Assembly (NCBI RefSeq): GCF_000758165.1
Contig: NZ_JNUP01000031.1
Span: forward strand, 46,281 to 110,280
DNA from: Spirochaeta lutea
Lineage (GTDB): Bacteria > Spirochaetota > Spirochaetia > DSM-27196 > Salinispiraceae
Direction of reading: 5' to 3'
DNA length: 64,000 bases
The translations under genes were made by a program, and so were the position numbers. The notes under the pieces were generated by a model. That model did not search any database. It was given only the letters and a program-made list of their open reading frames with translations, and was not told the origin of the DNA. The first letter of the stretch is position 1; every line of letters begins with the position of its first letter. Below are positions 1 through 64,000 of the stretch, one piece after another.

Positions 1-1291
1 ACAAGCCCGTATCGAAGGTTAGGGTCTTCCCCCGGGTAAGAACAAGATCCAAGTTCTGTAAGCCCGGAATCAGATCGGCGGTGTCGTACATCATGTCTTC
101 CAATTCATCCACCCGCCCGTAGAAGTGAATTACATACCGGGTTTCCTCGGCCGTCTGAGCTACCGTTTCTACATCCGTAACCTTACGCCGCAGAGCTCTG
201 CGCAGGTCGCTCATGAGCCGGGAATCCGGCGTGTTAATCAGCACAACCTCGTACCGGATCCCCATCTCGAACTGCTTAGCCAGCACCGTTGTGCTCTGGT
301 TTACCGCATGGGGCATGGCCTGGTAAACCGAGGACTGCAGGGCATTGGAAACGGCATCAAACTCATCAACCCTACTGAGGGTTCTCGGACTGGTATAGGG
401 AACCGAACCCAGAAGCTGTCCCGTAGAGGTTTCAAAAATATTCAGGGTAATAATCGCCTGTCCGTAGTAGTTTGAGCCGTTGGTTGATGAGGTCGTAGAA
501 CCGTCAATTTCGATGTACACATCGGCATTGAGGCGTTGGGCTATATACTGCATCAGCGAACGCGCTTGCCCGGTCTGCTCTTCATAGGCAATCCGGGCGT
601 CCTCCTTCAAGGTTTCGATCTGTTCCGGAAAAATAACGGTGTATCCCTGACTTGCAAGGTAGCCGTTTGCCTGGGTTAAGGCAGCCTTTATCAAGAATGG
701 ATCTGCAATAGCCTCTTCATTGTAGTACACCATGTAGGTCATGGTTTGCAGATAGCGCTGCAAAAACTGGCGCTGTTGAGCCGTCGGTTCTTGAAATACC
801 GGTTCTTCAGCCTGCGCCTCAGATTGGCTTGCGGTTTGGGGGGGATTCGAATCCGCTGCCGCACCACCCTGGAGTCCCCGACCGCCGGCATCGCCGGAAA
901 TACCGTTTACCTCCAGAATCTGGCGTACTTTCGGCACATTCACCCGGATACGCAGGTCATAAATCATATCCATCTCATCAACGGTCCCGAGGTTTTCCCT
1001 CCGAAGGGTCTCCATGGACTCGGCATATACAAACTGGTTCGGATTCGTCGTACTGTAGAGGATTTCGTTCAGAAGCTCGCGGTTAGAAGCCTCCGCAGAT
1101 TCTCCGATCAAATCGATCACCGCATTTCGGACCGCATCCATCTTTGCAGCAGACATGGCGGGGCCCAACCCTCCGGCTCGACCGGTACCGAGATAATAAT
1201 CCCGGGTATCCGCCGGCTGGGGTGTAGACGCGCATCCCATCACCAGAATCAACACCAACCCAAAAAGCCAATACTTATGCAGCCTATTCAC
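1..1291 (-). CDS. Lipoprotein of unknown function, LPP20/FlgP-like (partial, 3' end outside window)
   Basis: Starts at a GTG preceded by GGAGGG with a short spacer, and stays open for 430 codons to the window edge. The N-terminus VNRLHKYWLFGLVLILVMGC is a lipoprotein signal ending in a lipobox, so the protein should be tethered to a membrane. The first mature segment (GTGRAGGLGPAMSAAKMDAVRNAV) resembles LPP20/FlgP-type lipoproteins found near flagellar and surface genes; this is a weak family guess. A low-complexity linker rich in Q, A and E lies near residues 150-175, followed by an alpha/beta-looking region. It follows another exported protein on the same strand, with repeat copy 1 in between. 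Function is not known. The gene is easy to miss because it starts with GTG and runs off the window. Confidence 0.8.
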   Translation of the reverse strand, partial: MNRLHKYWLFGLVLILVMGCASTPQPADTRDYYLGTGRAGGLGPAMSAAKMDAVRNAVIDLIGESAEASNRELLNEILYSTTNPNQFVYAESMETLRRENLGTVDEMDMIYDLRIRVNVPKVRQILEVNGISGDAGGRGLQGGAAADSNPPQTASQSEAQAEEPVFQEPTAQQRQFLQRYLQTMTYMVYYNEEAIADPFLIKAALTQANGYLASQGYTVIFPEQIETLKEDARIAYEEQTGQARSLMQYIAQRLNADVYIEIDGSTTSSTNGSNYYGQAIITLNIFETSTGQLLGSVPYTSPRTLSRVDEFDAVSNALQSSVYQAMPHAVNQSTTVLAKQFEMGIRYEVVLINTPDSRLMSDLRRALRRKVTDVETVAQTAEETRYVIHFYGRVDELEDMMYDTADLIPGLQNLDLVLTRGKTLTFDTGL

Positions 1292-1371
1292 AAATCCCTC
1301 CATACATCTTCCTGAAGACCCGTGAGGTTCCAGCAAACACCCGTTTTTCCGAACCCCCAGCATTCCTTACA

Positions 1372-1476
1372 TAGTGCGCAAAAGGTTGTAACTATTCACC
1401 CCGGCGACACCACCCAAGGGTAGATTGCTCGGTTACACCGCTATATCTGGTGTGGTTTACAACCTTTTGCGCACTA
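1372..1476 (+). repeat. 105-bp MITE-like inverted repeat, copy 1
   Basis: The ends are a perfect 20-bp inverted repeat (TAGTGCGCAAAAGGTTGTAA and its complement), starting and ending with TA. Inside are a near-palindrome (CCACCCAAGGGTA region) and a conserved CGCTATATCTGGTGT block whose TGGTGT can pair with ACACCA. It lies between two minus-strand genes. There is no room for a transposase. Four other copies are in the window. Confidence 0.85.
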
Positions 1477-1484
1477 CGCATTAC

Positions 1485-2870
1485 TTACTTTAACAGCACC
1501 GAAAGCCCGGCAAGAATCCCGCCGAAGCTCCCGTAACTCCCGAAGGATAGATTATGAACATAGCCCCCCTCGGCAATGATTTCCACGCTGTCTGTGACCA
1601 AAAACCCTACCCGGGCCTTGAGATTCAAATAAAGGTGGCTCAGGAGGGGATCGGATTCACCGGTGGGGTCAAAAAATCCGGTTACCCCTACCCCGGCGCT
1701 GATGTGGGGACGCAGCCGTCCCAGATAGAGGCTGTATTCTCCACCCGCCCATAGGCTCCCCATCAAACCGCGTATACTTCCCACATTACCCAGTACAAAC
1801 TCCAACCCCGCTGCAGGTCTCAGACCGAAGAATCCCCGGGAAATTGCCGTACGAAGCCCTACAAAACCCAAGAACCCATCTTCCGTCGGAGATGCAACCA
1901 CCACATTGAAGTAGGGCTCCAGGGTCACACCCATTCGGGGAATCTCTCGCAGCTGATCCCCAGGAACCAGGGGTGTCTTCGCATAGATGATTTTCGCCCC
2001 GGAAAAATTTTCCTGGATCTCTTCAATAACCAACAAAGCGACAGGATCCTCGGCATTGTATCCCGCCACATCCCTGTACCGCAGAACCCGGTACTCATCA
2101 CCGAGCTGCAATCCCATATTCCTCCCGAATTCCAGATAGACCCTGCCGCCTAACACCTCAATGATGGCGGTTTTAATCTGAAACTCAGGAACCGAACGGA
2201 TCTGAAACTCCAGTTGTCCGGGAATAGAATCCACCGCGCTTTTCATGGAATCGAAGGCATTTTCATCGTAGCCCGTGGTCTCTATGGTGAAGCTTGCGAA
2301 ATTCTTATATTCCTGTACATTGATGAAGGAGAAGGAGGTGGAAATACTCGTCTTATAGTCTCCGTCCTCTTCCAAGATTTGGCTGTATTGGGTTACCGAG
2401 GGAATCACAACAATGAAACTCCCTACCAAGCGGTTGAACTGAGCCTCCGTAAAGGCTACCTGGCCCAATCGAACCTCTTCCGGAATCTCAGTATTTGATT
2501 CTTTAATCTCCTGAATTCCGTCAATGAAGGCCTGGACATCCGATGAGGATAGCCGCTGGGGCAACCCGATGACATTGAAGCGCCCAAGCTCAATAAACAC
2601 TTCCCGGAGACTCGCATCGATTGAACCCACAGCCTGTTGAAAAATGCGGTCGGTCTGCTCCGAGCCGCTTCCCTTCAATTCAAGACTGAAGCTACCACCC
2701 TTTCCCTCGCTCTTAATGGAAAGACTGGGAACATCGTTGGAAACCGGAGCCCCATAGTAGTTAAGATTGAAGATCGCCAGGTCCTGCTTTTCAGAAAACT
2801 CTTGTGCCCAGACCATGGCACCTGAGATCAACAATAAACAACTCAACAGGCCAACTAGTGTGTTCCGCAT
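1485..2870 (-). CDS. Exported protein with C-terminal beta-barrel-like region
   Basis: 461 residues with a clear signal peptide (MRNTLVGLLSCLLLISGAMV, cleavage near AQE). The middle part (about residues 60-240) alternates strands and helices and has a long SSSDVQAFIDGIQ segment. Around residues 235-300 there is a module ending in a VEVLGGRVYLEFG-like stretch, similar in feel to the FlgT/CsgG-associated domains that sense or coat the envelope; this is only a resemblance. The last ~140 residues alternate aromatic and glycine residues and end in a hydrophobic residue, as in small outer-membrane barrels. AAGGAG lies 6 bases upstream of ATG. The gene is bracketed by two oppositely oriented copies of the 105-bp repeat. 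Specific function unknown. Confidence 0.8.
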   Translation of the reverse strand: MRNTLVGLLSCLLLISGAMVWAQEFSEKQDLAIFNLNYYGAPVSNDVPSLSIKSEGKGGSFSLELKGSGSEQTDRIFQQAVGSIDASLREVFIELGRFNVIGLPQRLSSSDVQAFIDGIQEIKESNTEIPEEVRLGQVAFTEAQFNRLVGSFIVVIPSVTQYSQILEEDGDYKTSISTSFSFINVQEYKNFASFTIETTGYDENAFDSMKSAVDSIPGQLEFQIRSVPEFQIKTAIIEVLGGRVYLEFGRNMGLQLGDEYRVLRYRDVAGYNAEDPVALLVIEEIQENFSGAKIIYAKTPLVPGDQLREIPRMGVTLEPYFNVVVASPTEDGFLGFVGLRTAISRGFFGLRPAAGLEFVLGNVGSIRGLMGSLWAGGEYSLYLGRLRPHISAGVGVTGFFDPTGESDPLLSHLYLNLKARVGFLVTDSVEIIAEGGYVHNLSFGSYGSFGGILAGLSVLLK

Positions 2871-2941
2871 ACCCGCTCCTTACAATTCTCCCGGCACACC
2901 ATCCTCGTTTGTTCAGCCGGGCGTATTCTGCATGATACCTC

Positions 2942-2970
2942 ATTTTATGCAAGAATGTGGTCAATTGCAA
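2942..2970 (-). promoter_or_regulatory. Sigma-70-type promoter for the exported protein gene
   Basis: On the minus strand TTGCAA and TAAAAT are separated by exactly 17 bases. The start codon is about 70 bases downstream with a normal ribosome-binding site. Confidence 0.5.
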
Positions 2971-3105
2971 AAGCCTTTTTTTCGGTAATGCGTAGAAGAA
3001 TGTACCATTGCCCATCTCCATCGCTATCCCTATCCCCTCCCTTCCCAGCACCACACCGAAAACAGTGCCGAGGCACTGCCTCCGGCATGGAAGGTTAGGA
3101 GTTCT

Positions 3106-3210
3106 TAGTGCGCAAAAGGTTGTAAACTACCCTACAAATAGCGGAACCATCCGGGTTTTTATCCACTGGTAGCGTGGCTAAGGCGAAACGTTACAACCTT
3201 TTGTGCACTA
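3106..3210 (-). repeat. 105-bp MITE-like inverted repeat, copy 2
   Basis: Terminal inverted repeats match copy 1 (one end reads TAGTGCAC). The inner sequence is the most diverged of the five copies but keeps the CCGCTAT block. It is inverted relative to copy 1. With the promoter above, it accounts for most of the 420-base gap between the two flanking genes; the rest shows nothing recognisable. Confidence 0.8.
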
Positions 3211-3290
3211 TATAGGTGTATTGAGTACCATGCAGCCTCCTCGGCGCTTATGAGGGGTGTATGCGGGAATGCTCTAGGATTGTACCCGAT

Positions 3291-5297
3291 CTACTGAAGG
3301 GATTGTATAATATCCTGAATTATGGGTCGTCCGTTGCGGACAGCCAGGAGATTTTGCAGAGAAAGATCACCCTCTGCCTCCTGAACCCGTTCGATCTTAA
3401 AGGAAAGGGATTGAATTGGCGTCTCACCCAGGGAGATCCGAAGGGGCTCTTCCTCCGAACCCAGCAGCAATGCACCATCCACGGCAGAAACGTTCAGACT
3501 TAACCCTGCGGGGGAAATCCCCTGTTCCAGGTACCCGAGCACAGTGGTACTCGAATCCCGTGTTACCACAGTAGTCCCATCGAAAGCAACCTGGACCAGC
3601 GTATCAGGATCATCATTCCAATGGATCTCGAGCCGGTTCTGCCCCGGATCCTCCATGGGCAGGGAAGCTAGTGCAAAGGTCATTGCCTTGCTCTCAAATG
3701 TGGATTTTGGAAGGGTGATCCAGGTGCCCGGTGGTAGAATTAGGGCCCCGGGTTCCACATGTACACCGTCTGAAACCGTTAACCCCTGGGGAATGCGGCC
3801 AGCTTCAAACCCCATGGCATATTCCAAGGAGTCCCCGTAGGTTTTCTCCATATACCGCGTAAATAACCCGTCCGCCACAACACCCACGGCATCCCCGCGC
3901 TTGAAGGAGATTCCCAGTTCGTCGAGAATTCCCGAGAGATTTTTCCCAATGACGGTGGTCCCCGGGATTGTACCTGCTCCCAGGTTGGGAACTTGTATTT
4001 CACCGCTGGCGTAGATCACTCCGTTCACGAGGAGAAGAATTCCATAGCGGGATGGCTCTAGAGCGTACACAGAAATACCGATTTGAGCCAACTCCGATTC
4101 TTGGATTACTCCCCCCGGGGTGAATACCCCCTGGGAACCCCCTGGAGTTATGAACTCAAGCCCCAAGGCTCCCTGGGGAGTAATCTCCACCCGGTACTCC
4201 AGCCCCGTCCCCGCCGTCCTGGTCGAGAAGACCTCTACGCCTCGTTCCAGGGGTAAAAAATCTAATACCAGATCAGCCAGGAAGGTGTGGTTGTGGAGAG
4301 CACCCTCGGAATTCACCGGCAATAAGAACTCAGCCAGCTCAATCCATCTATCCGGAAGGAATTCATACCCGAAGGTCTGGTTCCGGAGCCCCGGCAAGAG
4401 CTCCTTGGTGGAGGAGATCTCCGGTGACCGGTCCCCGATAATGTCCAGGGTGCCACTGAATGGCAGGAGAAATAGGAAATCCTGGGAATCGTGAACACCC
4501 TCTGTAACAGCCGCCGAACTGCTTACCACAACCTCAACCTGCTGGGTGATGGGTGCCGAAAAACTGAATCCACCCTCATCGGGAGGAACCATAGGAAACA
4601 CCTCCACCTGGGCGGAATAGATGCCCGATTTATCCGGGGAGCGTACGGTTATAACCTGTTGGAATCCCTGCTCAATCGGCACTCCCGTACCCTCGCCAAG
4701 CACCTCGCCATCCTGGGTCCAGCGGAAGTAGGGCCTAAAGTCGTCGGGATAGGTTTCGGGCAGGGTAACCCGGGCCTCAAGCATGCCCATGCCGCCGGCG
4801 ATGAAGGCCGACGGATAGGACGACACCGATGAGATGATCGGAAGCTGATCCTGGGAGAGGGAGAAAAAGGTCAGATATCCGGTGCGGAAGGGCTCTAAAT
4901 CCCCCTCATCCTGAAAGAGTGAATACTCTACCAGATACATTCCAGGACTCAGCAGGGGGGGAAGAACGATCTCCTGGCTTCCCAGGGTCTCTTCCAAAAC
5001 ACCCTCCAGGGTTTTTAACTCCTCCAAAGCCTGCATCTGGTCATCCAAGAGCAAGAACTCTGCCCGGCGGATTCTGGTATCCTGATCCCCGGGGTTGCGG
5101 AGGGAGAGCTGAAGCCGACTATTCGCCCCCAAGACCGCGCCATCCCGTACCTGAACCCCGGCAAGGGAGAATACTACCCCCTGCTCGACGCCCCGGGAAA
5201 TACGCGGCAACAACCCGGCGGGATCGCTGCAAGCCCCGAGAAAAACGAGAATACTTGTAATAAAAAGGACCCCTAAGAGGGGTTTTCGGGTAATCAT
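3291..5297 (-). CDS. Large lipoprotein of unknown function
   Basis: 668 residues if translation starts at the ATG before MITRKPLLGVLFITSILVFL. A GAC lipobox follows at once, so this start is preferred over longer in-frame starts that would put about 45 residues ahead of the signal. Residues ~35-230 look like two beta-sandwich modules (short strands, PPLLSPGMYLVEYSL), and the rest contains jelly-roll-like segments (GTWITLPKSTF, LEIHWNDDPDTLVQVAFDG) that recall LamG-type carbohydrate or cell-surface domains. No catalytic motif is visible. It is transcribed away from alr. An envelope or adhesion role is only inferred from the signal and the beta-rich make-up. Confidence 0.75.
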   Translation of the reverse strand: MITRKPLLGVLFITSILVFLGACSDPAGLLPRISRGVEQGVVFSLAGVQVRDGAVLGANSRLQLSLRNPGDQDTRIRRAEFLLLDDQMQALEELKTLEGVLEETLGSQEIVLPPLLSPGMYLVEYSLFQDEGDLEPFRTGYLTFFSLSQDQLPIISSVSSYPSAFIAGGMGMLEARVTLPETYPDDFRPYFRWTQDGEVLGEGTGVPIEQGFQQVITVRSPDKSGIYSAQVEVFPMVPPDEGGFSFSAPITQQVEVVVSSSAAVTEGVHDSQDFLFLLPFSGTLDIIGDRSPEISSTKELLPGLRNQTFGYEFLPDRWIELAEFLLPVNSEGALHNHTFLADLVLDFLPLERGVEVFSTRTAGTGLEYRVEITPQGALGLEFITPGGSQGVFTPGGVIQESELAQIGISVYALEPSRYGILLLVNGVIYASGEIQVPNLGAGTIPGTTVIGKNLSGILDELGISFKRGDAVGVVADGLFTRYMEKTYGDSLEYAMGFEAGRIPQGLTVSDGVHVEPGALILPPGTWITLPKSTFESKAMTFALASLPMEDPGQNRLEIHWNDDPDTLVQVAFDGTTVVTRDSSTTVLGYLEQGISPAGLSLNVSAVDGALLLGSEEEPLRISLGETPIQSLSFKIERVQEAEGDLSLQNLLAVRNGRPIIQDIIQSLQ

Positions 5298-5309
5298 AGT
5301 CCTACTACC

Positions 5310-5339
5310 AATATACCATGTCCCTTGGCAGGACTCCAA
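5310..5339 (-). promoter_or_regulatory. Promoter for the large lipoprotein gene
   Basis: TTGGAG, 18 bases, TATATT on the minus strand. The -10 ends 12 bases before the ATG, so the leader would be only about 5 bases. Confidence 0.5.
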
Positions 5340-5416
5340 ATTCCTGGGGGTACTTTTATACCCTCTCAGTGTAACAAAACTTTTAACCCTAAGGCGCTGG
5401 AGAGGGGTGTACCCAA

Positions 5417-5446
5417 TTGTATACGCCCGCATTCCTGGGATACTAT
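5417..5446 (+). promoter_or_regulatory. alr promoter (leaderless arrangement)
   Basis: TTGTAT, 18 bases, TACTAT, then six bases and ATG. Transcription would start at or next to the start codon. No Shine-Dalgarno sequence is present. Confidence 0.55.
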
Positions 5447-5452
5447 AGCAGT

Positions 5453-6610
5453 ATGCAGGGAACCCATGCCGTTATTTATCTACCGAATCTTAGACACAAT
5501 TTGGATATAGTAAAAAAATTACACCCAATAGACACAGCAATTTGCCTCGCTGTTAAGGCCGATGCCTACGGTCATGGAGCGGTAGCCGTTGCCCGGGAGG
5601 CGGAATCCTGGGGAGTGGACTGCCTGGGTGTAGCCCGGGTATCCGAGGCACGGATTCTCCGAGAGGCGGGGATTGGCATACCGATTCTATTGTACAGCCT
5701 GCCCATGCCTGATGAACTGGAGGAGGCCCTGCTCCTGAACCTCGACCTCTTTCTGGGTGATTCTGAGCTCATCAAGTCTACCGCCCGTAAACTCACTGAC
5801 CTGAAAGCACGACACCCCGATATGGCTGCAAACCACCGGGCAAATGTCCACCTGAAGGTTGACACTGGTATGGGGCGCATCGGTTGCCAGCCCCAGGAGG
5901 CCTTGGCACTTGCCCGGTCAATTGAAGAGACCCCGGAACTCAGTCTCCGGGGCATCGCGACCCACCTGCCGGTTGCGGATGGAAATACCCAAGAGCACCG
6001 GGATTTTACCCGGAACCAACTCGTGCTGTTTGATCAGGTTGTGAACCGTCTTTCTGATGAGGGGATTCGACCGCCCCTGGTTCATGGGCTGAACTCTGCG
6101 GGTATTCTGGAATACCCGGAGTTCCGGTGTACCATGGTTCGACCGGGGATCATGGCCTACGGTTACCCTCCAGGGAAACATCAGCAACACCTGGCAAATC
6201 TCCTGCCGGTCATGGAACTGCGAACCTCAGTGTCTTATATAAAGGAGGTGCCCCCGGGTAGGGGCCTATCCTACGGCCACACCTATGTGACCCCGGACCT
6301 CAGAAGGATCGCGACCCTGCCGGTGGGTTACGCCGACGGATTGTTCCGCGGGCTCAGCAACCGGATCCAGATGACCACCTCCCAGGGTGCCGCTGCCCAG
6401 GTGGGTACCATCTGCATGGATCAATGTCTCCTAGATCTGGGCCCCGGGGGATCGGGGGAACACCCGGGGGTAAATCGGTATGATCAGGTCGTTATTTTCG
6501 GGCCTAAGGCATTCGAATCTGCCCAAACCCTCGCCGAAAAGCTCGACACCATCCCCTATGAGATAACCTGCGCGATAAGCAAGAGGGTTCCCCGGGTGTA
6601 CAGAGACTAA
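5453..6610 (+). CDS. alr: Alanine racemase
   Basis: Interconverts L- and D-alanine with pyridoxal phosphate to supply peptidoglycan synthesis in the cytoplasm. 385 residues, normal for the family. The PLP lysine lies in VKADAYGHG (K35). Other signatures are HLKVDTGMGRIG, the HGLNSAG segment, the second-domain catalytic tyrosine in SYGHTY, and ICMDQ. The ATG before QGTHAVIYLPNLRHN is chosen because it starts at the usual family N-terminus and sits six bases after a -10 hexamer; longer in-frame starts would overlap the promoter. Divergent from the large lipoprotein gene. Nothing is missing from the active site. Confidence 0.95.
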   Translation: MQGTHAVIYLPNLRHNLDIVKKLHPIDTAICLAVKADAYGHGAVAVAREAESWGVDCLGVARVSEARILREAGIGIPILLYSLPMPDELEEALLLNLDLFLGDSELIKSTARKLTDLKARHPDMAANHRANVHLKVDTGMGRIGCQPQEALALARSIEETPELSLRGIATHLPVADGNTQEHRDFTRNQLVLFDQVVNRLSDEGIRPPLVHGLNSAGILEYPEFRCTMVRPGIMAYGYPPGKHQQHLANLLPVMELRTSVSYIKEVPPGRGLSYGHTYVTPDLRRIATLPVGYADGLFRGLSNRIQMTTSQGAAAQVGTICMDQCLLDLGPGGSGEHPGVNRYDQVVIFGPKAFESAQTLAEKLDTIPYEITCAISKRVPRVYRD

Positions 6611-6875
6611 GACAGATGGACCGCTCTGAGCAGCTTCGAAACAAAGGTGCCGGGGCGTACAAAGTCTAAGCAAATCTCCCAGGGCAGCCGATACCCTCCC
6701 GGTAGAAGCCCTGGCCGACCCGGGGAGAGCTCCTGGTGTATGTATCCGGAGCCGGGAATCCCCGGGAGGCTGAGGGTTTGCTTCCTTTGTAGTATCCCCC
6801 GGTAAATGTAGCCAATGCCCGGCGTCCCAGGGCAGGCTGCCTGGGGACGGTTTACCGTTCTCCGCCCGCGATTTC

Positions 6876-6965
6876 TCAGTCTTCAGGTTCTCAGTCTTCA
6901 GGTTCTCAATCTTCAGGTTCTCAGTCTTCGGGTTCTCAGTCTTCGGGTTCTCAGTCTTCGGGTTC
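6876..6965. repeat. Six 15-bp tandem repeats across the pepT stop codon
   Basis: The unit on the pepT strand is GAACCCGAAGACTGA, or GAACCTGAAGAYTGA in the distal three units. Six units run head to tail. The 15-base unit keeps frame, and every unit carries the same in-frame TGA. A flanking GGAGAA(A)TCGC-type segment is also present on both sides. The rest of the 340-base alr-pepT gap holds one imperfect inverted repeat (6826-6850) without a T-tract and nothing else recognisable. Confidence 0.9.
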
Positions 6966-8261
6966 TCCGCCGGCGATTTCTCCGCCCGCAGCCCAAATAC
7001 AGCTCAGATTGACCACGACCTGGGCGGCCCGGACCATGGCGCGCAGACCTATCCACTCAAACCGGCTATGAAAATTATGCCCCCCGGCGAAAATGTTGGG
7101 GGTCGGAATACCCAGTTCGGACAGCCGGGCGCCGTCGGTTCCTCCTCGAATAAGCTCTGGAACAGCCGGAATACCCGTGGCTTCAATCGCCTTGACTAGG
7201 TTGGCGATGACCTCGGGATGAGGTTCAATGTACTCTTTTATATTTAGGTATTGTTTGTCGATGGAAAGCTCCACCTTGCCCCCGGGGAACCCAGCTTCAA
7301 CGGTTTTAGCCAGTAATTTGAGATACTCCAGACGGCGGTCAATCTCTTCCCGGCGGAAATCCCGGATAAACAATCGGAAAAACGCCTGCTCCATGGAGCC
7401 GGACATCTCCTGGGGACAATAGAACCCGTATTCACCGTCGGTGGCTTCCGGGCTTTCCGAGCGAGGCAATCCGGCGATAAAGGCCCCTGCCATGGTTACT
7501 GCATTTGCCATGATCCCCCGGGCATCTCCCGGGTGGATCATGCGGCCCGTGAAGGTAACGCCGATGGTGTAGCCGGTGAAACACTGGGCGTTGTAGGTAC
7601 CTTCGGCGCTGCCGTCCAGGGTGTAGGCGAAGGTACTTTTCAGGGATTTCACGGGGAGTTTTGCTACACCCTTTCCGACCTCCTCATCGGGTGTAAATAG
7701 TATCTCCAAGGGCCCGTGAGAGAATTCGGGGTGTTCGGTTAGAAATGCCAGGGCAGCCATGATTTCCGCAATGCCCGCCTTATCATCAGCACCGAGGAGG
7801 GTTGTGCCGTCGCTGGTAATCAAGGTTTCATTGCGGTAGTCCAGGAGAGCGGGGTTATCCCGGGGGTCGAGTATCCAACCGGGAGAAAGCTCTAAGGGCG
7901 TACCGTCATAGGACTCCCAAACCTTGGGCTTTACATTCTGTCCGGAAAAATCAGGGGCGGTATCAAGGTGGGCGAGGAATCCGATGGGGGTTGCTGTTTC
8001 GTAACCGGGACTAGGGGGAATCCGGGCGATGACGTAACAGAAATCAGTGAGGGTGACGTCTGTGATTCCCAACTCCTCTAGTTCCTGAATAAGAATTCGG
8101 GCCAGCTGCCATTGATTGTCACTGGTGGGATGGGTATCACTGTGAGGATCCGAGGTTGTGAAAATCTGAACATAGCGTAGAAAACGTCTGAGGGTCTGGG
8201 ATTCGAACCAATCCCGGTAATCCGAGTTGGTTAGCAGTTGGGTTGATGGAATTGAACTCAT
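6951..8261 (-). CDS. pepT: Peptidase T (tripeptide aminopeptidase)
   Basis: Cytosolic di-zinc M20 peptidase that removes the N-terminal residue of tripeptides. 436 residues with the expected motif order: FLAHLDTAPDFSG (zinc His and catalytic Asp), GADDKAGIAEI (bridging Asp), TPDEEVGKG (catalytic and zinc Glu), LDGSAEG, and a distal AGGHNFHSRFEW (zinc His). The ATG before SSIPSTQLL is chosen over a start 15 codons earlier because a consensus promoter ends six bases before it. The last residues EIAGGEPED fall in the tandem repeat described above. Divergent from the DUF2156 gene. Confidence 0.93.
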   Translation of the reverse strand: MSSIPSTQLLTNSDYRDWFESQTLRRFLRYVQIFTTSDPHSDTHPTSDNQWQLARILIQELEELGITDVTLTDFCYVIARIPPSPGYETATPIGFLAHLDTAPDFSGQNVKPKVWESYDGTPLELSPGWILDPRDNPALLDYRNETLITSDGTTLLGADDKAGIAEIMAALAFLTEHPEFSHGPLEILFTPDEEVGKGVAKLPVKSLKSTFAYTLDGSAEGTYNAQCFTGYTIGVTFTGRMIHPGDARGIMANAVTMAGAFIAGLPRSESPEATDGEYGFYCPQEMSGSMEQAFFRLFIRDFRREEIDRRLEYLKLLAKTVEAGFPGGKVELSIDKQYLNIKEYIEPHPEVIANLVKAIEATGIPAVPELIRGGTDGARLSELGIPTPNIFAGGHNFHSRFEWIGLRAMVRAAQVVVNLSCIWAAGGEIAGGEPED

Positions 8262-8267
8262 GGTTGG

Positions 8268-8296
8268 ATTATACGTCCCCGGACAGGGATACACAA
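8268..8296 (-). promoter_or_regulatory. pepT promoter (leaderless arrangement)
   Basis: TTGTGT, 17 bases, TATAAT (perfect -10), then six bases and ATG. No ribosome-binding site fits between them. Confidence 0.65.
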
Positions 8297-8400
8297 TGCC
8301 CAACACTGATCAGGGTCTGCCTGACTGATGGGGATACCCGCCGCCTGCTATCAGCGTATGTGGCTATGCCGTTTACAATGGGCTTTTGTAATGGGCTCAC

Positions 8401-8428
8401 TTGTCTTTGAGGGATTTTTTCGTATATT
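8401..8428 (+). promoter_or_regulatory. DUF2156 gene promoter (leaderless arrangement)
   Basis: TTGTCT, 16 bases, TATATT, then AGGATC and ATG. The AGGA is only two bases from ATG, too close to serve as a ribosome-binding site. Confidence 0.55.
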
Positions 8429-8434
8429 AGGATC

Positions 8435-9361
8435 ATGTCAATTTCAACGTACCCAGAATTTACACCTGTTTCCCTGGAGCTGCAAACCGAACTACAGCCG
8501 AAGTTTAATCGACTTTCAGAGGGAATCTCGGAATTTACCTTCGCCGGAATCTATTTATTCCGCAACACATACCAGTATGAAATCGCCTATCTCGATGCGG
8601 AAACCCTGATCCTCAAGGGAACGAAGGACGGCAAGGTCTTCTATGCCCTGCCCATGGGCTTCCCGAAGGACCGGGGTCTGGCCAAACAACTCCTCGAAGA
8701 GGTTGATTATGTGAAGGGACTCAGTGAACCCCATGCGGATGACCAGCGTGTTTGGCTGGAACAGCATGGATACGAGGTCTGCGAGGACCGGGATAACTTC
8801 GACTATCTATACCATCGGGAGGATCTGGCAACCCTCAAGGGTAAGAAATACCATAAGAAACGAAACCAGGTGAATGCATTCTTGAATAATTACGAATACG
8901 AAGAACAGTGTTTATCCCCAGAAAACATTGAGGATGCCTACCAAATTTTAGAGGACTGGCGGGCGGAACGGGATGACCCGGGGGATTACTCCTCCGCCAA
9001 GGAGGCCCTTGATCTCCATGAAACCCTTGGACTGACGGGATACATCATCTATGTGGACGGCCGCCCTGCAGCGTATTGTATGGGTGAAGAGATAGCCCTG
9101 GGCAGCACCTACGTTATCCACATCGAAAAGGCAATCGGTTCCTACAAGGGCATCTACCAGTTTATCAATCAAGCCTTTGCGGCCGTGCTACCCCAGGATA
9201 TTCATTTTATTAATCGAGAACAGGATCTCGGGGATCCGGGATTGCGCCAGGCTAAGATGACATACCGGCCTGCTGGCTTTGTAAAAAAATACCGGGTCTG
9301 CCCCACGGGGACTGTATCCGTGCCCTTCCATACCCTTTGTACCCAGGATCAGCAGGGCTGA
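8435..9361 (+). CDS. DUF2156 / phosphatidylglycerol lysyltransferase-like acyltransferase
   Basis: 308 residues resembling the soluble C-terminal part of MprF-type lysyltransferases (DUF2156, tandem GNAT folds). Characteristic stretches are the KKYHKKRNQVNAF segment (about residues 133-145), GYIIYVDGRPAAYCMGE, and the end FINREQDLGDPGLRQAKMTYRP. There is no membrane domain, so it is not a full MprF. In this family such stand-alone proteins are thought to transfer an aminoacyl or similar group, but the substrate is unknown. It is a single gene between pepT and glnE, with its own promoter and no partner in an operon. Confidence 0.8.
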   Translation: MSISTYPEFTPVSLELQTELQPKFNRLSEGISEFTFAGIYLFRNTYQYEIAYLDAETLILKGTKDGKVFYALPMGFPKDRGLAKQLLEEVDYVKGLSEPHADDQRVWLEQHGYEVCEDRDNFDYLYHREDLATLKGKKYHKKRNQVNAFLNNYEYEEQCLSPENIEDAYQILEDWRAERDDPGDYSSAKEALDLHETLGLTGYIIYVDGRPAAYCMGEEIALGSTYVIHIEKAIGSYKGIYQFINQAFAAVLPQDIHFINREQDLGDPGLRQAKMTYRPAGFVKKYRVCPTGTVSVPFHTLCTQDQQG

Positions 9362-9491
9362 CGGGAACCGGACTCATACCCGGGGTCAGGGTAACCTAGG
9401 TCATCCCGGCTTCTGGGGTACTCCATTCAACCCGGAGGTCATCCCGACATGGATGATGCTGTTCGGCTCCCGGATTATCTCGAATACCGCT

Positions 9492-9519
9492 TTGGAATAG
9501 GTTGAATTACCTTTATACT
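9492..9519 (+). promoter_or_regulatory. glnE promoter (leaderless arrangement)
   Basis: TTGGAA, 16 bases, TATACT, then GGGGTT and ATG. This supports the ATG before KPHDYIEALAG over an in-frame start eight codons earlier, which would lie inside the promoter. Confidence 0.55.
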
Positions 9520-9525
9520 GGGGTT

Positions 9526-12500
9526 ATGAAGCCCCATGATTACATCGAAGCACTTGCAGGCGTCCTAGACAAGACGATTTCCCGGGATTGGATTTCCCAG
9601 ATTATTTCCGCCGTACCAGAACAAAAACTGGACACCCTCTCGGTGCAAAAACTCTCCAGGATCATTCCCGGGTTAGTTGCCCTTTCCCGAAGCCAAGGGC
9701 CGGATACCGGATCGCCTGGGTTCTACCTGTTCGAGGATATGCAGAACGACCCGAGGATCGAGATTACGGTCATTGCTCGGGACTATCCCGGGCTCTTTTC
9801 TACCCTCTCGGGCCTTCTTAGTGCCAGTGGCTTTGAAATCACCCTAGGCCATGTAGTAACTACCCGGGCTGTATCAGGCCAGCGGTTAATCATTGATACC
9901 TTTTCGGGAACCCTGGCAGCGGATCAGGATCCGGCGCTTTGGGTTGATGAGCTCAAGGGAACCTTGGGCAGAATCCTTCCCTACTATCAGAACCCTGAAC
10001 AACCCGCTGTTCAACAGAGCAAATACAGTCCGGCCACCCAGGGTGCCCAAGGACCGGAATCTTCGGGACCCCATACATCGGGGAGAGCCCTGGTGAAACG
10101 TCTGGTTATTGAAGAGGTTGCAGCAGCGCTCTCGCGCACCGAAATTCAACCGGGGAAAATACTGGCTCCAATGACCATCACCGAAGAGAACGCCCCCGGA
10201 GTAACCCGCTTTAGCATTTCAAGCACCGACACGCCGTTTTTTCTCTTTAGCATCAGTTCGGCCTTGGCCCTTCATGAGGTTTCCATAGAAGCCATAGACA
10301 TTCAGACCGAGGACGAGCGAGTTCTGGATATTCTTGATCTGGTGGATTCCCATGGCAATCCCATAACAAACCCCCTCATCCTAAACCGGATAAAGCTCTC
10401 GATTCTTCTTTCGAAGCAGTTCACCTATTTCATAGACCGGGCACCGAATCCCCTCATGGCGTTGGAGCGTTTTGACAGCCTTATCCAGGATATCGGAGAG
10501 GTGAGAGACGAGGAGGATATCCGGCGGTTTCTCGCCAGCCCCCAGTTCCAGCAGGAACTGGCCGCCCTCCTGGGGACATCGGATTTCCTGTGGGAGGACT
10601 TTATCCGGGTACAGCATGAAAACATCCTCCCGATGATAAAGAATATCGACGAAGATCATCTTCTCTCCACCCCTCCCGAGGACGTCGAGGCAGCCCTGGC
10701 GAGCCACCTCCAGGCCGCGGAAAAAGCCTCGTTGAACGGCCGCGGCGCGGTTGCAGCCATGGATCCCTTGGCGAGGCTTCAACAGAAAATAGCAGCCCAG
10801 ACGAAGGCCCTGAATGAGTTTAAGAACCGCGAAAGCTTCCTGGTGGACCTGGACCATATTCTGGTAAAAAACCTGGACTTCTTTTTTCTAAGCCGGCGCC
10901 TGACGGCTCTGGCAGAGGCGGTGGTCAAGGCGGCCTTGCACATAGCCTGGCAGGAGGTGGTTCCCCGTCACGGGCTGCCCCGCACTGCCGCAGGGGTGGA
11001 AGCCGAATGGGCGGTATTTGGATTGGGAAAACTGGGCGGCAGCGCCCTGGGATACGCCTCGGATATTGAGCTGCTTTTTTTATTCGCCGACAACGGCAGC
11101 ACCGACGGTCCCGAAAAGATTGCAAACCGGGATTTCTTTGAGAAGTTCTTTCGCAGCGCTGCAGCAAAAATCACGGCCCGCCGAGAGGGTATCTTTAAGG
11201 TTGACCTCCGGCTCCGACCCCACGGCATTGATGGACCGGTCGCAGTAAAACTCCAGAGTTTTATCGACTACTTCTCCAAATCCGGCCAGGCCCATAGCGC
11301 CGAACGCCTCGCCCTGGTCCGGCTACGGTACATCGGAGGCTCCAAAACCTTGGGCGATCAGGTGACCCGAATTCGGAATCAGATTATTTACCAGGAAGAT
11401 TCCATTGATATTGCAGAGCTTCGGTCCCTGCGTAAACGTCAGATCAGGACCAAGGATGTCGCCGACCAAATCAATACAAAATTCTCACCCGGGACCCTGG
11501 TGGATCTGGAATACAATGTGCAGATTCTCCAGGTCATCCACGGAAGGCAACACGAGGGGCTCCGGGTTCCCGGTATCCATGAAGCCCTGCGACAGCTCTC
11601 CCAGCTGGGAACCATCGAACCTGAGGAAGCCCAGGCCATGACCCTTGCCTATCAATTCTTCCGCAAATTGATTAACGGGCTACGGATGCTCCGGGGTAAT
11701 GCACGGGATCTGTTCTTGCCGGAAGAGAACAACATGGAATACCGCTATCTTGCCAGACGGATAGGCTACCAGCGCAAGGAGGAGCAGACCGAATCGGAAC
11801 AGCTGCGCATCGACTTCGAAACCCACTCAGCCCGGGTGCGAAGTTTTGTGGAACGTCATCTAGGACGGGAGGCGATCCCCGGGGAAACCTCCGGCTCAGT
11901 GGTGGATCTGGTACTATCCGATAGCCTTTCCGAGGATTTGATTGCCCGGGTTTTACAGGAGGGTGGAATTCAGAACATCCAACGCGGTCTTGTAAACCTG
12001 CAAAGCCTGGCCGGATCCGGATCCCAGCGGGATACCTTTGCCCAGGTGATTGTCCTGGCATGGGACCAGATTAAAACCTCCACCGATCCCGACATGGCCC
12101 TGAACAACTGGGAGCAGTTTGTCCGGCGGCTTGAACACCCCGAGGTTCACTACAACCAGCTTCTCAGCCAGCCAAAACGCCTTGAACTGCTCATGCGGCT
12201 CTTCGCTTCCAGCCAGTTTCTCTCGGATACACTCATCCAAAACCCGGGATTTTTCCGGTGGATTACCGATCCTAGGGTGGTTGTGAAAGCCCGGGATCAA
12301 ATCCGCATGGAAGAAGACCTGCGCATGGAGGCCGCAGAGGCGGAGAACCGAACTGACTGGCTGAACCGCCTGCGCCGGTTCCGGAAACGGGAAATCTTGC
12401 GCATCGGACTTCGTGACATCGGCCTGGGGGTAAAAATCGAGGAAATTATGGGAGAAATCAGCTTCCTGGCCCGGGCCTGCTGCGAAGTCAGCCTGGAGCA

Positions 12501-13404
12501 GGTATGGAAACGCCTGTCCCTGCCACAGGGGCCTGAGCCCTCCCGCTTCGTTGTCTGTGCCTACGGAAAACTCGGGGGCTGGGAGTTGAACTACAGCTCC
12601 GATATCGATTTAGTGGGAATCTACGAGCCCCAGGCGGACCGGAGGACCGAGGAAGAGGAGCAAGGCTACACCAAGGTATTCAGGACCCTCGTCCAAGACC
12701 TGACTGATTTTACCCAGGAAGGCCAGGCATACCGGGTTGATCTCCGTCTGCGGCCCCATGGAGCCAGTGGACCTATCGTTTCCACCCTGCCCAGTTTCAT
12801 TGACTACTACCGCCATCAGGGTGACCTCTGGGAGCACCAAGCCCTGATAAAAATGAAACCCATCGCCGGCAATCTGAGCATCGGCGAAATCGCCCTGGAC
12901 AAGATCCGCCCCGACTATATGAGCCGCTGGTCGGTTCAGGAAATCAAAGCCTCCATTGCCACCATGCGAGAAAAGGGTGTGACCGAGCATACCAAACACC
13001 GGCCCGGTCAAATTGATATTAAAAACGGCATTGGTGGTATCCGGGATATCGAATTCTTGGTCCAGGGAATGCAGCTTACCTCCTGCCACCGGGTTCCCGA
13101 AATCCTCACGGGGAATACCCTGAAGGGTCTGATCCTGCTTTTGCAGGCGGGGTTTCTTTCCCAGGGGGATTTTAATGCCCTGCGCCAGGAGTACACCCTC
13201 TTCCGAAGGATTGAACACTACCTGCAGGTTGCAGAGGACCGTCAGCGCCATAGCCTCCCGGAAAGCAGTTTCGAACGAATCAAGCTTGCCCGGTGTATCG
13301 CCCCCCAGGTCGACTCCCAGGAGTTCTACAAATCCTTAGAACACACCATGCAGGGGGTCCGCCAACGCTATGCAGCCTTTCTTTCCAAGGATAGCTCAGG
13401 CTAA
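9526..13404 (+). CDS. glnE: Glutamine synthetase adenylyltransferase/deadenylase with N-terminal ACT domains
   Basis: Adds AMP to, and removes it from, a tyrosine of glutamine synthetase. 1292 residues, about 350 more than E. coli GlnE. The extra N-terminal part holds two ACT-like units: ITVIARDYPGLFSTLSGLL with TTR and DTF following (about residues 70-125), and FSISSTDTPFFLFSISSAL with VLDILDLVDSHGNPI (about 225-275). These resemble the glutamine-sensing tandem ACT of GlnD. Two nucleotidyltransferase cores follow: GKLGGSALGYASDIELL (about 497-513) and GKLGGWELNYSSDIDLV (about 1011-1027), each with a VDLRLRPHG strand, and DIKNGIGGIRDIEFLVQG. The first core has SDIE where SDID is usual. Its target glnA is 7 kb away with the modified tyrosine conserved. 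Confidence 0.92.
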   Translation: MKPHDYIEALAGVLDKTISRDWISQIISAVPEQKLDTLSVQKLSRIIPGLVALSRSQGPDTGSPGFYLFEDMQNDPRIEITVIARDYPGLFSTLSGLLSASGFEITLGHVVTTRAVSGQRLIIDTFSGTLAADQDPALWVDELKGTLGRILPYYQNPEQPAVQQSKYSPATQGAQGPESSGPHTSGRALVKRLVIEEVAAALSRTEIQPGKILAPMTITEENAPGVTRFSISSTDTPFFLFSISSALALHEVSIEAIDIQTEDERVLDILDLVDSHGNPITNPLILNRIKLSILLSKQFTYFIDRAPNPLMALERFDSLIQDIGEVRDEEDIRRFLASPQFQQELAALLGTSDFLWEDFIRVQHENILPMIKNIDEDHLLSTPPEDVEAALASHLQAAEKASLNGRGAVAAMDPLARLQQKIAAQTKALNEFKNRESFLVDLDHILVKNLDFFFLSRRLTALAEAVVKAALHIAWQEVVPRHGLPRTAAGVEAEWAVFGLGKLGGSALGYASDIELLFLFADNGSTDGPEKIANRDFFEKFFRSAAAKITARREGIFKVDLRLRPHGIDGPVAVKLQSFIDYFSKSGQAHSAERLALVRLRYIGGSKTLGDQVTRIRNQIIYQEDSIDIAELRSLRKRQIRTKDVADQINTKFSPGTLVDLEYNVQILQVIHGRQHEGLRVPGIHEALRQLSQLGTIEPEEAQAMTLAYQFFRKLINGLRMLRGNARDLFLPEENNMEYRYLARRIGYQRKEEQTESEQLRIDFETHSARVRSFVERHLGREAIPGETSGSVVDLVLSDSLSEDLIARVLQEGGIQNIQRGLVNLQSLAGSGSQRDTFAQVIVLAWDQIKTSTDPDMALNNWEQFVRRLEHPEVHYNQLLSQPKRLELLMRLFASSQFLSDTLIQNPGFFRWITDPRVVVKARDQIRMEEDLRMEAAEAENRTDWLNRLRRFRKREILRIGLRDIGLGVKIEEIMGEISFLARACCEVSLEQVWKRLSLPQGPEPSRFVVCAYGKLGGWELNYSSDIDLVGIYEPQADRRTEEEEQGYTKVFRTLVQDLTDFTQEGQAYRVDLRLRPHGASGPIVSTLPSFIDYYRHQGDLWEHQALIKMKPIAGNLSIGEIALDKIRPDYMSRWSVQEIKASIATMREKGVTEHTKHRPGQIDIKNGIGGIRDIEFLVQGMQLTSCHRVPEILTGNTLKGLILLLQAGFLSQGDFNALRQEYTLFRRIEHYLQVAEDRQRHSLPESSFERIKLARCIAPQVDSQEFYKSLEHTMQGVRQRYAAFLSKDSSG

Positions 13405-13434
13405 CCTGAAGCATCCCCGGGCCGCAACGCATCC

Positions 13435-14076
13435 CTATCGGACCAGCAGGATTGCCTCTCTTAAATGACGAGAAATACCGTCCCAATCCTGTGATGCCAC
13501 CAGGGATTTCGGCACCATCCAAGAACCGGCGCATGCCAGAACATTGGGGAGGGACAGATACTCCAGGAGATTACCCGGTCCAATTCCACCGGTGGGCACA
13601 AAGCGTACGCCGGGATAGGGGCCGGAAAGGGCCTGGAGCATGGAGGGACCGCCAAGTACTCCAGCAGGGAACAGCTTCAACCGGGTTAACCCCATACGGA
13701 TACCGTACTCCACCTCGGTGGGCGTCGCCACCCCAGGCAGCACAGCGGCTCCCTGATCCAGACAAAACCGCACAAGGTCAGCATTGAAACCCGGACTCAC
13801 TACCAGCTCTGCACCTGCATCCAGGGCAGCCCGGGCATCCTCGATATGCAATACCGTTCCTGCACATATCAGGAGCTCGGGATGGACTTCCTTGACAGCC
13901 CGTATAACCTCGGCTGCACCGGCGACCCGGAAGGTGAATTCCAGAACCTTGAATCCAGCACTCCTGGCGCGGTCTGCGAGGGTTATGGCCATCAGGCTGT
14001 TCTCAATACTCGCTAAGGGAATGAGCCGTTCGAGGGAGAGCAGGGTAAATACTTCCTGAGGTGATCGTTTATTCAT
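13435..14076 (-). CDS. eda: 2-keto-3-deoxy-6-phosphogluconate (KDPG) aldolase
   Basis: Splits KDPG to pyruvate and glyceraldehyde 3-phosphate in the Entner-Doudoroff or sugar-acid pathways. 213 residues, the family's usual size. The TIM-barrel signatures are in order: KVLEFTFR (catalytic Glu), CAGTVL, VSPGFN, LPGVATPTEV, LKLFPAG (Schiff-base Lys) and FVPTGGIG. The ATG preceded by AGGTGG is preferred to one 14 codons upstream. A GATACT hexamer seven bases before ATG could also make it leaderless. The gene is convergent with glnE, with about 30 bases between the stops. No dehydratase or kinase of the pathway is adjacent. Confidence 0.92.
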   Translation of the reverse strand: MNKRSPQEVFTLLSLERLIPLASIENSLMAITLADRARSAGFKVLEFTFRVAGAAEVIRAVKEVHPELLICAGTVLHIEDARAALDAGAELVVSPGFNADLVRFCLDQGAAVLPGVATPTEVEYGIRMGLTRLKLFPAGVLGGPSMLQALSGPYPGVRFVPTGGIGPGNLLEYLSLPNVLACAGSWMVPKSLVASQDWDGISRHLREAILLVR

Positions 14077-14465
14077 ACCACCTAGTATCGGGAAGTTACA
14101 TACAATGGGTAAGTACAACTCAAATACGGGAAACCTTGTCCTGGGGAATCTGAAGATGGCATAATAATGTGCTACCTTGGTAGCCTGCTGCTCTTTGGAG
14201 ATACTTGGTCATGAAGGAGTAAGGATGCCGTCGGCACTGCATGACCGTACCATCGGTAGAGCGGGTAATACGATGCAGACCTCCCCGTGGGCGGCACTCC
14301 CCCTACTCTCCCCCTGGGCCTGGTTTCGGGGAACCCCGGTGTATTCGGCGCACGGTTCATGCAAAGCGGCGTTTTGAATGAACCTCAGAGCGTAGTAAAA
14401 TAAAGAAACAATTGTCAGCCCGTACTTTGTTGTACTGTTATGAAAGACGGGTGAGGAGCGTTCCG
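14077..14465. other. Intergenic region upstream of the sigma factor operon
   Basis: About 390 bases with no convincing gene. A short perfect hairpin GCTACC-TT-GGTAGC lies at 14171-14184. A 50-codon frame at 14225-14377 has AAGGAG five bases upstream but no recognisable product. The sigma-operon promoter must lie here but matches no sigma-70 consensus clearly. Confidence 0.5.
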
Positions 14466-14948
14466 GTGCAGATTAATATTGATGACCTTTACCGAACCTA
14501 CGGAGCCATGGTCTTCCGGCGGTGTCTTTCCATTCTCAAGGATGAGGATGCTGCCCTTGATATCATGCAGGAGGTTTTTGTCGTGCTGTTACGAAAACAA
14601 AAGACCTTAGATTCCCGTGGTCCCTCAAGCTTGCTGTACACCATGGCAACCAATTTGAGTATTAACGAATTACACCGCCGCCAAAACCAGCAAAAGCGCA
14701 TTGAGCAAACCAGAGAAGATTTTGAGATCCAGTCCCAGGATAACGCGGACGAACTGGTGCTGACCCGGCACTTTCTTGACCGTATTTTCACCCGGGAGGA
14801 TGAGACCACAAAAACCATCGCCTGGTATCACTATGTAGAGGGCTACACCCTGGAAGAAACCGCTCATTTAGTAGGAATGTCCATGTCCGGGATACGCAAG
14901 CGCCTGAGAAAACTACGGGAACGGGGCCTGGCCCTGAAGGAGGTGTAA
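14466..14948 (+). CDS. ECF-family RNA polymerase sigma factor
   Basis: 160 residues if started at the GTG seven bases after GAGGAG, just ahead of QINIDDLYRTYG; upstream in-frame starts lack a binding site. Region 2 is MVFRRCLSILKDEDAALDIMQEVF (the -10 recognition helix), followed by LLYTMATNLSINELHRRQ. Region 4 holds AWYHYVEGYTLEETAHLVG, a helix-turn-helix for -35 recognition. No region 1 or 3 and no extra domain, as expected of an extracytoplasmic-function sigma. The stop is followed two bases later by the ATG of a single-pass membrane protein, the usual arrangement for a cognate anti-sigma factor. Its regulon likely includes the caspase gene downstream. Confidence 0.9.
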   Translation: MQINIDDLYRTYGAMVFRRCLSILKDEDAALDIMQEVFVVLLRKQKTLDSRGPSSLLYTMATNLSINELHRRQNQQKRIEQTREDFEIQSQDNADELVLTRHFLDRIFTREDETTKTIAWYHYVEGYTLEETAHLVGMSMSGIRKRLRKLRERGLALKEV

Positions 14949-14950
14949 GA

Positions 14951-15751
14951 ATGAGCTCTCGGAAACTTTATTATTCAGATGGAAGCAGAGTCTCGGACCT
15001 CACCGTGGAACAGGCGGTCTTGGGCGAGCTGGATCCTGAGAGGCTGGCCGAACTCAGAAAAATTCCGGGGTTTGATCAGGAGGTCCGGCGAAGGCGGGCA
15101 GAAGATCAGCAGTTTTTCGAAACCCACCCCCCTAAGACCATGATCGAGCAGATTGAAGCTCGGGCATCTGAATCACCTCGAAAAACCACTATTCTCCCCT
15201 TTCCAATCATGGGCGGCGTCGCTGCTGCTGCAGTCCTGGTAGTTCTACTGGCCGCAGGTCCTCTATCTGCACTGTTTACCAACCCGGGCGCACCTACTGA
15301 CCAGGGGATCCGGTCCAAGGGCCTTGAACCGAGTCTGCACATTTTCCATCCCGACGAAACCACCCCCCAGGGGGTCCGTGAATTAGAGGATCGAAGCCTC
15401 GTCTCGGCCTTCGACACCCTGCAGATCAGTTATAATGCCGCAGGAAGGCGGTTCGGGGCGATCATTTCCATCGACGGCCGGCAGGTGGTGACCCTTCACC
15501 ACCCTGAGCATTACAACGCCACCCCGGAACTGACCCCCAGCGGCGAGGTCCTATTACCCTACGCGTACCAAATCGATGACGCCCCGGACCTGGAGCGGTT
15601 TTACCTTATTACTGCAGCCGAAGGCTTTGACCTTGCCGGGCTCTTAGATCGAGTGAAGCGGCAGGCTGCCACCCAGTCCTGGTTGATCACCGGGGAGCTT
15701 GAATTGGGGGAAGATTACCAGGTTGAGATGATCACCCTGAGGAAGGAGTAA
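14951..15751 (+). CDS. Single-pass membrane protein, candidate anti-sigma factor
   Basis: 266 residues. An acidic/basic cytoplasmic N-terminal part (residues 1-80, with VEQAVLGELDPERLAELRKIPG) precedes one membrane span (about 85-108, MGGVAAAAVLVVLLAAGPL) and a ~155-residue outer domain. Topology, start two bases after the sigma stop, and an N-terminal helical part that could bind the sigma factor all fit a membrane anti-sigma. The N-terminus lacks the HxxxCxxC of zinc anti-sigmas. The outer domain (SYNAAGRRFGAIISIDGRQV, LPYAYQIDDAPDLERFYLIT) resembles unnamed domains found next to caspase-like genes, so it may watch envelope state. The role rests on context, not on a recognised family. Confidence 0.7.
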   Translation: MSSRKLYYSDGSRVSDLTVEQAVLGELDPERLAELRKIPGFDQEVRRRRAEDQQFFETHPPKTMIEQIEARASESPRKTTILPFPIMGGVAAAAVLVVLLAAGPLSALFTNPGAPTDQGIRSKGLEPSLHIFHPDETTPQGVRELEDRSLVSAFDTLQISYNAAGRRFGAIISIDGRQVVTLHHPEHYNATPELTPSGEVLLPYAYQIDDAPDLERFYLITAAEGFDLAGLLDRVKRQAATQSWLITGELELGEDYQVEMITLRKE

Positions 15752-15753
15752 CC

Positions 15754-17808
15754 ATGAAACACGTAAAACCGGGGGTCGTATTCCTCTTTTTGCTTTTTGT
15801 TCCTACCCTCTATCTCGGCGGCCAGAGCGATCTTTCACCGGTCCGCCGCTTCGGGATTTTTATCGGCGCCAATGATGGCGGGCCTCAGCGGGAAACCCTG
15901 CGATGGGCCGTGTCTGACGCCAAGAGTATGCAATCGGTTCTCTCGGAATACGGGGGTATCCATCCCCGGGATACCCTGCTCCTGGAGGATCCCGGGCTGG
16001 CAATGGTTACCCAGCGGTTTCGAGAGTTAAGTTCGCTTTTACAGGAGGCCAAGTCCAGTTCCAGACGGGTGGAGCTCCTGGTGTATTACTCCGGTCACTC
16101 GGATGAGCAGGGCTTGATGCTGGGAAGTGAGCACCTGGAGTACCGGCAACTGCGGAATCTCATAGGCCAGGCCCAGGCCGATGTATCCATCGCGATCCTT
16201 GATTCCTGCGCCTCCGGAGCCTTTACCCGGACCAAGGGCGGGGTTCGTATTGCGCCGTTTTTGGTGGATGATTCCGCCGATATGTCCGGTCATGCCTATC
16301 TCACCAGCGCTTCGGAAACCGAGGCGGCCCAGGAATCCGACCGGATCGGTGCCAGTTTCTTTACCCATTTTATGGTTACCGGGTTGCGCGGAGCGGCTGA
16401 TCATTCCAATGACGGCCGGGTAACCCTCAACGAGGCATATGAATATGCCTTCTCGGAGACCTTGAACCAGACCCAGAGCACCTATGCCGGGCCCCAGCAT
16501 CCTAGTTACGATATTCAACTCAACGGCAGCGGCGATCTGGTTTTAAGTGATTTGACTGCAGCTAGTTCCGCCCTGACCCTGCCCCGGGACCTGGAAGGCC
16601 GGGTATACATTCGAACAGCCGAACACCGCCTGATCGCCGAGGTGGCGAAGGCTCCGGGCAGACCGGTTACCATCGGACTTGCTCCGGGAATATACACCAT
16701 TTCCGTTACGAACCCCGATGGACTGTTGAGCACCTCCACCCGGGTTGGGATGTCCGGCCCCACCATGCTGCTCCGGGAGGATTTCCGTACGGGGCCCCTG
16801 GAGTACGCCCGGGTGCGCGGAGAGGTTCAACGCTCTCTGGACCCGAGCCTTCCCTCGGTACCGGGTGAACCGGTGTATCTGCCGGTCTACCCCAGCATTT
16901 GGCCGGGATTCTCCCTTTTCGGGCTGCATGATCCGGTAGTGACAAGCTTCTCAATCAGCCCGCTCTTGGCTGATGCATCCCAGGTGGCAGGGCTGCAGGT
17001 AGGGGGAATCGCCGGCTTCACCGGAACCCTCTACGGTCTCCAGGTGGGAGGCATCTTCGCCCAGGGCAAGACCATCAATGGCCTCCAGATCGGTGGAATA
17101 TTCGCCACGGCGGACCAGGTGAACGGCAGCCAGATCGGGGGGATTTTTACCCGGGCCGAGGACGTTAAGGGCGTGCAGATTGCGGGTATTACTGCAGTTT
17201 CCCGGGGAGATGTACGCGGGGCTCAGATTTCCCCCGTCAATGTCGCCCAAGGCACGGTCTACGGTTCACAGATCGGGGTAGTGAATATTGCCCATGATAT
17301 GTACGGACTGCCCATTGGACTATTCAGCTGGATAAAGAACGGAATTCATGACATTGCCTTCTGGTTCACCGGCGAGGAGGAGGGATGGGTTGGTTTCTTA
17401 AACGGGAGCCGGAACTTTTATACGAGTTTCGCCGCAGGCGTCCAGACCGAACCGGGGATTGCCGAGCTTGAGGGCCTGACGGTGAGTGCTTCGGTAGGAT
17501 ACCGGGCAAGCCTGGGCAGCCTCTTCTTCATCGATGCTGAATTAGGGCTGAAACGCCTCGGTACCGGAGCCACGGCTGGAGAACGCTTGGCAGGCATCTT
17601 TACCGGCCCGGGTTCTAATACCTTCCCGAATGCCCGCCTTCGGGCAGGCATCAGCCTGGGGAGTCTCAAGGGGTTTGTAGGCTTGGACGTGGACGGCTAC
17701 ATCCAGGGGTACACCAATCCGGATATTTTCACCAACCGGGATCTATCCCCGGAGGATGAGGAATTCATCCTCTCGCCCCGGGCCTTGATCGGCTTCAGCT
17801 TTCTCTAG
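15754..17808 (+). CDS. Exported caspase-like (peptidase C14) protein with surface repeats
   Basis: 684 residues with a signal peptide (1-23). The caspase p20-like fold spans about 28-270: FGIFIGANDG, AVSDAKSMQSVL, the catalytic His in YYSGHSDEQG (H115) and the catalytic Cys in ILDSCASGAF (C152), then HAYLTSASETEAAQES. A beta domain follows (275-345). Residues ~410-510 carry about six repeats of roughly 22 residues built on G-x-Q-[VI]-G-G-I, resembling the surface repeats named after Leptospira LA_2272. The last ~150 residues look like beta-barrel strands ending in phenylalanine-leucine. So a protease domain is joined to an outer-membrane-type domain. It starts two bases after the anti-sigma stop and is the last gene of the operon. 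Substrate unknown. Confidence 0.85.
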   Translation: MKHVKPGVVFLFLLFVPTLYLGGQSDLSPVRRFGIFIGANDGGPQRETLRWAVSDAKSMQSVLSEYGGIHPRDTLLLEDPGLAMVTQRFRELSSLLQEAKSSSRRVELLVYYSGHSDEQGLMLGSEHLEYRQLRNLIGQAQADVSIAILDSCASGAFTRTKGGVRIAPFLVDDSADMSGHAYLTSASETEAAQESDRIGASFFTHFMVTGLRGAADHSNDGRVTLNEAYEYAFSETLNQTQSTYAGPQHPSYDIQLNGSGDLVLSDLTAASSALTLPRDLEGRVYIRTAEHRLIAEVAKAPGRPVTIGLAPGIYTISVTNPDGLLSTSTRVGMSGPTMLLREDFRTGPLEYARVRGEVQRSLDPSLPSVPGEPVYLPVYPSIWPGFSLFGLHDPVVTSFSISPLLADASQVAGLQVGGIAGFTGTLYGLQVGGIFAQGKTINGLQIGGIFATADQVNGSQIGGIFTRAEDVKGVQIAGITAVSRGDVRGAQISPVNVAQGTVYGSQIGVVNIAHDMYGLPIGLFSWIKNGIHDIAFWFTGEEEGWVGFLNGSRNFYTSFAAGVQTEPGIAELEGLTVSASVGYRASLGSLFFIDAELGLKRLGTGATAGERLAGIFTGPGSNTFPNARLRAGISLGSLKGFVGLDVDGYIQGYTNPDIFTNRDLSPEDEEFILSPRALIGFSFL

Positions 17809-17957
17809 GGCACCTGCTTGGGGGAACAAGACCTGTACGGTAGCACCTAGTACAGCGACGGGTTGCGCCCCCCTCCCCCAGGGGAGGGCAGTAATGTCCC
17901 TGGATAATTCCCCTGGGGCCCGGGGTCGCCCAGAATTATGGGTGCTGCCCCGGGGTC

Positions 17958-19337
17958 TCAAGCTCCATGAACCCGGATGATGAACCCCCAGTTTGCTGGC
18001 AGGGTTATCTCTGGGATTCCCCCATCGACCCGGGTTATGGGTAGATCGGGGTCCAGAAGGGACTCCCAGGCAGATCCGGCTAATTCGGGCATGGAAATCA
18101 CCCTGTCATGATCCGCAATAGATATTCCCACCAATACCTGGCTATCCTCATACCTGCGCCGGAAGATAAGGTATTCCGAATCCACCTGCACCTGGGTATA
18201 GTCACCGTATAGGAGCTCGGGGGTCTGCTTCCGGAGAGCCATCAGCCGCCCCAGGGTTTCAACCAGCTCCGGATGGCCGCCCCGGGTCTTAATCTCCTGG
18301 ACGCTTAGAGCCGGACGCAGAGGCCAATCATCCGAAGCCTTCACCCCCGGAACTGCGCTCTCACTGCCGTAATAGATGGCCGGAATACCGGGAATGGCTG
18401 AGAGAAGCAGGTACAGGGGAAACACCCCGTGGGCCTGGGTAAGTTTACTGGCAATCCGGGGCACATCATGGTTATCCAGGAAATTCACCATGGCCAGATG
18501 GGTGTAGAGCCCGGGTTCCTCAAACTGGCGCCGGAGAGCGTAGGCGATCTCGTACATGTTCCTGTCGTTCACGCTGGACCAAAATCCTTTGTAACACTCA
18601 TAATTCGTAACCCCGTGAAGCCGGTCATCTCCGGCGATGGTGCGGTAGTCTCCGAAAACCTGTTCTCCGAAGAGCCAGAATTCGGGTTTCACCCTACCGG
18701 CCACAGCCCGGAGAACGGGCCAGAGTTGGGGGTCAATGACATCCGCCGCGTCCAGGCGAATTCCATCAATATCATACTCGGTGATCCAATGCCGGAGAGA
18801 ATCGACAATGTAGGCTTGAACCTCGGGGTGTTCCACCCTCAATTTGACCAAACTCCAATGGCCATCCCAGGTATCGTATACAATACCATCACCCATGGGA
18901 CTAGAGGGGTCGAAGGATAACCCGGAGAACCAGTGCCGATATGGAGACTGCTCCCTATGGTGCTGGACATCCAGGAAGCCGAAGAACCGGCGGCCCACGT
19001 GGTTAAATACAGCATCCAGTAGAATTCTAAATCCCGCGGATTTTAGTTGGGATAGGGTCCAGGCAAGATCCTCGTTGGTTCCCAATCGTGGATCCAGGGT
19101 TCGTAGGTCGATGGTATCGTACCCATGGCTCTCGGAGTTCCAGATGGGTCCCAGAAGGAGGGTATTGACCCCCAGTTCCTTGAGGTGGGGTATCCATTGT
19201 ACCAGATCCCGAATCCTCGGCTTCGGTTCCATGGGCCCCGGATTATGATGCTCCGCTCCCAGGGCGCCGAGGGGATAGATGTGATAGATGATGGCCTGGG
19301 CTGTCCAGGACGGTGTGTGACGGGTCTTGATTTCCAT
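17958..19337 (-). CDS. Alpha-amylase family (GH13) glycosidase
   Basis: 459 residues, a short cytoplasmic-type GH13 enzyme without signal peptide. The conserved regions are DAVFNHVG (region I), GIRLDAADV (region II, nucleophile Asp), FWLFGEQVFGD (region III, acid/base Glu) and FLDNHDVPR (region IV). The N-terminal IIYHIYPLG and the PGIPAIYYGSES loop are also typical. Such enzymes hydrolyse or transfer alpha-1,4-glucan segments; the exact specificity cannot be read from motifs. AGGAGG sits just upstream of ATG. Its promoter carries a perfect palindrome, and the next gene upstream is a TetR-type regulator, so the amylase is very likely repressed by it. Confidence 0.9.
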   Translation of the reverse strand: MEIKTRHTPSWTAQAIIYHIYPLGALGAEHHNPGPMEPKPRIRDLVQWIPHLKELGVNTLLLGPIWNSESHGYDTIDLRTLDPRLGTNEDLAWTLSQLKSAGFRILLDAVFNHVGRRFFGFLDVQHHREQSPYRHWFSGLSFDPSSPMGDGIVYDTWDGHWSLVKLRVEHPEVQAYIVDSLRHWITEYDIDGIRLDAADVIDPQLWPVLRAVAGRVKPEFWLFGEQVFGDYRTIAGDDRLHGVTNYECYKGFWSSVNDRNMYEIAYALRRQFEEPGLYTHLAMVNFLDNHDVPRIASKLTQAHGVFPLYLLLSAIPGIPAIYYGSESAVPGVKASDDWPLRPALSVQEIKTRGGHPELVETLGRLMALRKQTPELLYGDYTQVQVDSEYLIFRRRYEDSQVLVGISIADHDRVISMPELAGSAWESLLDPDLPITRVDGGIPEITLPANWGFIIRVHGA

Positions 19338-19355
19338 TAACTCCTCCTGGCTTTT

Positions 19356-19383
19356 TATATACCGATCGGTATATAACTGTCAA
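19356..19383 (-). promoter_or_regulatory. Amylase promoter with embedded TetR operator
   Basis: On the minus strand TTGACA (perfect -35), 16 bases, TATATA. A perfect 20-bp palindrome, TATATACCGATCGGTATATA (19356-19375), fills the spacer and the -10, so a bound dimer would exclude RNA polymerase. It lies between the tetR stop and the amylase start. Confidence 0.8.
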
Positions 19384-19385
19384 GG

Positions 19386-19994
19386 TTAGGAGAAGATACC
19401 GTATAAAAAATGCTGGGCCATCTGATACACCCAGGAATCCGGCATATCATGTCCGGAGAATAGGTACCCATTCATAATCCCCGGCAGGGCCAGGGCAAGA
19501 TTAAGTTCCTTGCCCCGGATGTTTCCGTGGAACTCCGAGAGCCGGGTAAAAAAGCTCACCAGCAGGGTTTCATGGCGTTTTCGAAAGGCTTCAATGCTTT
19601 GACGCTGCAGGCTTTCCGAGGGGGCCATGATGCTGCCCCAGAACCACCGGTATTCCCGGGGGTGCCCTTGATAGTAGCTGCGGTAAAACCCGATCACTCG
19701 TCGAATATCCATAACGACATCACCGGTAGCCCTGGCGACCCCCTCAAGCTCCTGAAGCAGGGGTTCACTGACCAAGGATTGCACGGCCGCTAACAACCCC
19801 TCCTTGTTCGTGAAATGGTAGTACAGGGTCGGCTTGGTAATCCCCGAGGCAGTACAGACCTCCTGAATGCCTACCCCGGAGTATCCGCGTTGGGAAAATA
19901 GGTCGAAGGCTGTTTCGAGAATGGTCGTTCGTGCGCTTCCCGGTTTTTTAGCGGATTGTTTTTTACCGGGCTCATGGCTGCTTGGTGGATTCAT
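19386..19994 (-). CDS. TetR-family transcriptional regulator
   Basis: 202 residues. The N-terminal DNA-binding domain (about 22-68) shows the TetR pattern ILETAFDLFSQRGYSGVG, then VCTASGITKPTLYYHFTNKEGLL with the recognition helix KPTLYYHF. The helical C-terminal part (70-202) is a ligand and dimer domain with no assigned ligand. It lies just upstream of the amylase gene on the same strand, and the palindrome between them is the obvious operator. The inducer may be a sugar or an unrelated compound; this cannot be told from sequence. No Shine-Dalgarno; see its promoter entry. Confidence 0.9.
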   Translation of the reverse strand: MNPPSSHEPGKKQSAKKPGSARTTILETAFDLFSQRGYSGVGIQEVCTASGITKPTLYYHFTNKEGLLAAVQSLVSEPLLQELEGVARATGDVVMDIRRVIGFYRSYYQGHPREYRWFWGSIMAPSESLQRQSIEAFRKRHETLLVSFFTRLSEFHGNIRGKELNLALALPGIMNGYLFSGHDMPDSWVYQMAQHFLYGIFS

Positions 19995-20000
19995 GGGGGT

Positions 20001-20029
20001 AGTGTACTTTGCCCCGGAACGACCTGCAA
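20001..20029 (-). promoter_or_regulatory. tetR promoter (leaderless arrangement)
   Basis: TTGCAG, 17 bases, TACACT, then six bases (ACCCCC) and ATG. The palindrome of the amylase promoter is not present here, so autoregulation by the same site is not evident. Confidence 0.55.
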
Positions 20030-20075
20030 GCTCCCGTCTGTGGGATGATCACCAGCAGACAGGGAAGCACCTGGC

Positions 20076-20113
20076 AAAAGAAAGCCGAACCAGTGCGCTC
20101 CTACTGGTTCGGC
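20076..20113 (-). terminator. Rho-independent terminator of glnA
   Basis: A perfect 11-bp stem GCCGAACCAGT/ACTGGTTCGGC with an 8-base loop is followed on the minus strand by TTTCTTTT. It lies about 85 bases after the glnA stop and separates glnA from tetR. Confidence 0.85.
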
Positions 20114-20196
20114 GGGGGGTGTTACGCCCACCGGTCCGGTGCGATCCAGGGACCGGGGGGCTGTGGTTTGTACCTAGGTACCGCTATTCGGACTGA

Positions 20197-21600
20197 TTAG
20201 CAATCGTAATACAGATCATACTCCAAGGGTGTGGGCTGAAGCTTCATGGGCTCAACCTCGCTCTTTAGGCGGAATTCTGCATACGCTTGGATGAACTCTT
20301 CATCAAAGACATCGCCTGCGGTAAGCCAATCCTTATCGGCCAACATTTCGCGGATGGCCTCCTCCTGGGTTGCGCAGGTAGAGGGGATGGACTGAGCCTC
20401 TTCGGGGGGCAGATCGTAGATGTTTTTATCCAGAGCTGCACCCGGATCGATCTTGTTTTTAATACCGTCAATCATTGCCATGGTCATGGCAGCAAAGTTC
20501 AGGTACGGAGACCCTGAGGCATCGCCGCAACGGAATTCAAATCGTCTGGCCTTATCGCTGGTTACATAGGGGATTCGAATGGCCGCGGATCGGTTTGTTG
20601 CGCTGTAAGCCAACTTAACCGGTGCCTCATAGCCGGGTACCAACCGCCGGTAGCTGTTGCCCGTGGGATTGGTAAACGCCTGAATTGCCCGGCCGTGCTT
20701 CAGCAATCCGCCAATGGCGTAGAGTGCAGTCTGACTTAGGTTGGCGTATCCGTCACCCGCGAAGGTATTCTTTCCGTCCTTCCAGATGGATGCGTGGGCA
20801 TGCATACCCGAACCATTATCACCGAACATCGGCTTGGGCATAAATGTAGCAGTCTTCCCATGCTTATAGGCGGTATTCTTCACGGCATACTTATACTTAT
20901 GCACCAAATCGCCAGCGGTTATAATGTTCCCGAACTTAATACCAATCTCTCCCTGGCTGGTGGCAACCTCATGGTGATGGAGATATACGGTCATCCCCAT
21001 GTTCCGCATATTCGTGACAATCTCACTCCGCAGGTCCATCTGGGTGTCCTGGGGAGTAGCAGGGAAATACCCCATCTTGTGGCGGATTTTATGACCGAGG
21101 TTCACCCCGTCCTCCCCGGTGGTCCAGGGTCCTTCCTGGGAATCCACCTCAAAATAGGATCCCCGAGGTTCAATGTAGTATCGAACGCCATCGAAGATGA
21201 AGAACTCAGGTTCGGGGCCGAAGAATATCTCGTCCCCAATACCGAGGCTTTTTAGGTATTCCAGGGCTTTGTGGGCAATATTTCTGGGAGCCCGCTCGTA
21301 GCGTTCCCCAGTACGCGGCTCATAAATATCTCCGAAGATAACCAAGGTTTTTTGCTCCCGAAAGGGATCCACAAAGGCCGAAGAAAGGTCGGGCTTAAAG
21401 ATCATGTCTGACTTTTCTATGCTCTTCCATGCCCGAATAGATGAACCGTCAAAGGGGATACCGTTTTCCAGTTGATCCTCGTCCAATTCTGAGGCGACAA
21501 AGGTCGTGTGCTGCAACATACCGAACATGTCTCCAAACTGAAGATCCACATATTCGATTCCCTCGTTTTTGATTCTGTCTAATAATGCAGAAGCTGCCAT
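20197..21600 (-). CDS. glnA: Glutamine synthetase type I, adenylylation-regulated
   Basis: Makes glutamine from glutamate, ammonium and ATP; forms a dodecamer in the cytoplasm. 467 residues, the standard GSI length. Signatures: GIPFDGSSIRAWKSIEKSDM, GPEPEFFIFD, the MHAHASIWKDGKN segment, NPTGNSYRRLVPGYEAP (ATP side) and SATNRSAAIRIP. The adenylylation loop KNIYDLPPEE keeps the tyrosine (Y395), so this is the GSI-beta type controlled by GlnE, which is in the same window. AAAGGAG lies six bases before ATG, and a good sigma-70 promoter lies further upstream. No PII gene is visible nearby. Confidence 0.97.
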   Translation of the reverse strand: MAASALLDRIKNEGIEYVDLQFGDMFGMLQHTTFVASELDEDQLENGIPFDGSSIRAWKSIEKSDMIFKPDLSSAFVDPFREQKTLVIFGDIYEPRTGERYERAPRNIAHKALEYLKSLGIGDEIFFGPEPEFFIFDGVRYYIEPRGSYFEVDSQEGPWTTGEDGVNLGHKIRHKMGYFPATPQDTQMDLRSEIVTNMRNMGMTVYLHHHEVATSQGEIGIKFGNIITAGDLVHKYKYAVKNTAYKHGKTATFMPKPMFGDNGSGMHAHASIWKDGKNTFAGDGYANLSQTALYAIGGLLKHGRAIQAFTNPTGNSYRRLVPGYEAPVKLAYSATNRSAAIRIPYVTSDKARRFEFRCGDASGSPYLNFAAMTMAMIDGIKNKIDPGAALDKNIYDLPPEEAQSIPSTCATQEEAIREMLADKDWLTAGDVFDEEFIQAYAEFRLKSEVEPMKLQPTPLEYDLYYDC

Positions 21601-21652
21601 GTTTTACTCCTTTCATGTAGCTTAGGTTCTTTTTTCATACAATCTTGTAGGA

Positions 21653-21681
21653 AATATAGCGAGGACTTTCATTCATGTAAA
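21653..21681 (-). promoter_or_regulatory. glnA promoter
   Basis: TTTACA, 17 bases, TATATT on the minus strand. The leader is about 45 bases and contains a proper ribosome-binding site. No sigma-54 box was seen here. Confidence 0.6.
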
Positions 21682-21854
21682 GGCTAGGATCGAGAAATTC
21701 AGAAAAAAAAGAAAAAAACTTTAGATGTTCATTCAAAATCGAGGTTTGAATAAACCATAGGCCGGATTAACCAATTCGTCCGGAAGCGGTGCCTGGGACG
21801 ATGCTCCGTACACTGCATAGGGAGAGGTTGTTTCGAGACGAGGCAAACAGTAGA

Positions 21855-21958
21855 TAGTGCGCAAAAGGTTGTAACATTGCATCCCGGCAACACCACCCAT
21901 GGGTGGACGTACTGATTGCTCCACTATATCTGGTGTCGTTTACAACCTTTTCGCACTA
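21855..21958 (+). repeat. 105-bp MITE-like inverted repeat, copy 3
   Basis: Same ends and core as copy 1, with one base lost in the right terminal repeat (TTTTCGCACTA), giving 104 bp. It lies upstream of the glnA promoter. The rest of the 670-base glnA to tRNA gap holds the small RNA locus and otherwise nothing recognisable. Confidence 0.85.
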
Positions 21959-22014
21959 CACAAGCAATACTGAGGGAAGGCCGGGGATGAAATCAGACTT
22001 ACTGAGGAAGTTGT

Positions 22015-22043
22015 TTGCATTTAGCGGGTGGGCATCCTAAACT
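22015..22043 (+). promoter_or_regulatory. Promoter of the candidate small RNA
   Basis: TTGCAT, 17 bases, TAAACT. Transcription would begin about five to seven bases later, directly at the first hairpin of the small RNA. Confidence 0.5.
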
Positions 22044-22047
22044 AAAG

Positions 22048-22121
22048 AGGGAGCTCGGCTTAACCTTACCTTCCACCGATGCTCCCTTTCATTCGCCTCC
22101 GGTTCGTCCGGAGGCTTTTTT
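22048..22121 (+). ncRNA. Candidate small RNA, about 74 nt
   Basis: A promoter, two hairpins and a terminator form a complete unit with no reading frame. Hairpin 1 pairs GGGAGC-UCGG with CCGA-(U)-GCUCCC around a 17-base loop rich in CCUU (UUAACCUUACCUUCC). That loop is complementary to purine-rich ribosome-binding sites. Hairpin 2 is the terminator. It matches no RNA family I recognise (not 6S, 4.5S, tmRNA or RNase P). A role as an antisense regulator blocking translation starts is inferred from the loop alone. Confidence 0.5.
22095..22121 (+). terminator. Rho-independent terminator of the small RNA
   Basis: GCCTCCGG / CCGGAGGC stem with a five-base TTCGT loop and six T residues. Confidence 0.85.
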
Positions 22122-22274
22122 GTACCCTAGATAGTCTAGGTATATCCGTATAATCGGCTCAGGATCTGCAACAGTTAACAGCTTTTTACCGAAAGGAGGC
22201 CCACTCTGGACAGGGAGTGCTCCGGGTGCCCCGGATTGCCACAAATCCGCTTTTTATGCATACTGTAGTCCTAT

Positions 22275-22348
22275 GTTCCGGTAGCTCAGCTGGATAGAGC
22301 AGCTGCCTCCTAAGCAGCAGGTCAGGCGTTCGAATCGCCTCCGGGACA
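22275..22348 (+). tRNA. tRNA-Arg (anticodon CCT)
   Basis: The cloverleaf is complete: acceptor GTTCCGG/CCGGGAC with one T-G pair, D-arm GCTC/GAGC, anticodon stem GCTGC/GCAGC around loop CTCCTAA (anticodon CCT, reads AGG), and T-arm AGGCG/CGCCT with TTCGAAT. The discriminator base is A and the CCA end is not encoded. A strong terminator follows at once, so it is a single-gene transcript. Confidence 0.95.
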
Positions 22349-22358
22349 AAGAACCTGA

Positions 22359-22409
22359 GACCGGGGCCGATTGCAAATGAATTCTGCAATCGGCTCCGGT
22401 CTTTTTTTT
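22359..22409 (+). terminator. Rho-independent terminator after tRNA-Arg
   Basis: A 17-bp stem (GACCGGGGCCGATTGCA with its complement, one G-T pair) and nine-base loop are followed by eight T residues. Confidence 0.9.
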
Positions 22410-22514
22410 CTATCCCGGATGACGGCGAAGGGAGGAAGCACGCTGCTCCCACGCCGGGGACCATCCGGAAAATACCGGGTAGATTTCCGGCCCCGAAGGG
22501 TTATACTGGGGAGT

Positions 22515-23384
22515 ATGGACCATAGAAAACAGAGCATCCGTTCAGCAATCCGGGTAGTAGGCATCTATGCGGCCCTTGGTTCCCTTTGGATTCTCTTCTC
22601 TGATCGCATTACCCAAGTGTTATTTCAAGATCCCGAACTGTTTCTTCAGGCCCAGACCATCAAGGGCTGGCTGTATGTTCTTACCACGGCAGGGTTGTTG
22701 TATGTTCTGATACATAACGAACTTGGAATTCAACGCCGACACAACGAAGAAACGAAGGCTCTCAGCAGGGAGCTGCACCACCGCGTGAAAAACAATCTAC
22801 AGCTCATGTTGAGCCTGATTAATCTGCAACAGGATCAGTACCGGGAGTCACCGGAAACCTCTAAGGCCTTGGGAGAAATGTACCTCCGAATGGAGTCGAT
22901 TTCCCTTATACATGAACAGATGTACCAGGTTCGTTCTCTCGCCTCGGTCAAGCTCAAACCGTATTTAGAGGAGTTGAGCGCTTCAATCGCTTCCCACTAT
23001 GCCCTGGGAAATACCCTGGGATCTCCGGTGGAACTGGCTATTGATGATTATGAGCCCCACATCACCGAGGCCCTGCCTATCGGCTTGATGGTAAATGAGT
23101 TTATTGCCAGCGCGGTTCGTAGACATATTAGCAACCCGGGTGACATTCGAATCACCATAGAAAACCAGGAACAGGCCGGGTACATTTGGATAGCAGTATT
23201 CTTACAGACCCAAGAGGAAGAGCTGTTCTCCAACCATCCGGAAAACCGTCTCAGCGAGACCCTGATTCAGAGTCTGGCATCCCAGCTCGGCGGCACGTGG
23301 ACCAAAAACCAGGGCGACAGTGCCCTGGTGTACGAATTGAGATTTAAAAGACAAACAGACCAATTACCCCGGCAGCGAGCATAA
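22515..23384 (+). CDS. HisKA_2-type membrane histidine kinase with degenerate ATP-binding domain
   Basis: 289 residues. Two membrane spans (about 12-35 and 55-75) precede a HisKA_2 phosphoacceptor, LSRELHHRVKNNLQLMLSLI, whose HHRVKNN box is intact. The following ATPase-like domain keeps a recognisable N-box (PIGLMVNEFIASAVRR), but the glycine-rich G1 box (DxGxG) is replaced by residues around QTQEEELFSNHPEN, and the G2 glycines are gone before the final LASQLGGTW. ATP binding is therefore doubtful. The ATG follows GGGGAG closely; an earlier in-frame start would lie in the tRNA terminator. The 3' end overlaps the convergent chromate transporter gene by about 40 bases. No response regulator is adjacent. 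Confidence 0.8.
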   Translation: MDHRKQSIRSAIRVVGIYAALGSLWILFSDRITQVLFQDPELFLQAQTIKGWLYVLTTAGLLYVLIHNELGIQRRHNEETKALSRELHHRVKNNLQLMLSLINLQQDQYRESPETSKALGEMYLRMESISLIHEQMYQVRSLASVKLKPYLEELSASIASHYALGNTLGSPVELAIDDYEPHITEALPIGLMVNEFIASAVRRHISNPGDIRITIENQEQAGYIWIAVFLQTQEEELFSNHPENRLSETLIQSLASQLGGTWTKNQGDSALVYELRFKRQTDQLPRQRA

Positions 23385-23889
23385 CGATAAGGGGATGCAG
23401 CTTCTTGACGCTGAGCAAAAGGGTTAAGGATACAACGAAGATAACCAGAACCGGCAGGCTGACGACGGCTGAACGGCCGAAGCTCCAGGTTGCATGAATC
23501 AGAAGAGCAAGGATGCCAGGACGCAGGGACTGCATGAATCGGGGAAGCAGCCAGCTACGTTTCGGAGTTGCGGGCATCCGCCGTTTGAGGATATTCCGCA
23601 GCAGCACAAGCAGAGTCAACAGCAGTACCGAAGGCAGAACGACCGACAGGGTCGTTAAAAAGGCCCCAGGGATTCCGAACCCGGAGAAGCCGGTATAGGT
23701 TGCCGTATTAATGGCTATCGGCCCCGGGGTGAGCTGGCTCAGGGTTATGGCGTTGGTCATCTCCTGGGCGGTGAGCCAAGCGTGGTTCTCAACGATCTCA
23801 TGAAATATAAGACCGACGATAACCATTCCCCCGCCGTAGGAACCGATTCCAATGAGAAAGAACGAGGTCAGGAGTTCCCAGAGACTCAT
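23344..23889 (-). CDS. Chromate transporter family protein, second half
   Basis: 181 residues with about six membrane segments and the CHR-family pattern GIGSYGGGMVIVGLI and TLSQLTPGPIAINTATYTGF. Short CHR proteins occur as adjacent pairs of opposite topology that together equal one long ChrA; they export chromate or, in some lineages, other oxyanions. The ATG lies after GGGAGG and overlaps the stop of the upstream half by four bases (ATGA), so the two are made together. An in-frame start 52 codons earlier is rejected because it would run through the partner's coding region. Confidence 0.85.
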   Translation of the reverse strand: MSLWELLTSFFLIGIGSYGGGMVIVGLIFHEIVENHAWLTAQEMTNAITLSQLTPGPIAINTATYTGFSGFGIPGAFLTTLSVVLPSVLLLTLLVLLRNILKRRMPATPKRSWLLPRFMQSLRPGILALLIHATWSFGRSAVVSLPVLVIFVVSLTLLLSVKKLHPLIVMLAAGVIGLFVF

Positions 23890-24545
23890 CCGGCCCTCCC
23901 TGAGCGATACCTGCCGTCGCCACGGTGCGGCAGAATAAATCGAAGGACCAGGGCAATGAGAACGATGAGAAGGGGATGAAGGCTGGTTACCAAAACAAGA
24001 GCAAAACAAAGGACCGCCACCGCCATGGAAATGACGTCGCGCCAAACAGATTTTCCAAAAAGCAGGGTCGAGTAGGCGATTTGAGCTGCCACTGCCCCAG
24101 ACGCTCCGGTGAAAAAACGAGTTATCCAGGGATTCTCCAGTTGTCCACCCAGGACCAGGAGGATAAACAGTATAATCAACACCGAGGGAAGAACGACCCC
24201 AAGAACCGATAGCACCACCCCCAGCACGCCGGCGAATCGAAGGCCCAGCATATATCCCATATTAACGGCGATTGCCCCCGGCACCGAGGTGGAGAGGCTC
24301 ACATAGTCGGTAAACTCCTCATCGGAGAGTATGCCTCGGGAAACCACCAGTTCATGATGCATGACCCCCAACATGGCGACCCCGCCTCCAAAGGTCAGGG
24401 CCCCAATCTTAAAAAAAAGACCGAAAAGCTGGAGGGGAGGAATGGGACGATCACTATGGTCCTGGGATTCCAGGGGTGAGGATGGTTGGTTCGGGGGATC
24501 TTCGGAGCCTCCGGGCTTATGTTGCTGTTCCGACGATTCAGCCAT
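23886..24545 (-). CDS. Chromate transporter family protein, first half
   Basis: 219 residues. A proline- and glutamine-rich cytoplasmic N-terminal tail (1-40) is followed by about six membrane segments with the CHR signatures FKIGALTFGGGVAMLGVM and VSLSTSVPGAIAVNMGYMLG. Forms a pair with the next gene through a four-base ATGA overlap. Starts six bases after the upstream lipoprotein stop, so it belongs to the operon running from the GH31 gene. Why an anion exporter travels with sensor genes is unclear; it could be a target of their signalling. Confidence 0.85.
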   Translation of the reverse strand: MAESSEQQHKPGGSEDPPNQPSSPLESQDHSDRPIPPLQLFGLFFKIGALTFGGGVAMLGVMHHELVVSRGILSDEEFTDYVSLSTSVPGAIAVNMGYMLGLRFAGVLGVVLSVLGVVLPSVLIILFILLVLGGQLENPWITRFFTGASGAVAAQIAYSTLLFGKSVWRDVISMAVAVLCFALVLVTSLHPLLIVLIALVLRFILPHRGDGRYRSGRAG

Positions 24546-24551
24546 GGGTGA

Positions 24552-25706
24552 TTATTCCTTTCCAGGCGGCACAAGAGATAACCGTCCGAGCAACCCTAAG
24601 AAATCCCCGTCATGGCTGGTTAAAAACCCGTCGCCGTACTGCTCCGAGAGGTCCGGTGGGGTTTGGGCTGCATCAGAGCCCAGGAGTTCAGCGCCTCGGC
24701 TATCCTCACCGTCCTCCTCAAGAGGCTGGGATTCAAGAAGCTGCCGGGCAAGGCGGGTTACCCCCGCCCACAGGGCAAGCTCCTGAGCAATGGGTTCGGG
24801 TGTCCTGTCTATGGCCACCTCAGCCAGGAGTGCTTCACTCTTGATAACGGATTCTATGGTATTGCCGGATCCGAGCAGGTTCACCCGCAGCGACAACAGA
24901 GCATCTTGAAAAAAGGCTGTAGTAGCCTCAGGTGATAGTGACGGTCTAGGGCTTGTTTCCTCGGTTTCTGGTTTCTGGGGTTCAGGTTGAGGGTTCTCCA
25001 CCATCGGGGCGGTACCTGCTTCTGCGGATTGATCCTGGGCGCGCAGCCAATCTGACAAATCCACAAGACCGCCTTGGGGTGTGATAACCAGTCTCTGAAA
25101 ATACTGTGCGTCCCCGGAGATCACAGACCTACCGCGGTTTATTCCCCCGGAACTCACCCCCGCATTACTTACCAGGTATACTACCCGACGCACAATTCCC
25201 CGGTAATCCATGGAGTAGACCTGATTCTGAAAAATCAGCGGTTCACCGGACTGAAAAAAATCCGGAAACTCCAGAATCTGGTACAACCCCTCCTGTTGTG
25301 CCATGGCGGGTACAAACTCAAATAAGCTGCGGGAAAGCTCCACCTGCTCTTCTTCCGCTAAGGCCGAGGTAAGCCCGAAGTCAAGGAGTATTCGTGAAGT
25401 CCAGTAGGATCGAGCAAGGGTATGGGGCGCCACACCGTTCTCTTCAGGCCCGGATGAGAACCTGCTGATGCGCCGTACAACAAATCCCTGGAGATCCTCT
25501 GGGGTTTCTGGAGATTCCAGGGGTTTAATAGCGACCCCATAATCTGCACTAACACAACCCGAAAGAAAGAATACAGCTAAACTAATCCACAATGGCCCCA
25601 AGCCATACAAACCCCGTGGTGAGGATTTCTCCCTAGGGTGATTATTCTTGGTTGTTTCAGCAAACAGGCTATCCCGTGCGCCGCTGAGGAAGTGACGATT
25701 ACCCAT
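24552..25706 (-). CDS. Lipoprotein of unknown function
   Basis: 384 residues. A hydrophobic stretch ending in VFFLSGC (about residues 40-51) is a lipobox, but it is preceded by an unusually long, basic N-terminal region of about 35 residues. The ATG start is supported by a promoter whose -10 ends six bases upstream; an internal TTG nearer the hydrophobic stretch is the alternative. The mature part has no recognised domain: a conserved-looking FSSGPEENGVAPHTLARSYW stretch, then a P/E-rich linker (about 235-260) and a helical C-terminus. Its position between a sensor kinase and the chromate transporter pair suggests a part in the same envelope process. Confidence 0.7.
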   Translation of the reverse strand: MGNRHFLSGARDSLFAETTKNNHPREKSSPRGLYGLGPLWISLAVFFLSGCVSADYGVAIKPLESPETPEDLQGFVVRRISRFSSGPEENGVAPHTLARSYWTSRILLDFGLTSALAEEEQVELSRSLFEFVPAMAQQEGLYQILEFPDFFQSGEPLIFQNQVYSMDYRGIVRRVVYLVSNAGVSSGGINRGRSVISGDAQYFQRLVITPQGGLVDLSDWLRAQDQSAEAGTAPMVENPQPEPQKPETEETSPRPSLSPEATTAFFQDALLSLRVNLLGSGNTIESVIKSEALLAEVAIDRTPEPIAQELALWAGVTRLARQLLESQPLEEDGEDSRGAELLGSDAAQTPPDLSEQYGDGFLTSHDGDFLGLLGRLSLVPPGKE

Positions 25707-25712
25707 GCCGGT

Positions 25713-25742
25713 ATGGTATCATGGACCAAGACTCCGAGCCAA
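25713..25742 (-). promoter_or_regulatory. Internal operon promoter (leaderless arrangement)
   Basis: TTGGCT, 18 bases, TACCAT, six bases, ATG. It overlaps the last codons of the upstream kinase gene. Confidence 0.4.
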
Positions 25743-27866
25743 TGCAGCTTCTAACTCATCCTCCATGTATTCCCGTGAGATTACTGTGATCTTCGGATCG
25801 TCTTCTGTCCGAAGACTGTTTTCTTCATCGGGCACGAGGATAATTGGTATATCTAAACCAAACCGTTTTCGTATTGCAAATAGGAGCTGTTGGTGAGATA
25901 CCTTCCTGCACTGTCCGATGACTACAACAATACTCGGGTCAAGCTCGTAGTTAAACTTCAGATTGGCAAGAAAATCAGTCCCGTCGACAAAATTCTCTAC
26001 AGCTAGGTGGAATGTATCAAGGCAGCGGGTAACCACATCAAAATCCTGGGGAGCAGGGCAAAGCACAAGGCAATTCCGAAGGGTTTCTGGTTCTACTCCC
26101 CTGCCGGGATCCTCCTCCACCAAGAGGGGAACAGCACAGGTAATGCATACACCGTTCTGGGAAGTATCCACCCGTAAGCGACCGCCCTTTATCTCCACCA
26201 GCCGCCGGGCGAGGGCAAGGCGAATTGGCTCCCCCCAGGATTTATCGCCAGGGGAAGACATACCCTGGGCCTTACGAATATGCTCCGGTGGTTCATGATC
26301 GCCGCCTCCCGGCACGGAGGCCTTGCCTGCGGCCTCAAATACCAATACACGGAACTGTCCAAGATCTTCGGCACAATATACCGTAAGGCTCATCCGGTGG
26401 AGCCGAAAACTGTCTCTGAGAGCTAGTAAGATATTCATGAGCAAGAAGGTTAAGCGGACCTCATCGCCACCCACCTGCTCAGGCACCTCAGAAGTAAGTT
26501 CCAGTTCAAGCGCGCAATCCTGAAGGGCCATCGTCGTTGTCCACTCCAGAGAAACCTGATGTAACACCTCCCGGATGTTAAACCACCCATGACGAATCCT
26601 ATCCACCCCAGATTCAAGCCGAGCAACGTCCATTATTTGTTCAAGCAGAGCCTCGAGTTGGCGGGACTGCTCATGAATAATCCGAACATATTCCTGTTGC
26701 ATCCCCCGGGAATCCTCCTGAAGCAGATCCGAGAACCCAATTATAGTATGTAGGGGATTCCGCAGTTCATGGCTCATACTTGCAAAAAAGATCCGCTGAG
26801 CCTGCTGAGCTTGTTCAAGCTCCAAGGTTCGCTCGGCAACCACCTCCTGCAAATTCTTGGTATACCCGCTTAGGGAAAGGGCCATGGTATTGAAGACCGT
26901 TACCAACCGCCCTACCTCATCATGTATCCCCGGCTCCAGGGGACTGTAGGACCCTGTTTCCAAGACTGTATTGAATCCCTGGGCGGCGGAACTCAGAGCA
27001 GTGATCCGACCTATCAATCTGCTCTGCAGCATCCAGTACACAATCCCGAGCATTACCAGGTAAAAAAGGAAAAAGAGAACGGCGACAACCTCAATTTGCC
27101 GATTTGCCCATGGCGTCCCTTCCGCCGCAAGGCTAGTTTTTACCAAAAGGGCCGGACCCCCGAAGGCTTCCAGCGAAAATACCTCTTGGGTGGAGGTTGC
27201 CGGGCTGCCGACTTGCGCCAACTCTTCTCGACGTACATACACCTCTGGGAGATTCGACAGAACAACCCGACCCTTTTCCCGGTTGAATACCACATAGTTA
27301 ATGGAAAATGCATCCTGGATGAACCGCCAATGTTCCAAGGGAACACGTTTTACCAGTACAAGTGAAAGCTCCCCGCTAATCTCCGGAAGCAACCGGAGCA
27401 TCCAAAGGTTTTGGCCATCCTCAAGGAGCACGTCACGCGGCCGGCTTCCCGTGGCGGCCATCTCTATGGTAAGCGTTTCAGTATGAATCACCGGTTCTTT
27501 TGCAGCCGGCACTGTAAAGAGTACGAGCCCATTTGAATTCAAGCCAAATATTTGATCTACGCTCAAAAAATTTTGTTGATCTATCCACGAGGAAACGTGT
27601 ACATACGCAGACTGTTTCGGCAGACCGCGTTCAATGATTCGATGGGCAACCATCAGGGAGAGTTGGGTATCTTCTAAATACCCAATAAAAACCTGGGCAC
27701 CGTACCGCTTCTGGGAATCAAGGGTCCGCTGGATTTCTCTGGTGTAGAATCCGGTGTAGACAATAAAAAACAGAATCAGGGGGATCAATAACAGGCCGCT
27801 AAATAATCCAAGCAGCCACAATCCGAGGCTCCGCTTTCTCAGATTATTGACGGTGGATTCTCCCAT
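25719..27866 (-). CDS. Membrane sensor histidine kinase with degenerate ATPase and receiver domains
   Basis: 715 residues. Span 1 (about 15-40), a ~230-residue periplasmic CHASE4-like sensor, span 2 (about 262-285), a HAMP region, a short coiled coil and a HisKA box FFASMSHELRNPLHTIIGFSDLL with the phospho-histidine. The ATPase part looks broken: the N-box reads FLLMNILLALRDSF, the G1 box has no DxGxG, and the G2 region is GEPIRLALARRL. The C-terminal receiver-like domain (about 590-715) has QDFD near its N-terminus, but valine and glycine where the phospho-aspartate should be (SIVVVIGQC). GGGAG lies 7 bases before ATG. Overlaps the upstream nucleotidase-like gene by 23 bases, so the two are translationally coupled. 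Confidence 0.85.
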   Translation of the reverse strand: MGESTVNNLRKRSLGLWLLGLFSGLLLIPLILFFIVYTGFYTREIQRTLDSQKRYGAQVFIGYLEDTQLSLMVAHRIIERGLPKQSAYVHVSSWIDQQNFLSVDQIFGLNSNGLVLFTVPAAKEPVIHTETLTIEMAATGSRPRDVLLEDGQNLWMLRLLPEISGELSLVLVKRVPLEHWRFIQDAFSINYVVFNREKGRVVLSNLPEVYVRREELAQVGSPATSTQEVFSLEAFGGPALLVKTSLAAEGTPWANRQIEVVAVLFFLFYLVMLGIVYWMLQSRLIGRITALSSAAQGFNTVLETGSYSPLEPGIHDEVGRLVTVFNTMALSLSGYTKNLQEVVAERTLELEQAQQAQRIFFASMSHELRNPLHTIIGFSDLLQEDSRGMQQEYVRIIHEQSRQLEALLEQIMDVARLESGVDRIRHGWFNIREVLHQVSLEWTTTMALQDCALELELTSEVPEQVGGDEVRLTFLLMNILLALRDSFRLHRMSLTVYCAEDLGQFRVLVFEAAGKASVPGGGDHEPPEHIRKAQGMSSPGDKSWGEPIRLALARRLVEIKGGRLRVDTSQNGVCITCAVPLLVEEDPGRGVEPETLRNCLVLCPAPQDFDVVTRCLDTFHLAVENFVDGTDFLANLKFNYELDPSIVVVIGQCRKVSHQQLLFAIRKRFGLDIPIILVPDEENSLRTEDDPKITVISREYMEDELEAALARSLGP

Positions 27867-29448
27867 CAGTAACTCCCTCGACTTCCCCCTGCGTGCTTAG
27901 GGCATCACTGAGAATCGAAACCGTGGTTCGGGGTTCAATCCGCGAAGGCTTTATTTCCCAATCCTGGAAAAACGTGTATCCATCACCGCCATCAAAAATA
28001 TATTTCTCCACGGCTAGGGAATACACACCATCTAACCTCAATGGACTCCCCGCAATCGTTACAGCCTCCGGGGAAAGAACGTACCCCTGATCATCCACCG
28101 TGTATGCAAAACGAATTCCGGAGACCATCAGGAACCCCCTCCCCATTTCAGGATGCCCGATAAACTCCAAACTATAATTCAAGAGAGACAAGATCTGCTC
28201 ACCCGTCAATTCCATAAAAACGAGATTTCCACCGAAGGGATAGGCTCTGTACACATCCGCCATGGTGATTTCCCCTTCCGGTAGCCCATGACGCATTCCA
28301 CCTGCGTTTATGAGCACTGCATCAAGCTCGAACTCCTGCCGAAGGAGATCGGTAAATAGATTCCCCAAGGCGCTCTCTTCCTCAAATGAATGGTCTATGG
28401 GCTGATCTGCCCTGGTGAGGGGCGTATCAAGAATACCCTGAGTCAGAGCCTTTACCTGGGATAAAATAGGTTCCAGGCGCTTCGAGGGCTGAACGGTACT
28501 CTCTAAAACGGGGATTTCCCAATACTGGGAACTAGAGGGATCAAATACCGTCACTAGCTGTCCGCCGATGATATCCTCATTATGTACACCGAGGATCTCG
28601 GTTTCTGCCAGAGCAACGCTATCCGCTAGGGATACCGCTCCATCCCCGGATGAGTCACCGGGATTGGAGTCTGGATCGTCAAAATCCCATTCGGTGATTC
28701 GATACAATCCAGATATGGTTTCACCATCGACGCCGGTCTCTATAATATCCACATCCGGCAGAGCGGCTATTTCTAACAGGATCCCAGGCAGAGTTTCGCC
28801 ATCGAACACCCCAAATCCCCCGGCGATAACCATCACCTTCTCAACGCCCCCAAGTCGCAGGACCTCCATCTCCTCCAAGACTGCCTCAAGGGGATCAATG
28901 AGACGTATCCCTTGGATGTGTTCTGGAAAATTCTGCGTTGTTACCTGGGGGGGAGAAAGGCCGATAATACCGAATCGCCCATCTTCACTTACAATAGATC
29001 CTTTGATAAATGGAATCCGCGCCCCGAAGGTATCCCGAATATTCGCACCCAGGAAGGGGAAGCTAGCCCGTCTAGCCTGTTTTTCAAGGATTTCCATACC
29101 GAAATAGAATTCCCTGACCCCGACGATCAGGGCATCAAACCCCATAAGGTTCATAATATCAACGAGTGGAAGTCCATCGGTTACATATGATTCGGGAGTA
29201 CCGTAGAGCATATTGTAGGTACCCAAAAGCATGAGCTCCCGGCGGGGATTTTCTGCAGCGACTGTGTCGACCGCTCCGGCGATGAGTCCCAATCCACCCC
29301 GGTAATCATCCTCCTCTGCCTGGGGAAATACCCCACCCCGGAGGCTATAGACCTGCACCACTAGGGGTTCCGGACCCGAATCACTGCAACCCGAAACGGT
29401 AAGCAGGGCTAATAGAGGAATAACACTGAGAGCAATCCGTATTTTCAC
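27844..29448 (-). CDS. 5'-nucleotidase (UshA)-like lipoprotein lacking metal-binding motifs
   Basis: 534 residues from a GTG six bases after TATAGT; a TTG six codons earlier is the alternative. A lipoprotein signal ends in TVSGC. The C-terminal substrate-binding domain is family-like: ALGNLFTDLLRQEF, INAGGMRHGLPEGEIT, AYPFGGNLVFMELTG, and IFDGGDGYTFF. The N-terminal metallophosphatase domain keeps the fold outline but not the ligands: the D-x-H site is VQVYSLRGGV, the GD site reads LLGTYNMLYGTP, GNHEFD reads GVREFYFG, and the late HxH site reads ETGVDGE. Hydrolysis is therefore unlikely and a nucleotide- or sugar-binding role is inferred. It overlaps the sensor kinase gene downstream. Confidence 0.85.
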   Translation of the reverse strand: MKIRIALSVIPLLALLTVSGCSDSGPEPLVVQVYSLRGGVFPQAEEDDYRGGLGLIAGAVDTVAAENPRRELMLLGTYNMLYGTPESYVTDGLPLVDIMNLMGFDALIVGVREFYFGMEILEKQARRASFPFLGANIRDTFGARIPFIKGSIVSEDGRFGIIGLSPPQVTTQNFPEHIQGIRLIDPLEAVLEEMEVLRLGGVEKVMVIAGGFGVFDGETLPGILLEIAALPDVDIIETGVDGETISGLYRITEWDFDDPDSNPGDSSGDGAVSLADSVALAETEILGVHNEDIIGGQLVTVFDPSSSQYWEIPVLESTVQPSKRLEPILSQVKALTQGILDTPLTRADQPIDHSFEEESALGNLFTDLLRQEFELDAVLINAGGMRHGLPEGEITMADVYRAYPFGGNLVFMELTGEQILSLLNYSLEFIGHPEMGRGFLMVSGIRFAYTVDDQGYVLSPEAVTIAGSPLRLDGVYSLAVEKYIFDGGDGYTFFQDWEIKPSRIEPRTTVSILSDALSTQGEVEGVTDGRIHRQ

Positions 29449-29455
29449 CCAAGTA

Positions 29456-31837
29456 CTATACCACAACTGGATCGTTCCCGATATGGCTAACTGCTACCTC
29501 CACCCCAGCCAAGGATACCACACCCCTTGTTAGCGAGTAGGAATGGGAGATGCCATCAACCACAACCTCCAGGACAGACCAGTGCCCCACAAGCTTCGGA
29601 AACACCCGGACAGGGCCGAAACCTGAAGAAATCCGGGAGATCCGAAGAGCAGGAACCCCGTCAGGCCGAATGTATCCTCCTACTTGAAATTCCGAATGAT
29701 CCCCCTGCAGATAGTCCTGGCTCTCACCGTCATCGGCATGGTACACAAGGCTCTCCCCCGGCCTATCCGAGGGAGGATCCCCCTCCCTACCGGCCCGGGG
29801 TACAAATAGCAGGGTGATAGAAGTGAGATCAATCCGGGGACTTCTGTCATCTTCCTCCGGGGACCGGAGGGGAATAACTGCATTTTCCCGAAAAAACAGG
29901 GGGGTTGTATGAACAGTCGTCTTAACGGATACCTGCCGGGGCCCTGAGATCCATGATCCCGAGAGGATTGAGTACCAGGCTCCAGTCGGGATACGCACCG
30001 AGCGTTCAGTATCCCGGGATGTCAGGATCGGTGCATGGAATATCCAAAACCCCAGATAATATTGATTATCCAGGGTAGTCAGATCAAACTCTGCTGAATC
30101 TCCAGGGGTTTCGTGATAAACCATGGGTCTCATGATGGGCTCGCCTGTTTTCTCATGATGAACAAAAAGGCTGTAGATATAGGGGAGAAGTCGGTACCGA
30201 CTCTTTATATATTCCCCCACCACTTCAAGGGTCAGAGAATCTCTGGTCCACGGCTCCTGATCCGCCGAAGACAGGACGTTATGATTTCTGAAGAAGGGGA
30301 ATAAAAACCCGGCCTTATACCACGCCCTCATAAGTTCCGCTGAAGCATCCCCAGCAAATCCCGGCACATCGGGTCCGTTGAAGGGGATGCCGGATACACT
30401 CAGGCTAAGACTAATAGCTATGGTCCCAGCTAGATGATGATCGTTGGAAACATTATCCCCCGTCCAAACAGCAGAATACCTGCTTGAGGATAAAAATGCA
30501 CTCCTACTCAAGACAAAGGGCCTCATACCGGGATGAGCCAGTTCAAGCCCGGCCCGGGTTGCCTGGGCCATGCCTAGGGCATACTGATTATGGTAGGTCA
30601 TATGATTATCGGCCCCATGGTTAAACCGCATATCCTCCAAGGGACTTGAGCCTGTGGAAGGATCATTCATGTCGATCCAGTACCCGCTGAAGCCCAGGCC
30701 GGTAAATTTCTTCACCTGGTCTGCCCACCATTGCCTGACCTCAGGAAGGGAAAAATCCGGAAAAACCGTGATCCCCGGCCAAACAAATCCGACATAATCA
30801 AGATCCTCCTGGGTTTTACAAAATATATTCCGGGAAACCCCATCCCGATAGACGTCCCATGTCTCATCGCGTTTTATTCCGGGATCTAAAATGGGTATGA
30901 TGCGATTCCCCTGGTTGGACAGCCCTTGGATGGCATCGGAACCACCCGGGAATCCCTGCTCCTCCAGGGTAAAGACCCGGTAACCCCGCATGTATTCAAT
31001 ATCCAACCACAGCCCGTCGTTCGGTATGCCATGACGGATGTAGCCCTGGGCTACCTGCTCCAGTTGCTCCTGGGACTTATAACCCCATCGGCATTGATGA
31101 TGCCCCAGAGCCCAGAGGGGAGGCAGGGGAGTACATCCTTGAAGCCGCTGAATCTTAGAAACTACCCCGGCCATGGTTTCATCCACGATTACATAGATCT
31201 CAGGCTCTCCGTCCTGGGCTCCTACGTACCAAAGGGGATCAGGCTGGATATTTTGAAACGCGAAGATTCCCTCCTCAGCCCCGGTATTCATAAACGGCGC
31301 ACATGGATTATTCACCACCAAACCCGTATACCGAATACACCCATCCACTATCTTCCTCCGGATGAGTACCGGCAGAGAAACGTACATGGGATCCGTCTGG
31401 CCGCTCTCAACCTCCTTCATGGAGAAGTCGCCAAAAACATCGGTATTCCAGAATTGGGTTCGTACCCCGGAACGTTCAAATCCCTGCTTCTCACCCATTC
31501 CGAAAAACCCCTCATCACCATCGAGGGGAAAACAAACCATCCACTGAGATCCGTTCACCCCGAAGGCCTGGTCCGCCAATCCCTCCAACACCACCTCTCC
31601 CTGGAGGGTTAACCGGACCTGCCCGTCAGCCGTAACGGTTCCTTTAACCCTGGAGTCTTCCCGGGAGAACGCCTGATCTTCTAATACCGCCTGGCTGTAA
31701 CTCCCCTTCGGCCATCGTTGTAGATTGGTGACCGACAGACGGAATACATCCCCTCCCAACTTCTCTAATATGAAAGTTGATTCATCGTTTTTACTGAAAG
31801 AAAAGTTATAGGGCGTAGGAATCTTATGAAAATACAC
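29456..31837 (-). CDS. Alpha-glucosidase (GH31)
   Basis: 793 residues, no signal peptide. Starts at GTG with CGGAGG six bases upstream, preferred to an in-frame start 16 codons earlier. GH31 signatures: the N-terminal beta-sandwich with GFFGMGEKQGFERSG, the barrel entry LPPLWALGHHQCRWGY, DGLWLDIEYM, the nucleophile in GYWIDMNDPS, RPFVLSRSAF, acid/base Asp in VWTGDNVS, and PFFRNHN. In most GH31 enzymes the nucleophile region reads DMNEP; here it is DMNDP. It removes alpha-linked glucose or a related sugar from oligosaccharides. It heads a six-gene run ending in the chromate transporter pair. Confidence 0.9.
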   Translation of the reverse strand: MYFHKIPTPYNFSFSKNDESTFILEKLGGDVFRLSVTNLQRWPKGSYSQAVLEDQAFSREDSRVKGTVTADGQVRLTLQGEVVLEGLADQAFGVNGSQWMVCFPLDGDEGFFGMGEKQGFERSGVRTQFWNTDVFGDFSMKEVESGQTDPMYVSLPVLIRRKIVDGCIRYTGLVVNNPCAPFMNTGAEEGIFAFQNIQPDPLWYVGAQDGEPEIYVIVDETMAGVVSKIQRLQGCTPLPPLWALGHHQCRWGYKSQEQLEQVAQGYIRHGIPNDGLWLDIEYMRGYRVFTLEEQGFPGGSDAIQGLSNQGNRIIPILDPGIKRDETWDVYRDGVSRNIFCKTQEDLDYVGFVWPGITVFPDFSLPEVRQWWADQVKKFTGLGFSGYWIDMNDPSTGSSPLEDMRFNHGADNHMTYHNQYALGMAQATRAGLELAHPGMRPFVLSRSAFLSSSRYSAVWTGDNVSNDHHLAGTIAISLSLSVSGIPFNGPDVPGFAGDASAELMRAWYKAGFLFPFFRNHNVLSSADQEPWTRDSLTLEVVGEYIKSRYRLLPYIYSLFVHHEKTGEPIMRPMVYHETPGDSAEFDLTTLDNQYYLGFWIFHAPILTSRDTERSVRIPTGAWYSILSGSWISGPRQVSVKTTVHTTPLFFRENAVIPLRSPEEDDRSPRIDLTSITLLFVPRAGREGDPPSDRPGESLVYHADDGESQDYLQGDHSEFQVGGYIRPDGVPALRISRISSGFGPVRVFPKLVGHWSVLEVVVDGISHSYSLTRGVVSLAGVEVAVSHIGNDPVVV

Positions 31838-31892
31838 AATGAGCCTCCGGAAGTCTTGAGATAAATGGGAAAATGTGTGATACAATGCAGGA

Positions 31893-31983
31893 ACGAGTAA
31901 TTTTTACTTGTATGGCAGACCATCCTTCCACGAACCCCCATGTACCCCCGTACTGAAGTGGAAGGATGGGACTGCCTTTTTTT
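31893..31983 (+). ncRNA. Candidate small RNA or strong hairpin/terminator unit
   Basis: A long stem (CCATCCTTCCAC with its perfect 12-bp complement, extended by GGCAG/CTGCC) is followed by seven T residues on the plus strand, although both neighbouring genes are on the minus strand. Upstream, TTGAGA (31856) and TACAAT (31881) are 19 bases apart and could start a ~90-base transcript. No reading frame. It could instead be a bidirectional terminator for rsgA. Confidence 0.4.
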
Positions 31984-32072
31984 ATGGTATCATGTTTTCA
32001 GATTTTGTAAACCGGTTTTTTAAACCGATTTAGTAATTTCCTTGCGGTCTTTTTCAAGGGCCTGGCCATGGT

Positions 32073-33311
32073 CTAGGTACGGTCGGATTTGCGAAATCCC
32101 CGCATCTCCTTGGAAATCTGTTTCCAAAACCGTTTATTGGCGGATAAAGCCTTCGGATCTACCTGTCGCTCAATATAGGCAACCTCGCGTTTCATATCCA
32201 GATACCGCTGAAAGCGCTGATATTCCAGCTCACCCGAGGCCAGGGCCCCTTGAACTGCACAGCCGGGCTCACCCTGATGACGACAATCAGAAAACCGGCA
32301 ATACTCCGATAGTGCTTCAATCTCTGGAAACCCTCCATCCACCGTATCCGAACCACCCCAAATCTGAAGTTCCCGCAGTCCCGGGACATCCAAGAGTAGA
32401 TTTCGCCCTACACGGTACATCAGTTTGCCCGTGGTAGTATGGCGGCCTTGAAAATCCGCCCTCAGGCCACCCTCCTTGGCCGGAAACAACCTGTCCCGCC
32501 CGGATGCCCCCTCGGCTGCCCTTAATGTATTTATTAGGGCGGACTTCCCCACCCCGCTTTTACCGAGCATGGATACGGTGGATACACCCCGGGCCGAATC
32601 AAGCTCCTCCCGTAAGGTGTCCATGCCCAAACCGGTTTTTGCAGAGGTAAGGATGACCGGGACTCCCGGCGCAGCGGACTCGGCCTCTAGAATGCATCGC
32701 TGTGCATATTCAGTATCCGCGCAGTCGGCCTTATTGAGCACAATGACCGGTTTTGCCCCGGATTCCCAGGCGGTAGCCACTGCACGTTCAACAAATCCGG
32801 GAACAAAGTTCCTACCGCCGTCCAGGGAGAATACCAGAATAAGGCTCTGCAGGTTTGCACAGATCACCTGCTGCTGAATGACTTCCCCCGCTACCTTGCG
32901 GCTTACCTCCCCCTGCCTTGGCAGAATGTACTGAATTACCAGCCTCGGTTCCTCTCCCGCCTCGGCATCCGCTGGAATCCCCGCCTCGGGAATCTCAACT
33001 CCCACCCAGTCACCGGGAACAGGAAAATCTGCCGGACCTGCTGCCCGGTACGCAAAGGCGCCGCTGACCCTCCCATAGGCCTCCCAAGATGGATGGAAGC
33101 CCTCGGATCCGTCTTTCTGATCACCGGCAGTTGCGGCGCCGGCTAGGCGGTAGCGGTGGCGGTCTTGGCCAATAACCCGGCACGGAACCAGGCCCAAGCC
33201 GGGACCCGGTCCCTGCCTCCAAGCAGCCGCCCAAGACTCGTTCCATCCCCATTGGGATAGACCTGAATTAGCCGAAAACTGATCTGTCTGGTTTTCTGTA
33301 TTCTCTTTCAT
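32073..33311 (-). CDS. rsgA: Ribosome small subunit-dependent GTPase A
   Basis: GTPase that checks late 30S assembly. 412 residues. An N-terminal OB-fold is followed by a circularly permuted G domain in the diagnostic order: NKAD (G4) first, then TSAKTG, then GKSGVGKSALIN (P-loop), the HTTTGKL switch and DVPGLREL (G3). The C-terminal zinc site shows CRFSDCRHQGEPGC. An acidic insertion near AGIPADAEAGEEP in the OB region is unusual. The ATG overlaps the stop of the RNHCP gene by four bases. Confidence 0.95.
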   Translation of the reverse strand: MKENTENQTDQFSANSGLSQWGWNESWAAAWRQGPGPGLGLVPCRVIGQDRHRYRLAGAATAGDQKDGSEGFHPSWEAYGRVSGAFAYRAAGPADFPVPGDWVGVEIPEAGIPADAEAGEEPRLVIQYILPRQGEVSRKVAGEVIQQQVICANLQSLILVFSLDGGRNFVPGFVERAVATAWESGAKPVIVLNKADCADTEYAQRCILEAESAAPGVPVILTSAKTGLGMDTLREELDSARGVSTVSMLGKSGVGKSALINTLRAAEGASGRDRLFPAKEGGLRADFQGRHTTTGKLMYRVGRNLLLDVPGLRELQIWGGSDTVDGGFPEIEALSEYCRFSDCRHQGEPGCAVQGALASGELEYQRFQRYLDMKREVAYIERQVDPKALSANKRFWKQISKEMRGFRKSDRT

Positions 33312-33682
33312 ACCGTACTCTCCTGACCGAGCCGCATAGGAAACGGCAGGGCCGATAGGGGATGTGCCGCTAGACGCAGTAACGTATTTTCATCATCGTC
33401 CCCTGCGATTCTATTGGTTCTAATGAATCCACAGGCAGTACAACGATGGATAATGCTCCATTCTTTGTTTCGCTGGACCCAAATACCGATCGGTTCCATC
33501 AAACCCCTACAACCGGACCGCCTGTCCCCCGGGCGAATGTCCATATGCCGGCTGTATAGGCAATACGGGCAGTGATTTCGATTGCTCGTTCCATTGGCTG
33601 TGGGTGTTACAGCTCTTCCACAGTGACTGCAGATGAAACTCTCATGAGTTGTGTGAATATATTGTTGTTGTTGTCGTGACAT
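33308..33682 (-). CDS. RNHCP-domain zinc-ribbon protein
   Basis: 124 residues. Contains FICSHCGR (first CxxC pair), the name-giving NRNHCPYCLYSRHMD motif, and a second pair HRCTACGF, making two zinc-ribbon-like sites. The family is of unknown biochemical function and, from memory, is often encoded with rsgA, which fits a role in ribosome assembly. The ATG before SRQQQQYI is chosen because GAGG lies eight bases upstream; an ATG eight codons earlier has no binding site. Stop and rsgA start overlap (ATGA). Confidence 0.85.
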   Translation of the reverse strand: MSRQQQQYIHTTHESFICSHCGRAVTPTANGTSNRNHCPYCLYSRHMDIRPGDRRSGCRGLMEPIGIWVQRNKEWSIIHRCTACGFIRTNRIAGDDDENTLLRLAAHPLSALPFPMRLGQESTV

Positions 33683-34194
33683 AACCATCGCCTCGCGTTT
33701 TCTCATAGCCCAAAAGAGAACTCAGAAGCCCGGACTTTGGATGAAAACCTTAGAATCCGGACAGTCCGACGAAGGTGATGAAGGATATTAGGACAATTCT
33801 TGCCCCAGAAACCTATAGATACACCGTTCTCCTGGCTGCGTAAAGTGTGATTCCCGCGCTGGATAATGTGATGTCCTGTTTTGTGAGCGGATTAATATGC
33901 GAGAGAGCTCGAAGGGAAGGAAAACCCGGAATACCGGGAAGGAAGGAAGGGTACTGACAAGGTTTTAATCAATCAGTACTACGAAATACTTACCAGATTC
34001 CGTCCCTAAAACAGGCCCACTTTTTCTACCAAGGCTGTCATTAACTACCTCCGTTACATAATGATACCGGAATAATACACCGGTCTTGAGGAGTATGGCA
34101 AGTATTTTCAGGGTAGGGATTACTAAAAACAGAGTTTAAAAAACCATGTGAGGATCCCGTGGACGAGGCAGCCGTCGGGTCACAAGGCAGGTTA
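33683..34194. other. Intergenic region between RNHCP and the potassium operon
   Basis: About 500 bases. An inverted repeat GTACTGA...TCAGTAC (33952-33982 region) and a short CCCGG-AATA-CCGGG hairpin are the only structures seen. No gene, tRNA or clear promoter was found. Confidence 0.5.
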
Positions 34195-35004
34195 CTACTG
34201 CCCTTTCTTATTGGTCCTTCCGCCCAGTAAGCGGGAAGCCAAACTCCAGAATCGGTTCGGCTGCTGTCCAGCCGCAGCCTTATCCCCGGGGTCCTGAGTA
34301 GCGGCGGGACGCTCCAAGGGCCTTATCTCAAGAGCCTTGGTTCCCAGGGTACAGATGACATAGGCGATTTCACCCCGCTTATCCAGTACCGGGGTGAATT
34401 GCATGGTTTTACCACCCCCGGTACCGCTTACAGGAATATGGCTGCGATCCAACTCCGACAGTATATGGGGGATTTTTATGCCCGGAAGGAGTGTGGTTAG
34501 GCTCTCATTCAGCAGCTTCCCCGGATTACTTTCGAGTTTTTTCGCAAAATTTGCCGAAACGTATCGGATTACTCCCTTCACATCCAGGATCACTATAGGC
34601 TCTTCTGAATGGCTGGTTAGAATTCGGACCAGGCTGGATAAGCCGTGGATCTTTAGGGCTCGCCGGGTATTGAGACCGATTATTTGCTTGTTATAGGTTA
34701 AAAACAGCTCTCCCAAGGGTCCAAGTCTGCGTTTCCAGAGGTCCGAATCAGCAGCATACACCGAGCGCTGGGAGAACAGGGCCTCCGCCCGGTACAGATT
34801 TCTCTTGGCTGCCACCACCACTGAAACCACAACGATCAAGAGCAGAGCAGCGATCAAAAAACAGGCAAATAGTAAGGCTTCCGCCTGAGTTTTTAAACCC
34901 GCCTCCTGGTAAACCAGCCGATATCCTGCGACACCGAGCCCAAGGACCCCCCCTAGGCCGATCAGGGATACCAGCCAGAACCCAATCTTCCGAAGTAACA
35001 TCAT
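34195..35004 (-). CDS. Membrane-anchored PAS-domain protein
   Basis: 269 residues. Two membrane spans (about 8-30 and 42-66) precede a cytoplasmic linker and one PAS-like domain (about 125-225; SEEPIVILDVKGVIRYVSANFAKKLE). No kinase, cyclase or DNA-binding domain follows, so it cannot signal on its own by a known route. GGAAGG lies six bases before ATG. It starts 11 bases after the ktrA stop and ends the K+ operon, so a likely job is to sense membrane or redox state for the transporter. The C-terminal 40 residues are low-complexity. Confidence 0.75.
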   Translation of the reverse strand: MMLLRKIGFWLVSLIGLGGVLGLGVAGYRLVYQEAGLKTQAEALLFACFLIAALLLIVVVSVVVAAKRNLYRAEALFSQRSVYAADSDLWKRRLGPLGELFLTYNKQIIGLNTRRALKIHGLSSLVRILTSHSEEPIVILDVKGVIRYVSANFAKKLESNPGKLLNESLTTLLPGIKIPHILSELDRSHIPVSGTGGGKTMQFTPVLDKRGEIAYVICTLGTKALEIRPLERPAATQDPGDKAAAGQQPNRFWSLASRLLGGRTNKKGQ

Positions 35005-35015
35005 CCTGGGCCTTC

Positions 35016-35714
35016 CTAGACGTGTTTGAGTTGTTCGATATCGCCGTTGTACCCCACTACAATAAGGATGTCATCCTCTATCAACGGCTCATTTCCCTGG
35101 GGAAACACAAGATTCTCTGTGCGGATACTATTCCCTTCCTCATCCACATCCAGGGCATTTCGCTTGATCGCTACCACGGTTAGTCCTAATTTCTGCCGGA
35201 GAGAGAGGCCGGCCAGGGTCTTCCCGTAAAACTCCTCAGGGCAGTATACCTCAGCGATGCTTATATCCTTTGAGAGGGGGGTGCGGTCCAACACCTGGGG
35301 GGCGATAAGCCGTACTGCCAGCCGTTCACCCTCATCCTCTTCAAGGTTGATGATGTCGTCTGCGCCGACCTGAATAAGGACTTGTCGATGGATGTTGGTC
35401 AGGGCTCGGGAAATTATATATTGCACGCCATTGCGTTTAAGCAATGCCGTTGCGAGGATGCTTCCTTCGATATTATCCCCTATGGCAACCACTGCTACAT
35501 TTACATCCTCCAGAGCGATCTGGGCATACCCCCCCTCATCGGTAGCATCCATCACCACGGCCTGGGTGACCATATCCTTAACACCCTCAATGCGACCTGG
35601 ATCGCTATCAACCGCAATGACAGAAGCACCCCGGGATGACAGCACCTCACAAACCCTCCGTCCAAAGGTACCAAGTCCGATTACTGCAAACACGTGTTCC
35701 TGTTTTTTTGCCAT
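35016..35714 (-). CDS. ktrA: K+ uptake regulatory subunit (KtrA/TrkA-type RCK protein)
   Basis: 232 residues: an RCK_N NAD(H)/nucleotide-binding domain (VIGLGTFGRRVCEVLSSRG, the GxGxxG fold, ending in VDSDP) and an RCK_C domain (about 140-230; LAGLSLRQKLGLTVVAIKR). Forms a ring under the membrane subunit and gates it in response to nucleotides. Six bases separate it from the ktrB stop. All key glycines are present. Confidence 0.92.
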   Translation of the reverse strand: MAKKQEHVFAVIGLGTFGRRVCEVLSSRGASVIAVDSDPGRIEGVKDMVTQAVVMDATDEGGYAQIALEDVNVAVVAIGDNIEGSILATALLKRNGVQYIISRALTNIHRQVLIQVGADDIINLEEDEGERLAVRLIAPQVLDRTPLSKDISIAEVYCPEEFYGKTLAGLSLRQKLGLTVVAIKRNALDVDEEGNSIRTENLVFPQGNEPLIEDDILIVVGYNGDIEQLKHV

Positions 35715-35720
35715 ATCTAC

Positions 35721-37505
35721 CTATCCTATCATGAGTTCTTTTTCTGGATATATAATCCTGGATGGATTCACCCGGGTGCCCAGGGCGGTAAGCAGGGTTA
35801 GAGGCCCTAACCGTCCCATGAACATAAGCAGACTTACCACAACTCGTCCAGGATCTGTAAGATCACCGGTAATTCCCCGGGATAACCCTACGGTTCCAAA
35901 GGCTGAAACCGTTTCAAAGAGGAGGTCTAAAAAGGGACCGCTCTCAGTAATCAGTAACACTAACAGTCCCCCCAGCACTGCAACGATACCAAAGACAAAT
36001 AACAGCAAGGCGTTGGTACCTGTCCGGGAATCAATAGCAGCCCCGCCAATGAGCACCTGCTCTTCTCCCCGGAACCGACTTCGAATATACGCAAGGATAA
36101 CCGCTGCTGTATTCACTTTAATACCACCGGCCGTACTTCCTGATGCTCCGCCGATAAACATCCAGATTATCATGATAAGGGTTACACTCGGACCGAGGGG
36201 TGCCATGGGAACGGTGTTAAACCCTGCCGTCCGGAGAGTCACTGATTGAAAAAAGGCCGCAAGGTACTGTTCGCCTAGATTGTACTCAGCCATCACAGAG
36301 CCGTGTTCTAGGGCATAAAACACCACCATCCCCAGGAGGATAAGCACCCCAGTCATTACTAATACAACGCGACTATTTAGGGTCAACCGTTCCCGGATTT
36401 TTGATAGCCCGGACCATCGGATGAGATTGGTCATGACCGCAAAACTCAAGCCACCGAGAATAATAAGCAGCGCAATCCCTCCGCTAATGAGCAGGGAGTG
36501 TCGAAATCCCTCAAGACTGTCGGTAAAGAGGGCAAATCCGGCATTACAAAATGCGCTGATAGCATGAAAAACCCCAAACCAAATGCTCTGCCCGGTTGGT
36601 AACCCATGAATGATAAACCCCAAAAATAGAATTAGAGCACCGACCAACTCAATGCCAAAGGTCAGAAGGATTATTTTCCGCAGACCGCCGGCAATCTGGC
36701 GCATATCATCTTCGTTGATCATATATGCCAGCAAGACCTTATCATGGATCCCGATAGACCGTCGTAGGGTAACGATGGCAAAATAAGAGAGAATCATGAT
36801 TCCAAGACCACCGATCTGGATGAGAACTAATATGCCCACTTGCCCCAAGACGGTGAAATGGGATGCGGTATCCACGACTATGAGGCCGGTAACACAGACC
36901 GCAGAGGTGGTGGTAAAAAGGGCATCAATGAAGTTGAGACCCAAGCCGTCCCGGGTGGTAAAGGGAAGCATGAGGTAAAATGTGCCCGTCAGAATCACCA
37001 TAATAAAACTCAAAACCAGGGTTTGGGCTGGATGAACGGTGAGGTTATTGAGGAAGGTGCTGATACGGCGAATGCGGCCGAAGACCTTAAATACAAGGAA
37101 AAAGTTTCTGACTACAATGATGACAGCCGCATTGAAACCCTGATTGTCCTGAATCCCTGCAAAGTAGAGGTATTTATTGTAGATAAACAGGACAATGTAC
37201 AACCCCAGAAATCCGATAGAAAACAGGTTCCTCCGGATGTAACCGCTCATGTACGGGGCTGAGGAAATATCCACCACCAGTTCGGTGATGATTAGGGCTG
37301 TCAACAGAAAGTCTATAACCTGAATAAGGATGAGGATCGCCGGCTGAGTAAGTTCGGCCTGCTCGAGAAACAGAGAGACGATGCTTAAAACCAAGGTGAT
37401 AATCACCAGGGTATTCAAGAAACCCTGGACGGCCAACCGGCTGGTTTCCCGCCGGCTGGCTGCCTGCTGTTCTGTTGATATTCTGGGTTTTGGGGACCTA
37501 CTCAC
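35721..37505 (-). CDS. ktrB: K+ transporter membrane subunit (KtrB/TrkH family) with extra N-terminal membrane module
   Basis: 594 residues, over 100 longer than typical KtrB. The four pore loops are clear: TTSAVCVTGLIV, ISAFCNAGFALF, TLRTAGFNTVPM and VSAFGTVGLSRG, each with the selectivity glycine; the IGGASGSTAGGIKVNT gate loop is also present. Before the core lie four more spans (about 25-48, 55-80, 92-110, 125-148). The fourth reads RNFFLVFKVFGRIRRI, with basic residues spaced as in voltage-sensor S4 helices. Start is GTG with TATACT seven bases upstream. Coupled with ktrA and a PAS protein. Confidence 0.9.
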   Translation of the reverse strand: MSRSPKPRISTEQQAASRRETSRLAVQGFLNTLVIITLVLSIVSLFLEQAELTQPAILILIQVIDFLLTALIITELVVDISSAPYMSGYIRRNLFSIGFLGLYIVLFIYNKYLYFAGIQDNQGFNAAVIIVVRNFFLVFKVFGRIRRISTFLNNLTVHPAQTLVLSFIMVILTGTFYLMLPFTTRDGLGLNFIDALFTTTSAVCVTGLIVVDTASHFTVLGQVGILVLIQIGGLGIMILSYFAIVTLRRSIGIHDKVLLAYMINEDDMRQIAGGLRKIILLTFGIELVGALILFLGFIIHGLPTGQSIWFGVFHAISAFCNAGFALFTDSLEGFRHSLLISGGIALLIILGGLSFAVMTNLIRWSGLSKIRERLTLNSRVVLVMTGVLILLGMVVFYALEHGSVMAEYNLGEQYLAAFFQSVTLRTAGFNTVPMAPLGPSVTLIMIIWMFIGGASGSTAGGIKVNTAAVILAYIRSRFRGEEQVLIGGAAIDSRTGTNALLLFVFGIVAVLGGLLVLLITESGPFLDLLFETVSAFGTVGLSRGITGDLTDPGRVVVSLLMFMGRLGPLTLLTALGTRVNPSRIIYPEKELMIG

Positions 37506-37571
37506 GGATCAGAGTATAGTAAATTCACTTCAGGTCTTCTATAGCATGCCAGGGAAATGTCCGGCGAGGCC

Positions 37572-39485
37572 TTATGCTCCATCGGAGGGTCTGAGTATAA
37601 CCCCCCTTCCCGGGGCAATGGTTATTTCATCTCCCTCGGAGATTCGTTGATTTGAGACCAGGTCCACCACGGAGCTTCCCTGGAATTCCGGCGGAACACT
37701 CAACCGGTAGGGACGATGGCCGGCATTGATCACCACCAACCGGGAGTTGGAGCTGCCCTGGCACGGGTTGATCCCCCGGGGGTGAGCGGTGAACCCCCGG
37801 GTTGGTTCTTGATTCTTGGGATGCTTTGGGTTCTCCCCGGGAGGGATAATCCTCCAGAAGCCGATAACCCTGTGGGGATGATCTCCTGCCCAGGGACGGT
37901 AGCTTCCATACTGAAGGACGGGGTCTTCCCGCCGTATTGTTATGAGTCTCCGATAGAGTTCTGCAAATTCAGGAACCGGCGCCGGTTTATCCCATTCGAT
38001 GGGTTTGCGGTACTCCGCCTCTTCCAAACCGGTGTATCCCAGTTCGTCCCCCATATACACGCTGGGAACCCCCGGAAAGGTGAACTGAAAGAATACTGCC
38101 CCAGCCATTCGTTCAGGCAACCCGTTGCACCATACCATGAAGCGGGGCACATCGTGACTATCCAGCAGATTCATCTGTGCACCACTGACTTGCTCGGGAT
38201 ACCGCATCAGCAGACCCTGGGCTTTTTCCATGAATGTCTGGGGGGAGATTTGTTCTTCAGCAAAAAACTCACGGCAGACCCGGGAGAATTCGTAGTTCAT
38301 GGTGGAGTGATACTGGGTCCCGTCCAGCCAGGCGTTGGAATCCTCCCAGATCTCCCCCACTAATACTGCGTGAGGATTGACCTCGGATACTGCCTGCCGA
38401 AAGGCCCGCCAGAATCCATGGTCTACCTCGTTGGCAACATCCAGGCGCCAACCGTCCAGGTTAAATTTCTGTATCCAGTATTGCCCTACCCGACAGAAGT
38501 AGTCCCGGACCTCAGGATTCCCGGTGTTTAGCTTGGGCATATGGGGTTCGTACCCAAAGGCGGCGTAGTTAGGGGGATAGACGGCTAGAGCGGGCAGGTC
38601 AGCCTGGTAAAACCAGTCACGGTAGGGGCTTTCCTCTCCCCGTTCCATAAGATCCCGAAAGGCGAAAAAATACTCCCCGGCGTGGTTGAACACCCCGTCT
38701 AACAGCACCCGAATCCCCCGGTCGTGGCAGGCCTCAACCAGCTGGGAGAGATCTTTCTCGGTTCCAAATACCGGATCGATGGTAAAATAATCAATAATAT
38801 CATATTTATGCCAATGGTGAGCGGGCATAATGGGGTTCAGATAGAGGCAAGACACCCCCAGATCGGCGAGGTAATCCAGGTTCTCCCGGATCCCCTGAAT
38901 AGTGCCGCCATGCCGGCTTCCACAGACTACCTCTTCGGGCTTGACCTCGGGAAGGGCTGGGGTTCCGGGGGCCTTCCCCCAATCACCATGGTCGGTAGTT
39001 TTGGAGAGAAACACACCCGGCCTTCCTCCGGCGGGGCTCAGGCGTCTCCCTTTGGCGAAACTATCCGGGAAGATCTGATACATCACGGATTCCTGATACC
39101 ATTGCGGCACCGTGAAAAGGTCGTCCCTGTTTAGGTATGGGAATTGGTAGTACTCACTCCGGTGAACCAAGGGGGATTCACGGATCTCGTTTCCAAAATA
39201 ATAGGCAGATTCGCTGCCGCTTTGAATCCAAAAATAGTAGCATATACGGGGCAGACTCTCCTGAAGCCGAACCTCCCACCAGTCATGGTAGAGGGTGGAC
39301 CCGGCTGCTTCCATTTCAACGGGATCAAGACGGATAGGGTTGTCCGGGAAGGCTCGATCGCCGTAGAACACGACGACTCGCTGTACATCACCCTTGGCGG
39401 TTCGTAGTCGGATAACGAGTTCGTCTTCGCTTAGTGCAAAGGCATATTCACTTTTCATTCTATGACAGATACCTGCTGTATTCAT
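37572..39485 (-). CDS. Neopullulanase / cyclomaltodextrinase-type GH13 enzyme
   Basis: 637 residues, cytoplasmic. An N-terminal CBM34-like beta domain (about 10-125) precedes the (beta/alpha)8 barrel: SVMYQIFPDSFAKG, LLDGVFNHAGEYF, GWRLDVANEVDHGF (nucleophile Asp), VLVGEIWED (acid/base Glu) and LLDSHDVPR. The N-domain plus MPKLNTGNPEVRDYF is the neopullulanase/maltogenic amylase arrangement, acting on maltodextrins or cyclodextrins after uptake. A proline/arginine-rich insertion near residue 560 is unusual. AAGGAG is nine bases before the chosen ATG; an ATG three codons earlier is too close to it. Last gene of the malEFG-like operon. Confidence 0.92.
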   Translation of the reverse strand: MNTAGICHRMKSEYAFALSEDELVIRLRTAKGDVQRVVVFYGDRAFPDNPIRLDPVEMEAAGSTLYHDWWEVRLQESLPRICYYFWIQSGSESAYYFGNEIRESPLVHRSEYYQFPYLNRDDLFTVPQWYQESVMYQIFPDSFAKGRRLSPAGGRPGVFLSKTTDHGDWGKAPGTPALPEVKPEEVVCGSRHGGTIQGIRENLDYLADLGVSCLYLNPIMPAHHWHKYDIIDYFTIDPVFGTEKDLSQLVEACHDRGIRVLLDGVFNHAGEYFFAFRDLMERGEESPYRDWFYQADLPALAVYPPNYAAFGYEPHMPKLNTGNPEVRDYFCRVGQYWIQKFNLDGWRLDVANEVDHGFWRAFRQAVSEVNPHAVLVGEIWEDSNAWLDGTQYHSTMNYEFSRVCREFFAEEQISPQTFMEKAQGLLMRYPEQVSGAQMNLLDSHDVPRFMVWCNGLPERMAGAVFFQFTFPGVPSVYMGDELGYTGLEEAEYRKPIEWDKPAPVPEFAELYRRLITIRREDPVLQYGSYRPWAGDHPHRVIGFWRIIPPGENPKHPKNQEPTRGFTAHPRGINPCQGSSNSRLVVINAGHRPYRLSVPPEFQGSSVVDLVSNQRISEGDEITIAPGRGVILRPSDGA

Positions 39486-39542
39486 GGGTTGCATCTCCTT
39501 AGGTTTGCGGTCGGTATGTAAAAACAGGGTTGATCGGTGGCC

Positions 39543-40466
39543 TTAGTATTTTGAGCCCCCAGCGGTGAGCCCTCCCACCATAAAGCGCTGGATCAGAAAG
39601 AACACTATCAGCACCGGTATGGTGACAATGACAGCGCCTGCGGTAAAAACCGGCCAATTGGTGGTGTACTGAGTTCCCTGGAGGGAATACAATCCTGCAG
39701 CAAGAGTGAACTTATCTTGGCTGGTCAAGAAGCTGACGGCGTAAATATATTCATTCCAGGTAGTTATAAAGATGAGTACGGATGTTACAATCACTGCCGG
39801 AAGAGCGAGGGGAAGACTCACTGTTGCCAGAATGCGTAGGGTGCCTGCGCCTTCAATCCGCGCCGCTTCTTCCAGGGAAATTGAAATTGTGTCGAAGTAC
39901 CCCTTCATGTTCCAAATTGCGAAGATAATCATCATTCCCGTATACACCATCATGAGTCCCAGATAGCTGTTCATTAAACCAAAGGTTCGAAAGAGCCGGT
40001 AGATAGCCACCATGCTCAAGATTGAGGGAAAGGCATTCAGCAGCAGGAAAAGGTACAACAATCCCCGGCGCCCGGGAAACCGGAATCGGGAGAAGGCCCA
40101 GGCAGAGGGCACGGCCACCACCAGGGCAAAAAACACCGTGCCCAGGGCTAACAGGGCGGAGTTGCCAAACCACTGAAAAAAAGGCTTGTCCATAAGGATA
40201 ATTCGATAGTTTTCCAGGGTAAGCTTCTCAGGAATTAATCCCAGAGAGCTGGAGACCAACCCTCCCTGACCGCTGAAGGATAGACTCAGGGTATAGATAA
40301 TCGGCAGCAAGAACCCGGCGCTGAGTACGATGAGTGCCATATGAATCCAAATATGACTCCGGGGGCGCCGAGGGGATGCTTGCGAGATGGTGCCCAAGGA
40401 TGGTGTACGGGATTTCCCCGGATTCTGTCTCACCTTGGCTTGGGATACTTGAGATGGCTGACTCAT
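39543..40466 (-). CDS. malG: Sugar ABC transporter permease (MalG type)
   Basis: 307 residues with six membrane segments after a cytoplasmic, serine-rich N-terminal tail (1-35). The EAA loop EEAARIEGAGTLRIL contacts the ATPase. The C-terminus MVGGLTAGGSKY is typical of MalG-type permeases. Overlaps the malF stop by four bases (ATGA). No MalK-like ATPase is in the operon, so it must share one encoded elsewhere. Confidence 0.92.
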   Translation of the reverse strand: MSQPSQVSQAKVRQNPGKSRTPSLGTISQASPRRPRSHIWIHMALIVLSAGFLLPIIYTLSLSFSGQGGLVSSSLGLIPEKLTLENYRIILMDKPFFQWFGNSALLALGTVFFALVVAVPSAWAFSRFRFPGRRGLLYLFLLLNAFPSILSMVAIYRLFRTFGLMNSYLGLMMVYTGMMIIFAIWNMKGYFDTISISLEEAARIEGAGTLRILATVSLPLALPAVIVTSVLIFITTWNEYIYAVSFLTSQDKFTLAAGLYSLQGTQYTTNWPVFTAGAVIVTIPVLIVFFLIQRFMVGGLTAGGSKY

Positions 40467-41371
40467 ACTTCCCCCCCGGTCTTAAATCGGCGCTGGACTA
40501 CTTCACTGCCCACAGTCATTAGAATGATCATGACGAAGATGATGACCGACAGTGCTGAGCTGAATCCGTAATTGTTGGTTACGAAGGCATTTTCAAATGC
40601 ATAGGTAATGACCATATGGATATCCGCTCCGGTTTTACTACCCATCTGCTGGGTCATTAGATAAACTATGTCAAATTGTTTGAAGGTAACAAAGGCGGTG
40701 ATGGTCATCGCCGGCACGAGAACCGGCCGAAGCAACGGTACCGTGATATGCTGGATTTGGGTTAGAAGATTGGCACCGTCGATTTGGGCAGATTCATAGT
40801 ACTCCTTGTCGATACTCTGTAGCCCGCCTAACACAACCAGGATCATAAAGGGGAGAGCCAGCCATAGATTCACAATGAGGACAGCAATGAAGGCATTGAA
40901 ATCTTGACTCAGCCACTGAATGGGCTCAAGCCCAAGACGAACAAGTATTTTATTCAGCAATCCGTAGCGGAAATTAAACAACCCATTCCGCCAAATGAGG
41001 GCGGAGATATACCCTGGGACCGCCCAGGGTATCATGAAAATGGTACGGTATAAGCCCTGGAACCGTAATCGTGGGGTATTCAACATAAGACCGACCCCAA
41101 GGGCAATGAAGTACTGAAGTATGAGGTTGATAAGGGTCCACAATACCGTACGAAGGAAGGCCTCAATAAAACCGCCGTCCAAGGTCGAGAATGCCCTGAT
41201 ATAATTCTGAAACCCCTGGAGCTCAAAATTATTCCAGTGATAAATGTTCATGTTGGTCAAACTGATATAGACGGTGAAGGCAATGGGAAACACCACAATC
41301 AATCCTACCAGTATGAGAGACGGGGTAACCAACATCGTAGGAACCCGCCAATCTTTTGTATAATGTGCCAA
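40463..41371 (-). CDS. malF: Sugar ABC transporter permease (MalF type)
   Basis: 302 residues with six membrane spans and the EAA loop YESAQIDGANLLTQI. The start chosen is a TTG eight bases after AAAAGGAG, giving LAHYTKDWRVPTMLVTPSLI, a normal length for short MalF proteins. A longer frame from a GTG at 41443 would read through repeat copy 4 and is rejected. Repeat copy 4 abuts the ribosome-binding site, between this gene and the binding-protein gene. Pairs with the next gene to form the membrane channel. Confidence 0.9.
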   Translation of the reverse strand: MAHYTKDWRVPTMLVTPSLILVGLIVVFPIAFTVYISLTNMNIYHWNNFELQGFQNYIRAFSTLDGGFIEAFLRTVLWTLINLILQYFIALGVGLMLNTPRLRFQGLYRTIFMIPWAVPGYISALIWRNGLFNFRYGLLNKILVRLGLEPIQWLSQDFNAFIAVLIVNLWLALPFMILVVLGGLQSIDKEYYESAQIDGANLLTQIQHITVPLLRPVLVPAMTITAFVTFKQFDIVYLMTQQMGSKTGADIHMVITYAFENAFVTNNYGFSSALSVIIFVMIILMTVGSEVVQRRFKTGGEV

Positions 41372-41387
41372 GGTACGACTCCTTTTG

Positions 41388-41492
41388 GAGTGTGCAAAAG
41401 GTTGTAAACTACGCCAGATATAGCGGCATAGTCCGGGAACCAACCCAGGGGTGGTGTCACTGGGGTGAAAAGTTACAACCTTTTGCGCACTA
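41388..41492 (-). repeat. 105-bp MITE-like inverted repeat, copy 4 (malE-malF junction)
   Basis: Inverted orientation relative to copies 1, 3 and 5. Contains the CCAGATATAGCGGC block and a CCAGGGGTGG palindrome half. One end is altered (GAGTGTGC instead of TAGTGCGC). It begins one base from the malF ribosome-binding site. Confidence 0.85.
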
Positions 41493-41612
41493 CAGACTCC
41501 GTTTTAAAAATCAGCCCCGGGGGATCCATGCAATGGGGAGGTGGGGGTATCCCCCGGAACTGAAGGTAATACTGCGGGAAAAATACCCGGTATAGCTATC
41601 TTCCCTAGGGTT

Positions 41613-42824
41613 CTACTGCATATCCCGGATTTTCTGTTCGGAATCAGCCTGAGCCTTGTCCAACTCAGCCTGGGGATCCCTTCCTTGTTTGTTAACATTT
41701 ACCAAGGCGGTCTCGGTGGTTACCCACATCACATCCATTTCTGGGACATTAGGCATGGGGGTAGCAGCTTCACCCGCACCACGAATGGCCATAATCAATT
41801 CATTTCCACGAATCTCGGGATTATTATAGGCTTCTAAATGAGCCGGTGCTGCCCCGGTGGCCAGGGCGAGCCGCTCTCCTAAGCCCTTTGATGTAACAAA
41901 TTCAGCAACGCGCAACGCGGCTTCCTTGTTTGGACTGGAACTGACCACCATAAGTCCTTGTACCCCGGTGAAGGGTTTCAGGGGTTCGCCGACCTCGTCG
42001 ATTACAGGCATGGGGGCAAACCCGAGGTTGATACCCTTTTCCCGTACTGCAGGGATGAGCCAGGGACCGTTGAGGGTGCTTGCTGCCTTGCCCTCGGTGA
42101 ACAAGGTGGTAACCGTGTTCCACTCCCCATCAATAGGCATGTAGTCTACAAACCTACTATGATAATCTACAGCCTGTACGGTTTCATCCAGATTTAATCC
42201 GGGTTCAGCCTGGCCGTTGATGATGTACCCGCCGAAACCGTTGATCCAGGCCGCAGCATAATACGCTGTAGAATGCTGCTCTACATAAACATACTGGTCT
42301 TCAGTGGTTTGTGATTCCATGAGCGAAAGCAGCTCGTCAGTGGTTCTGGGCGGTGTAGTCATCAAGTCCTTGTTGTACATAAACAGCAGGGTTTCAAAGG
42401 TAGCCGGGACCATGTACGGCCGGCCGTTGAATGATACTGCTTCATTTGCCATGGGGACGAACCCTGCCCGGGCATCCTCCGTCATTACCGTGTCTAGGGG
42501 TTCCAGGGCACCGATTGTAGCAAATAACCCGATCTTATCATGGGCGAACCAAAATAGGTCAGGGCTTGCCGATGGATCGCCAGCAGCAAGCTTTAAGGCC
42601 TCGGTCACCTTCTCTTTGCGTACCACGTTAACCACTATCTCGGGCTCGAGAGCTTTAAGCTCCTGCTTCAAGGCATCTGCTATGGCGGGCTCTGTTTCAT
42701 GCCACAGGGTCAGTTCGATCGGACCCTGGGAAGCTTCGCCACCCTGTTGTTCACCCTGTCCTCCGGCGTATACTAATCCCACGAGACTAAACACCAAGAT
42801 ACTGAGTAAGACTCTTGATTTCAT
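41613..42824 (-). CDS. malE: Maltose/maltodextrin-type solute-binding protein
   Basis: 403 residues. Signal peptide MKSRVLLSILVFSLVGLVYA, without lipobox cysteine, so secreted to the periplasm. Family 1 (MalE-like) binding-protein stretches: ELTLWHETEP, LFWFAHDKIGLFA, NGRPYMVPATFETLLFMYNKDL and NGPWLIPAVREKGINLGFAPMP. GGAGG precedes the ATG; an in-frame start 49 codons earlier is rejected because it includes the operator region. Ligand inferred as maltodextrin from the GH13 partner and LacI-type regulator. Confidence 0.92.
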   Translation of the reverse strand: MKSRVLLSILVFSLVGLVYAGGQGEQQGGEASQGPIELTLWHETEPAIADALKQELKALEPEIVVNVVRKEKVTEALKLAAGDPSASPDLFWFAHDKIGLFATIGALEPLDTVMTEDARAGFVPMANEAVSFNGRPYMVPATFETLLFMYNKDLMTTPPRTTDELLSLMESQTTEDQYVYVEQHSTAYYAAAWINGFGGYIINGQAEPGLNLDETVQAVDYHSRFVDYMPIDGEWNTVTTLFTEGKAASTLNGPWLIPAVREKGINLGFAPMPVIDEVGEPLKPFTGVQGLMVVSSSPNKEAALRVAEFVTSKGLGERLALATGAAPAHLEAYNNPEIRGNELIMAIRGAGEAATPMPNVPEMDVMWVTTETALVNVNKQGRDPQAELDKAQADSEQKIRDMQ

Positions 42825-42844
42825 AACAACCTCCTTCAAGTCAT

Positions 42845-42899
42845 ATGGAAAACGTTTTCCATGTAAATCGAGAATAACCCCGAAAAAAGCGGCTGTCAA
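42845..42899 (-). promoter_or_regulatory. malE operon promoter and LacI-type operator
   Basis: TTGACA, 17 bases, TATTCT on the minus strand. Just after the start point lies a perfect 18-bp palindrome, ATGGAAAACGTTTTCCAT (42845-42862), with the central CG of LacI-family operators. Repression by blocking clearance is expected. Confidence 0.8.
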
Positions 42900-43270
42900 G
42901 ATGCTCTTTACAGTTTTTATTTCCCTCAGGGATCTTCCGGAATATCTCAGACATTCTAACCCGGGAACCATCGATGTCCGGCTTTGCCATAACCAGCGTT
43001 ATAAAATCCCCAGGAAGATCCGGGATGTTATAATATATCCTCGCTCCCGTCCAGAAACATCCCTCGCGACGCCCCAAGCAGAGACATTTAACTCATTTTA
43101 TTTAAAACTTTTATGAGCTACGCTACTGTGCCTCTCAAACAAAATGAATGCTGCGTATACAAGACTCATCTAATATAACCATGGATAGCCTCGTCCCCCA
43201 TACTTCTACTTACCGATCATTGAGCCGAACCAGCCGGCCTCCGAAGCAGAGAGGAACCCCAGCGTTTCCA

Positions 43271-43328
43271 TTGCAAGAATCATTCTCGCTATGGTATACT
43301 GTACAGGATATTTGGAAAACATTTTCTT
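43271..43328 (+). promoter_or_regulatory. lacI-type regulator promoter with operator-like site
   Basis: TTGCAA, 18 bases, TATACT (43295-43300). About seven bases after the expected start is GGAAAACATTTTCT (43314), which matches the malE operator except in the outer and central bases. Autoregulation is inferred. The rest of the 520-base malE-lacI gap shows nothing further. Confidence 0.6.
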
Positions 43329-43345
43329 AGAAGGATAATTTTTTA

Positions 43346-44371
43346 ATGGCAGCAACGATAAAGGATGTCGCCCAGAGAGCGGGGGTCGCCATATCAACCG
43401 TAAGCAAGGTCATGAATTCAAGCTCCAAAATTGCCCTATCGACCCGTAAACGGGTAGAGGCTGCCATGGAGGAATTGAATTATATTCCCAACAGACTAGC
43501 CCGCAGCTTCGTCCAACAGAGCGCACAAGCCATCGGAGTTCTCATGGAGCTCGGCCGATCCTATGCATTTTCCAACCCGTACAACTATGAAATCCTCGGT
43601 GGTATCGAACAAACCTCCCATGAGCGGGGTTTCATCCTGACGGTATCGAATATTGATGTTTTAAAATCAAACAAAAAAGCCTTAGACCAATTGGTACAGG
43701 AAAAGCGGATTGATGGAATCATCGTCCATGCTTCGGCAGCAACCCAGGATATCCTCCACTACCTTGATAGGGAGCAATTCCCCTATGTTACCATTGGGGC
43801 ACCGGATTTTCCCTGCCAGGGAAGCGCGGTAGACATTGACAATATCCAGGCTGGAATCATGGCTACCGACCACATACTAAACCAGGGTTATCAGCGGCCG
43901 GCTTTTATCGGCGGTCCCCCAAGGGACAACATCACCAATCGCCGTTTCGAAGGCTTCAAACTCAGCCTGGAACGCCATGGGATTCCCATCCATGATCCGT
44001 GGGTGTATCGCAGTACGGTGGATACGGACCAGGGTAAAGCAGGACTCCATACGGTTTGGTCCGCCTTTGAAGACCAGAAACCTGACAGCCTCATTTGTGT
44101 TTCAAACTTCTTAGCCATGGGAGCCCTCCAACAGGCTCAGGCTGAGGGATTGGCCGTTCCCCAGGACCTTGGGATTATCTGTTTTGATACCTATCCCTTC
44201 GCTCCCTACTCCAATCCGCCCCTAACAGCGGTGGATATTGACCTTTATGAGCTGGGAAGACATGCGGCAGATGCACTGTTCTATGCCATCGAACACCCCG
44301 GCACCTCGGTAACCTACAAAATGATCCAACCCCAGGTTGTGCCCCGCAGGTCTACGGAAAAATCCGGATAG
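43346..44371 (+). CDS. LacI-family transcriptional regulator of the sugar operon
   Basis: 341 residues. Helix-turn-helix TIKDVAQRAGVAISTVSKVMN (residues 4-24) and hinge NYIPNRLARSFVQQ, then a periplasmic-binding-protein-like sensor domain (about 60-335; DGIIVHASA, GYQRPAFIGGP, NRRFEGFKLSLE). Ligand is probably a maltose or maltodextrin species, by context. ATG follows AGAAGGA by ten bases. Divergent from the malEFG operon, with matching operator sites in both promoters. Confidence 0.92.
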   Translation: MAATIKDVAQRAGVAISTVSKVMNSSSKIALSTRKRVEAAMEELNYIPNRLARSFVQQSAQAIGVLMELGRSYAFSNPYNYEILGGIEQTSHERGFILTVSNIDVLKSNKKALDQLVQEKRIDGIIVHASAATQDILHYLDREQFPYVTIGAPDFPCQGSAVDIDNIQAGIMATDHILNQGYQRPAFIGGPPRDNITNRRFEGFKLSLERHGIPIHDPWVYRSTVDTDQGKAGLHTVWSAFEDQKPDSLICVSNFLAMGALQQAQAEGLAVPQDLGIICFDTYPFAPYSNPPLTAVDIDLYELGRHAADALFYAIEHPGTSVTYKMIQPQVVPRRSTEKSG

Positions 44372-44445
44372 TCCACGGGTCGATGTACAAGGGACACGAC
44401 TATCCCTTACCCCGAAACGATGTACCGGAAGCCCAACCCCAAATA

Positions 44446-44550
44446 TAGTGCGCAAAAGGTTGTAACATTACCCCCCGGCGACACCACCCAAGGGTGGACT
44501 TATAGGTTGCCCCGCTATATCTGATGTCGTTTACAATCTTTTGCGCACTA
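44446..44550 (+). repeat. 105-bp MITE-like inverted repeat, copy 5
   Basis: Closest to copy 1 (shared GGCGACACCACCCAAGGGT core). The right terminal repeat has one change (TTACAATCTTTT). Located after the LacI-type gene. Most of the 310-base gap to the next gene is this copy plus the promoter/palindrome described next. Confidence 0.87.
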
Positions 44551-44605
44551 CAAACCCCATAATCCACCTACTCATCACCGTCCAACCAGATTAATGAGGA
44601 TTAGG

Positions 44606-44641
44606 TTAGGGATTGATTAATCCCTAAGGCTCCGGTAGTAT
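44606..44641 (+). promoter_or_regulatory. Promoter overlapped by a palindrome
   Basis: TTGATT, 17 bases, TAGTAT. A perfect 9-bp inverted repeat, TTAGGGATT-GATT-AATCCCTAA (44606-44627), covers the -35 box and looks like an operator. No regulator is known to me for it. Confidence 0.5.
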
Positions 44642-44681
44642 GGCCCTAGTTTCGAAAGCACCCTAACCCAGGAGCCTGTAG

Positions 44682-44873
44682 ATGAAAAACACCGGTTCGT
44701 TTTCCGATCGAATTGGATCCCCCTCGACCACAAAAACAACGGTTCGCCCCCCCTCCCAGGAAAATCATCTTACATCAAAAACACTGAAGCCCCGGCATCA
44801 ACAAAAACCCCAGGAACTCCCCGAACCGGCTGAACAGGAAGAGCGTGTTCGGGTTTATCGATTTGGCTACTAA
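44682..44873 (+). CDS. Small hypothetical protein, 63 residues
   Basis: AGGAG lies seven bases before ATG and a promoter is 40 bases upstream. The product is basic, rich in P, T, S, K and Q, with no membrane span or known motif (ends EERVRVYRFGY). Disordered in appearance. It ends nine bases before a two-span membrane protein gene. Unrecognised; could be a partner or leader peptide of that gene. Confidence 0.5.
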   Translation: MKNTGSFSDRIGSPSTTKTTVRPPSQENHLTSKTLKPRHQQKPQELPEPAEQEERVRVYRFGY

Positions 44874-44882
44874 GTTACTCTG

Positions 44883-45500
44883 ATGATTCAGGCCCTGCAG
44901 GCCCTCTTTAAGGGATTTACAACATCCAGACAACCGAATCTCGATCCTAAAAAAATCTATCGCTTCGACAAGAGCCGCAAGGCGTTTCATATAGATGTGC
45001 GGATCGGGGTGTACCGGGATATCTACAATGATTTTGATTTCTCACCCTTACAGAACCGGGATCTGGATAAGGATCTTATTGAGTACCTTGCTGAGTGCTC
45101 CTATGAAATCCCCCTTAAAAACCAAGTAATTGTAAATTTTTACATGCCCCAAGGTATCCGGGACCGATCCCGGGAGCAAAACAGTGTTAAAGGATTTCAC
45201 CACTATTTTTTGTACACCCAAAGAAAACTGCATACAGAACGCCGTGAGCTCCTGAGAAACCTGACCCTTTACGGTTTCAGCGGGTTCCTTTTTCTGGTTT
45301 TCGCCTACCTAACGCAAGAACATCTTTCCACCTCGGGACTGCTAAGCATCCTTCCTGAGGGACTCTATATCGGGGGCTGGGTGCTCCTGTGGGAGATCTT
45401 CGAGGTTATTTTCTTTACCCTTCGGCAGATCAATAGAAAAATCCGGATCTACAAACGCCTTAGCGAATCGGAAATACTCTACCATTACACTGCAGAATAA
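44883..45500 (+). CDS. Hypothetical membrane protein, 205 residues
   Basis: A soluble N-terminal part (1-120) contains an unusual IDVRIGVYRDIYNDFDFSP stretch and a YEIPLKNQVIVNFYMP strand pair, with one possible alpha/beta domain. Two membrane segments follow (about 125-148 and 157-176), then a basic C-terminal tail (RQINRKIRIYKRLSE). No known family recognised. No clear ribosome-binding site; translation may be coupled to the small gene nine bases upstream. Function unknown. Confidence 0.65.
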   Translation: MIQALQALFKGFTTSRQPNLDPKKIYRFDKSRKAFHIDVRIGVYRDIYNDFDFSPLQNRDLDKDLIEYLAECSYEIPLKNQVIVNFYMPQGIRDRSREQNSVKGFHHYFLYTQRKLHTERRELLRNLTLYGFSGFLFLVFAYLTQEHLSTSGLLSILPEGLYIGGWVLLWEIFEVIFFTLRQINRKIRIYKRLSESEILYHYTAE

Positions 45501-45512
45501 TGATGCTATACT
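45485..45512 (+). promoter_or_regulatory. Promoter of the amino-acid binding protein gene
   Basis: TTACAC, 16 bases, TATACT with an upstream TGC (extended -10). The -35 overlaps the last codons of the preceding gene. Confidence 0.5.
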
Positions 45513-45581
45513 ACTTGTATGGGCAGATGAATCGGGGTAGCACACCCTCGTAACCATGCCCAATGCGGAAGGGGGCTGCCA

Positions 45582-46940
45582 ATGAGAAATCCCGGTCCAT
45601 GGACAACTCCAGTCAGGGTAACCCCAGCCAGATCCAGTAAAATCCCCCACTTGTACCCTGGATTGAATTCCGGCTACCCGTTTATACATGAAGATAACGC
45701 CCCCGGGATTATCGCAAACCACCGAGACAGAGGGTTTACGGAACCTGGCGCCCCCTTGAAACATGGTAGCCGTAAAACCGCAGCGCCCGGGGTTCTACTG
45801 CTTTTCGCAATTATCCTGCTAACAGGATGTGCATCAAAACCCATCCGCCTCGGGTTCATCGGCAGCCTCACCGGACCGATCAGTACTCATGGCATTGTAA
45901 GTCGCGAAGCCGTGGTCCTGGCAGTGGAGGAGCAAAACCTCGCCGGGGGCATAAACGGCAGGCAGATTGAGCTAATAATCAGGGATGATAAAAACGATCC
46001 GGACACCGCCAAAGCAGCATTACACGACCTGGTAGACCAGGGCGTAGTCGCAGTAATCGGTCCCCAGACCTCAGCCATGAGCGCAGCCCTCCTGCCCCTT
46101 TTGGATGAAATTTCCATCCCCGTGATCAGCCCCTCAACATCCTCGGACTACTTCGCCGGCCAGGACGATTATTTTTATACCCTGGTCAGCAGGGTATCCT
46201 TTGAAACCCGGCATTTGGCTTGGCACCTTTCACTAACAAATCCAACCCCTATCCGTGCGTCACTGATCCTGGATCGGTCCAACAATACCTACACTGAAAA
46301 CTGGGCCAGGACCCTGGGACAGAATATCCGGGACTTCGGAGGTACGATACTCACCGAGATGAGTTTTCACGCAGAGCAGGACCCCGCCTTCGGCCGACTA
46401 GCCGAGGAACTCCTAAGGCAAAACCCGGACACCGTCGCCATCGCAGCCGGAGCATTACAAGCGGCCCTCATTGCCCAGCAGCTACGGTTGTCAGGGTTCA
46501 CCGGCAGACTGGTAATTAACGGCTGGGCAAAAACCCCGGACTTCATCAACTTCGGCGGCGATGCCGTTCAGGGAGCTCTCTTTTCAGAGCGATTTAACTC
46601 CTCCGACTCGTCTCCGGCGTACCTAGACTTCCGTTCGGCTTTCATCCACCGCTTCGATCATGCCCCGGATTTCCAGAGCGTTCACAGCTATGAGGCAACT
46701 CAGTTGCTCTTTTTTGCCCTTTCTCAATTGCCCCAGGGAAACGAGTCGGGATCCGACCCGGAGGCTCTTAAAGCTGCTCTGGACGCGGTTCCGGAATTCC
46801 AGGGTTTGCAGGGACCCATCCGATTTCAAACCGGCGACGCCATGCGTTCCCTGTATCTTCAGGAGGTGCGGGGTCAACGGTATGTGCCCCTCGGTGAATC
46901 CTGGAATCCCCCGGACGTCATTACAACCCCAGCCCCCTAA
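45582..46940 (+). CDS. Branched-chain amino-acid-type ABC solute-binding lipoprotein
   Basis: 452 residues. The Leu/Ile/Val-binding family begins RLGFIGSLTGPISTHG and continues GINGRQIELIIRDDKNDPDTA, AVIGPQTSAMSAA and VISPSTSSDYFAGQDD. The lipobox is in IILLTGC (about residue 83). The AAGGGGG-preceded ATG gives ~65 residues before the hydrophobic segment, which is long; a TTG at 45756 would give a compact signal but has a weaker site. Both remain possible. No permease or ATPase genes are adjacent, so it may work with a distant transporter or as a sensor. Confidence 0.88.
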   Translation: MRNPGPWTTPVRVTPARSSKIPHLYPGLNSGYPFIHEDNAPGIIANHRDRGFTEPGAPLKHGSRKTAAPGVLLLFAIILLTGCASKPIRLGFIGSLTGPISTHGIVSREAVVLAVEEQNLAGGINGRQIELIIRDDKNDPDTAKAALHDLVDQGVVAVIGPQTSAMSAALLPLLDEISIPVISPSTSSDYFAGQDDYFYTLVSRVSFETRHLAWHLSLTNPTPIRASLILDRSNNTYTENWARTLGQNIRDFGGTILTEMSFHAEQDPAFGRLAEELLRQNPDTVAIAAGALQAALIAQQLRLSGFTGRLVINGWAKTPDFINFGGDAVQGALFSERFNSSDSSPAYLDFRSAFIHRFDHAPDFQSVHSYEATQLLFFALSQLPQGNESGSDPEALKAALDAVPEFQGLQGPIRFQTGDAMRSLYLQEVRGQRYVPLGESWNPPDVITTPAP

Positions 46941-46945
46941 CTAAC

Positions 46946-47017
46946 GTCCTGTCTCTTTCTCGGGTCCTGTCTCTATCTCCGGTCCTGCCTCTATCTCCGG
47001 TCCTGCCTCTTTCTCGG
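46946..47017. repeat. Four 18-bp tandem repeats
   Basis: Unit GTCCTGYCTCTWTCTCSG, four contiguous copies, with a fifth partial. On the minus strand it would read RDR(T/G)-type residues, but there is no start with a binding site. The 250-base gap contains nothing else. Confidence 0.8.
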
Positions 47018-47186
47018 GTCCTGTCGCCAACCTTGATCAGAGCACTCCATGACCATACAGCCCGATTGCTCACTACAGCCCGACCGCTCCATGGCCGGAC
47101 TTCCCAACTGCCAGGCCAGCCCGGCCGCTTACTTTGGCCCCACATCCCGACTGTCTTACGGCCCATCGCCCCACCGTCCAATATCG

Positions 47187-50100
47187 TTATTCACTGAAGA
47201 GGTGTACAACCTCATCCTGATCCAACATGGACAAAAACCCCCCGCCGTCAGCCACAATCTCATCAGCCAGGGCAGATTTTCGCTCCTGGAGCTGCAAAAT
47301 TTTCTCCTCAATGGTTCCCCGGACGATCATCTTGTAGGCGATAACCTTACGCTGCTGACCCATCCGGTGAGCCCTGTCGATGGCCTGGTTTTCTGCCGCG
47401 GGATTCCACCACGGATCAAAAAGGATAACGTAATCAGCTGCTGTGAGGTTGATCCCAACGCCCCCGGCCTTCAGACTGAGCAGGAACACCCGGATATTGG
47501 GCTGTTCCTGAAACCGCTGGATCTCCCCTTCCCGGTCCTGGGTGCTGCCCGTCAGAAGAGAATACCCCCACTTCCGCTCCCGGCAATGGTCTGCAATGGC
47601 CTCCAAACTTCCGATAAATTGGCTAAAGATGAGCACCTTGTGGTTCTCCGTTAAAATCTCTTCCAGGAGCATCAGAAGCCCCTCCATTTTCGCACTCGAA
47701 AGATCTGCCAGCTGTTCGGACATCATGGGGGGGTGGATTGCCAATTGACGAAGTTTCAAAAGGAACTGGAAAATCTCGATGGATGAATGGTTCCCCTGGA
47801 CAGGTTTTTCGGGCTTGGCAGACGAGCTCAGGTTTTCTGAATGAACCTTCTCGCCCCCCTGAGCCTCGTCGTTCACCTGAGTCTCGTCGCCCCCCTGAGA
47901 TCCCCCGCCCTCAGGGAGATCAGCCGACTGGCCGTCAAATATCCCGAGAATCCGGTCCCGGAAGGTATTCCTATACTCCCGGTACACAGCAGCCTGGGCC
48001 TCATCCATCTCGCAGTACTGGACAATTACCTCTTTAGCCGGCAGATCATCTAAAACCTGGGTTTTGGTACGCCGAAGAATGAAGGGTTGAACCAACTCCT
48101 TAAGCTCCTCCAGAACCTCAGCATTACCATGCTTTTCAATTGGTACGAAATACCGCTCGTAAAAATGCTTGGCGGTACCGAGAAGCCCCGGATTTAAGAA
48201 ATTCATCTGACTCCAGAGCTCCATGAGGGTGTTTTCAATAGGTGTACCGGTCAAACTCAGACGATGGCGGCTTTTTAGACTGCGAACCGCCTTAAAAACC
48301 TGGCTGTAATGGTTCTTAATATAATGAGCCTCATCCAGAATCACGTAGTCAAAATCGAAATCTAAAAAAAGTTCGATATCAATGCGGAGGGTATGGTAAC
48401 TAACCAGGATGATATCAGCCTGGGCCATCTCGTCTACCGAATTTGCCCGCCCCATCCCGGAGTGACGGTAAACCCCGAGCCCCGGGGCGAACCGGTGAGC
48501 TTCCTGCTCCCAATTCGCCAGGGTTACAACGGGGGTAATGAGCAGAACCGCCCCTAAATCCCCGGATTCCCGAAGATACTGCAAGAGTGCCAGGGTCTGT
48601 AAGGTTTTACCCAGTCCCATATCATCTGCCAAGCAACCGTTAAGGTTGTTGCGGTGTAAATAGACCAGCCAGGAAAGGCCGGTCCTCTGGTAATAGCGCA
48701 GCTCAGCCTGAAGACGAAGGGGATGATCCACCTGGGGGATGGTATCAGGATCCTGAAGATGACCTAGAACCTCCTGGCGGTCTTCTAGATCCAGCCCCTC
48801 CAGGGATTCACCCTCATGAATAATCCGGTCGTAAATGGCGTCAATCAACACAAGGTTCGCAGCGCTTGTTTTTAACAACCCGTCCTCGGTCATACCCTGA
48901 CGGCGCAGATACTCCAGCTGGCGGACATCCCGCTCCCGGAGAATGACATATTCTCTGCCCCGCCGTGCCAATCCGTACCGAGCAAACCCCTCATCAAGGG
49001 CCACGGGAAACCCGCCGGCCGCCTCATCTGATTCGGATAAACCACCAGGGCCATCCCCTTGGATTTCTAGGGCCCCGGACAAATCACTGCTCCCATCGGC
49101 AGAATTACTCCGGAAGCCGCCAGCAGAATCGGCATCGAGCCCCGAGGGTTCTACATCGGCCTGAGCCTGAATCCCGAACCAGTCCATCTCGCGCCGGATA
49201 CTGAACCGGAGATCCCGGCCAAGTTTAACCCTTCGGTTTTCAATCCTTACCTCAACCCCCCGGCCGATCAGATCCCGGGCATAGCCCAGTAAGAAGGCAT
49301 TAATGGGTGTTTGAATCCGTATATCCGGATCCAGGGTCTTTTTAACCAAGGATGAGTAGAAGCCCCGCTCGTAGACCAGATCGCTGTCAACCCAGGCCAC
49401 CAGTTGGTGAACCAAGGCGGTCTCTGCCTCAAAGTTGCGCCGCAGAACACAGGGCTGTCCCTGGGAATCACGGGACTCGGCTTCCATGGCCTGATCCTGA
49501 TACCCAACCTCCCAACCCGGATAGGCAAAGCGGATGAACAACTCGGTTCCTTCCCCGTCGCCCTGAACCAACACCACCAACGCCGGTCTCGGGGAAACTA
49601 CATCACGATCTTCAGCACTGAACTGAATATCAATCCGCTGGGAGAGCCCCTCAGCCCTGCATCGTGCCACCATTTCTTCAATCATATCCGCAGAGAACCA
49701 GGTCTCTTGGGTGAATCTCAGCTCCTGGAGGAGACGGATCTCACGGTACCAGCCGTCGGCAAAACAGAGCCAATTCCGGTCCTGTTGGTACCAATAGATC
49801 AATCCCCGGCGGGTCACAAATTCAAGAGCAGCCATTCCGCCCAGTGCCCGGGCCCCCTCATCGAATCTCCAGGTAAACACCGGCCGGTAGGGTGCCTCCC
49901 CCTGGGGACTCACCTCTTCCCGCAGAAACCTCACCTGCAGCGCCTGTACATGGACAATCCGCAGGGGAATGTCCTCATCACCAAAATAGATCGGCAGCCG
50001 GATCGAGGGATCATCCAGAATCTCGTCCAAGGACTCCAGCACCTCCTCCAGAGGCTGAGCCGAACGGCCGTCCCGGGTGAGGTAGAACAGCAGTTCTTCT

Positions 50101-50891
50101 TGGGCATCCGGCAGGGCTTCGGCTATCTCCCCCGCAGAGTACGGCTCATACTGCCAAACCCCGCCATGCTGGGACCGGTACACGGCCTCCAACCAATATT
50201 CTCCGCGCCGGTGAACCACCCGGAACATGAGCTGTTTTGGCCCGGATCGTTCCGGTGCTTCCCCTGCCCCACCCGGCGACAGCACGGGCTTCTCCCTGCC
50301 TCTATCAGCCCCATGCTCCGGCTCACTCTCCTTCTCTGGTGTTTCCGCCGGGGTTTCATCCTCCGTTTTTTTTAGGTCTGGGGTGATTCCAATGTCCCAC
50401 CCTCCCCGAGCTCCGGGCCTAACCGGTTCTTCTCCGGGCTTCTGTTTGAATCCCCCTGCTCCTGGGCCCCTCCCAGCTCCGGTTCCCGCTGGTGCAGCCT
50501 CTCCGAAGAGATCGAACTGCAGTCCCTCAGAACCCCCGGGGTCCGGTATTTCCCCCTGGTCTTCCCTCCTATCCAGGAGATCCTGGAGATGGCTCTCAGA
50601 CCATGGTACCACTCCTAATTTCTCGTAGAATGCGTATACCATCAATGCCCCGGAATGAACACATGGCTTTGATGCACCACACTCGCAGTCCCAAGAAAAC
50701 TCCTCCTGCCCGAACCTCAAACACACCCCATAGGGCATAGGATGCGCCGGATCAAAAACCAGGGCAGACACCTCCCTGGCCTGTACAATTACGTTATGGA
50801 CCCGGCGATCCCGGATAAAGCGGAGAGCCCGGCTCAGACCTCCACGCCGCACAAAATCCGCAGCCTGATGGATTCGATAGGATGTCACCAT
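47187..50891 (-). CDS. SNF2-family helicase-like ATPase with SWIM zinc finger
   Basis: 1234 residues. The N-terminal SWIM finger FSWDCECGASKPCVHSG (about 60-80) binds nucleic acid or protein. A long middle with a Pro/Glu/Gly-rich insert (about 105-225) follows. The two RecA-like lobes show motif I DDMGLGKTLQTL, motif II ILDEAHYIKN, SLTGTPIEN, and C-lobe LLSLKAGGVGINLTAADYVI and DPWWNPAAENQAIDRAHRMGQ. Bacterial members remodel DNA-protein or RNA polymerase complexes. ATG follows AAGGA; it overlaps the RluA-family stop by seven bases. Confidence 0.92.
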   Translation of the reverse strand: MVTSYRIHQAADFVRRGGLSRALRFIRDRRVHNVIVQAREVSALVFDPAHPMPYGVCLRFGQEEFSWDCECGASKPCVHSGALMVYAFYEKLGVVPWSESHLQDLLDRREDQGEIPDPGGSEGLQFDLFGEAAPAGTGAGRGPGAGGFKQKPGEEPVRPGARGGWDIGITPDLKKTEDETPAETPEKESEPEHGADRGREKPVLSPGGAGEAPERSGPKQLMFRVVHRRGEYWLEAVYRSQHGGVWQYEPYSAGEIAEALPDAQEELLFYLTRDGRSAQPLEEVLESLDEILDDPSIRLPIYFGDEDIPLRIVHVQALQVRFLREEVSPQGEAPYRPVFTWRFDEGARALGGMAALEFVTRRGLIYWYQQDRNWLCFADGWYREIRLLQELRFTQETWFSADMIEEMVARCRAEGLSQRIDIQFSAEDRDVVSPRPALVVLVQGDGEGTELFIRFAYPGWEVGYQDQAMEAESRDSQGQPCVLRRNFEAETALVHQLVAWVDSDLVYERGFYSSLVKKTLDPDIRIQTPINAFLLGYARDLIGRGVEVRIENRRVKLGRDLRFSIRREMDWFGIQAQADVEPSGLDADSAGGFRSNSADGSSDLSGALEIQGDGPGGLSESDEAAGGFPVALDEGFARYGLARRGREYVILRERDVRQLEYLRRQGMTEDGLLKTSAANLVLIDAIYDRIIHEGESLEGLDLEDRQEVLGHLQDPDTIPQVDHPLRLQAELRYYQRTGLSWLVYLHRNNLNGCLADDMGLGKTLQTLALLQYLRESGDLGAVLLITPVVTLANWEQEAHRFAPGLGVYRHSGMGRANSVDEMAQADIILVSYHTLRIDIELFLDFDFDYVILDEAHYIKNHYSQVFKAVRSLKSRHRLSLTGTPIENTLMELWSQMNFLNPGLLGTAKHFYERYFVPIEKHGNAEVLEELKELVQPFILRRTKTQVLDDLPAKEVIVQYCEMDEAQAAVYREYRNTFRDRILGIFDGQSADLPEGGGSQGGDETQVNDEAQGGEKVHSENLSSSAKPEKPVQGNHSSIEIFQFLLKLRQLAIHPPMMSEQLADLSSAKMEGLLMLLEEILTENHKVLIFSQFIGSLEAIADHCRERKWGYSLLTGSTQDREGEIQRFQEQPNIRVFLLSLKAGGVGINLTAADYVILFDPWWNPAAENQAIDRAHRMGQQRKVIAYKMIVRGTIEEKILQLQERKSALADEIVADGGGFLSMLDQDEVVHLFSE

Positions 50892-51937
50892 GATATTCCT
50901 TGGTTCCTCATAAGCTCCTGCATATGTTCCGGCACCGGGGCAATAAACTCCCGGGATTGCCCCAGCTGATCCCGGAACCCCATGCGCCAGCTGTGTAATG
51001 CCTGGTAGTCCGTCCGCATCTCCTGGATATCCCGGGGAGTCAGGGTTCTCTGGATCCACCGGGTATACCAATGAGGATCCCTGCCGTAGAGCTTATCCCC
51101 CACGACAGGCAGTCCCAGGGAAGAAAGGGTGCTGCGGATCTGATGGGTCTTTCCCGTAACGAGCCGAGCCCGCAGAAGGCTGATTTCACGTCCGCATTCT
51201 AGGGGTTCAATGAGGGTGCTGCAGGGCTCTCCTTCGGGCGAACCACCGGACTCCGGGATAAAGAGACGCTTTTTAGCGATAGGCGAGGACTCGTCCCGAT
51301 AGAGCCGCCCGGTACATTCTATAATTCCACGGTGACTCCCCAAGGCCGCCGTGAGCGCTTGGCGCCCCCCCTCAACCAACACCAGATAGTCTTTTTCAAG
51401 ACCGCCCCCTCTGAACAACCCGTTCCAGAACCGGGTGGCCTCCTGGGTCAAGGAAACAACCATGCATCCCGAGGTTTCCCGGTCCAGTCGGTGCATGAGG
51501 GTCAGGGTGGGGTACTGCTTTTTCAGCTGGTACCATAGGGTATTACTGTAAAAACGCCCACCAGGATGTACAGGCCAGGAAGCTGGTTTATTTACCACCA
51601 GGTACCCGTCCTCCTGGGATAGAATCCGAATCTGGCCATGGACCTCCGGCTCGGTCTCCCGCCGGACCTCGGTAATAATTACCATACCCGGAAGCACCGG
51701 TTCCATAGAAGTGCAGCTGCGGCTCATCTTCAGGGCTTCTGCTTTATCAGCCCGTTTTGCCGTTTCCACATCCCGGGGTTCCATTACCCGTACCCGGCCA
51801 TCCTCAATCGCCCGGCTCCAATACTCCCGATCCCGGGAGGGAAAACGCTGAACCATCCATTCAAGCAGGGGTATGCCTGCCTGCTGATCGACCCGGATAG
51901 AAAGGTATTTTGGCGGCACTGACGGGGAGGTTTTCAT
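50885..51937 (-). CDS. RluA-family pseudouridine synthase
   Basis: 350 residues. An S4-like N-terminal domain (about 10-85) precedes the catalytic domain with the signature LMHRLDRETSGCMV (catalytic Asp), YLVVNKPASWPVHPGG and LVTGKTHQIRSTLSSLG. Isomerises a uridine in rRNA or tRNA; the exact site cannot be assigned. It is followed by the SNF2 gene in the same frame context (seven-base overlap), so the two are co-transcribed. A TATTAT hexamer eight bases before ATG gives a very short leader. Confidence 0.9.
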   Translation of the reverse strand: MKTSPSVPPKYLSIRVDQQAGIPLLEWMVQRFPSRDREYWSRAIEDGRVRVMEPRDVETAKRADKAEALKMSRSCTSMEPVLPGMVIITEVRRETEPEVHGQIRILSQEDGYLVVNKPASWPVHPGGRFYSNTLWYQLKKQYPTLTLMHRLDRETSGCMVVSLTQEATRFWNGLFRGGGLEKDYLVLVEGGRQALTAALGSHRGIIECTGRLYRDESSPIAKKRLFIPESGGSPEGEPCSTLIEPLECGREISLLRARLVTGKTHQIRSTLSSLGLPVVGDKLYGRDPHWYTRWIQRTLTPRDIQEMRTDYQALHSWRMGFRDQLGQSREFIAPVPEHMQELMRNQGISW

Positions 51938-51965
51938 GGGGATTCATAATACCGCAAAAGAACCC

Positions 51966-51981
51966 TTTGTATCCATACAAA
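51966..51981. promoter_or_regulatory. Inverted repeat TTTGTAT-CC-ATACAAA upstream of rluA and cheY
   Basis: Perfect 7-bp arms. Further TTTGTAT copies lie at 52005-52011 and 52181-52187. It overlaps the -35 region of rluA and lies ~230 bases upstream of the sigma-54 promoter, so it could serve either gene. The 300-base gap otherwise holds only the sigma-54 box. Confidence 0.45.
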
Positions 51982-52202
51982 TCTGCATCCTTATGTGCTA
52001 CATTTTTGTATCTACTTTCGCCTTTTTATACGTTAACGTAGCAATCGAATCACCCTACCAAAACCATGGACCAATACCGGCTGCCTAAGCCCACCCTTCC
52101 GTCCAGCAGCCGCGACCCTAACTCGCTCCAATGCAGAGAGATAGAGATCTGCAACCTACAATGAAAAAAACTTCCCCAGATTTGTATTAAATGTGGTGAT
52201 CC

Positions 52203-52218
52203 TGGCACGGCATTTGCT
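52203..52218 (+). promoter_or_regulatory. Sigma-54 promoter of the cheY-cheX-amt operon
   Basis: TGGCAC-GGCAT-TTGCT, matching the -24/-12 consensus (TGGCAC N5 TTGCW) with no mismatch. The expected start point is about 12 bases downstream, just before GGAGGAAAT and ATG. Needs an activator of the NtrC type, none of which is in the window. Confidence 0.85.
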
Positions 52219-52238
52219 TTTATGTCCCCGGAGGAAAT

Positions 52239-52598
52239 ATGGACGTTCTCATTGTTGACGATTCATCAATCATTCGACGCACCATTGAAATGGTAGTCCA
52301 TAGCCTGGGGATGCGGGTTGTCGGGCAAGCGGGCGACGGACTTACGGCTCTGGCCCTATTGGACAGCTTTCAACCCCAGTTAATCACCCTGGATATCACC
52401 ATGCCCAGAATGGACGGTCTTGAATGCCTTCGGGAAATCATGGAAGCCAACCCGGCACACCGCGTCCTGGTCATCTCCGCCCTGCGGGATCCCAGCACGG
52501 GGTTACAGGCCCTGAAGACCGGAGCAAAGGGGTTTCTTCCAAAACCCTTCACCAAGGAATCTCTGGCCACGGAGCTGAAGAGGATAGCCTATGAATGA
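52239..52598 (+). CDS. cheY: CheY-like single-domain response regulator
   Basis: 119 residues, receiver domain only. Acidic pocket D7/D8, phospho-acceptor D52 in LITLDITMP, conserved S80 at the switch position and K102 in LPKPF. No output domain. GGAGG is close upstream. The stop overlaps the start of the cheX-like gene by eight bases. First gene of the sigma-54-controlled operon, so it probably receives phosphate from the Amt-linked kinase. It may act on the flagellar motor or on another target. Confidence 0.92.
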   Translation: MDVLIVDDSSIIRRTIEMVVHSLGMRVVGQAGDGLTALALLDSFQPQLITLDITMPRMDGLECLREIMEANPAHRVLVISALRDPSTGLQALKTGAKGFLPKPFTKESLATELKRIAYE

Positions 52599-53037
52599 AC
52601 AGGAATTACAAGGGTTTATTTCAGTAATAACCCGGTATTTTGAGCAGACGACCCGCCAGAGTGCGGAGATGCAGGTGCCCTTCGTACTGACCGGCAAGCC
52701 TATCATCCTCGATGTAACCGGCGCCATCGGTATCAGCGGCGCCCGCCGTGGGGCCATCTATTTTACCGCCCCGGCGGCTATGATATCCGCCCTATCCCAG
52801 CATCTCCTCGGGAGTCCTGTGGAGCTCAGGGACGACCTCATTGATCTGACCGGAGAGATCTGCAACACCATTGCCGGCAATATGCGGGAACAGTTCGGCA
52901 GCTCTTTCATGATCTCAGTACCCATCATTATTCATGGATCGGGGGAACAGATCCGTCTGCACCTCCGGGAGCCGGTCTTTATCATCCCCCTGGCGTGGCA
53001 GGGTCTTACTGCGTACCTTGCGATTGGATTGGAGTAA
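52591..53037 (+). CDS. cheX: CheX-like CheY-P phosphatase
   Basis: 148 residues, normal for CheX. The family fingerprint is the helix DLIDLTGEICNTIAGNMRE, in which Glu and Asn (ExxN) attack the phosphoryl group of CheY-P. N-terminal MNEQELQGFISVITRYFEQT and a beta-rich remainder also fit. It overlaps cheY by eight bases and precedes the Amt-kinase gene by three bases, giving a local kinase, response regulator and phosphatase set. CheX is characteristic of spirochetes and some other groups. Confidence 0.9.
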   Translation: MNEQELQGFISVITRYFEQTTRQSAEMQVPFVLTGKPIILDVTGAIGISGARRGAIYFTAPAAMISALSQHLLGSPVELRDDLIDLTGEICNTIAGNMREQFGSSFMISVPIIIHGSGEQIRLHLREPVFIIPLAWQGLTAYLAIGLE

Positions 53038-53040
53038 CGT

Positions 53041-55848
53041 ATGACAGACAACCTGATTGACATCCTTTGGATCATTATTGCTTCGGGACTGGTTTTCATT
53101 ATGCAAGCCGGTTTCGCCATGGTCGAATCCGGCCTCACCCGGTCGAAGAACTCAATAAACGTGGCCATAAAAAACCTTACCGACCTGGGAGTTTCGGTCA
53201 TCGCATACTGGCTCTTCGGTTTTGCCTTGATGTTCGGCAGGAGTTTTTCGGGGCTGATAGGCACAGACAACTTCTTTGTTTCCATCGGCTTCGCTGGAGC
53301 CGGGGCGTGGACCGCGGTTTTCTTTCTCTTCCAGGCAATGTTCTGCTCCACCGCCGCCACCATTGTATCCGGGGCGGTAGCAGAGCGAATGCGCTACGGC
53401 TCCTATATTATTTCCACCATTCTCTTATCGGCGATTATTTACCCTATCTACGGGCACTGGGTCTGGGGAAGCTTTCATAACGGATTACATCCCGGTTGGC
53501 TTGAGTCTCTCGGTTTTGTGGATTTTGCAGGTTCTACCGTGGTTCACAGCGTGGGCGGCTGGATAGCCCTGGCGGCCCTGCTCATCCTCGGCCCCAGGAC
53601 GGGACGGTTTGACGATGAAGGCAAACCCCGGAAAATCCCCGGCAGCAATATTCCCATGGTGGTGTTGGGAGTACTGCTGCTCTGGTTCGGGTGGTTCGGC
53701 TTCAACGGGGGAAGTACCCTCGCCTTAAATAGTGATGTAGCTCCTATACTGGTGAATACAACCTTGTCAGCGGCCTCGGGGATGGTGGCCAGCTTGGCAA
53801 TCGGCTGGCTCGTGTACCGCCGGGCCGAGGTAGGCCTGGTCCTGAACGGCGCTCTGGCCGGTCTGGTAGCCATTACTGCCAACGCTCATGTGGTTACCGG
53901 CCTGGATTCCCTGGCAATAGGCGCCGTGGGAGGGCTCGTCATGCTTCTCAGCACCAGAGCCTTAGAATCCCTTAAAATAGACGATGCGGTAGGGGCGATA
54001 CCCGTGCATCTCGCAGCAGGCATCTGGGGAACCCTCGCCGTGGCGATCTTCGGTGATCCACAACGTATCGGCACCGGGTTACCCATGTTGGAACAACTGG
54101 GTGTACAAGGAATCGGCGTTGCCGTAGGTGGTGTTTGGAGCTTCGGTACTGCATACATATTCCTCTGGATTGCCAATCAGCTCAATCCGCTCCGGGTCAA
54201 ACCCGAAGATGAACACCGCGGACTTAATGTGACTGAGCATGGGGCTTCCACAGAAATATTTGATCTCTTCTCCACCCTGGAGACCCAGGCAGCCAGCGGC
54301 GACCTGAGTCTTCGGGCACCGGTCGAGCCCTTTACAGAGGTCGGCCAGATCGCCGGACGCTACAACCAGGTCCTGGACAGGCTTGAGGAATCCACCGTTG
54401 CCAAGGATGATTTTTTGCAGATCCTCTCGGGAATGACCGACGGACTGTTTCTCATAGATTCTCGGGGCACTATTTTTCCCTACTACTCACTCACCACAGA
54501 GCGTCTCTTTGAAACCACAAACCTTTCTGCACACCGACTTCAGGATCTCTTAAGACCCCTGATTACCCGGGACGTCATGACGCAAATAGAGGATTTTATT
54601 GAGCTCTTATTCAATCCGAGCATCCCCATCACCACCCTGGAAACCCTCAATCCCCTAGCCTCAGGTGAACTGTTCTTCGACCGTTCCCAAGGCACCATGG
54701 AGTCAAAATTCATGGACTTCCGCTTTATCCGGCTGCCGGATAACCGGGCTATGGTACTGGTTCATGACAAAACCGACGAGGTTGTCCTGGCTAAAAAGGT
54801 GGAACAAACAAAAAAACAGACCGAAAGCGAGATGGAACTGTTCTACCGTCTCATTCACCTTGAGCCGGCCATGCTACGCGATTTCATTGACGGAACAAAC
54901 CAGGATTTAGCAGAAATCAATAGAATTTTCCAGAACTCCGGCCCATTGGAAGAGCGGCTGCAGACCCTATCCCGGCTGGTTCACACCATCAAGGGGGACG
55001 CCCAGCTCCTCGGTCTCGAGATAGTCGTACAACAAACCCACGAGTTCGAGGATCGCATTCAGACCCTGAAAGAGCGTATTCCGTTACGGCATGCGGATTT
55101 TCTCTCCCTGGCCGTAGGTTTTACAAAACTGCAAACCCTCATCCAGCGGATTCAGAATCTTCTAAGCCGCATCAGCCGGTTCCGTGACTCCTATCAACCC
55201 CAAACAACCCCTGCCCGCAATACAAGCCTCGAGGCAGCCCTGCCCCGGTTAACCCAAACCCTGGCTGAACGGTACGGCAAGAAGGTAGCCCTCGATATGA
55301 CGAACATCTCTGTGGGAGAGATCCCCGAGCATCTACGAAAGACCGTCTCCGATATAATCATTCAGTTATTACGCAACTCTATGGTCCACGGCATCGAATC
55401 TCCTGATGATCGTGTACAGCGGGGAAAACCCGCCGCCGCAACCATCTGGATCTCTTCAACCAAGGGCTCCGACGGCGGCATCACCATTCGCCATCGGGAT
55501 AACGGACAAGGCCTAAGACTTGATGCTATCCGAAGTCAGGTCATCACCCGAGGGATCCTTGACAATCAGCGGGCCCAGAAGCTCACCCTCCAGGAACTCA
55601 TCCCCTACATCTTCTACCCAGCTGTTTCCACCGCGGAAGCAACAGATACAACCGCAGGCAGAGGCATGGGGATGAACCTCGTCCAGCAGCTCGTAAAGCG
55701 ACTGGAGGGCAAAATTGAGGTCAAAACAAAATCCGGTGAATACTGTGAGTTCTCCATAACCATTCCGGAGTCAGCCTATCAATTACAGCAAACAACGGAC
55801 CAGGAATCCGAGACGGCGACCAGCGACCTTGCCGTTTCTCAGGTATAA
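53041..55848 (+). CDS. amtB: Ammonium transporter fused to a CheA-like histidine kinase
   Basis: 935 residues. An Amt/Rh channel (1-395) with eleven or so spans: VESGLTRSKNSINVAIKN, FFLFQAMFCSTAATIVSGA, IYGHWVWG and FAGSTVVHSVGGW with the first pore His, and VHLAAGIWGT with the second. Then a HAMP-like helix (about 415-450), a PAS domain (455-590), an HPt-type four-helix unit (about 600-720; LVHTIKGDAQLLG with H648), and a CheA-type ATPase (about 745-920): LLRNSMVHGIESPDDR (N-box N779), DNGQGL and GRGMGMNLV. No CheW-like domain and no receiver. Last gene of the cheY-cheX-amt operon, with a terminator next. Senses ammonium or its transport and passes phosphate to CheY, by inference. Confidence 0.92.
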   Translation: MTDNLIDILWIIIASGLVFIMQAGFAMVESGLTRSKNSINVAIKNLTDLGVSVIAYWLFGFALMFGRSFSGLIGTDNFFVSIGFAGAGAWTAVFFLFQAMFCSTAATIVSGAVAERMRYGSYIISTILLSAIIYPIYGHWVWGSFHNGLHPGWLESLGFVDFAGSTVVHSVGGWIALAALLILGPRTGRFDDEGKPRKIPGSNIPMVVLGVLLLWFGWFGFNGGSTLALNSDVAPILVNTTLSAASGMVASLAIGWLVYRRAEVGLVLNGALAGLVAITANAHVVTGLDSLAIGAVGGLVMLLSTRALESLKIDDAVGAIPVHLAAGIWGTLAVAIFGDPQRIGTGLPMLEQLGVQGIGVAVGGVWSFGTAYIFLWIANQLNPLRVKPEDEHRGLNVTEHGASTEIFDLFSTLETQAASGDLSLRAPVEPFTEVGQIAGRYNQVLDRLEESTVAKDDFLQILSGMTDGLFLIDSRGTIFPYYSLTTERLFETTNLSAHRLQDLLRPLITRDVMTQIEDFIELLFNPSIPITTLETLNPLASGELFFDRSQGTMESKFMDFRFIRLPDNRAMVLVHDKTDEVVLAKKVEQTKKQTESEMELFYRLIHLEPAMLRDFIDGTNQDLAEINRIFQNSGPLEERLQTLSRLVHTIKGDAQLLGLEIVVQQTHEFEDRIQTLKERIPLRHADFLSLAVGFTKLQTLIQRIQNLLSRISRFRDSYQPQTTPARNTSLEAALPRLTQTLAERYGKKVALDMTNISVGEIPEHLRKTVSDIIIQLLRNSMVHGIESPDDRVQRGKPAAATIWISSTKGSDGGITIRHRDNGQGLRLDAIRSQVITRGILDNQRAQKLTLQELIPYIFYPAVSTAEATDTTAGRGMGMNLVQQLVKRLEGKIEVKTKSGEYCEFSITIPESAYQLQQTTDQESETATSDLAVSQV

Positions 55849-55860
55849 CTGGTTCTTCCT

Positions 55861-55908
55861 CAGGAGACAGGCCGGTCCAACTCCCCGGACCTGTCTCCTG
55901 CTTTTTTT
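55861..55908 (+). terminator. Rho-independent terminator of the cheY-cheX-amt operon
   Basis: A perfect 11-bp stem CAGGAGACAGG/CCTGTCTCCTG, with an inner CCGG pairing in the loop, is followed by seven T residues. It starts about 12 bases after the stop. Confidence 0.9.
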
Positions 55909-56018
55909 AGAGCCCGCCCCCTACCAGAATGCCCATGGCAGGAACCACTTTCTACATTGGCTGTAACGAGACACCCCGGCCCACCCACCCTCCGTCCCCG
56001 GTGCAAGCAACTTCTAGC

Positions 56019-56047
56019 TTGCCAAGGCTGAATCCCCGCCGTACACT
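56019..56047 (+). promoter_or_regulatory. lnt promoter (leaderless arrangement)
   Basis: TTGCCA, 17 bases, TACACT, six bases (TTCAGG), ATG. Same geometry as the alr, pepT, glnE and tetR promoters. Confidence 0.6.
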
Positions 56048-56053
56048 TTCAGG

Positions 56054-58957
56054 ATGAAACGCCTCTACTTCTACGCAGCTGTCACTATTACCCTGGTGGA
56101 GCTTTTTTTCTGTTTTTTCGGTCCAATCGCCTTTAACAGTAAACCCGCTATTCTCATTACTCCGGCCAGCAGTCGGAGTACGGCAGCCCTGCCGCTCCAG
56201 GAATCGGAGGCGGCCATCCAAGAAGGTCTAGCTGCCAGCGGCTCCTTCCTGATCACAACCCCGCGTATGGCAGCAGAGCAGATCACCATGAAGCAGGATC
56301 ATACCGATCTTGTTGTTACCCATGGTGATTACCTCGCCCATGCAAAGGACCAGGGCATCGAACGGGTCGTATCCCTTACTCTGGACACCGAGCCGAACAC
56401 GGAGTACTACCGCGCTACTATAATCCTTTGGAACAGCATATTAGGGGAAGCGGTCAAAACCCTCACCCTTTCTTCCCCTGGCTACTACGATTTACCCAGG
56501 CAAATCCGTTCCCAGATGCCCCAGCTCATACAGTCCCCAGGAGGCCTCACCCTATTCGACTGGCTCATCCTTCTCTTTTTCCTCGGCCAAATCTACGCCG
56601 CTTGGCGTCTACGGACCAGCCAGTACTTCGATACAAGTCCGGTAGATTTATTACGCAGCAGACTCACCACCCCAACCCTGGGTTGGAGGGCACGCCGGCT
56701 TCGCATGGACCCTCCCCCAACCCTGGAAGGACTCGGCTCAGCTGCCTTCTGGCGCGCCGGCTCCCTTAGCACACCGTCCTCGAAACCCTCCGCAACCTCC
56801 GTCCCAACCCCAGAACAAGCCATTACCACCGTCCGGCACCGTATCCGTACAAAGATTACGGACAGCGGTGTTTTAGTGGAAGTGCTCCTAGGATTCGGGG
56901 GAATTCTTCTGCTCTTTGCCTGGATTTATGCCCTCAACGCCAACATGGATTACGTAAGACGATTTATTACCCTCGAGTCCAGTTTCCGAATCGGTAAGAC
57001 AGTAACAGAGGCCCAGACCGAAGCCCTCTTACGCTTCGGTCCCCTGCTCCTCCTGAATACCCTCGCCTACTTACTGCCCAGGCTCAGCCCGCGAATCCTG
57101 CCCAGGCTATGGTTTTTCCAGAGCCGCAAACAACCCGGGCCCTCCACACCGCGAAGAAAACGGCTCCCCAAATCGAACCTCGGTAACACATTGTTTGGAT
57201 TTCTCAGCGGCTCCCCATCCGGGTTTTCCCACCTGGATAACTGGTTGGTTCGAATCAACCGTAGCTATACAAGCCAGGTTGCCGGTTTACGACCCCTCTG
57301 GATCGCCGTTTCCGGATACCGGCTTCCCCTCACCATCCTTTCCGCCCTACTCTACAGCCTTGCCTTCCCTTCGGAATCCAGCCTCAGCGGCCTTCCGCTC
57401 ATAGCCTGGATCGCCCTGATCCCACTCTTCTGGGTAATCAAAACCAGCTCCTTCACCCAAACAGTGTTCTACGGAACCCTTTTCGGCGTTATGCAGGGAA
57501 TTATGATTAATTATTGGCACAGCACCTTCGGTATCATCGCCCTCCCCCTCTCCGCCGTAGCCACAGCCTTCGGCTTCTTCATATATATGGTGATTTTAGG
57601 CGGCTTGCGGAACCTGGTGTATTCCCCCAGGGTTCTCGGACGGCATGACTGGATACTGCTTCCCCTCTCCTGGGTTGTATTCGACTACATCAGAAGTCTC
57701 GGATTTGCCGGCTACCCCTGGGGTTACATCGGGGTGAGCCAATACCTCTTCCCCCGGATCACCCAACTGGCAGATCTGACGGGGATCTGGGGAATCAGCT
57801 TCCTGGTAGTCTTATTCAATGCTGTTATCGCCCATGTACTGTTGCCCTACCCCACGCGGAAAACACCCTGGGCAAACCTCCCCCACATCCCCATCACGGC
57901 CCGGCGTCGACTACCCATCCTTACCATAACAGTCCTGCTTGTATGCACCCTCATCTACGGCCAGATACGACTCGCCACCTTTGAACCTCTGGGCGATACC
58001 ATCCATATCGGGCAGGGGGATTCAACTCTGCAGCCCTCAGAACCTGATTCATCCCTATCGTTATACCTGATACAGCAAAACACAGACCCCAGAAAGCATA
58101 GTACCCAACACACCCTTTCAAGATTATCAAACCTCAGCGCAACAGCCCCGGCACATAGCGTCATCGTTTGGCCGGAAGGAGCCATCCCCCCCGGCGTCCC
58201 CACCCAATCCGCCCAAACCGGCGGGTCCCCGCCCCCCAGTTACCTGCCTAATCAGTATCTTCTCTCAGGGGCAACAACCACCGGCCCGGAGGCACATAAT
58301 ACAGCCCTGTATCTGAACCCGGAGGGAAAGATCCTTAGCCAATACCATAAAATAAAGCTCGTGCCGATTACAGAGCATATTCCAACAGACAGCATCTGGA
58401 GCCTGCTCACCCCCCTTTTCCTCCCCTTTCACCCCCATCATCTAAGCCCCGGAACGGACTACCAGCTGCACAGTATGGATGATTGGTCGGTAGCCACGCC
58501 AATCTGTTTTGAAGACACCTTTCCGGATCATATCCGTCAATTTGTCCGAAAAGGCGCGGACCTTATACTTGTATTAAGTAACGACTATTGGAGCCTCACT
58601 CCGGTTCAGTCCATGCAACACACCATCCACGCCAGCTTCCGAAGCATCGAAACCCGCACTCCCATGGTCCGGGCCACTACCAGCGGTCTTTCCGGCGTCA
58701 TCGATTATACCGGTCAGCTACTTGAACCATCCATCGGCTTCTACACCGAAGGAACCCTATCGGTTACCCTGGAGAATCCAACTGTTCCGGAAGCCACCCT
58801 TCAGACCCTCTATCTATCCTGGGGTGATTGGCTCCCCATAGCAGCGCTCATTGTATTCTCCGCCATCTGCCTCGTTGTGCTACTTCTCAGGACGAGCGAA
58901 GTTCTCCTGGGCATCCGCCGCTACTGGGCAGCAGGAAACCAGAATCTCAGCAGATAG
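56054..58957 (+). CDS. lnt: Apolipoprotein N-acyltransferase with long N-terminal extension
   Basis: Adds the third acyl chain to lipoproteins in the inner membrane. 967 residues, about 450 more than E. coli Lnt. The enzyme proper starts near residue 415 (membrane spans from LPLTILSALLYSLAFPS on) and includes GFAGYPWGYIGVSQY, then the nitrilase domain with the catalytic triad: Glu in IVWPEGAIPPG, Lys in YHKIKLVPITEH and Cys in TPICFEDTFP. The extra N-terminal half has one span (6-26), a ~140-residue periplasmic part (GSFLITTPRMAAEQ), then spans near 168-186, 280-300 and 330-352 with a loop between. That part is unrecognised. Confidence 0.9.
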   Translation: MKRLYFYAAVTITLVELFFCFFGPIAFNSKPAILITPASSRSTAALPLQESEAAIQEGLAASGSFLITTPRMAAEQITMKQDHTDLVVTHGDYLAHAKDQGIERVVSLTLDTEPNTEYYRATIILWNSILGEAVKTLTLSSPGYYDLPRQIRSQMPQLIQSPGGLTLFDWLILLFFLGQIYAAWRLRTSQYFDTSPVDLLRSRLTTPTLGWRARRLRMDPPPTLEGLGSAAFWRAGSLSTPSSKPSATSVPTPEQAITTVRHRIRTKITDSGVLVEVLLGFGGILLLFAWIYALNANMDYVRRFITLESSFRIGKTVTEAQTEALLRFGPLLLLNTLAYLLPRLSPRILPRLWFFQSRKQPGPSTPRRKRLPKSNLGNTLFGFLSGSPSGFSHLDNWLVRINRSYTSQVAGLRPLWIAVSGYRLPLTILSALLYSLAFPSESSLSGLPLIAWIALIPLFWVIKTSSFTQTVFYGTLFGVMQGIMINYWHSTFGIIALPLSAVATAFGFFIYMVILGGLRNLVYSPRVLGRHDWILLPLSWVVFDYIRSLGFAGYPWGYIGVSQYLFPRITQLADLTGIWGISFLVVLFNAVIAHVLLPYPTRKTPWANLPHIPITARRRLPILTITVLLVCTLIYGQIRLATFEPLGDTIHIGQGDSTLQPSEPDSSLSLYLIQQNTDPRKHSTQHTLSRLSNLSATAPAHSVIVWPEGAIPPGVPTQSAQTGGSPPPSYLPNQYLLSGATTTGPEAHNTALYLNPEGKILSQYHKIKLVPITEHIPTDSIWSLLTPLFLPFHPHHLSPGTDYQLHSMDDWSVATPICFEDTFPDHIRQFVRKGADLILVLSNDYWSLTPVQSMQHTIHASFRSIETRTPMVRATTSGLSGVIDYTGQLLEPSIGFYTEGTLSVTLENPTVPEATLQTLYLSWGDWLPIAALIVFSAICLVVLLLRTSEVLLGIRRYWAAGNQNLSR

Positions 58958-58982
58958 CATGCTGTCCGCTCCAGCTCCACAC

Positions 58983-59813
58983 CTAAGACTTCAATCCCGA
59001 AGATAAGCCCCGATGCAATTGTGGCGCGACCCAGAGAAACACCAAGACCGCAGGAATAGAAATTACCACTGAGGATGCAGAATACACCCCCCATAAGGTT
59101 TGATACTGGCTTGAGAAACGATTTAATCCCAAGGGCCAGGTATACAAGGTCTGATCAACCAACACCATTCGGGCTAAAATATACTCACTCCACCCCGCCA
59201 TTACCGATAAAATAAAAACAACCCCAATCACCGGCATGGCTTGAGGCAGCAATATTGAATAAAATATTCGTATCGGCCCTGCACCATCAATCATAGCAGC
59301 TTCCTCAGCACTCACATCAATTCCGCTAAAATACCCCCGGAGCAACCAAATACTAAACGGAACAGTCCCTACCGCGTATGAAAGCAGAAGCCCTGCATAG
59401 GTATTCACAAGGTTTAGCTTCATTACCATCAGGTAGGTTGGAACCAACATCACCGAACCGGGGATCAGCTGGACAAAAAAAATGCTCAGCAAGATTAACC
59501 TTCGCATAGGAAACCGCCATCTTGTCAGAGCATAGGCTGAAATGGCAGCAATAGACACACTCAGGTAAGCCGTCACCCCCGTCACAAGCAGGCTATTAGA
59601 AATCCACAAGAGAAATGGTTCGGAAGTAAAAATCCGTTTATAATTATCCAGGGTCGCATCCTGGGGAATCAAACCCAATCCTGTTGTCAAAATCTTATCG
59701 AAGGGCCGCACACTCGTGCTCACCACCCGTAGAACCGGATACAAAACAATCCCAGCCGCCCCAATCAAGACACTATAAATCAATACCAGCAATGGCCATG
59801 GATAGCGCTTCAT
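58983..59813 (-). CDS. Sugar ABC transporter permease (MalG type), second system
   Basis: 276 residues, six membrane spans, EAA loop EEAAMIDGAGPIRIF. Its ATG overlaps the stop of the MalF-type partner by four bases. Distinct in sequence from the malG described above. Convergent with lnt; no binding protein or ATPase alongside. Confidence 0.9.
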   Translation of the reverse strand: MKRYPWPLLVLIYSVLIGAAGIVLYPVLRVVSTSVRPFDKILTTGLGLIPQDATLDNYKRIFTSEPFLLWISNSLLVTGVTAYLSVSIAAISAYALTRWRFPMRRLILLSIFFVQLIPGSVMLVPTYLMVMKLNLVNTYAGLLLSYAVGTVPFSIWLLRGYFSGIDVSAEEAAMIDGAGPIRIFYSILLPQAMPVIGVVFILSVMAGWSEYILARMVLVDQTLYTWPLGLNRFSSQYQTLWGVYSASSVVISIPAVLVFLWVAPQLHRGLSSGLKS

Positions 59814-60826
59814 GATCGAATATCCCTCAGCACCCCGCTGCGCCGTACCCAGAAAAACACCATTACCATTAAAATCCCGGTGTTTACCAATGCCAAGGCA
59901 GAGGAAAAACTGTATCTATTTAAGTATCTCGCCGTTCTAAAAATCGCCAAACTCAGCAGCTGACTGGTTTCTAACTCTTGGGGATTCATAAAATAGGGAA
60001 CCCCGAAATTATTAAAACTATAGATAGCAGACATGATTACAGCCGGTATCAGGGTCGGTGAAATCAAGGGTATGGTGATTTCAAAGAGCCGACGCACCCT
60101 CCCAGCCCCGTCAATTTCAGCAGCTTCTAAACTCTGCCGGTCAACTCCCTGAAGAGCTCCAAGAATCAGTACCATCATAAAAGGCACACCCAACCAGAGA
60201 TTAACAAGATTCATGGAAACAAAATTCCAAAACCCATTACTCCACCAAGGAGGCCCTGTTCCGGGCCCAAAAATCGTTTCTATCAGACCATTTATAAAAC
60301 CAAATTGTGGATGAAACTCCATCCGTAGTGTCATCAAACTAATGGTGGAAGGAATTGCCCACGGAAGGATCAGTATGCTCTGAAAGATTCTTTTAAATCG
60401 TATAGGCGCATTTAAGCACAAGGCCAAAAGAAACCCGAATACAACCTGAAGCGATGTCTGTACACCAGTCCATAAAAATGTCCTAGCAAGAATTATCCAC
60501 AATCCCTCAGTACGAATTATCGGACGGGTAAAGACATCTCTTATATTCACAGCGAATTGCTGAAACGAAAAGGTTGGATCCTTAAAATGGAACAAGTCCA
60601 TATTTCCAAAACTCAGAACCACTGTATAGATAATCGGGAACCCCATAGTCAGACCCAGAGCCAACACTGGCAATGCCACCATCGCCATCATCAACGCATT
60701 GCGAACCCTAAAAACCTTCCCAATCCAATACAAGCCTACCATATTTGCCAAAAGAAATACGGTAACCCCCAATGTAGTAATCAGGACTACATATCCATTC
60801 CCCCAGATATAACTCGCCCCCTCCAA
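59810..60826 (-). CDS. Sugar ABC transporter permease (MalF type), second system
   Basis: 338 residues, with about eight membrane spans including two extra at the N-terminus (VVLITTLGVTVFLLANMVGLY). EAA loop LEAAEIDGAGRVRRLF. TTG start after GGGGGG, with a promoter ~30 bases upstream; a later start is possible. First of two genes. The corresponding binding-protein gene is not found upstream, where the rRNA operon ends. Confidence 0.88.
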   Translation of the reverse strand: MEGASYIWGNGYVVLITTLGVTVFLLANMVGLYWIGKVFRVRNALMMAMVALPVLALGLTMGFPIIYTVVLSFGNMDLFHFKDPTFSFQQFAVNIRDVFTRPIIRTEGLWIILARTFLWTGVQTSLQVVFGFLLALCLNAPIRFKRIFQSILILPWAIPSTISLMTLRMEFHPQFGFINGLIETIFGPGTGPPWWSNGFWNFVSMNLVNLWLGVPFMMVLILGALQGVDRQSLEAAEIDGAGRVRRLFEITIPLISPTLIPAVIMSAIYSFNNFGVPYFMNPQELETSQLLSLAIFRTARYLNRYSFSSALALVNTGILMVMVFFWVRRSGVLRDIRS

Positions 60827-60856
60827 TGTTACCCCCCGATGCTGTGTTGTCTCCCA

Positions 60857-60884
60857 ATTCTACCTCAACACCAAAAATCTGCAA
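60857..60884 (-). promoter_or_regulatory. Promoter of the orphan permease pair
   Basis: TTGCAG, 16 bases, TAGAAT on the minus strand, ~30 bases before the TTG start and ~75 bases beyond the 5S terminator. Confidence 0.45.
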
Positions 60885-60959
60885 CTAAAATAGCATCCAG
60901 AACCCCCACATTAGATCTCATCACATGGACACCCAGGTTTTCACCCGGGCATAAAAAAA

Positions 60960-61076
60960 GCCTGGCGACGACCTACTCTCCCGTACCTTCGCGGTACAGT
61001 ACCATCGGCGCAGAGGAGCTTAACTTCCGTGTTCGGTATGGGAACGGGTGGAACCTCCTCGCTATTATCACCAGGC
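60960..61076 (-). rRNA. rrf: 5S ribosomal RNA
   Basis: 117 bases. Terminal helix GCCTGGT...GCCAGGC, the CCGTTCCCATACCGAACACGG loop and the GATGGTACTG segment identify 5S rRNA. Seven T residues follow the last helix on the minus strand (60953-60959) and, with it, end the rRNA transcript. Confidence 0.97.
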
Positions 61077-61251
61077 AAAATTACTTTGCATTGTTAGAGT
61101 TTGAAAGCTAGCATCAGACCCATCCCCGTTTCTTACCGGGTATGGCCTGTTGGTTAAAACAATCCTGCGCATCCGGGCCGTTTGGCCCCTGTGCTGACGA
61201 TGTGCCATGCCTTCCTCGCGGCTGTCAGAAGCTGACAGCACCGGAAAATAT

Positions 61252-64000
<2,749 letters not shown>

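What the first reader, a model, noticed from the sequence alone, without database searches (positions are those of the whole stretch)
52203..55908. Ammonium transporter fused to a CheA-like kinase, with its own CheY and CheX, under a perfect sigma-54 promoter
Seen: a consensus -24/-12 box, a receiver-only CheY, a CheX with its ExxN helix, and an Amt channel fused to PAS, an HPt-type histidine unit (H648) and a CheA-type ATPase with no CheW domain, closed by a terminator. Known: Amt proteins fused to ordinary HisKA kinases exist (Kuenenia Amt5). Inference: here the kinase core comes from the chemotaxis family, so ammonium flux could be written straight into CheY-P without a chemoreceptor or CheW, and CheX would reset the signal. 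This could be ammonium taxis or a stand-alone nitrogen relay. I know of no described case with this full set.
Basis: partly seen in the sequence, partly recalled or inferred. Interest (0 to 1): 0.93.

Follow-up and report, generated by a model that had tools for sequence, protein, structure and literature searches.

The report
Ammonium transporter wired to chemotaxis-type relay
A spirochaete operon encodes an ammonium-transporter protein fused to a chemotaxis-type kinase core, together with its own receiver protein and a CheX-family protein predicted to switch that receiver off; the set is conserved in many relatives and would report ammonium on a private signalling line that probably does not steer the flagellar motor.

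Summary
Window 52239-55848 holds receiver (119 aa), CheX (148 aa) and a 935-aa Amt-PAS-HPt-CheA-type ATPase fusion without CheW or P3, behind a 12/12 sigma-54 box (52203) and before a strong terminator. It is not unique: 20 of 392 genomes sampled from the phylum carry the fusion, and in 20 of 20 receiver and CheX genes lie directly upstream. Key kinase residues are invariant in 54 of 54 homologues. The same receiver-CheX-kinase cassette occurs with other sensors (27 of 40 examined), once in this genome. Sigma-54 boxes mark the Amt version (12 of 20) against 1 of 32 for other sensors; this genome's amt-glnK has one too. Taxis is the weaker reading: the receiver's motor-type face matches the genomes' chemotaxis CheY consensus at 2 of 14 positions (55 of 106 elsewhere). 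A class III nucleotide-cyclase gene follows the kinase in 12 of 23 Amt operons, pointing to a cyclic-nucleotide output, though 7 of these 12 cyclases are degenerate and the window has none. Best reading: a stand-alone, nitrogen-controlled ammonium relay; phosphotransfer and output are inferred. New variant of a known kind (Ks-Amt5, Sd-Amt1 sensors).

The parts
52203..52218 (+). sigma-54 (-24/-12) promoter box TGGCACGGCATTTGCT
   Evidence: 12 of 12 consensus positions; boxes of 10 or more of 12 in 12 of 20 Amt operons against 1 of 32 other-sensor receivers and 7 of 306 other ORFs
52239..52598 (+). single-domain receiver (CheY-like, 119 aa)
   Evidence: Pfam Response_reg 1.3e-27; acid pair, Asp57 and Lys109 equivalents kept in 20 of 20 Amt-operon receivers
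52591..53037 (+). CheX-family protein (148 aa), predicted receiver phosphatase
   Evidence: Pfam CheX 1e-19; E-x-x-N pair kept in 20 of 20 Amt-operon CheX
53041..55848 (+). Amt-PAS-HPt-P4 sensor kinase (935 aa)
53065..54249 (+). Amt domain (residues 9-403), 11 long membrane-type helices in the model
   Evidence: Pfam 3e-120; nearest solved structures Sd-Amt1 and Ks-Amt5
54253..54405 (+). conserved linker (residues 405-455), helix pair resembling HAMP
   Evidence: weak HAMP match, E 0.012, under the family's cut-off; EPFTE..GQIA..YN nearly invariant
54421..54771 (+). PAS domain (residues 461-577)
   Evidence: model; PAS families matched in a few of 54 homologues (PAS_4 in 4, PAS_9 and PAS in 1 each)
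54865..55194 (+). HPt domain (residues 609-718) with His648
   Evidence: Pfam Hpt 5e-11; four helices in the model
55225..55770 (+). CheA-type P4 ATPase (residues 729-910)
   Evidence: PDB CheA P4 1.5e-25; N, G1 and G2 box residues invariant in 54 of 54
55861..55908 (+). intrinsic terminator closing the operon
   Evidence: RNA fold of 55850-55915 -33.8 kcal/mol, z -5.3, 15-pair stem with one bulge, then a run of 7 T

Best explanation
The operon encodes a CheX-family protein, a single receiver and an ammonium-transporter-type protein fused to PAS, HPt and CheA-type ATPase domains, and it is predicted to be a stand-alone ammonium relay that nitrogen limitation would switch on through sigma-54 and that likely does not act on the flagellar motor. 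Proposed steps: ammonium bound in, or passing, the Amt trimer moves the conserved linker and PAS (inferred); the P4 ATPase phosphorylates His648 of the HPt, probably between subunits held together by the Amt trimer, since P3 dimerisation and CheW domains were not found (absence by Pfam and model, consequence inferred); phosphate passes to the operon's own receiver (inferred from strict gene linkage); CheX removes it (inferred from the family and the kept E-x-x-N pair). The phosphorylated receiver then acts on a target that, in many relatives, is likely the class III nucleotide cyclase encoded next; in the window's species the target lies elsewhere and is unknown.
For: Fixed gene set: receiver then CheX directly upstream in 20 of 20 fusion-bearing genomes of a 392-genome sample; with 9 further distinct loci, 27 of 29. 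Active-site residues invariant in 54 of 54; Amt, Hpt and HATPase_c in 54 of 54. CheX E and N kept in 20 of 20. Receiver and CheX lie outside the clades of chemotaxis CheY (support 98) and CheX (100) of nine genomes. Motor-type face of the receiver: 2 of 14 consensus matches to chemotaxis CheY, 55 of 106 elsewhere. Sigma-54 boxes 12 of 20 against 1 of 32 (p 6e-6); own amt-glnK box 11 of 12; sigma-54 gene and activators present. In L031, the one locus without CheX, the kinase follows an NtrB/NtrC-type pair. Class III cyclase gene next downstream in 12 of 23 Amt operons with downstream sequence, 8 of 18 in the phylum sample (all 12 confirmed by Pfam).
Against: No phosphotransfer and no ammonium response is tested. 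The box is absent or weak in 8 of 20 operons, and two of the 12 with a box are near copies (G006, G049). The window has no cyclase in its operon and no close homologue of the linked cyclase elsewhere (best 33%, cyclase domain only); 7 of the 12 linked cyclases lack catalytic residues; in G077 the next gene is a SpoIIE-type phosphatase instead. Residues of the Ks-Amt5 ammonium site are kept here but also in this genome's amt-glnK transporter, so they do not show that this Amt senses. All 20 fusion genomes have FliM and CheW; FliM is in 337 of 392 of the sample (p 0.045), which leaves taxis open.
Confidence: 0.6

Rival explanations
1. Ammonium taxis: the fused kinase phosphorylates the operon's receiver, which binds the flagellar switch like CheY, and CheX resets it; no chemoreceptor or CheW is needed.
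For: Kinase, receiver and CheX are of chemotaxis families; FliM and CheW occur in 20 of 20 fusion genomes.
Against: The receiver differs from the genomes' chemotaxis CheY on the motor-type face (2 of 14) and sits in another clade; FliM is nearly as common without the fusion (317 of 372); the recurrent linked genes are cyclases, and no recurrent motility gene was found among the neighbours of 19 loci.
Confidence: 0.15
2. Receiver and CheX are only a phosphate drain that sets the gain of the kinase; the real output is another receiver, for example the receiver-cyclase proteins.
For: In L144 a receiver-cyclase gene follows the Amt kinase, in L058 probably too (weak receiver match), and proteins of this kind follow other-sensor kinases in L157 and L160; single receivers act as phosphate sinks in other systems (recalled).
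Against: Of the 12 Amt-linked cyclases 8 carry PAS domains and two more neither PAS nor receiver; the window has no second receiver in the operon.
Confidence: 0.15
3. The protein is mainly an ammonium transporter whose own activity or expression is tuned by the attached kinase; signalling to others is minor.
For: Selectivity filter, Phe gate and twin His are kept in 54 of 54; two of the three pore-blocking residues of Ks-Amt5 are not present in the window's protein.
Against: The genome has a separate Amt beside a PII (GlnK-type) gene; receiver and CheX stay linked in 20 of 20 sampled fusion genomes.
Confidence: 0.07

Closest known systems
Ks-Amt5 of Candidatus Kuenenia stuttgartiensis (PDB 6eu6; PMC5764959, passages seen)
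   Same: Amt domain (44% identity) fused to a kinase; ammonium-site residues Q24, E31, N47, D50, T109 kept in the window's protein, T112 as Ser; loop 5 of like length.
   Different: Ks-Amt5 has a DHp (PF00512) kinase and its response regulator is unidentified; here PAS plus HPt plus CheA-type P4, with receiver and CheX in the operon; T51 and two of three pore-blocking residues differ.
Sd-Amt1 receptor of Shewanella denitrificans (PDB 8qj3, 8qj4, 8qpf; titles seen, paper not found)
   Same: Closest solved Amt domain (47-48% identity).
   Different: Its output domain is a diguanylate cyclase (recalled), not a kinase.
CheA
   Same: P1 (HPt) and P4 ATPase; found beside a CheY-like receiver and CheX.
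   Different: No P3 dimerisation and no P5 (CheW) domain found, sensor built in; Berry et al. 2023 (PMC10782961, abstract and passages seen) report P1, P3, P4 and P5 in all surveyed CheA homologues.
Other-sensor PAS-HPt-P4 kinases of the phylum (own genome C60, MASE6 sensor; dCache, GAF, CZB, 7TMR-DISM elsewhere)
   Same: Same kinase core, and receiver plus CheX nearby in 27 of 40.
   Different: Different sensor; sigma-54 box at 1 of 32 receivers; the own-genome copy belongs to a second CheX/receiver clade.

Membership tests
CheA | P1 HPt with phosphorylatable His | tested here: met
   Pfam Hpt 5e-11; His648 in 54 of 54
CheA | P4 CheA-type ATPase | tested here: met
   only CheA chains hit in the PDB (10 of 10)
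CheA | P3 homodimer domain (H-kinase_dim) | tested here: not met
   no Pfam match at E up to 1, not among the families matched by any of 54 members at 0.01; the model shows one long helix then a disordered linker, no hairpin. One PDB alignment runs weakly over the second P3 helix.
CheA | P5 CheW-like domain | tested here: not met
   no Pfam match; chain ends after P4 plus one helix
Ks-Amt5-type ammonium sensor kinase | Amt domain fused to a histidine kinase module | tested here: met
Ks-Amt5-type ammonium sensor kinase | DHp domain (PF00512) | tested here: not met
   HPt instead
Ks-Amt5-type ammonium sensor kinase | extra ammonium-site residues | tested here: inconclusive
   E29, D48, T107 54 of 54; Q22 and N45 43 of 54; but the own amt-glnK transporter has them too
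Ks-Amt5-type ammonium sensor kinase | pore closed by F27, Y30, F34 | tested here: not met
   first F kept 54 of 54; V or L at the second, L or M (F in 1 of 54) at the third
Ks-Amt5-type ammonium sensor kinase | ammonium-dependent autophosphorylation | not testable with these tools
   needs purified protein
CheX phosphatase | E-x-x-N catalytic pair | tested here: met
   20 of 20 Amt-operon CheX
CheX phosphatase | dephosphorylates a CheY-type receiver | not testable with these tools
   needs enzyme assay
chemotaxis CheY | acid pair, Asp57, Lys109 | tested here: met
   20 of 20
chemotaxis CheY | motor-type alpha4-beta5-alpha5 face shared with the genomes' own CheY | tested here: not met
   2 of 14 consensus positions against 55 of 106 elsewhere; the 14 positions are recalled from E. 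coli CheY
sigma-54 promoter | -24/-12 consensus and a sigma-54 gene in the genome | tested here: met
   12 of 12; one sigma-54 gene, activators
sigma-54 promoter | sigma-54-dependent transcription | not testable with these tools
   needs transcript mapping

The most novel reading that the evidence does not exclude
Spirochaetes run a chemoreceptor-free branch of the chemotaxis machinery: a CheA-type core stripped of P3 and CheW, plugged into interchangeable sensors and usually paired with a private receiver and CheX, with a whole ammonium transporter as one sensor whose threefold symmetry replaces the kinase dimer, and with a class III cyclase as ancestral output, so that external ammonium is turned into a cyclic-nucleotide signal.
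Probability: 0.35. Interest if true: 0.86.

Novelty: new variant of a known kind. Interest (0 to 1): 0.73.

Why it matters
Ks-Amt5 showed that an Amt can be a sensor kinase but left its response regulator unidentified; here receiver and phosphatase candidates sit in the same operon in each of the 20 sampled genomes with the fusion, so the whole path from ammonium to phosphorylated receiver could be rebuilt in vitro. It also offers CheA's P1-P4 core without P3 and CheW, on a sensor family known as strict trimers, which would test how much of CheA is needed for autophosphorylation. The linked cyclases give a first lead to the output.

Tried and rejected
Rejected: the Ks-Amt5 site as proof of a sensor (the own amt-glnK transporter keeps the same residues and a long loop 5). 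Rejected: co-occurrence with FliM as proof of taxis (20 of 20 against 317 of 372, p 0.045; of the 55 genomes without FliM 20 were listed, and 19 of those fall in one family, so kinship may explain it). Rejected as evidence on its own: one perfect sigma-54 box in 64 kb. Dropped: an own-genome cyclase as the missing target; eight class III cyclases are there but no close homologue of the linked PAS-cyclase was found. Led nowhere: paper searches for the Sd-Amt1 study and for any description of this gene set; the library holds open-licence papers only, so absence there is weak.

Limits of the counts: trees were quick ones (SH-aLRT only). The phylum sample holds 392 genomes, drawn evenly; G006 and G049 are near copies. 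Forty of the other-sensor matches listed were fetched, chosen by hand mostly from the top of the list. The 32 receivers come from those 40 loci (two loci gave two each; loci without a nearby receiver gave none). In one search the tree rows were CheX-receiver pairs within 300 bases; of 70 loci given, 61 yielded a pair (20 of 20 Amt, 32 of 41 other-sensor, 9 of 9 chemotaxis), and some other-sensor pairs lie farther from the kinase than the limits. The cyclase residues tested and the E-x-x-N motif are recalled. Identity of ten loci with phylum-sample loci was judged from equal contig lengths and ORF sizes.
Full report
WHAT IS THERE. Pfam gives Response_reg, CheX (1e-19), and in the fusion Amt (9-403), Hpt (611-706) and HATPase_c (772-910), with no CheW, no H-kinase_dim and no DHp domain listed at E up to 1. 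The HPt-ATPase part hits only CheA chains among solved structures (10 of 10 at E up to 0.001, best 1.5e-25). An AlphaFold2 model from 54 homologues (mean pLDDT 89.5) shows the Amt fold, a helix pair at 405-455, a PAS fold at 461-577, a four-helix HPt at 609-718, a disordered linker and the P4 fold at 729-910. Foldseek puts the Amt part nearest to the Amt receptors Sd-Amt1 (47-48% identity) and Ks-Amt5 (44%), before the transporters. Upstream lies a 12-of-12 sigma-54 box, downstream a strong terminator.

IT IS A FAMILY. A search with residues 405-925 found 222 proteins, of which 120 are listed; the first 58 rows all have the ATPase and, except P0054 (a short piece), the Amt domain. In 54 full-length ones Amt, Hpt and HATPase_c are all found (54 of 54), and His648, Lys651, Gly652, the N-box Asn and His and the glycine-box residues never vary. 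In an even sample of 392 genomes of the window's phylum, 82 match the linker-PAS-HPt profile at E up to 1e-20 and 20 carry the Amt fusion; in one of these, G183, the gene is split into two frames and cut by the contig end inside the HPt, and in G104 the contig ends within P4. One further locus (L058) is titled Bacteroidetes.

THE PARTNERS ARE FIXED. In 20 of 20 of these genomes the receiver and then CheX lie directly upstream on the same strand (for 19, for the window). Nine more distinct loci bring this to 27 of 29: L025 begins inside CheX, and L031 has no CheX but an NtrB/NtrC-type pair upstream. L039 is cut by its contig end within the PAS domain, so its kinase part was not seen. The CheX E-x-x-N pair is kept in 20 of 20.

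A SWAPPABLE CASSETTE. The same PAS-HPt-P4 core occurs with other sensors: of ten scanned, MASE6, dCache, GAF, CZB or 7TMR-DISM domains were seen in six (dCache in two, one of them weak), and nothing beyond HAMP in the other four. Of 40 such kinases fetched, 27 have both receiver and CheX nearby on the same strand (CheX within 1.6 kb, receiver within 2.2 kb), 5 have one of the two (2 of them at contig ends) and 8 have neither (1 at a contig end). The window's genome has one: C60, a 666-aa MASE6 kinase with its own receiver and CheX. In quick trees of 61 receiver-CheX pairs, the chemotaxis CheY and CheX of nine genomes form clades of their own (support 98 and 100); the 20 Amt-operon receivers share a 98 clade with ten other-sensor receivers, and the 20 Amt-operon CheX share a 100 clade with twelve other-sensor CheX. 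The partners look like old, private paralogues, not recent copies of the chemotaxis pair.

NITROGEN CONTROL. Boxes of at least 10 of 12 positions precede the receiver in 12 of 20 Amt operons (two of the 12 are near copies), against 1 of 32 receivers of other-sensor cassettes and 7 of 306 other ORFs (Fisher p 6e-6 and 2e-12). Eight Amt operons lack such a box. In this genome the second Amt, with a PII gene behind it and a sigma-54 activator gene before it, has an 11-of-12 box, while cheA (7) and the C60 receiver (8) do not. One sigma-54 gene is present. So the Amt version, and not the cassette in general, appears tied to sigma-54 and thus likely to nitrogen supply.

SENSOR OR TRANSPORTER. The transport motifs tested are kept in 54 of 54 (filter, Phe gate, twin His). 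Ks-Amt5's extra ammonium site, as described in PMC5764959 (passages seen), is largely kept: E29, D48 and T107 in 54 of 54, Q22 and N45 in 43 of 54. But the amt-glnK transporter of the same genome keeps all of these and a long loop 5, so they do not discriminate. Two of the three residues said to block the Ks-Amt5 pore are not present. Whether this Amt also conducts ammonium is open.

OUTPUT. At 14 positions of the alpha4-beta5-alpha5 face (positions recalled from E. coli CheY), the chemotaxis CheY of nine genomes are nearly invariant (mean majority 0.96), while Amt-operon receivers are no more conserved there than elsewhere (0.64 and 0.64), and the two consensus sequences agree at 2 of 14 positions against 55 of 106 elsewhere. 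This argues against an ordinary motor-binding CheY. FliM in 20 of 20 fusion genomes is barely above the 337 of 392 of the sample. Instead, a class III nucleotide-cyclase gene is the next gene downstream on the same strand (gap -7 to 214 bases) in 8 of 18 sampled Amt operons with downstream sequence, and in 12 of 23 with the further loci; Pfam finds Guanylate_cyc in all 12. Its form is PAS-cyclase, cyclase alone, or receiver-cyclase (L144, and weakly L058). Other-sensor kinases have such genes directly downstream in L151-L154, L156-L158 and L160, and directly upstream in L167, L170 and L172. Five of the 12 Amt-linked cyclases keep all five catalytic positions tested and seven do not, so some may be binding partners only. 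The window's operon has no cyclase, and the genome's best match to the L136 cyclase is 33% over the cyclase domain.

HOW IT MOST LIKELY WORKS. Shown: the gene set, its conservation, the residues, no P3 or CheW domain found, the promoter pattern. Inferred: ammonium acts through linker and PAS on HPt phosphorylation by P4. PMC5764959 (passages) calls the trimer strict for all Amt family members and kinase modules on a trimer unprecedented; a core without the dimerisation domain would fit a threefold scaffold, because HPt and P4 are joined by a flexible linker and could meet across subunits. Then transfer to the receiver, reset by CheX, and action on a cyclase or another target.

AGAINST WHAT IS KNOWN. 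Berry et al. (PMC10782961, abstract and passages) report P1, P3, P4 and P5 in all surveyed CheA homologues; this protein lacks two of them and is not filed here as a CheA, though it may work like one. It is not a Ks-Amt5-type DHp kinase either. Nine paper searches in an open-licence library showed no description of this gene set; of the papers found, passages of four were seen (PMC5764959, PMC10433425, PMC12918730, PMC10782961), the rest as listings only. I therefore call it a new variant of a known kind.

Noticed in passing
L049, L051, L053 (titled Planctomycetota), e.g. L051:6855-8918: Amt domain fused to a methyl-accepting chemotaxis signalling domain (MCPsignal); in L051 it lies beside a full CheA (Hpt, H-kinase_dim, HATPase_c, CheW) and a Ser/Thr-kinase-receiver protein. 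This looks like a true Amt chemoreceptor.
   Followed up: partly
L131, L132, L135-L137, L142-L144, L025, L032, L035, L058, downstream of the Amt kinase: Class III cyclase genes, of which 7 of 12 have lost catalytic residues yet stay in place: possible pseudo-cyclase partners.
   Followed up: partly
L037, L038, L040-L048, L150: Amt-linker-PAS proteins that end after the PAS domain, with no HPt or ATPase and no receiver or CheX nearby in the sequence held (Treponema and other spirochaetes); output unknown.
   Followed up: no
G000:C60 (L015:6598-9590, minus strand): Paralogous receiver-CheX-kinase cassette in the same genome, sensor MASE6.
   Followed up: partly
L056 (cyanobacteria), L055 and L066, L071, L050, L064 and L068: Amt fusions to class III cyclase, SpoIIE phosphatase, GGDEF-EAL, HisKA_2 and HisKA modules: Amt is used widely as an input domain.
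   Followed up: no
L095:13240-15351 (titled Scalindua): A single protein with CheX, Hpt and HATPase_c matches: phosphatase and kinase core on one chain.
   Followed up: no
L031:4151-6743: NtrB/NtrC-type pair directly upstream of an Amt-HPt kinase that lacks CheX.
   Followed up: no
L134:2195-3490 and G077:C34:10683-11744: In G077 the gene after the Amt kinase is a SpoIIE-type phosphatase, while a full-length 51% homologue of the L136 PAS-cyclase lies elsewhere in the genome.
   Followed up: no
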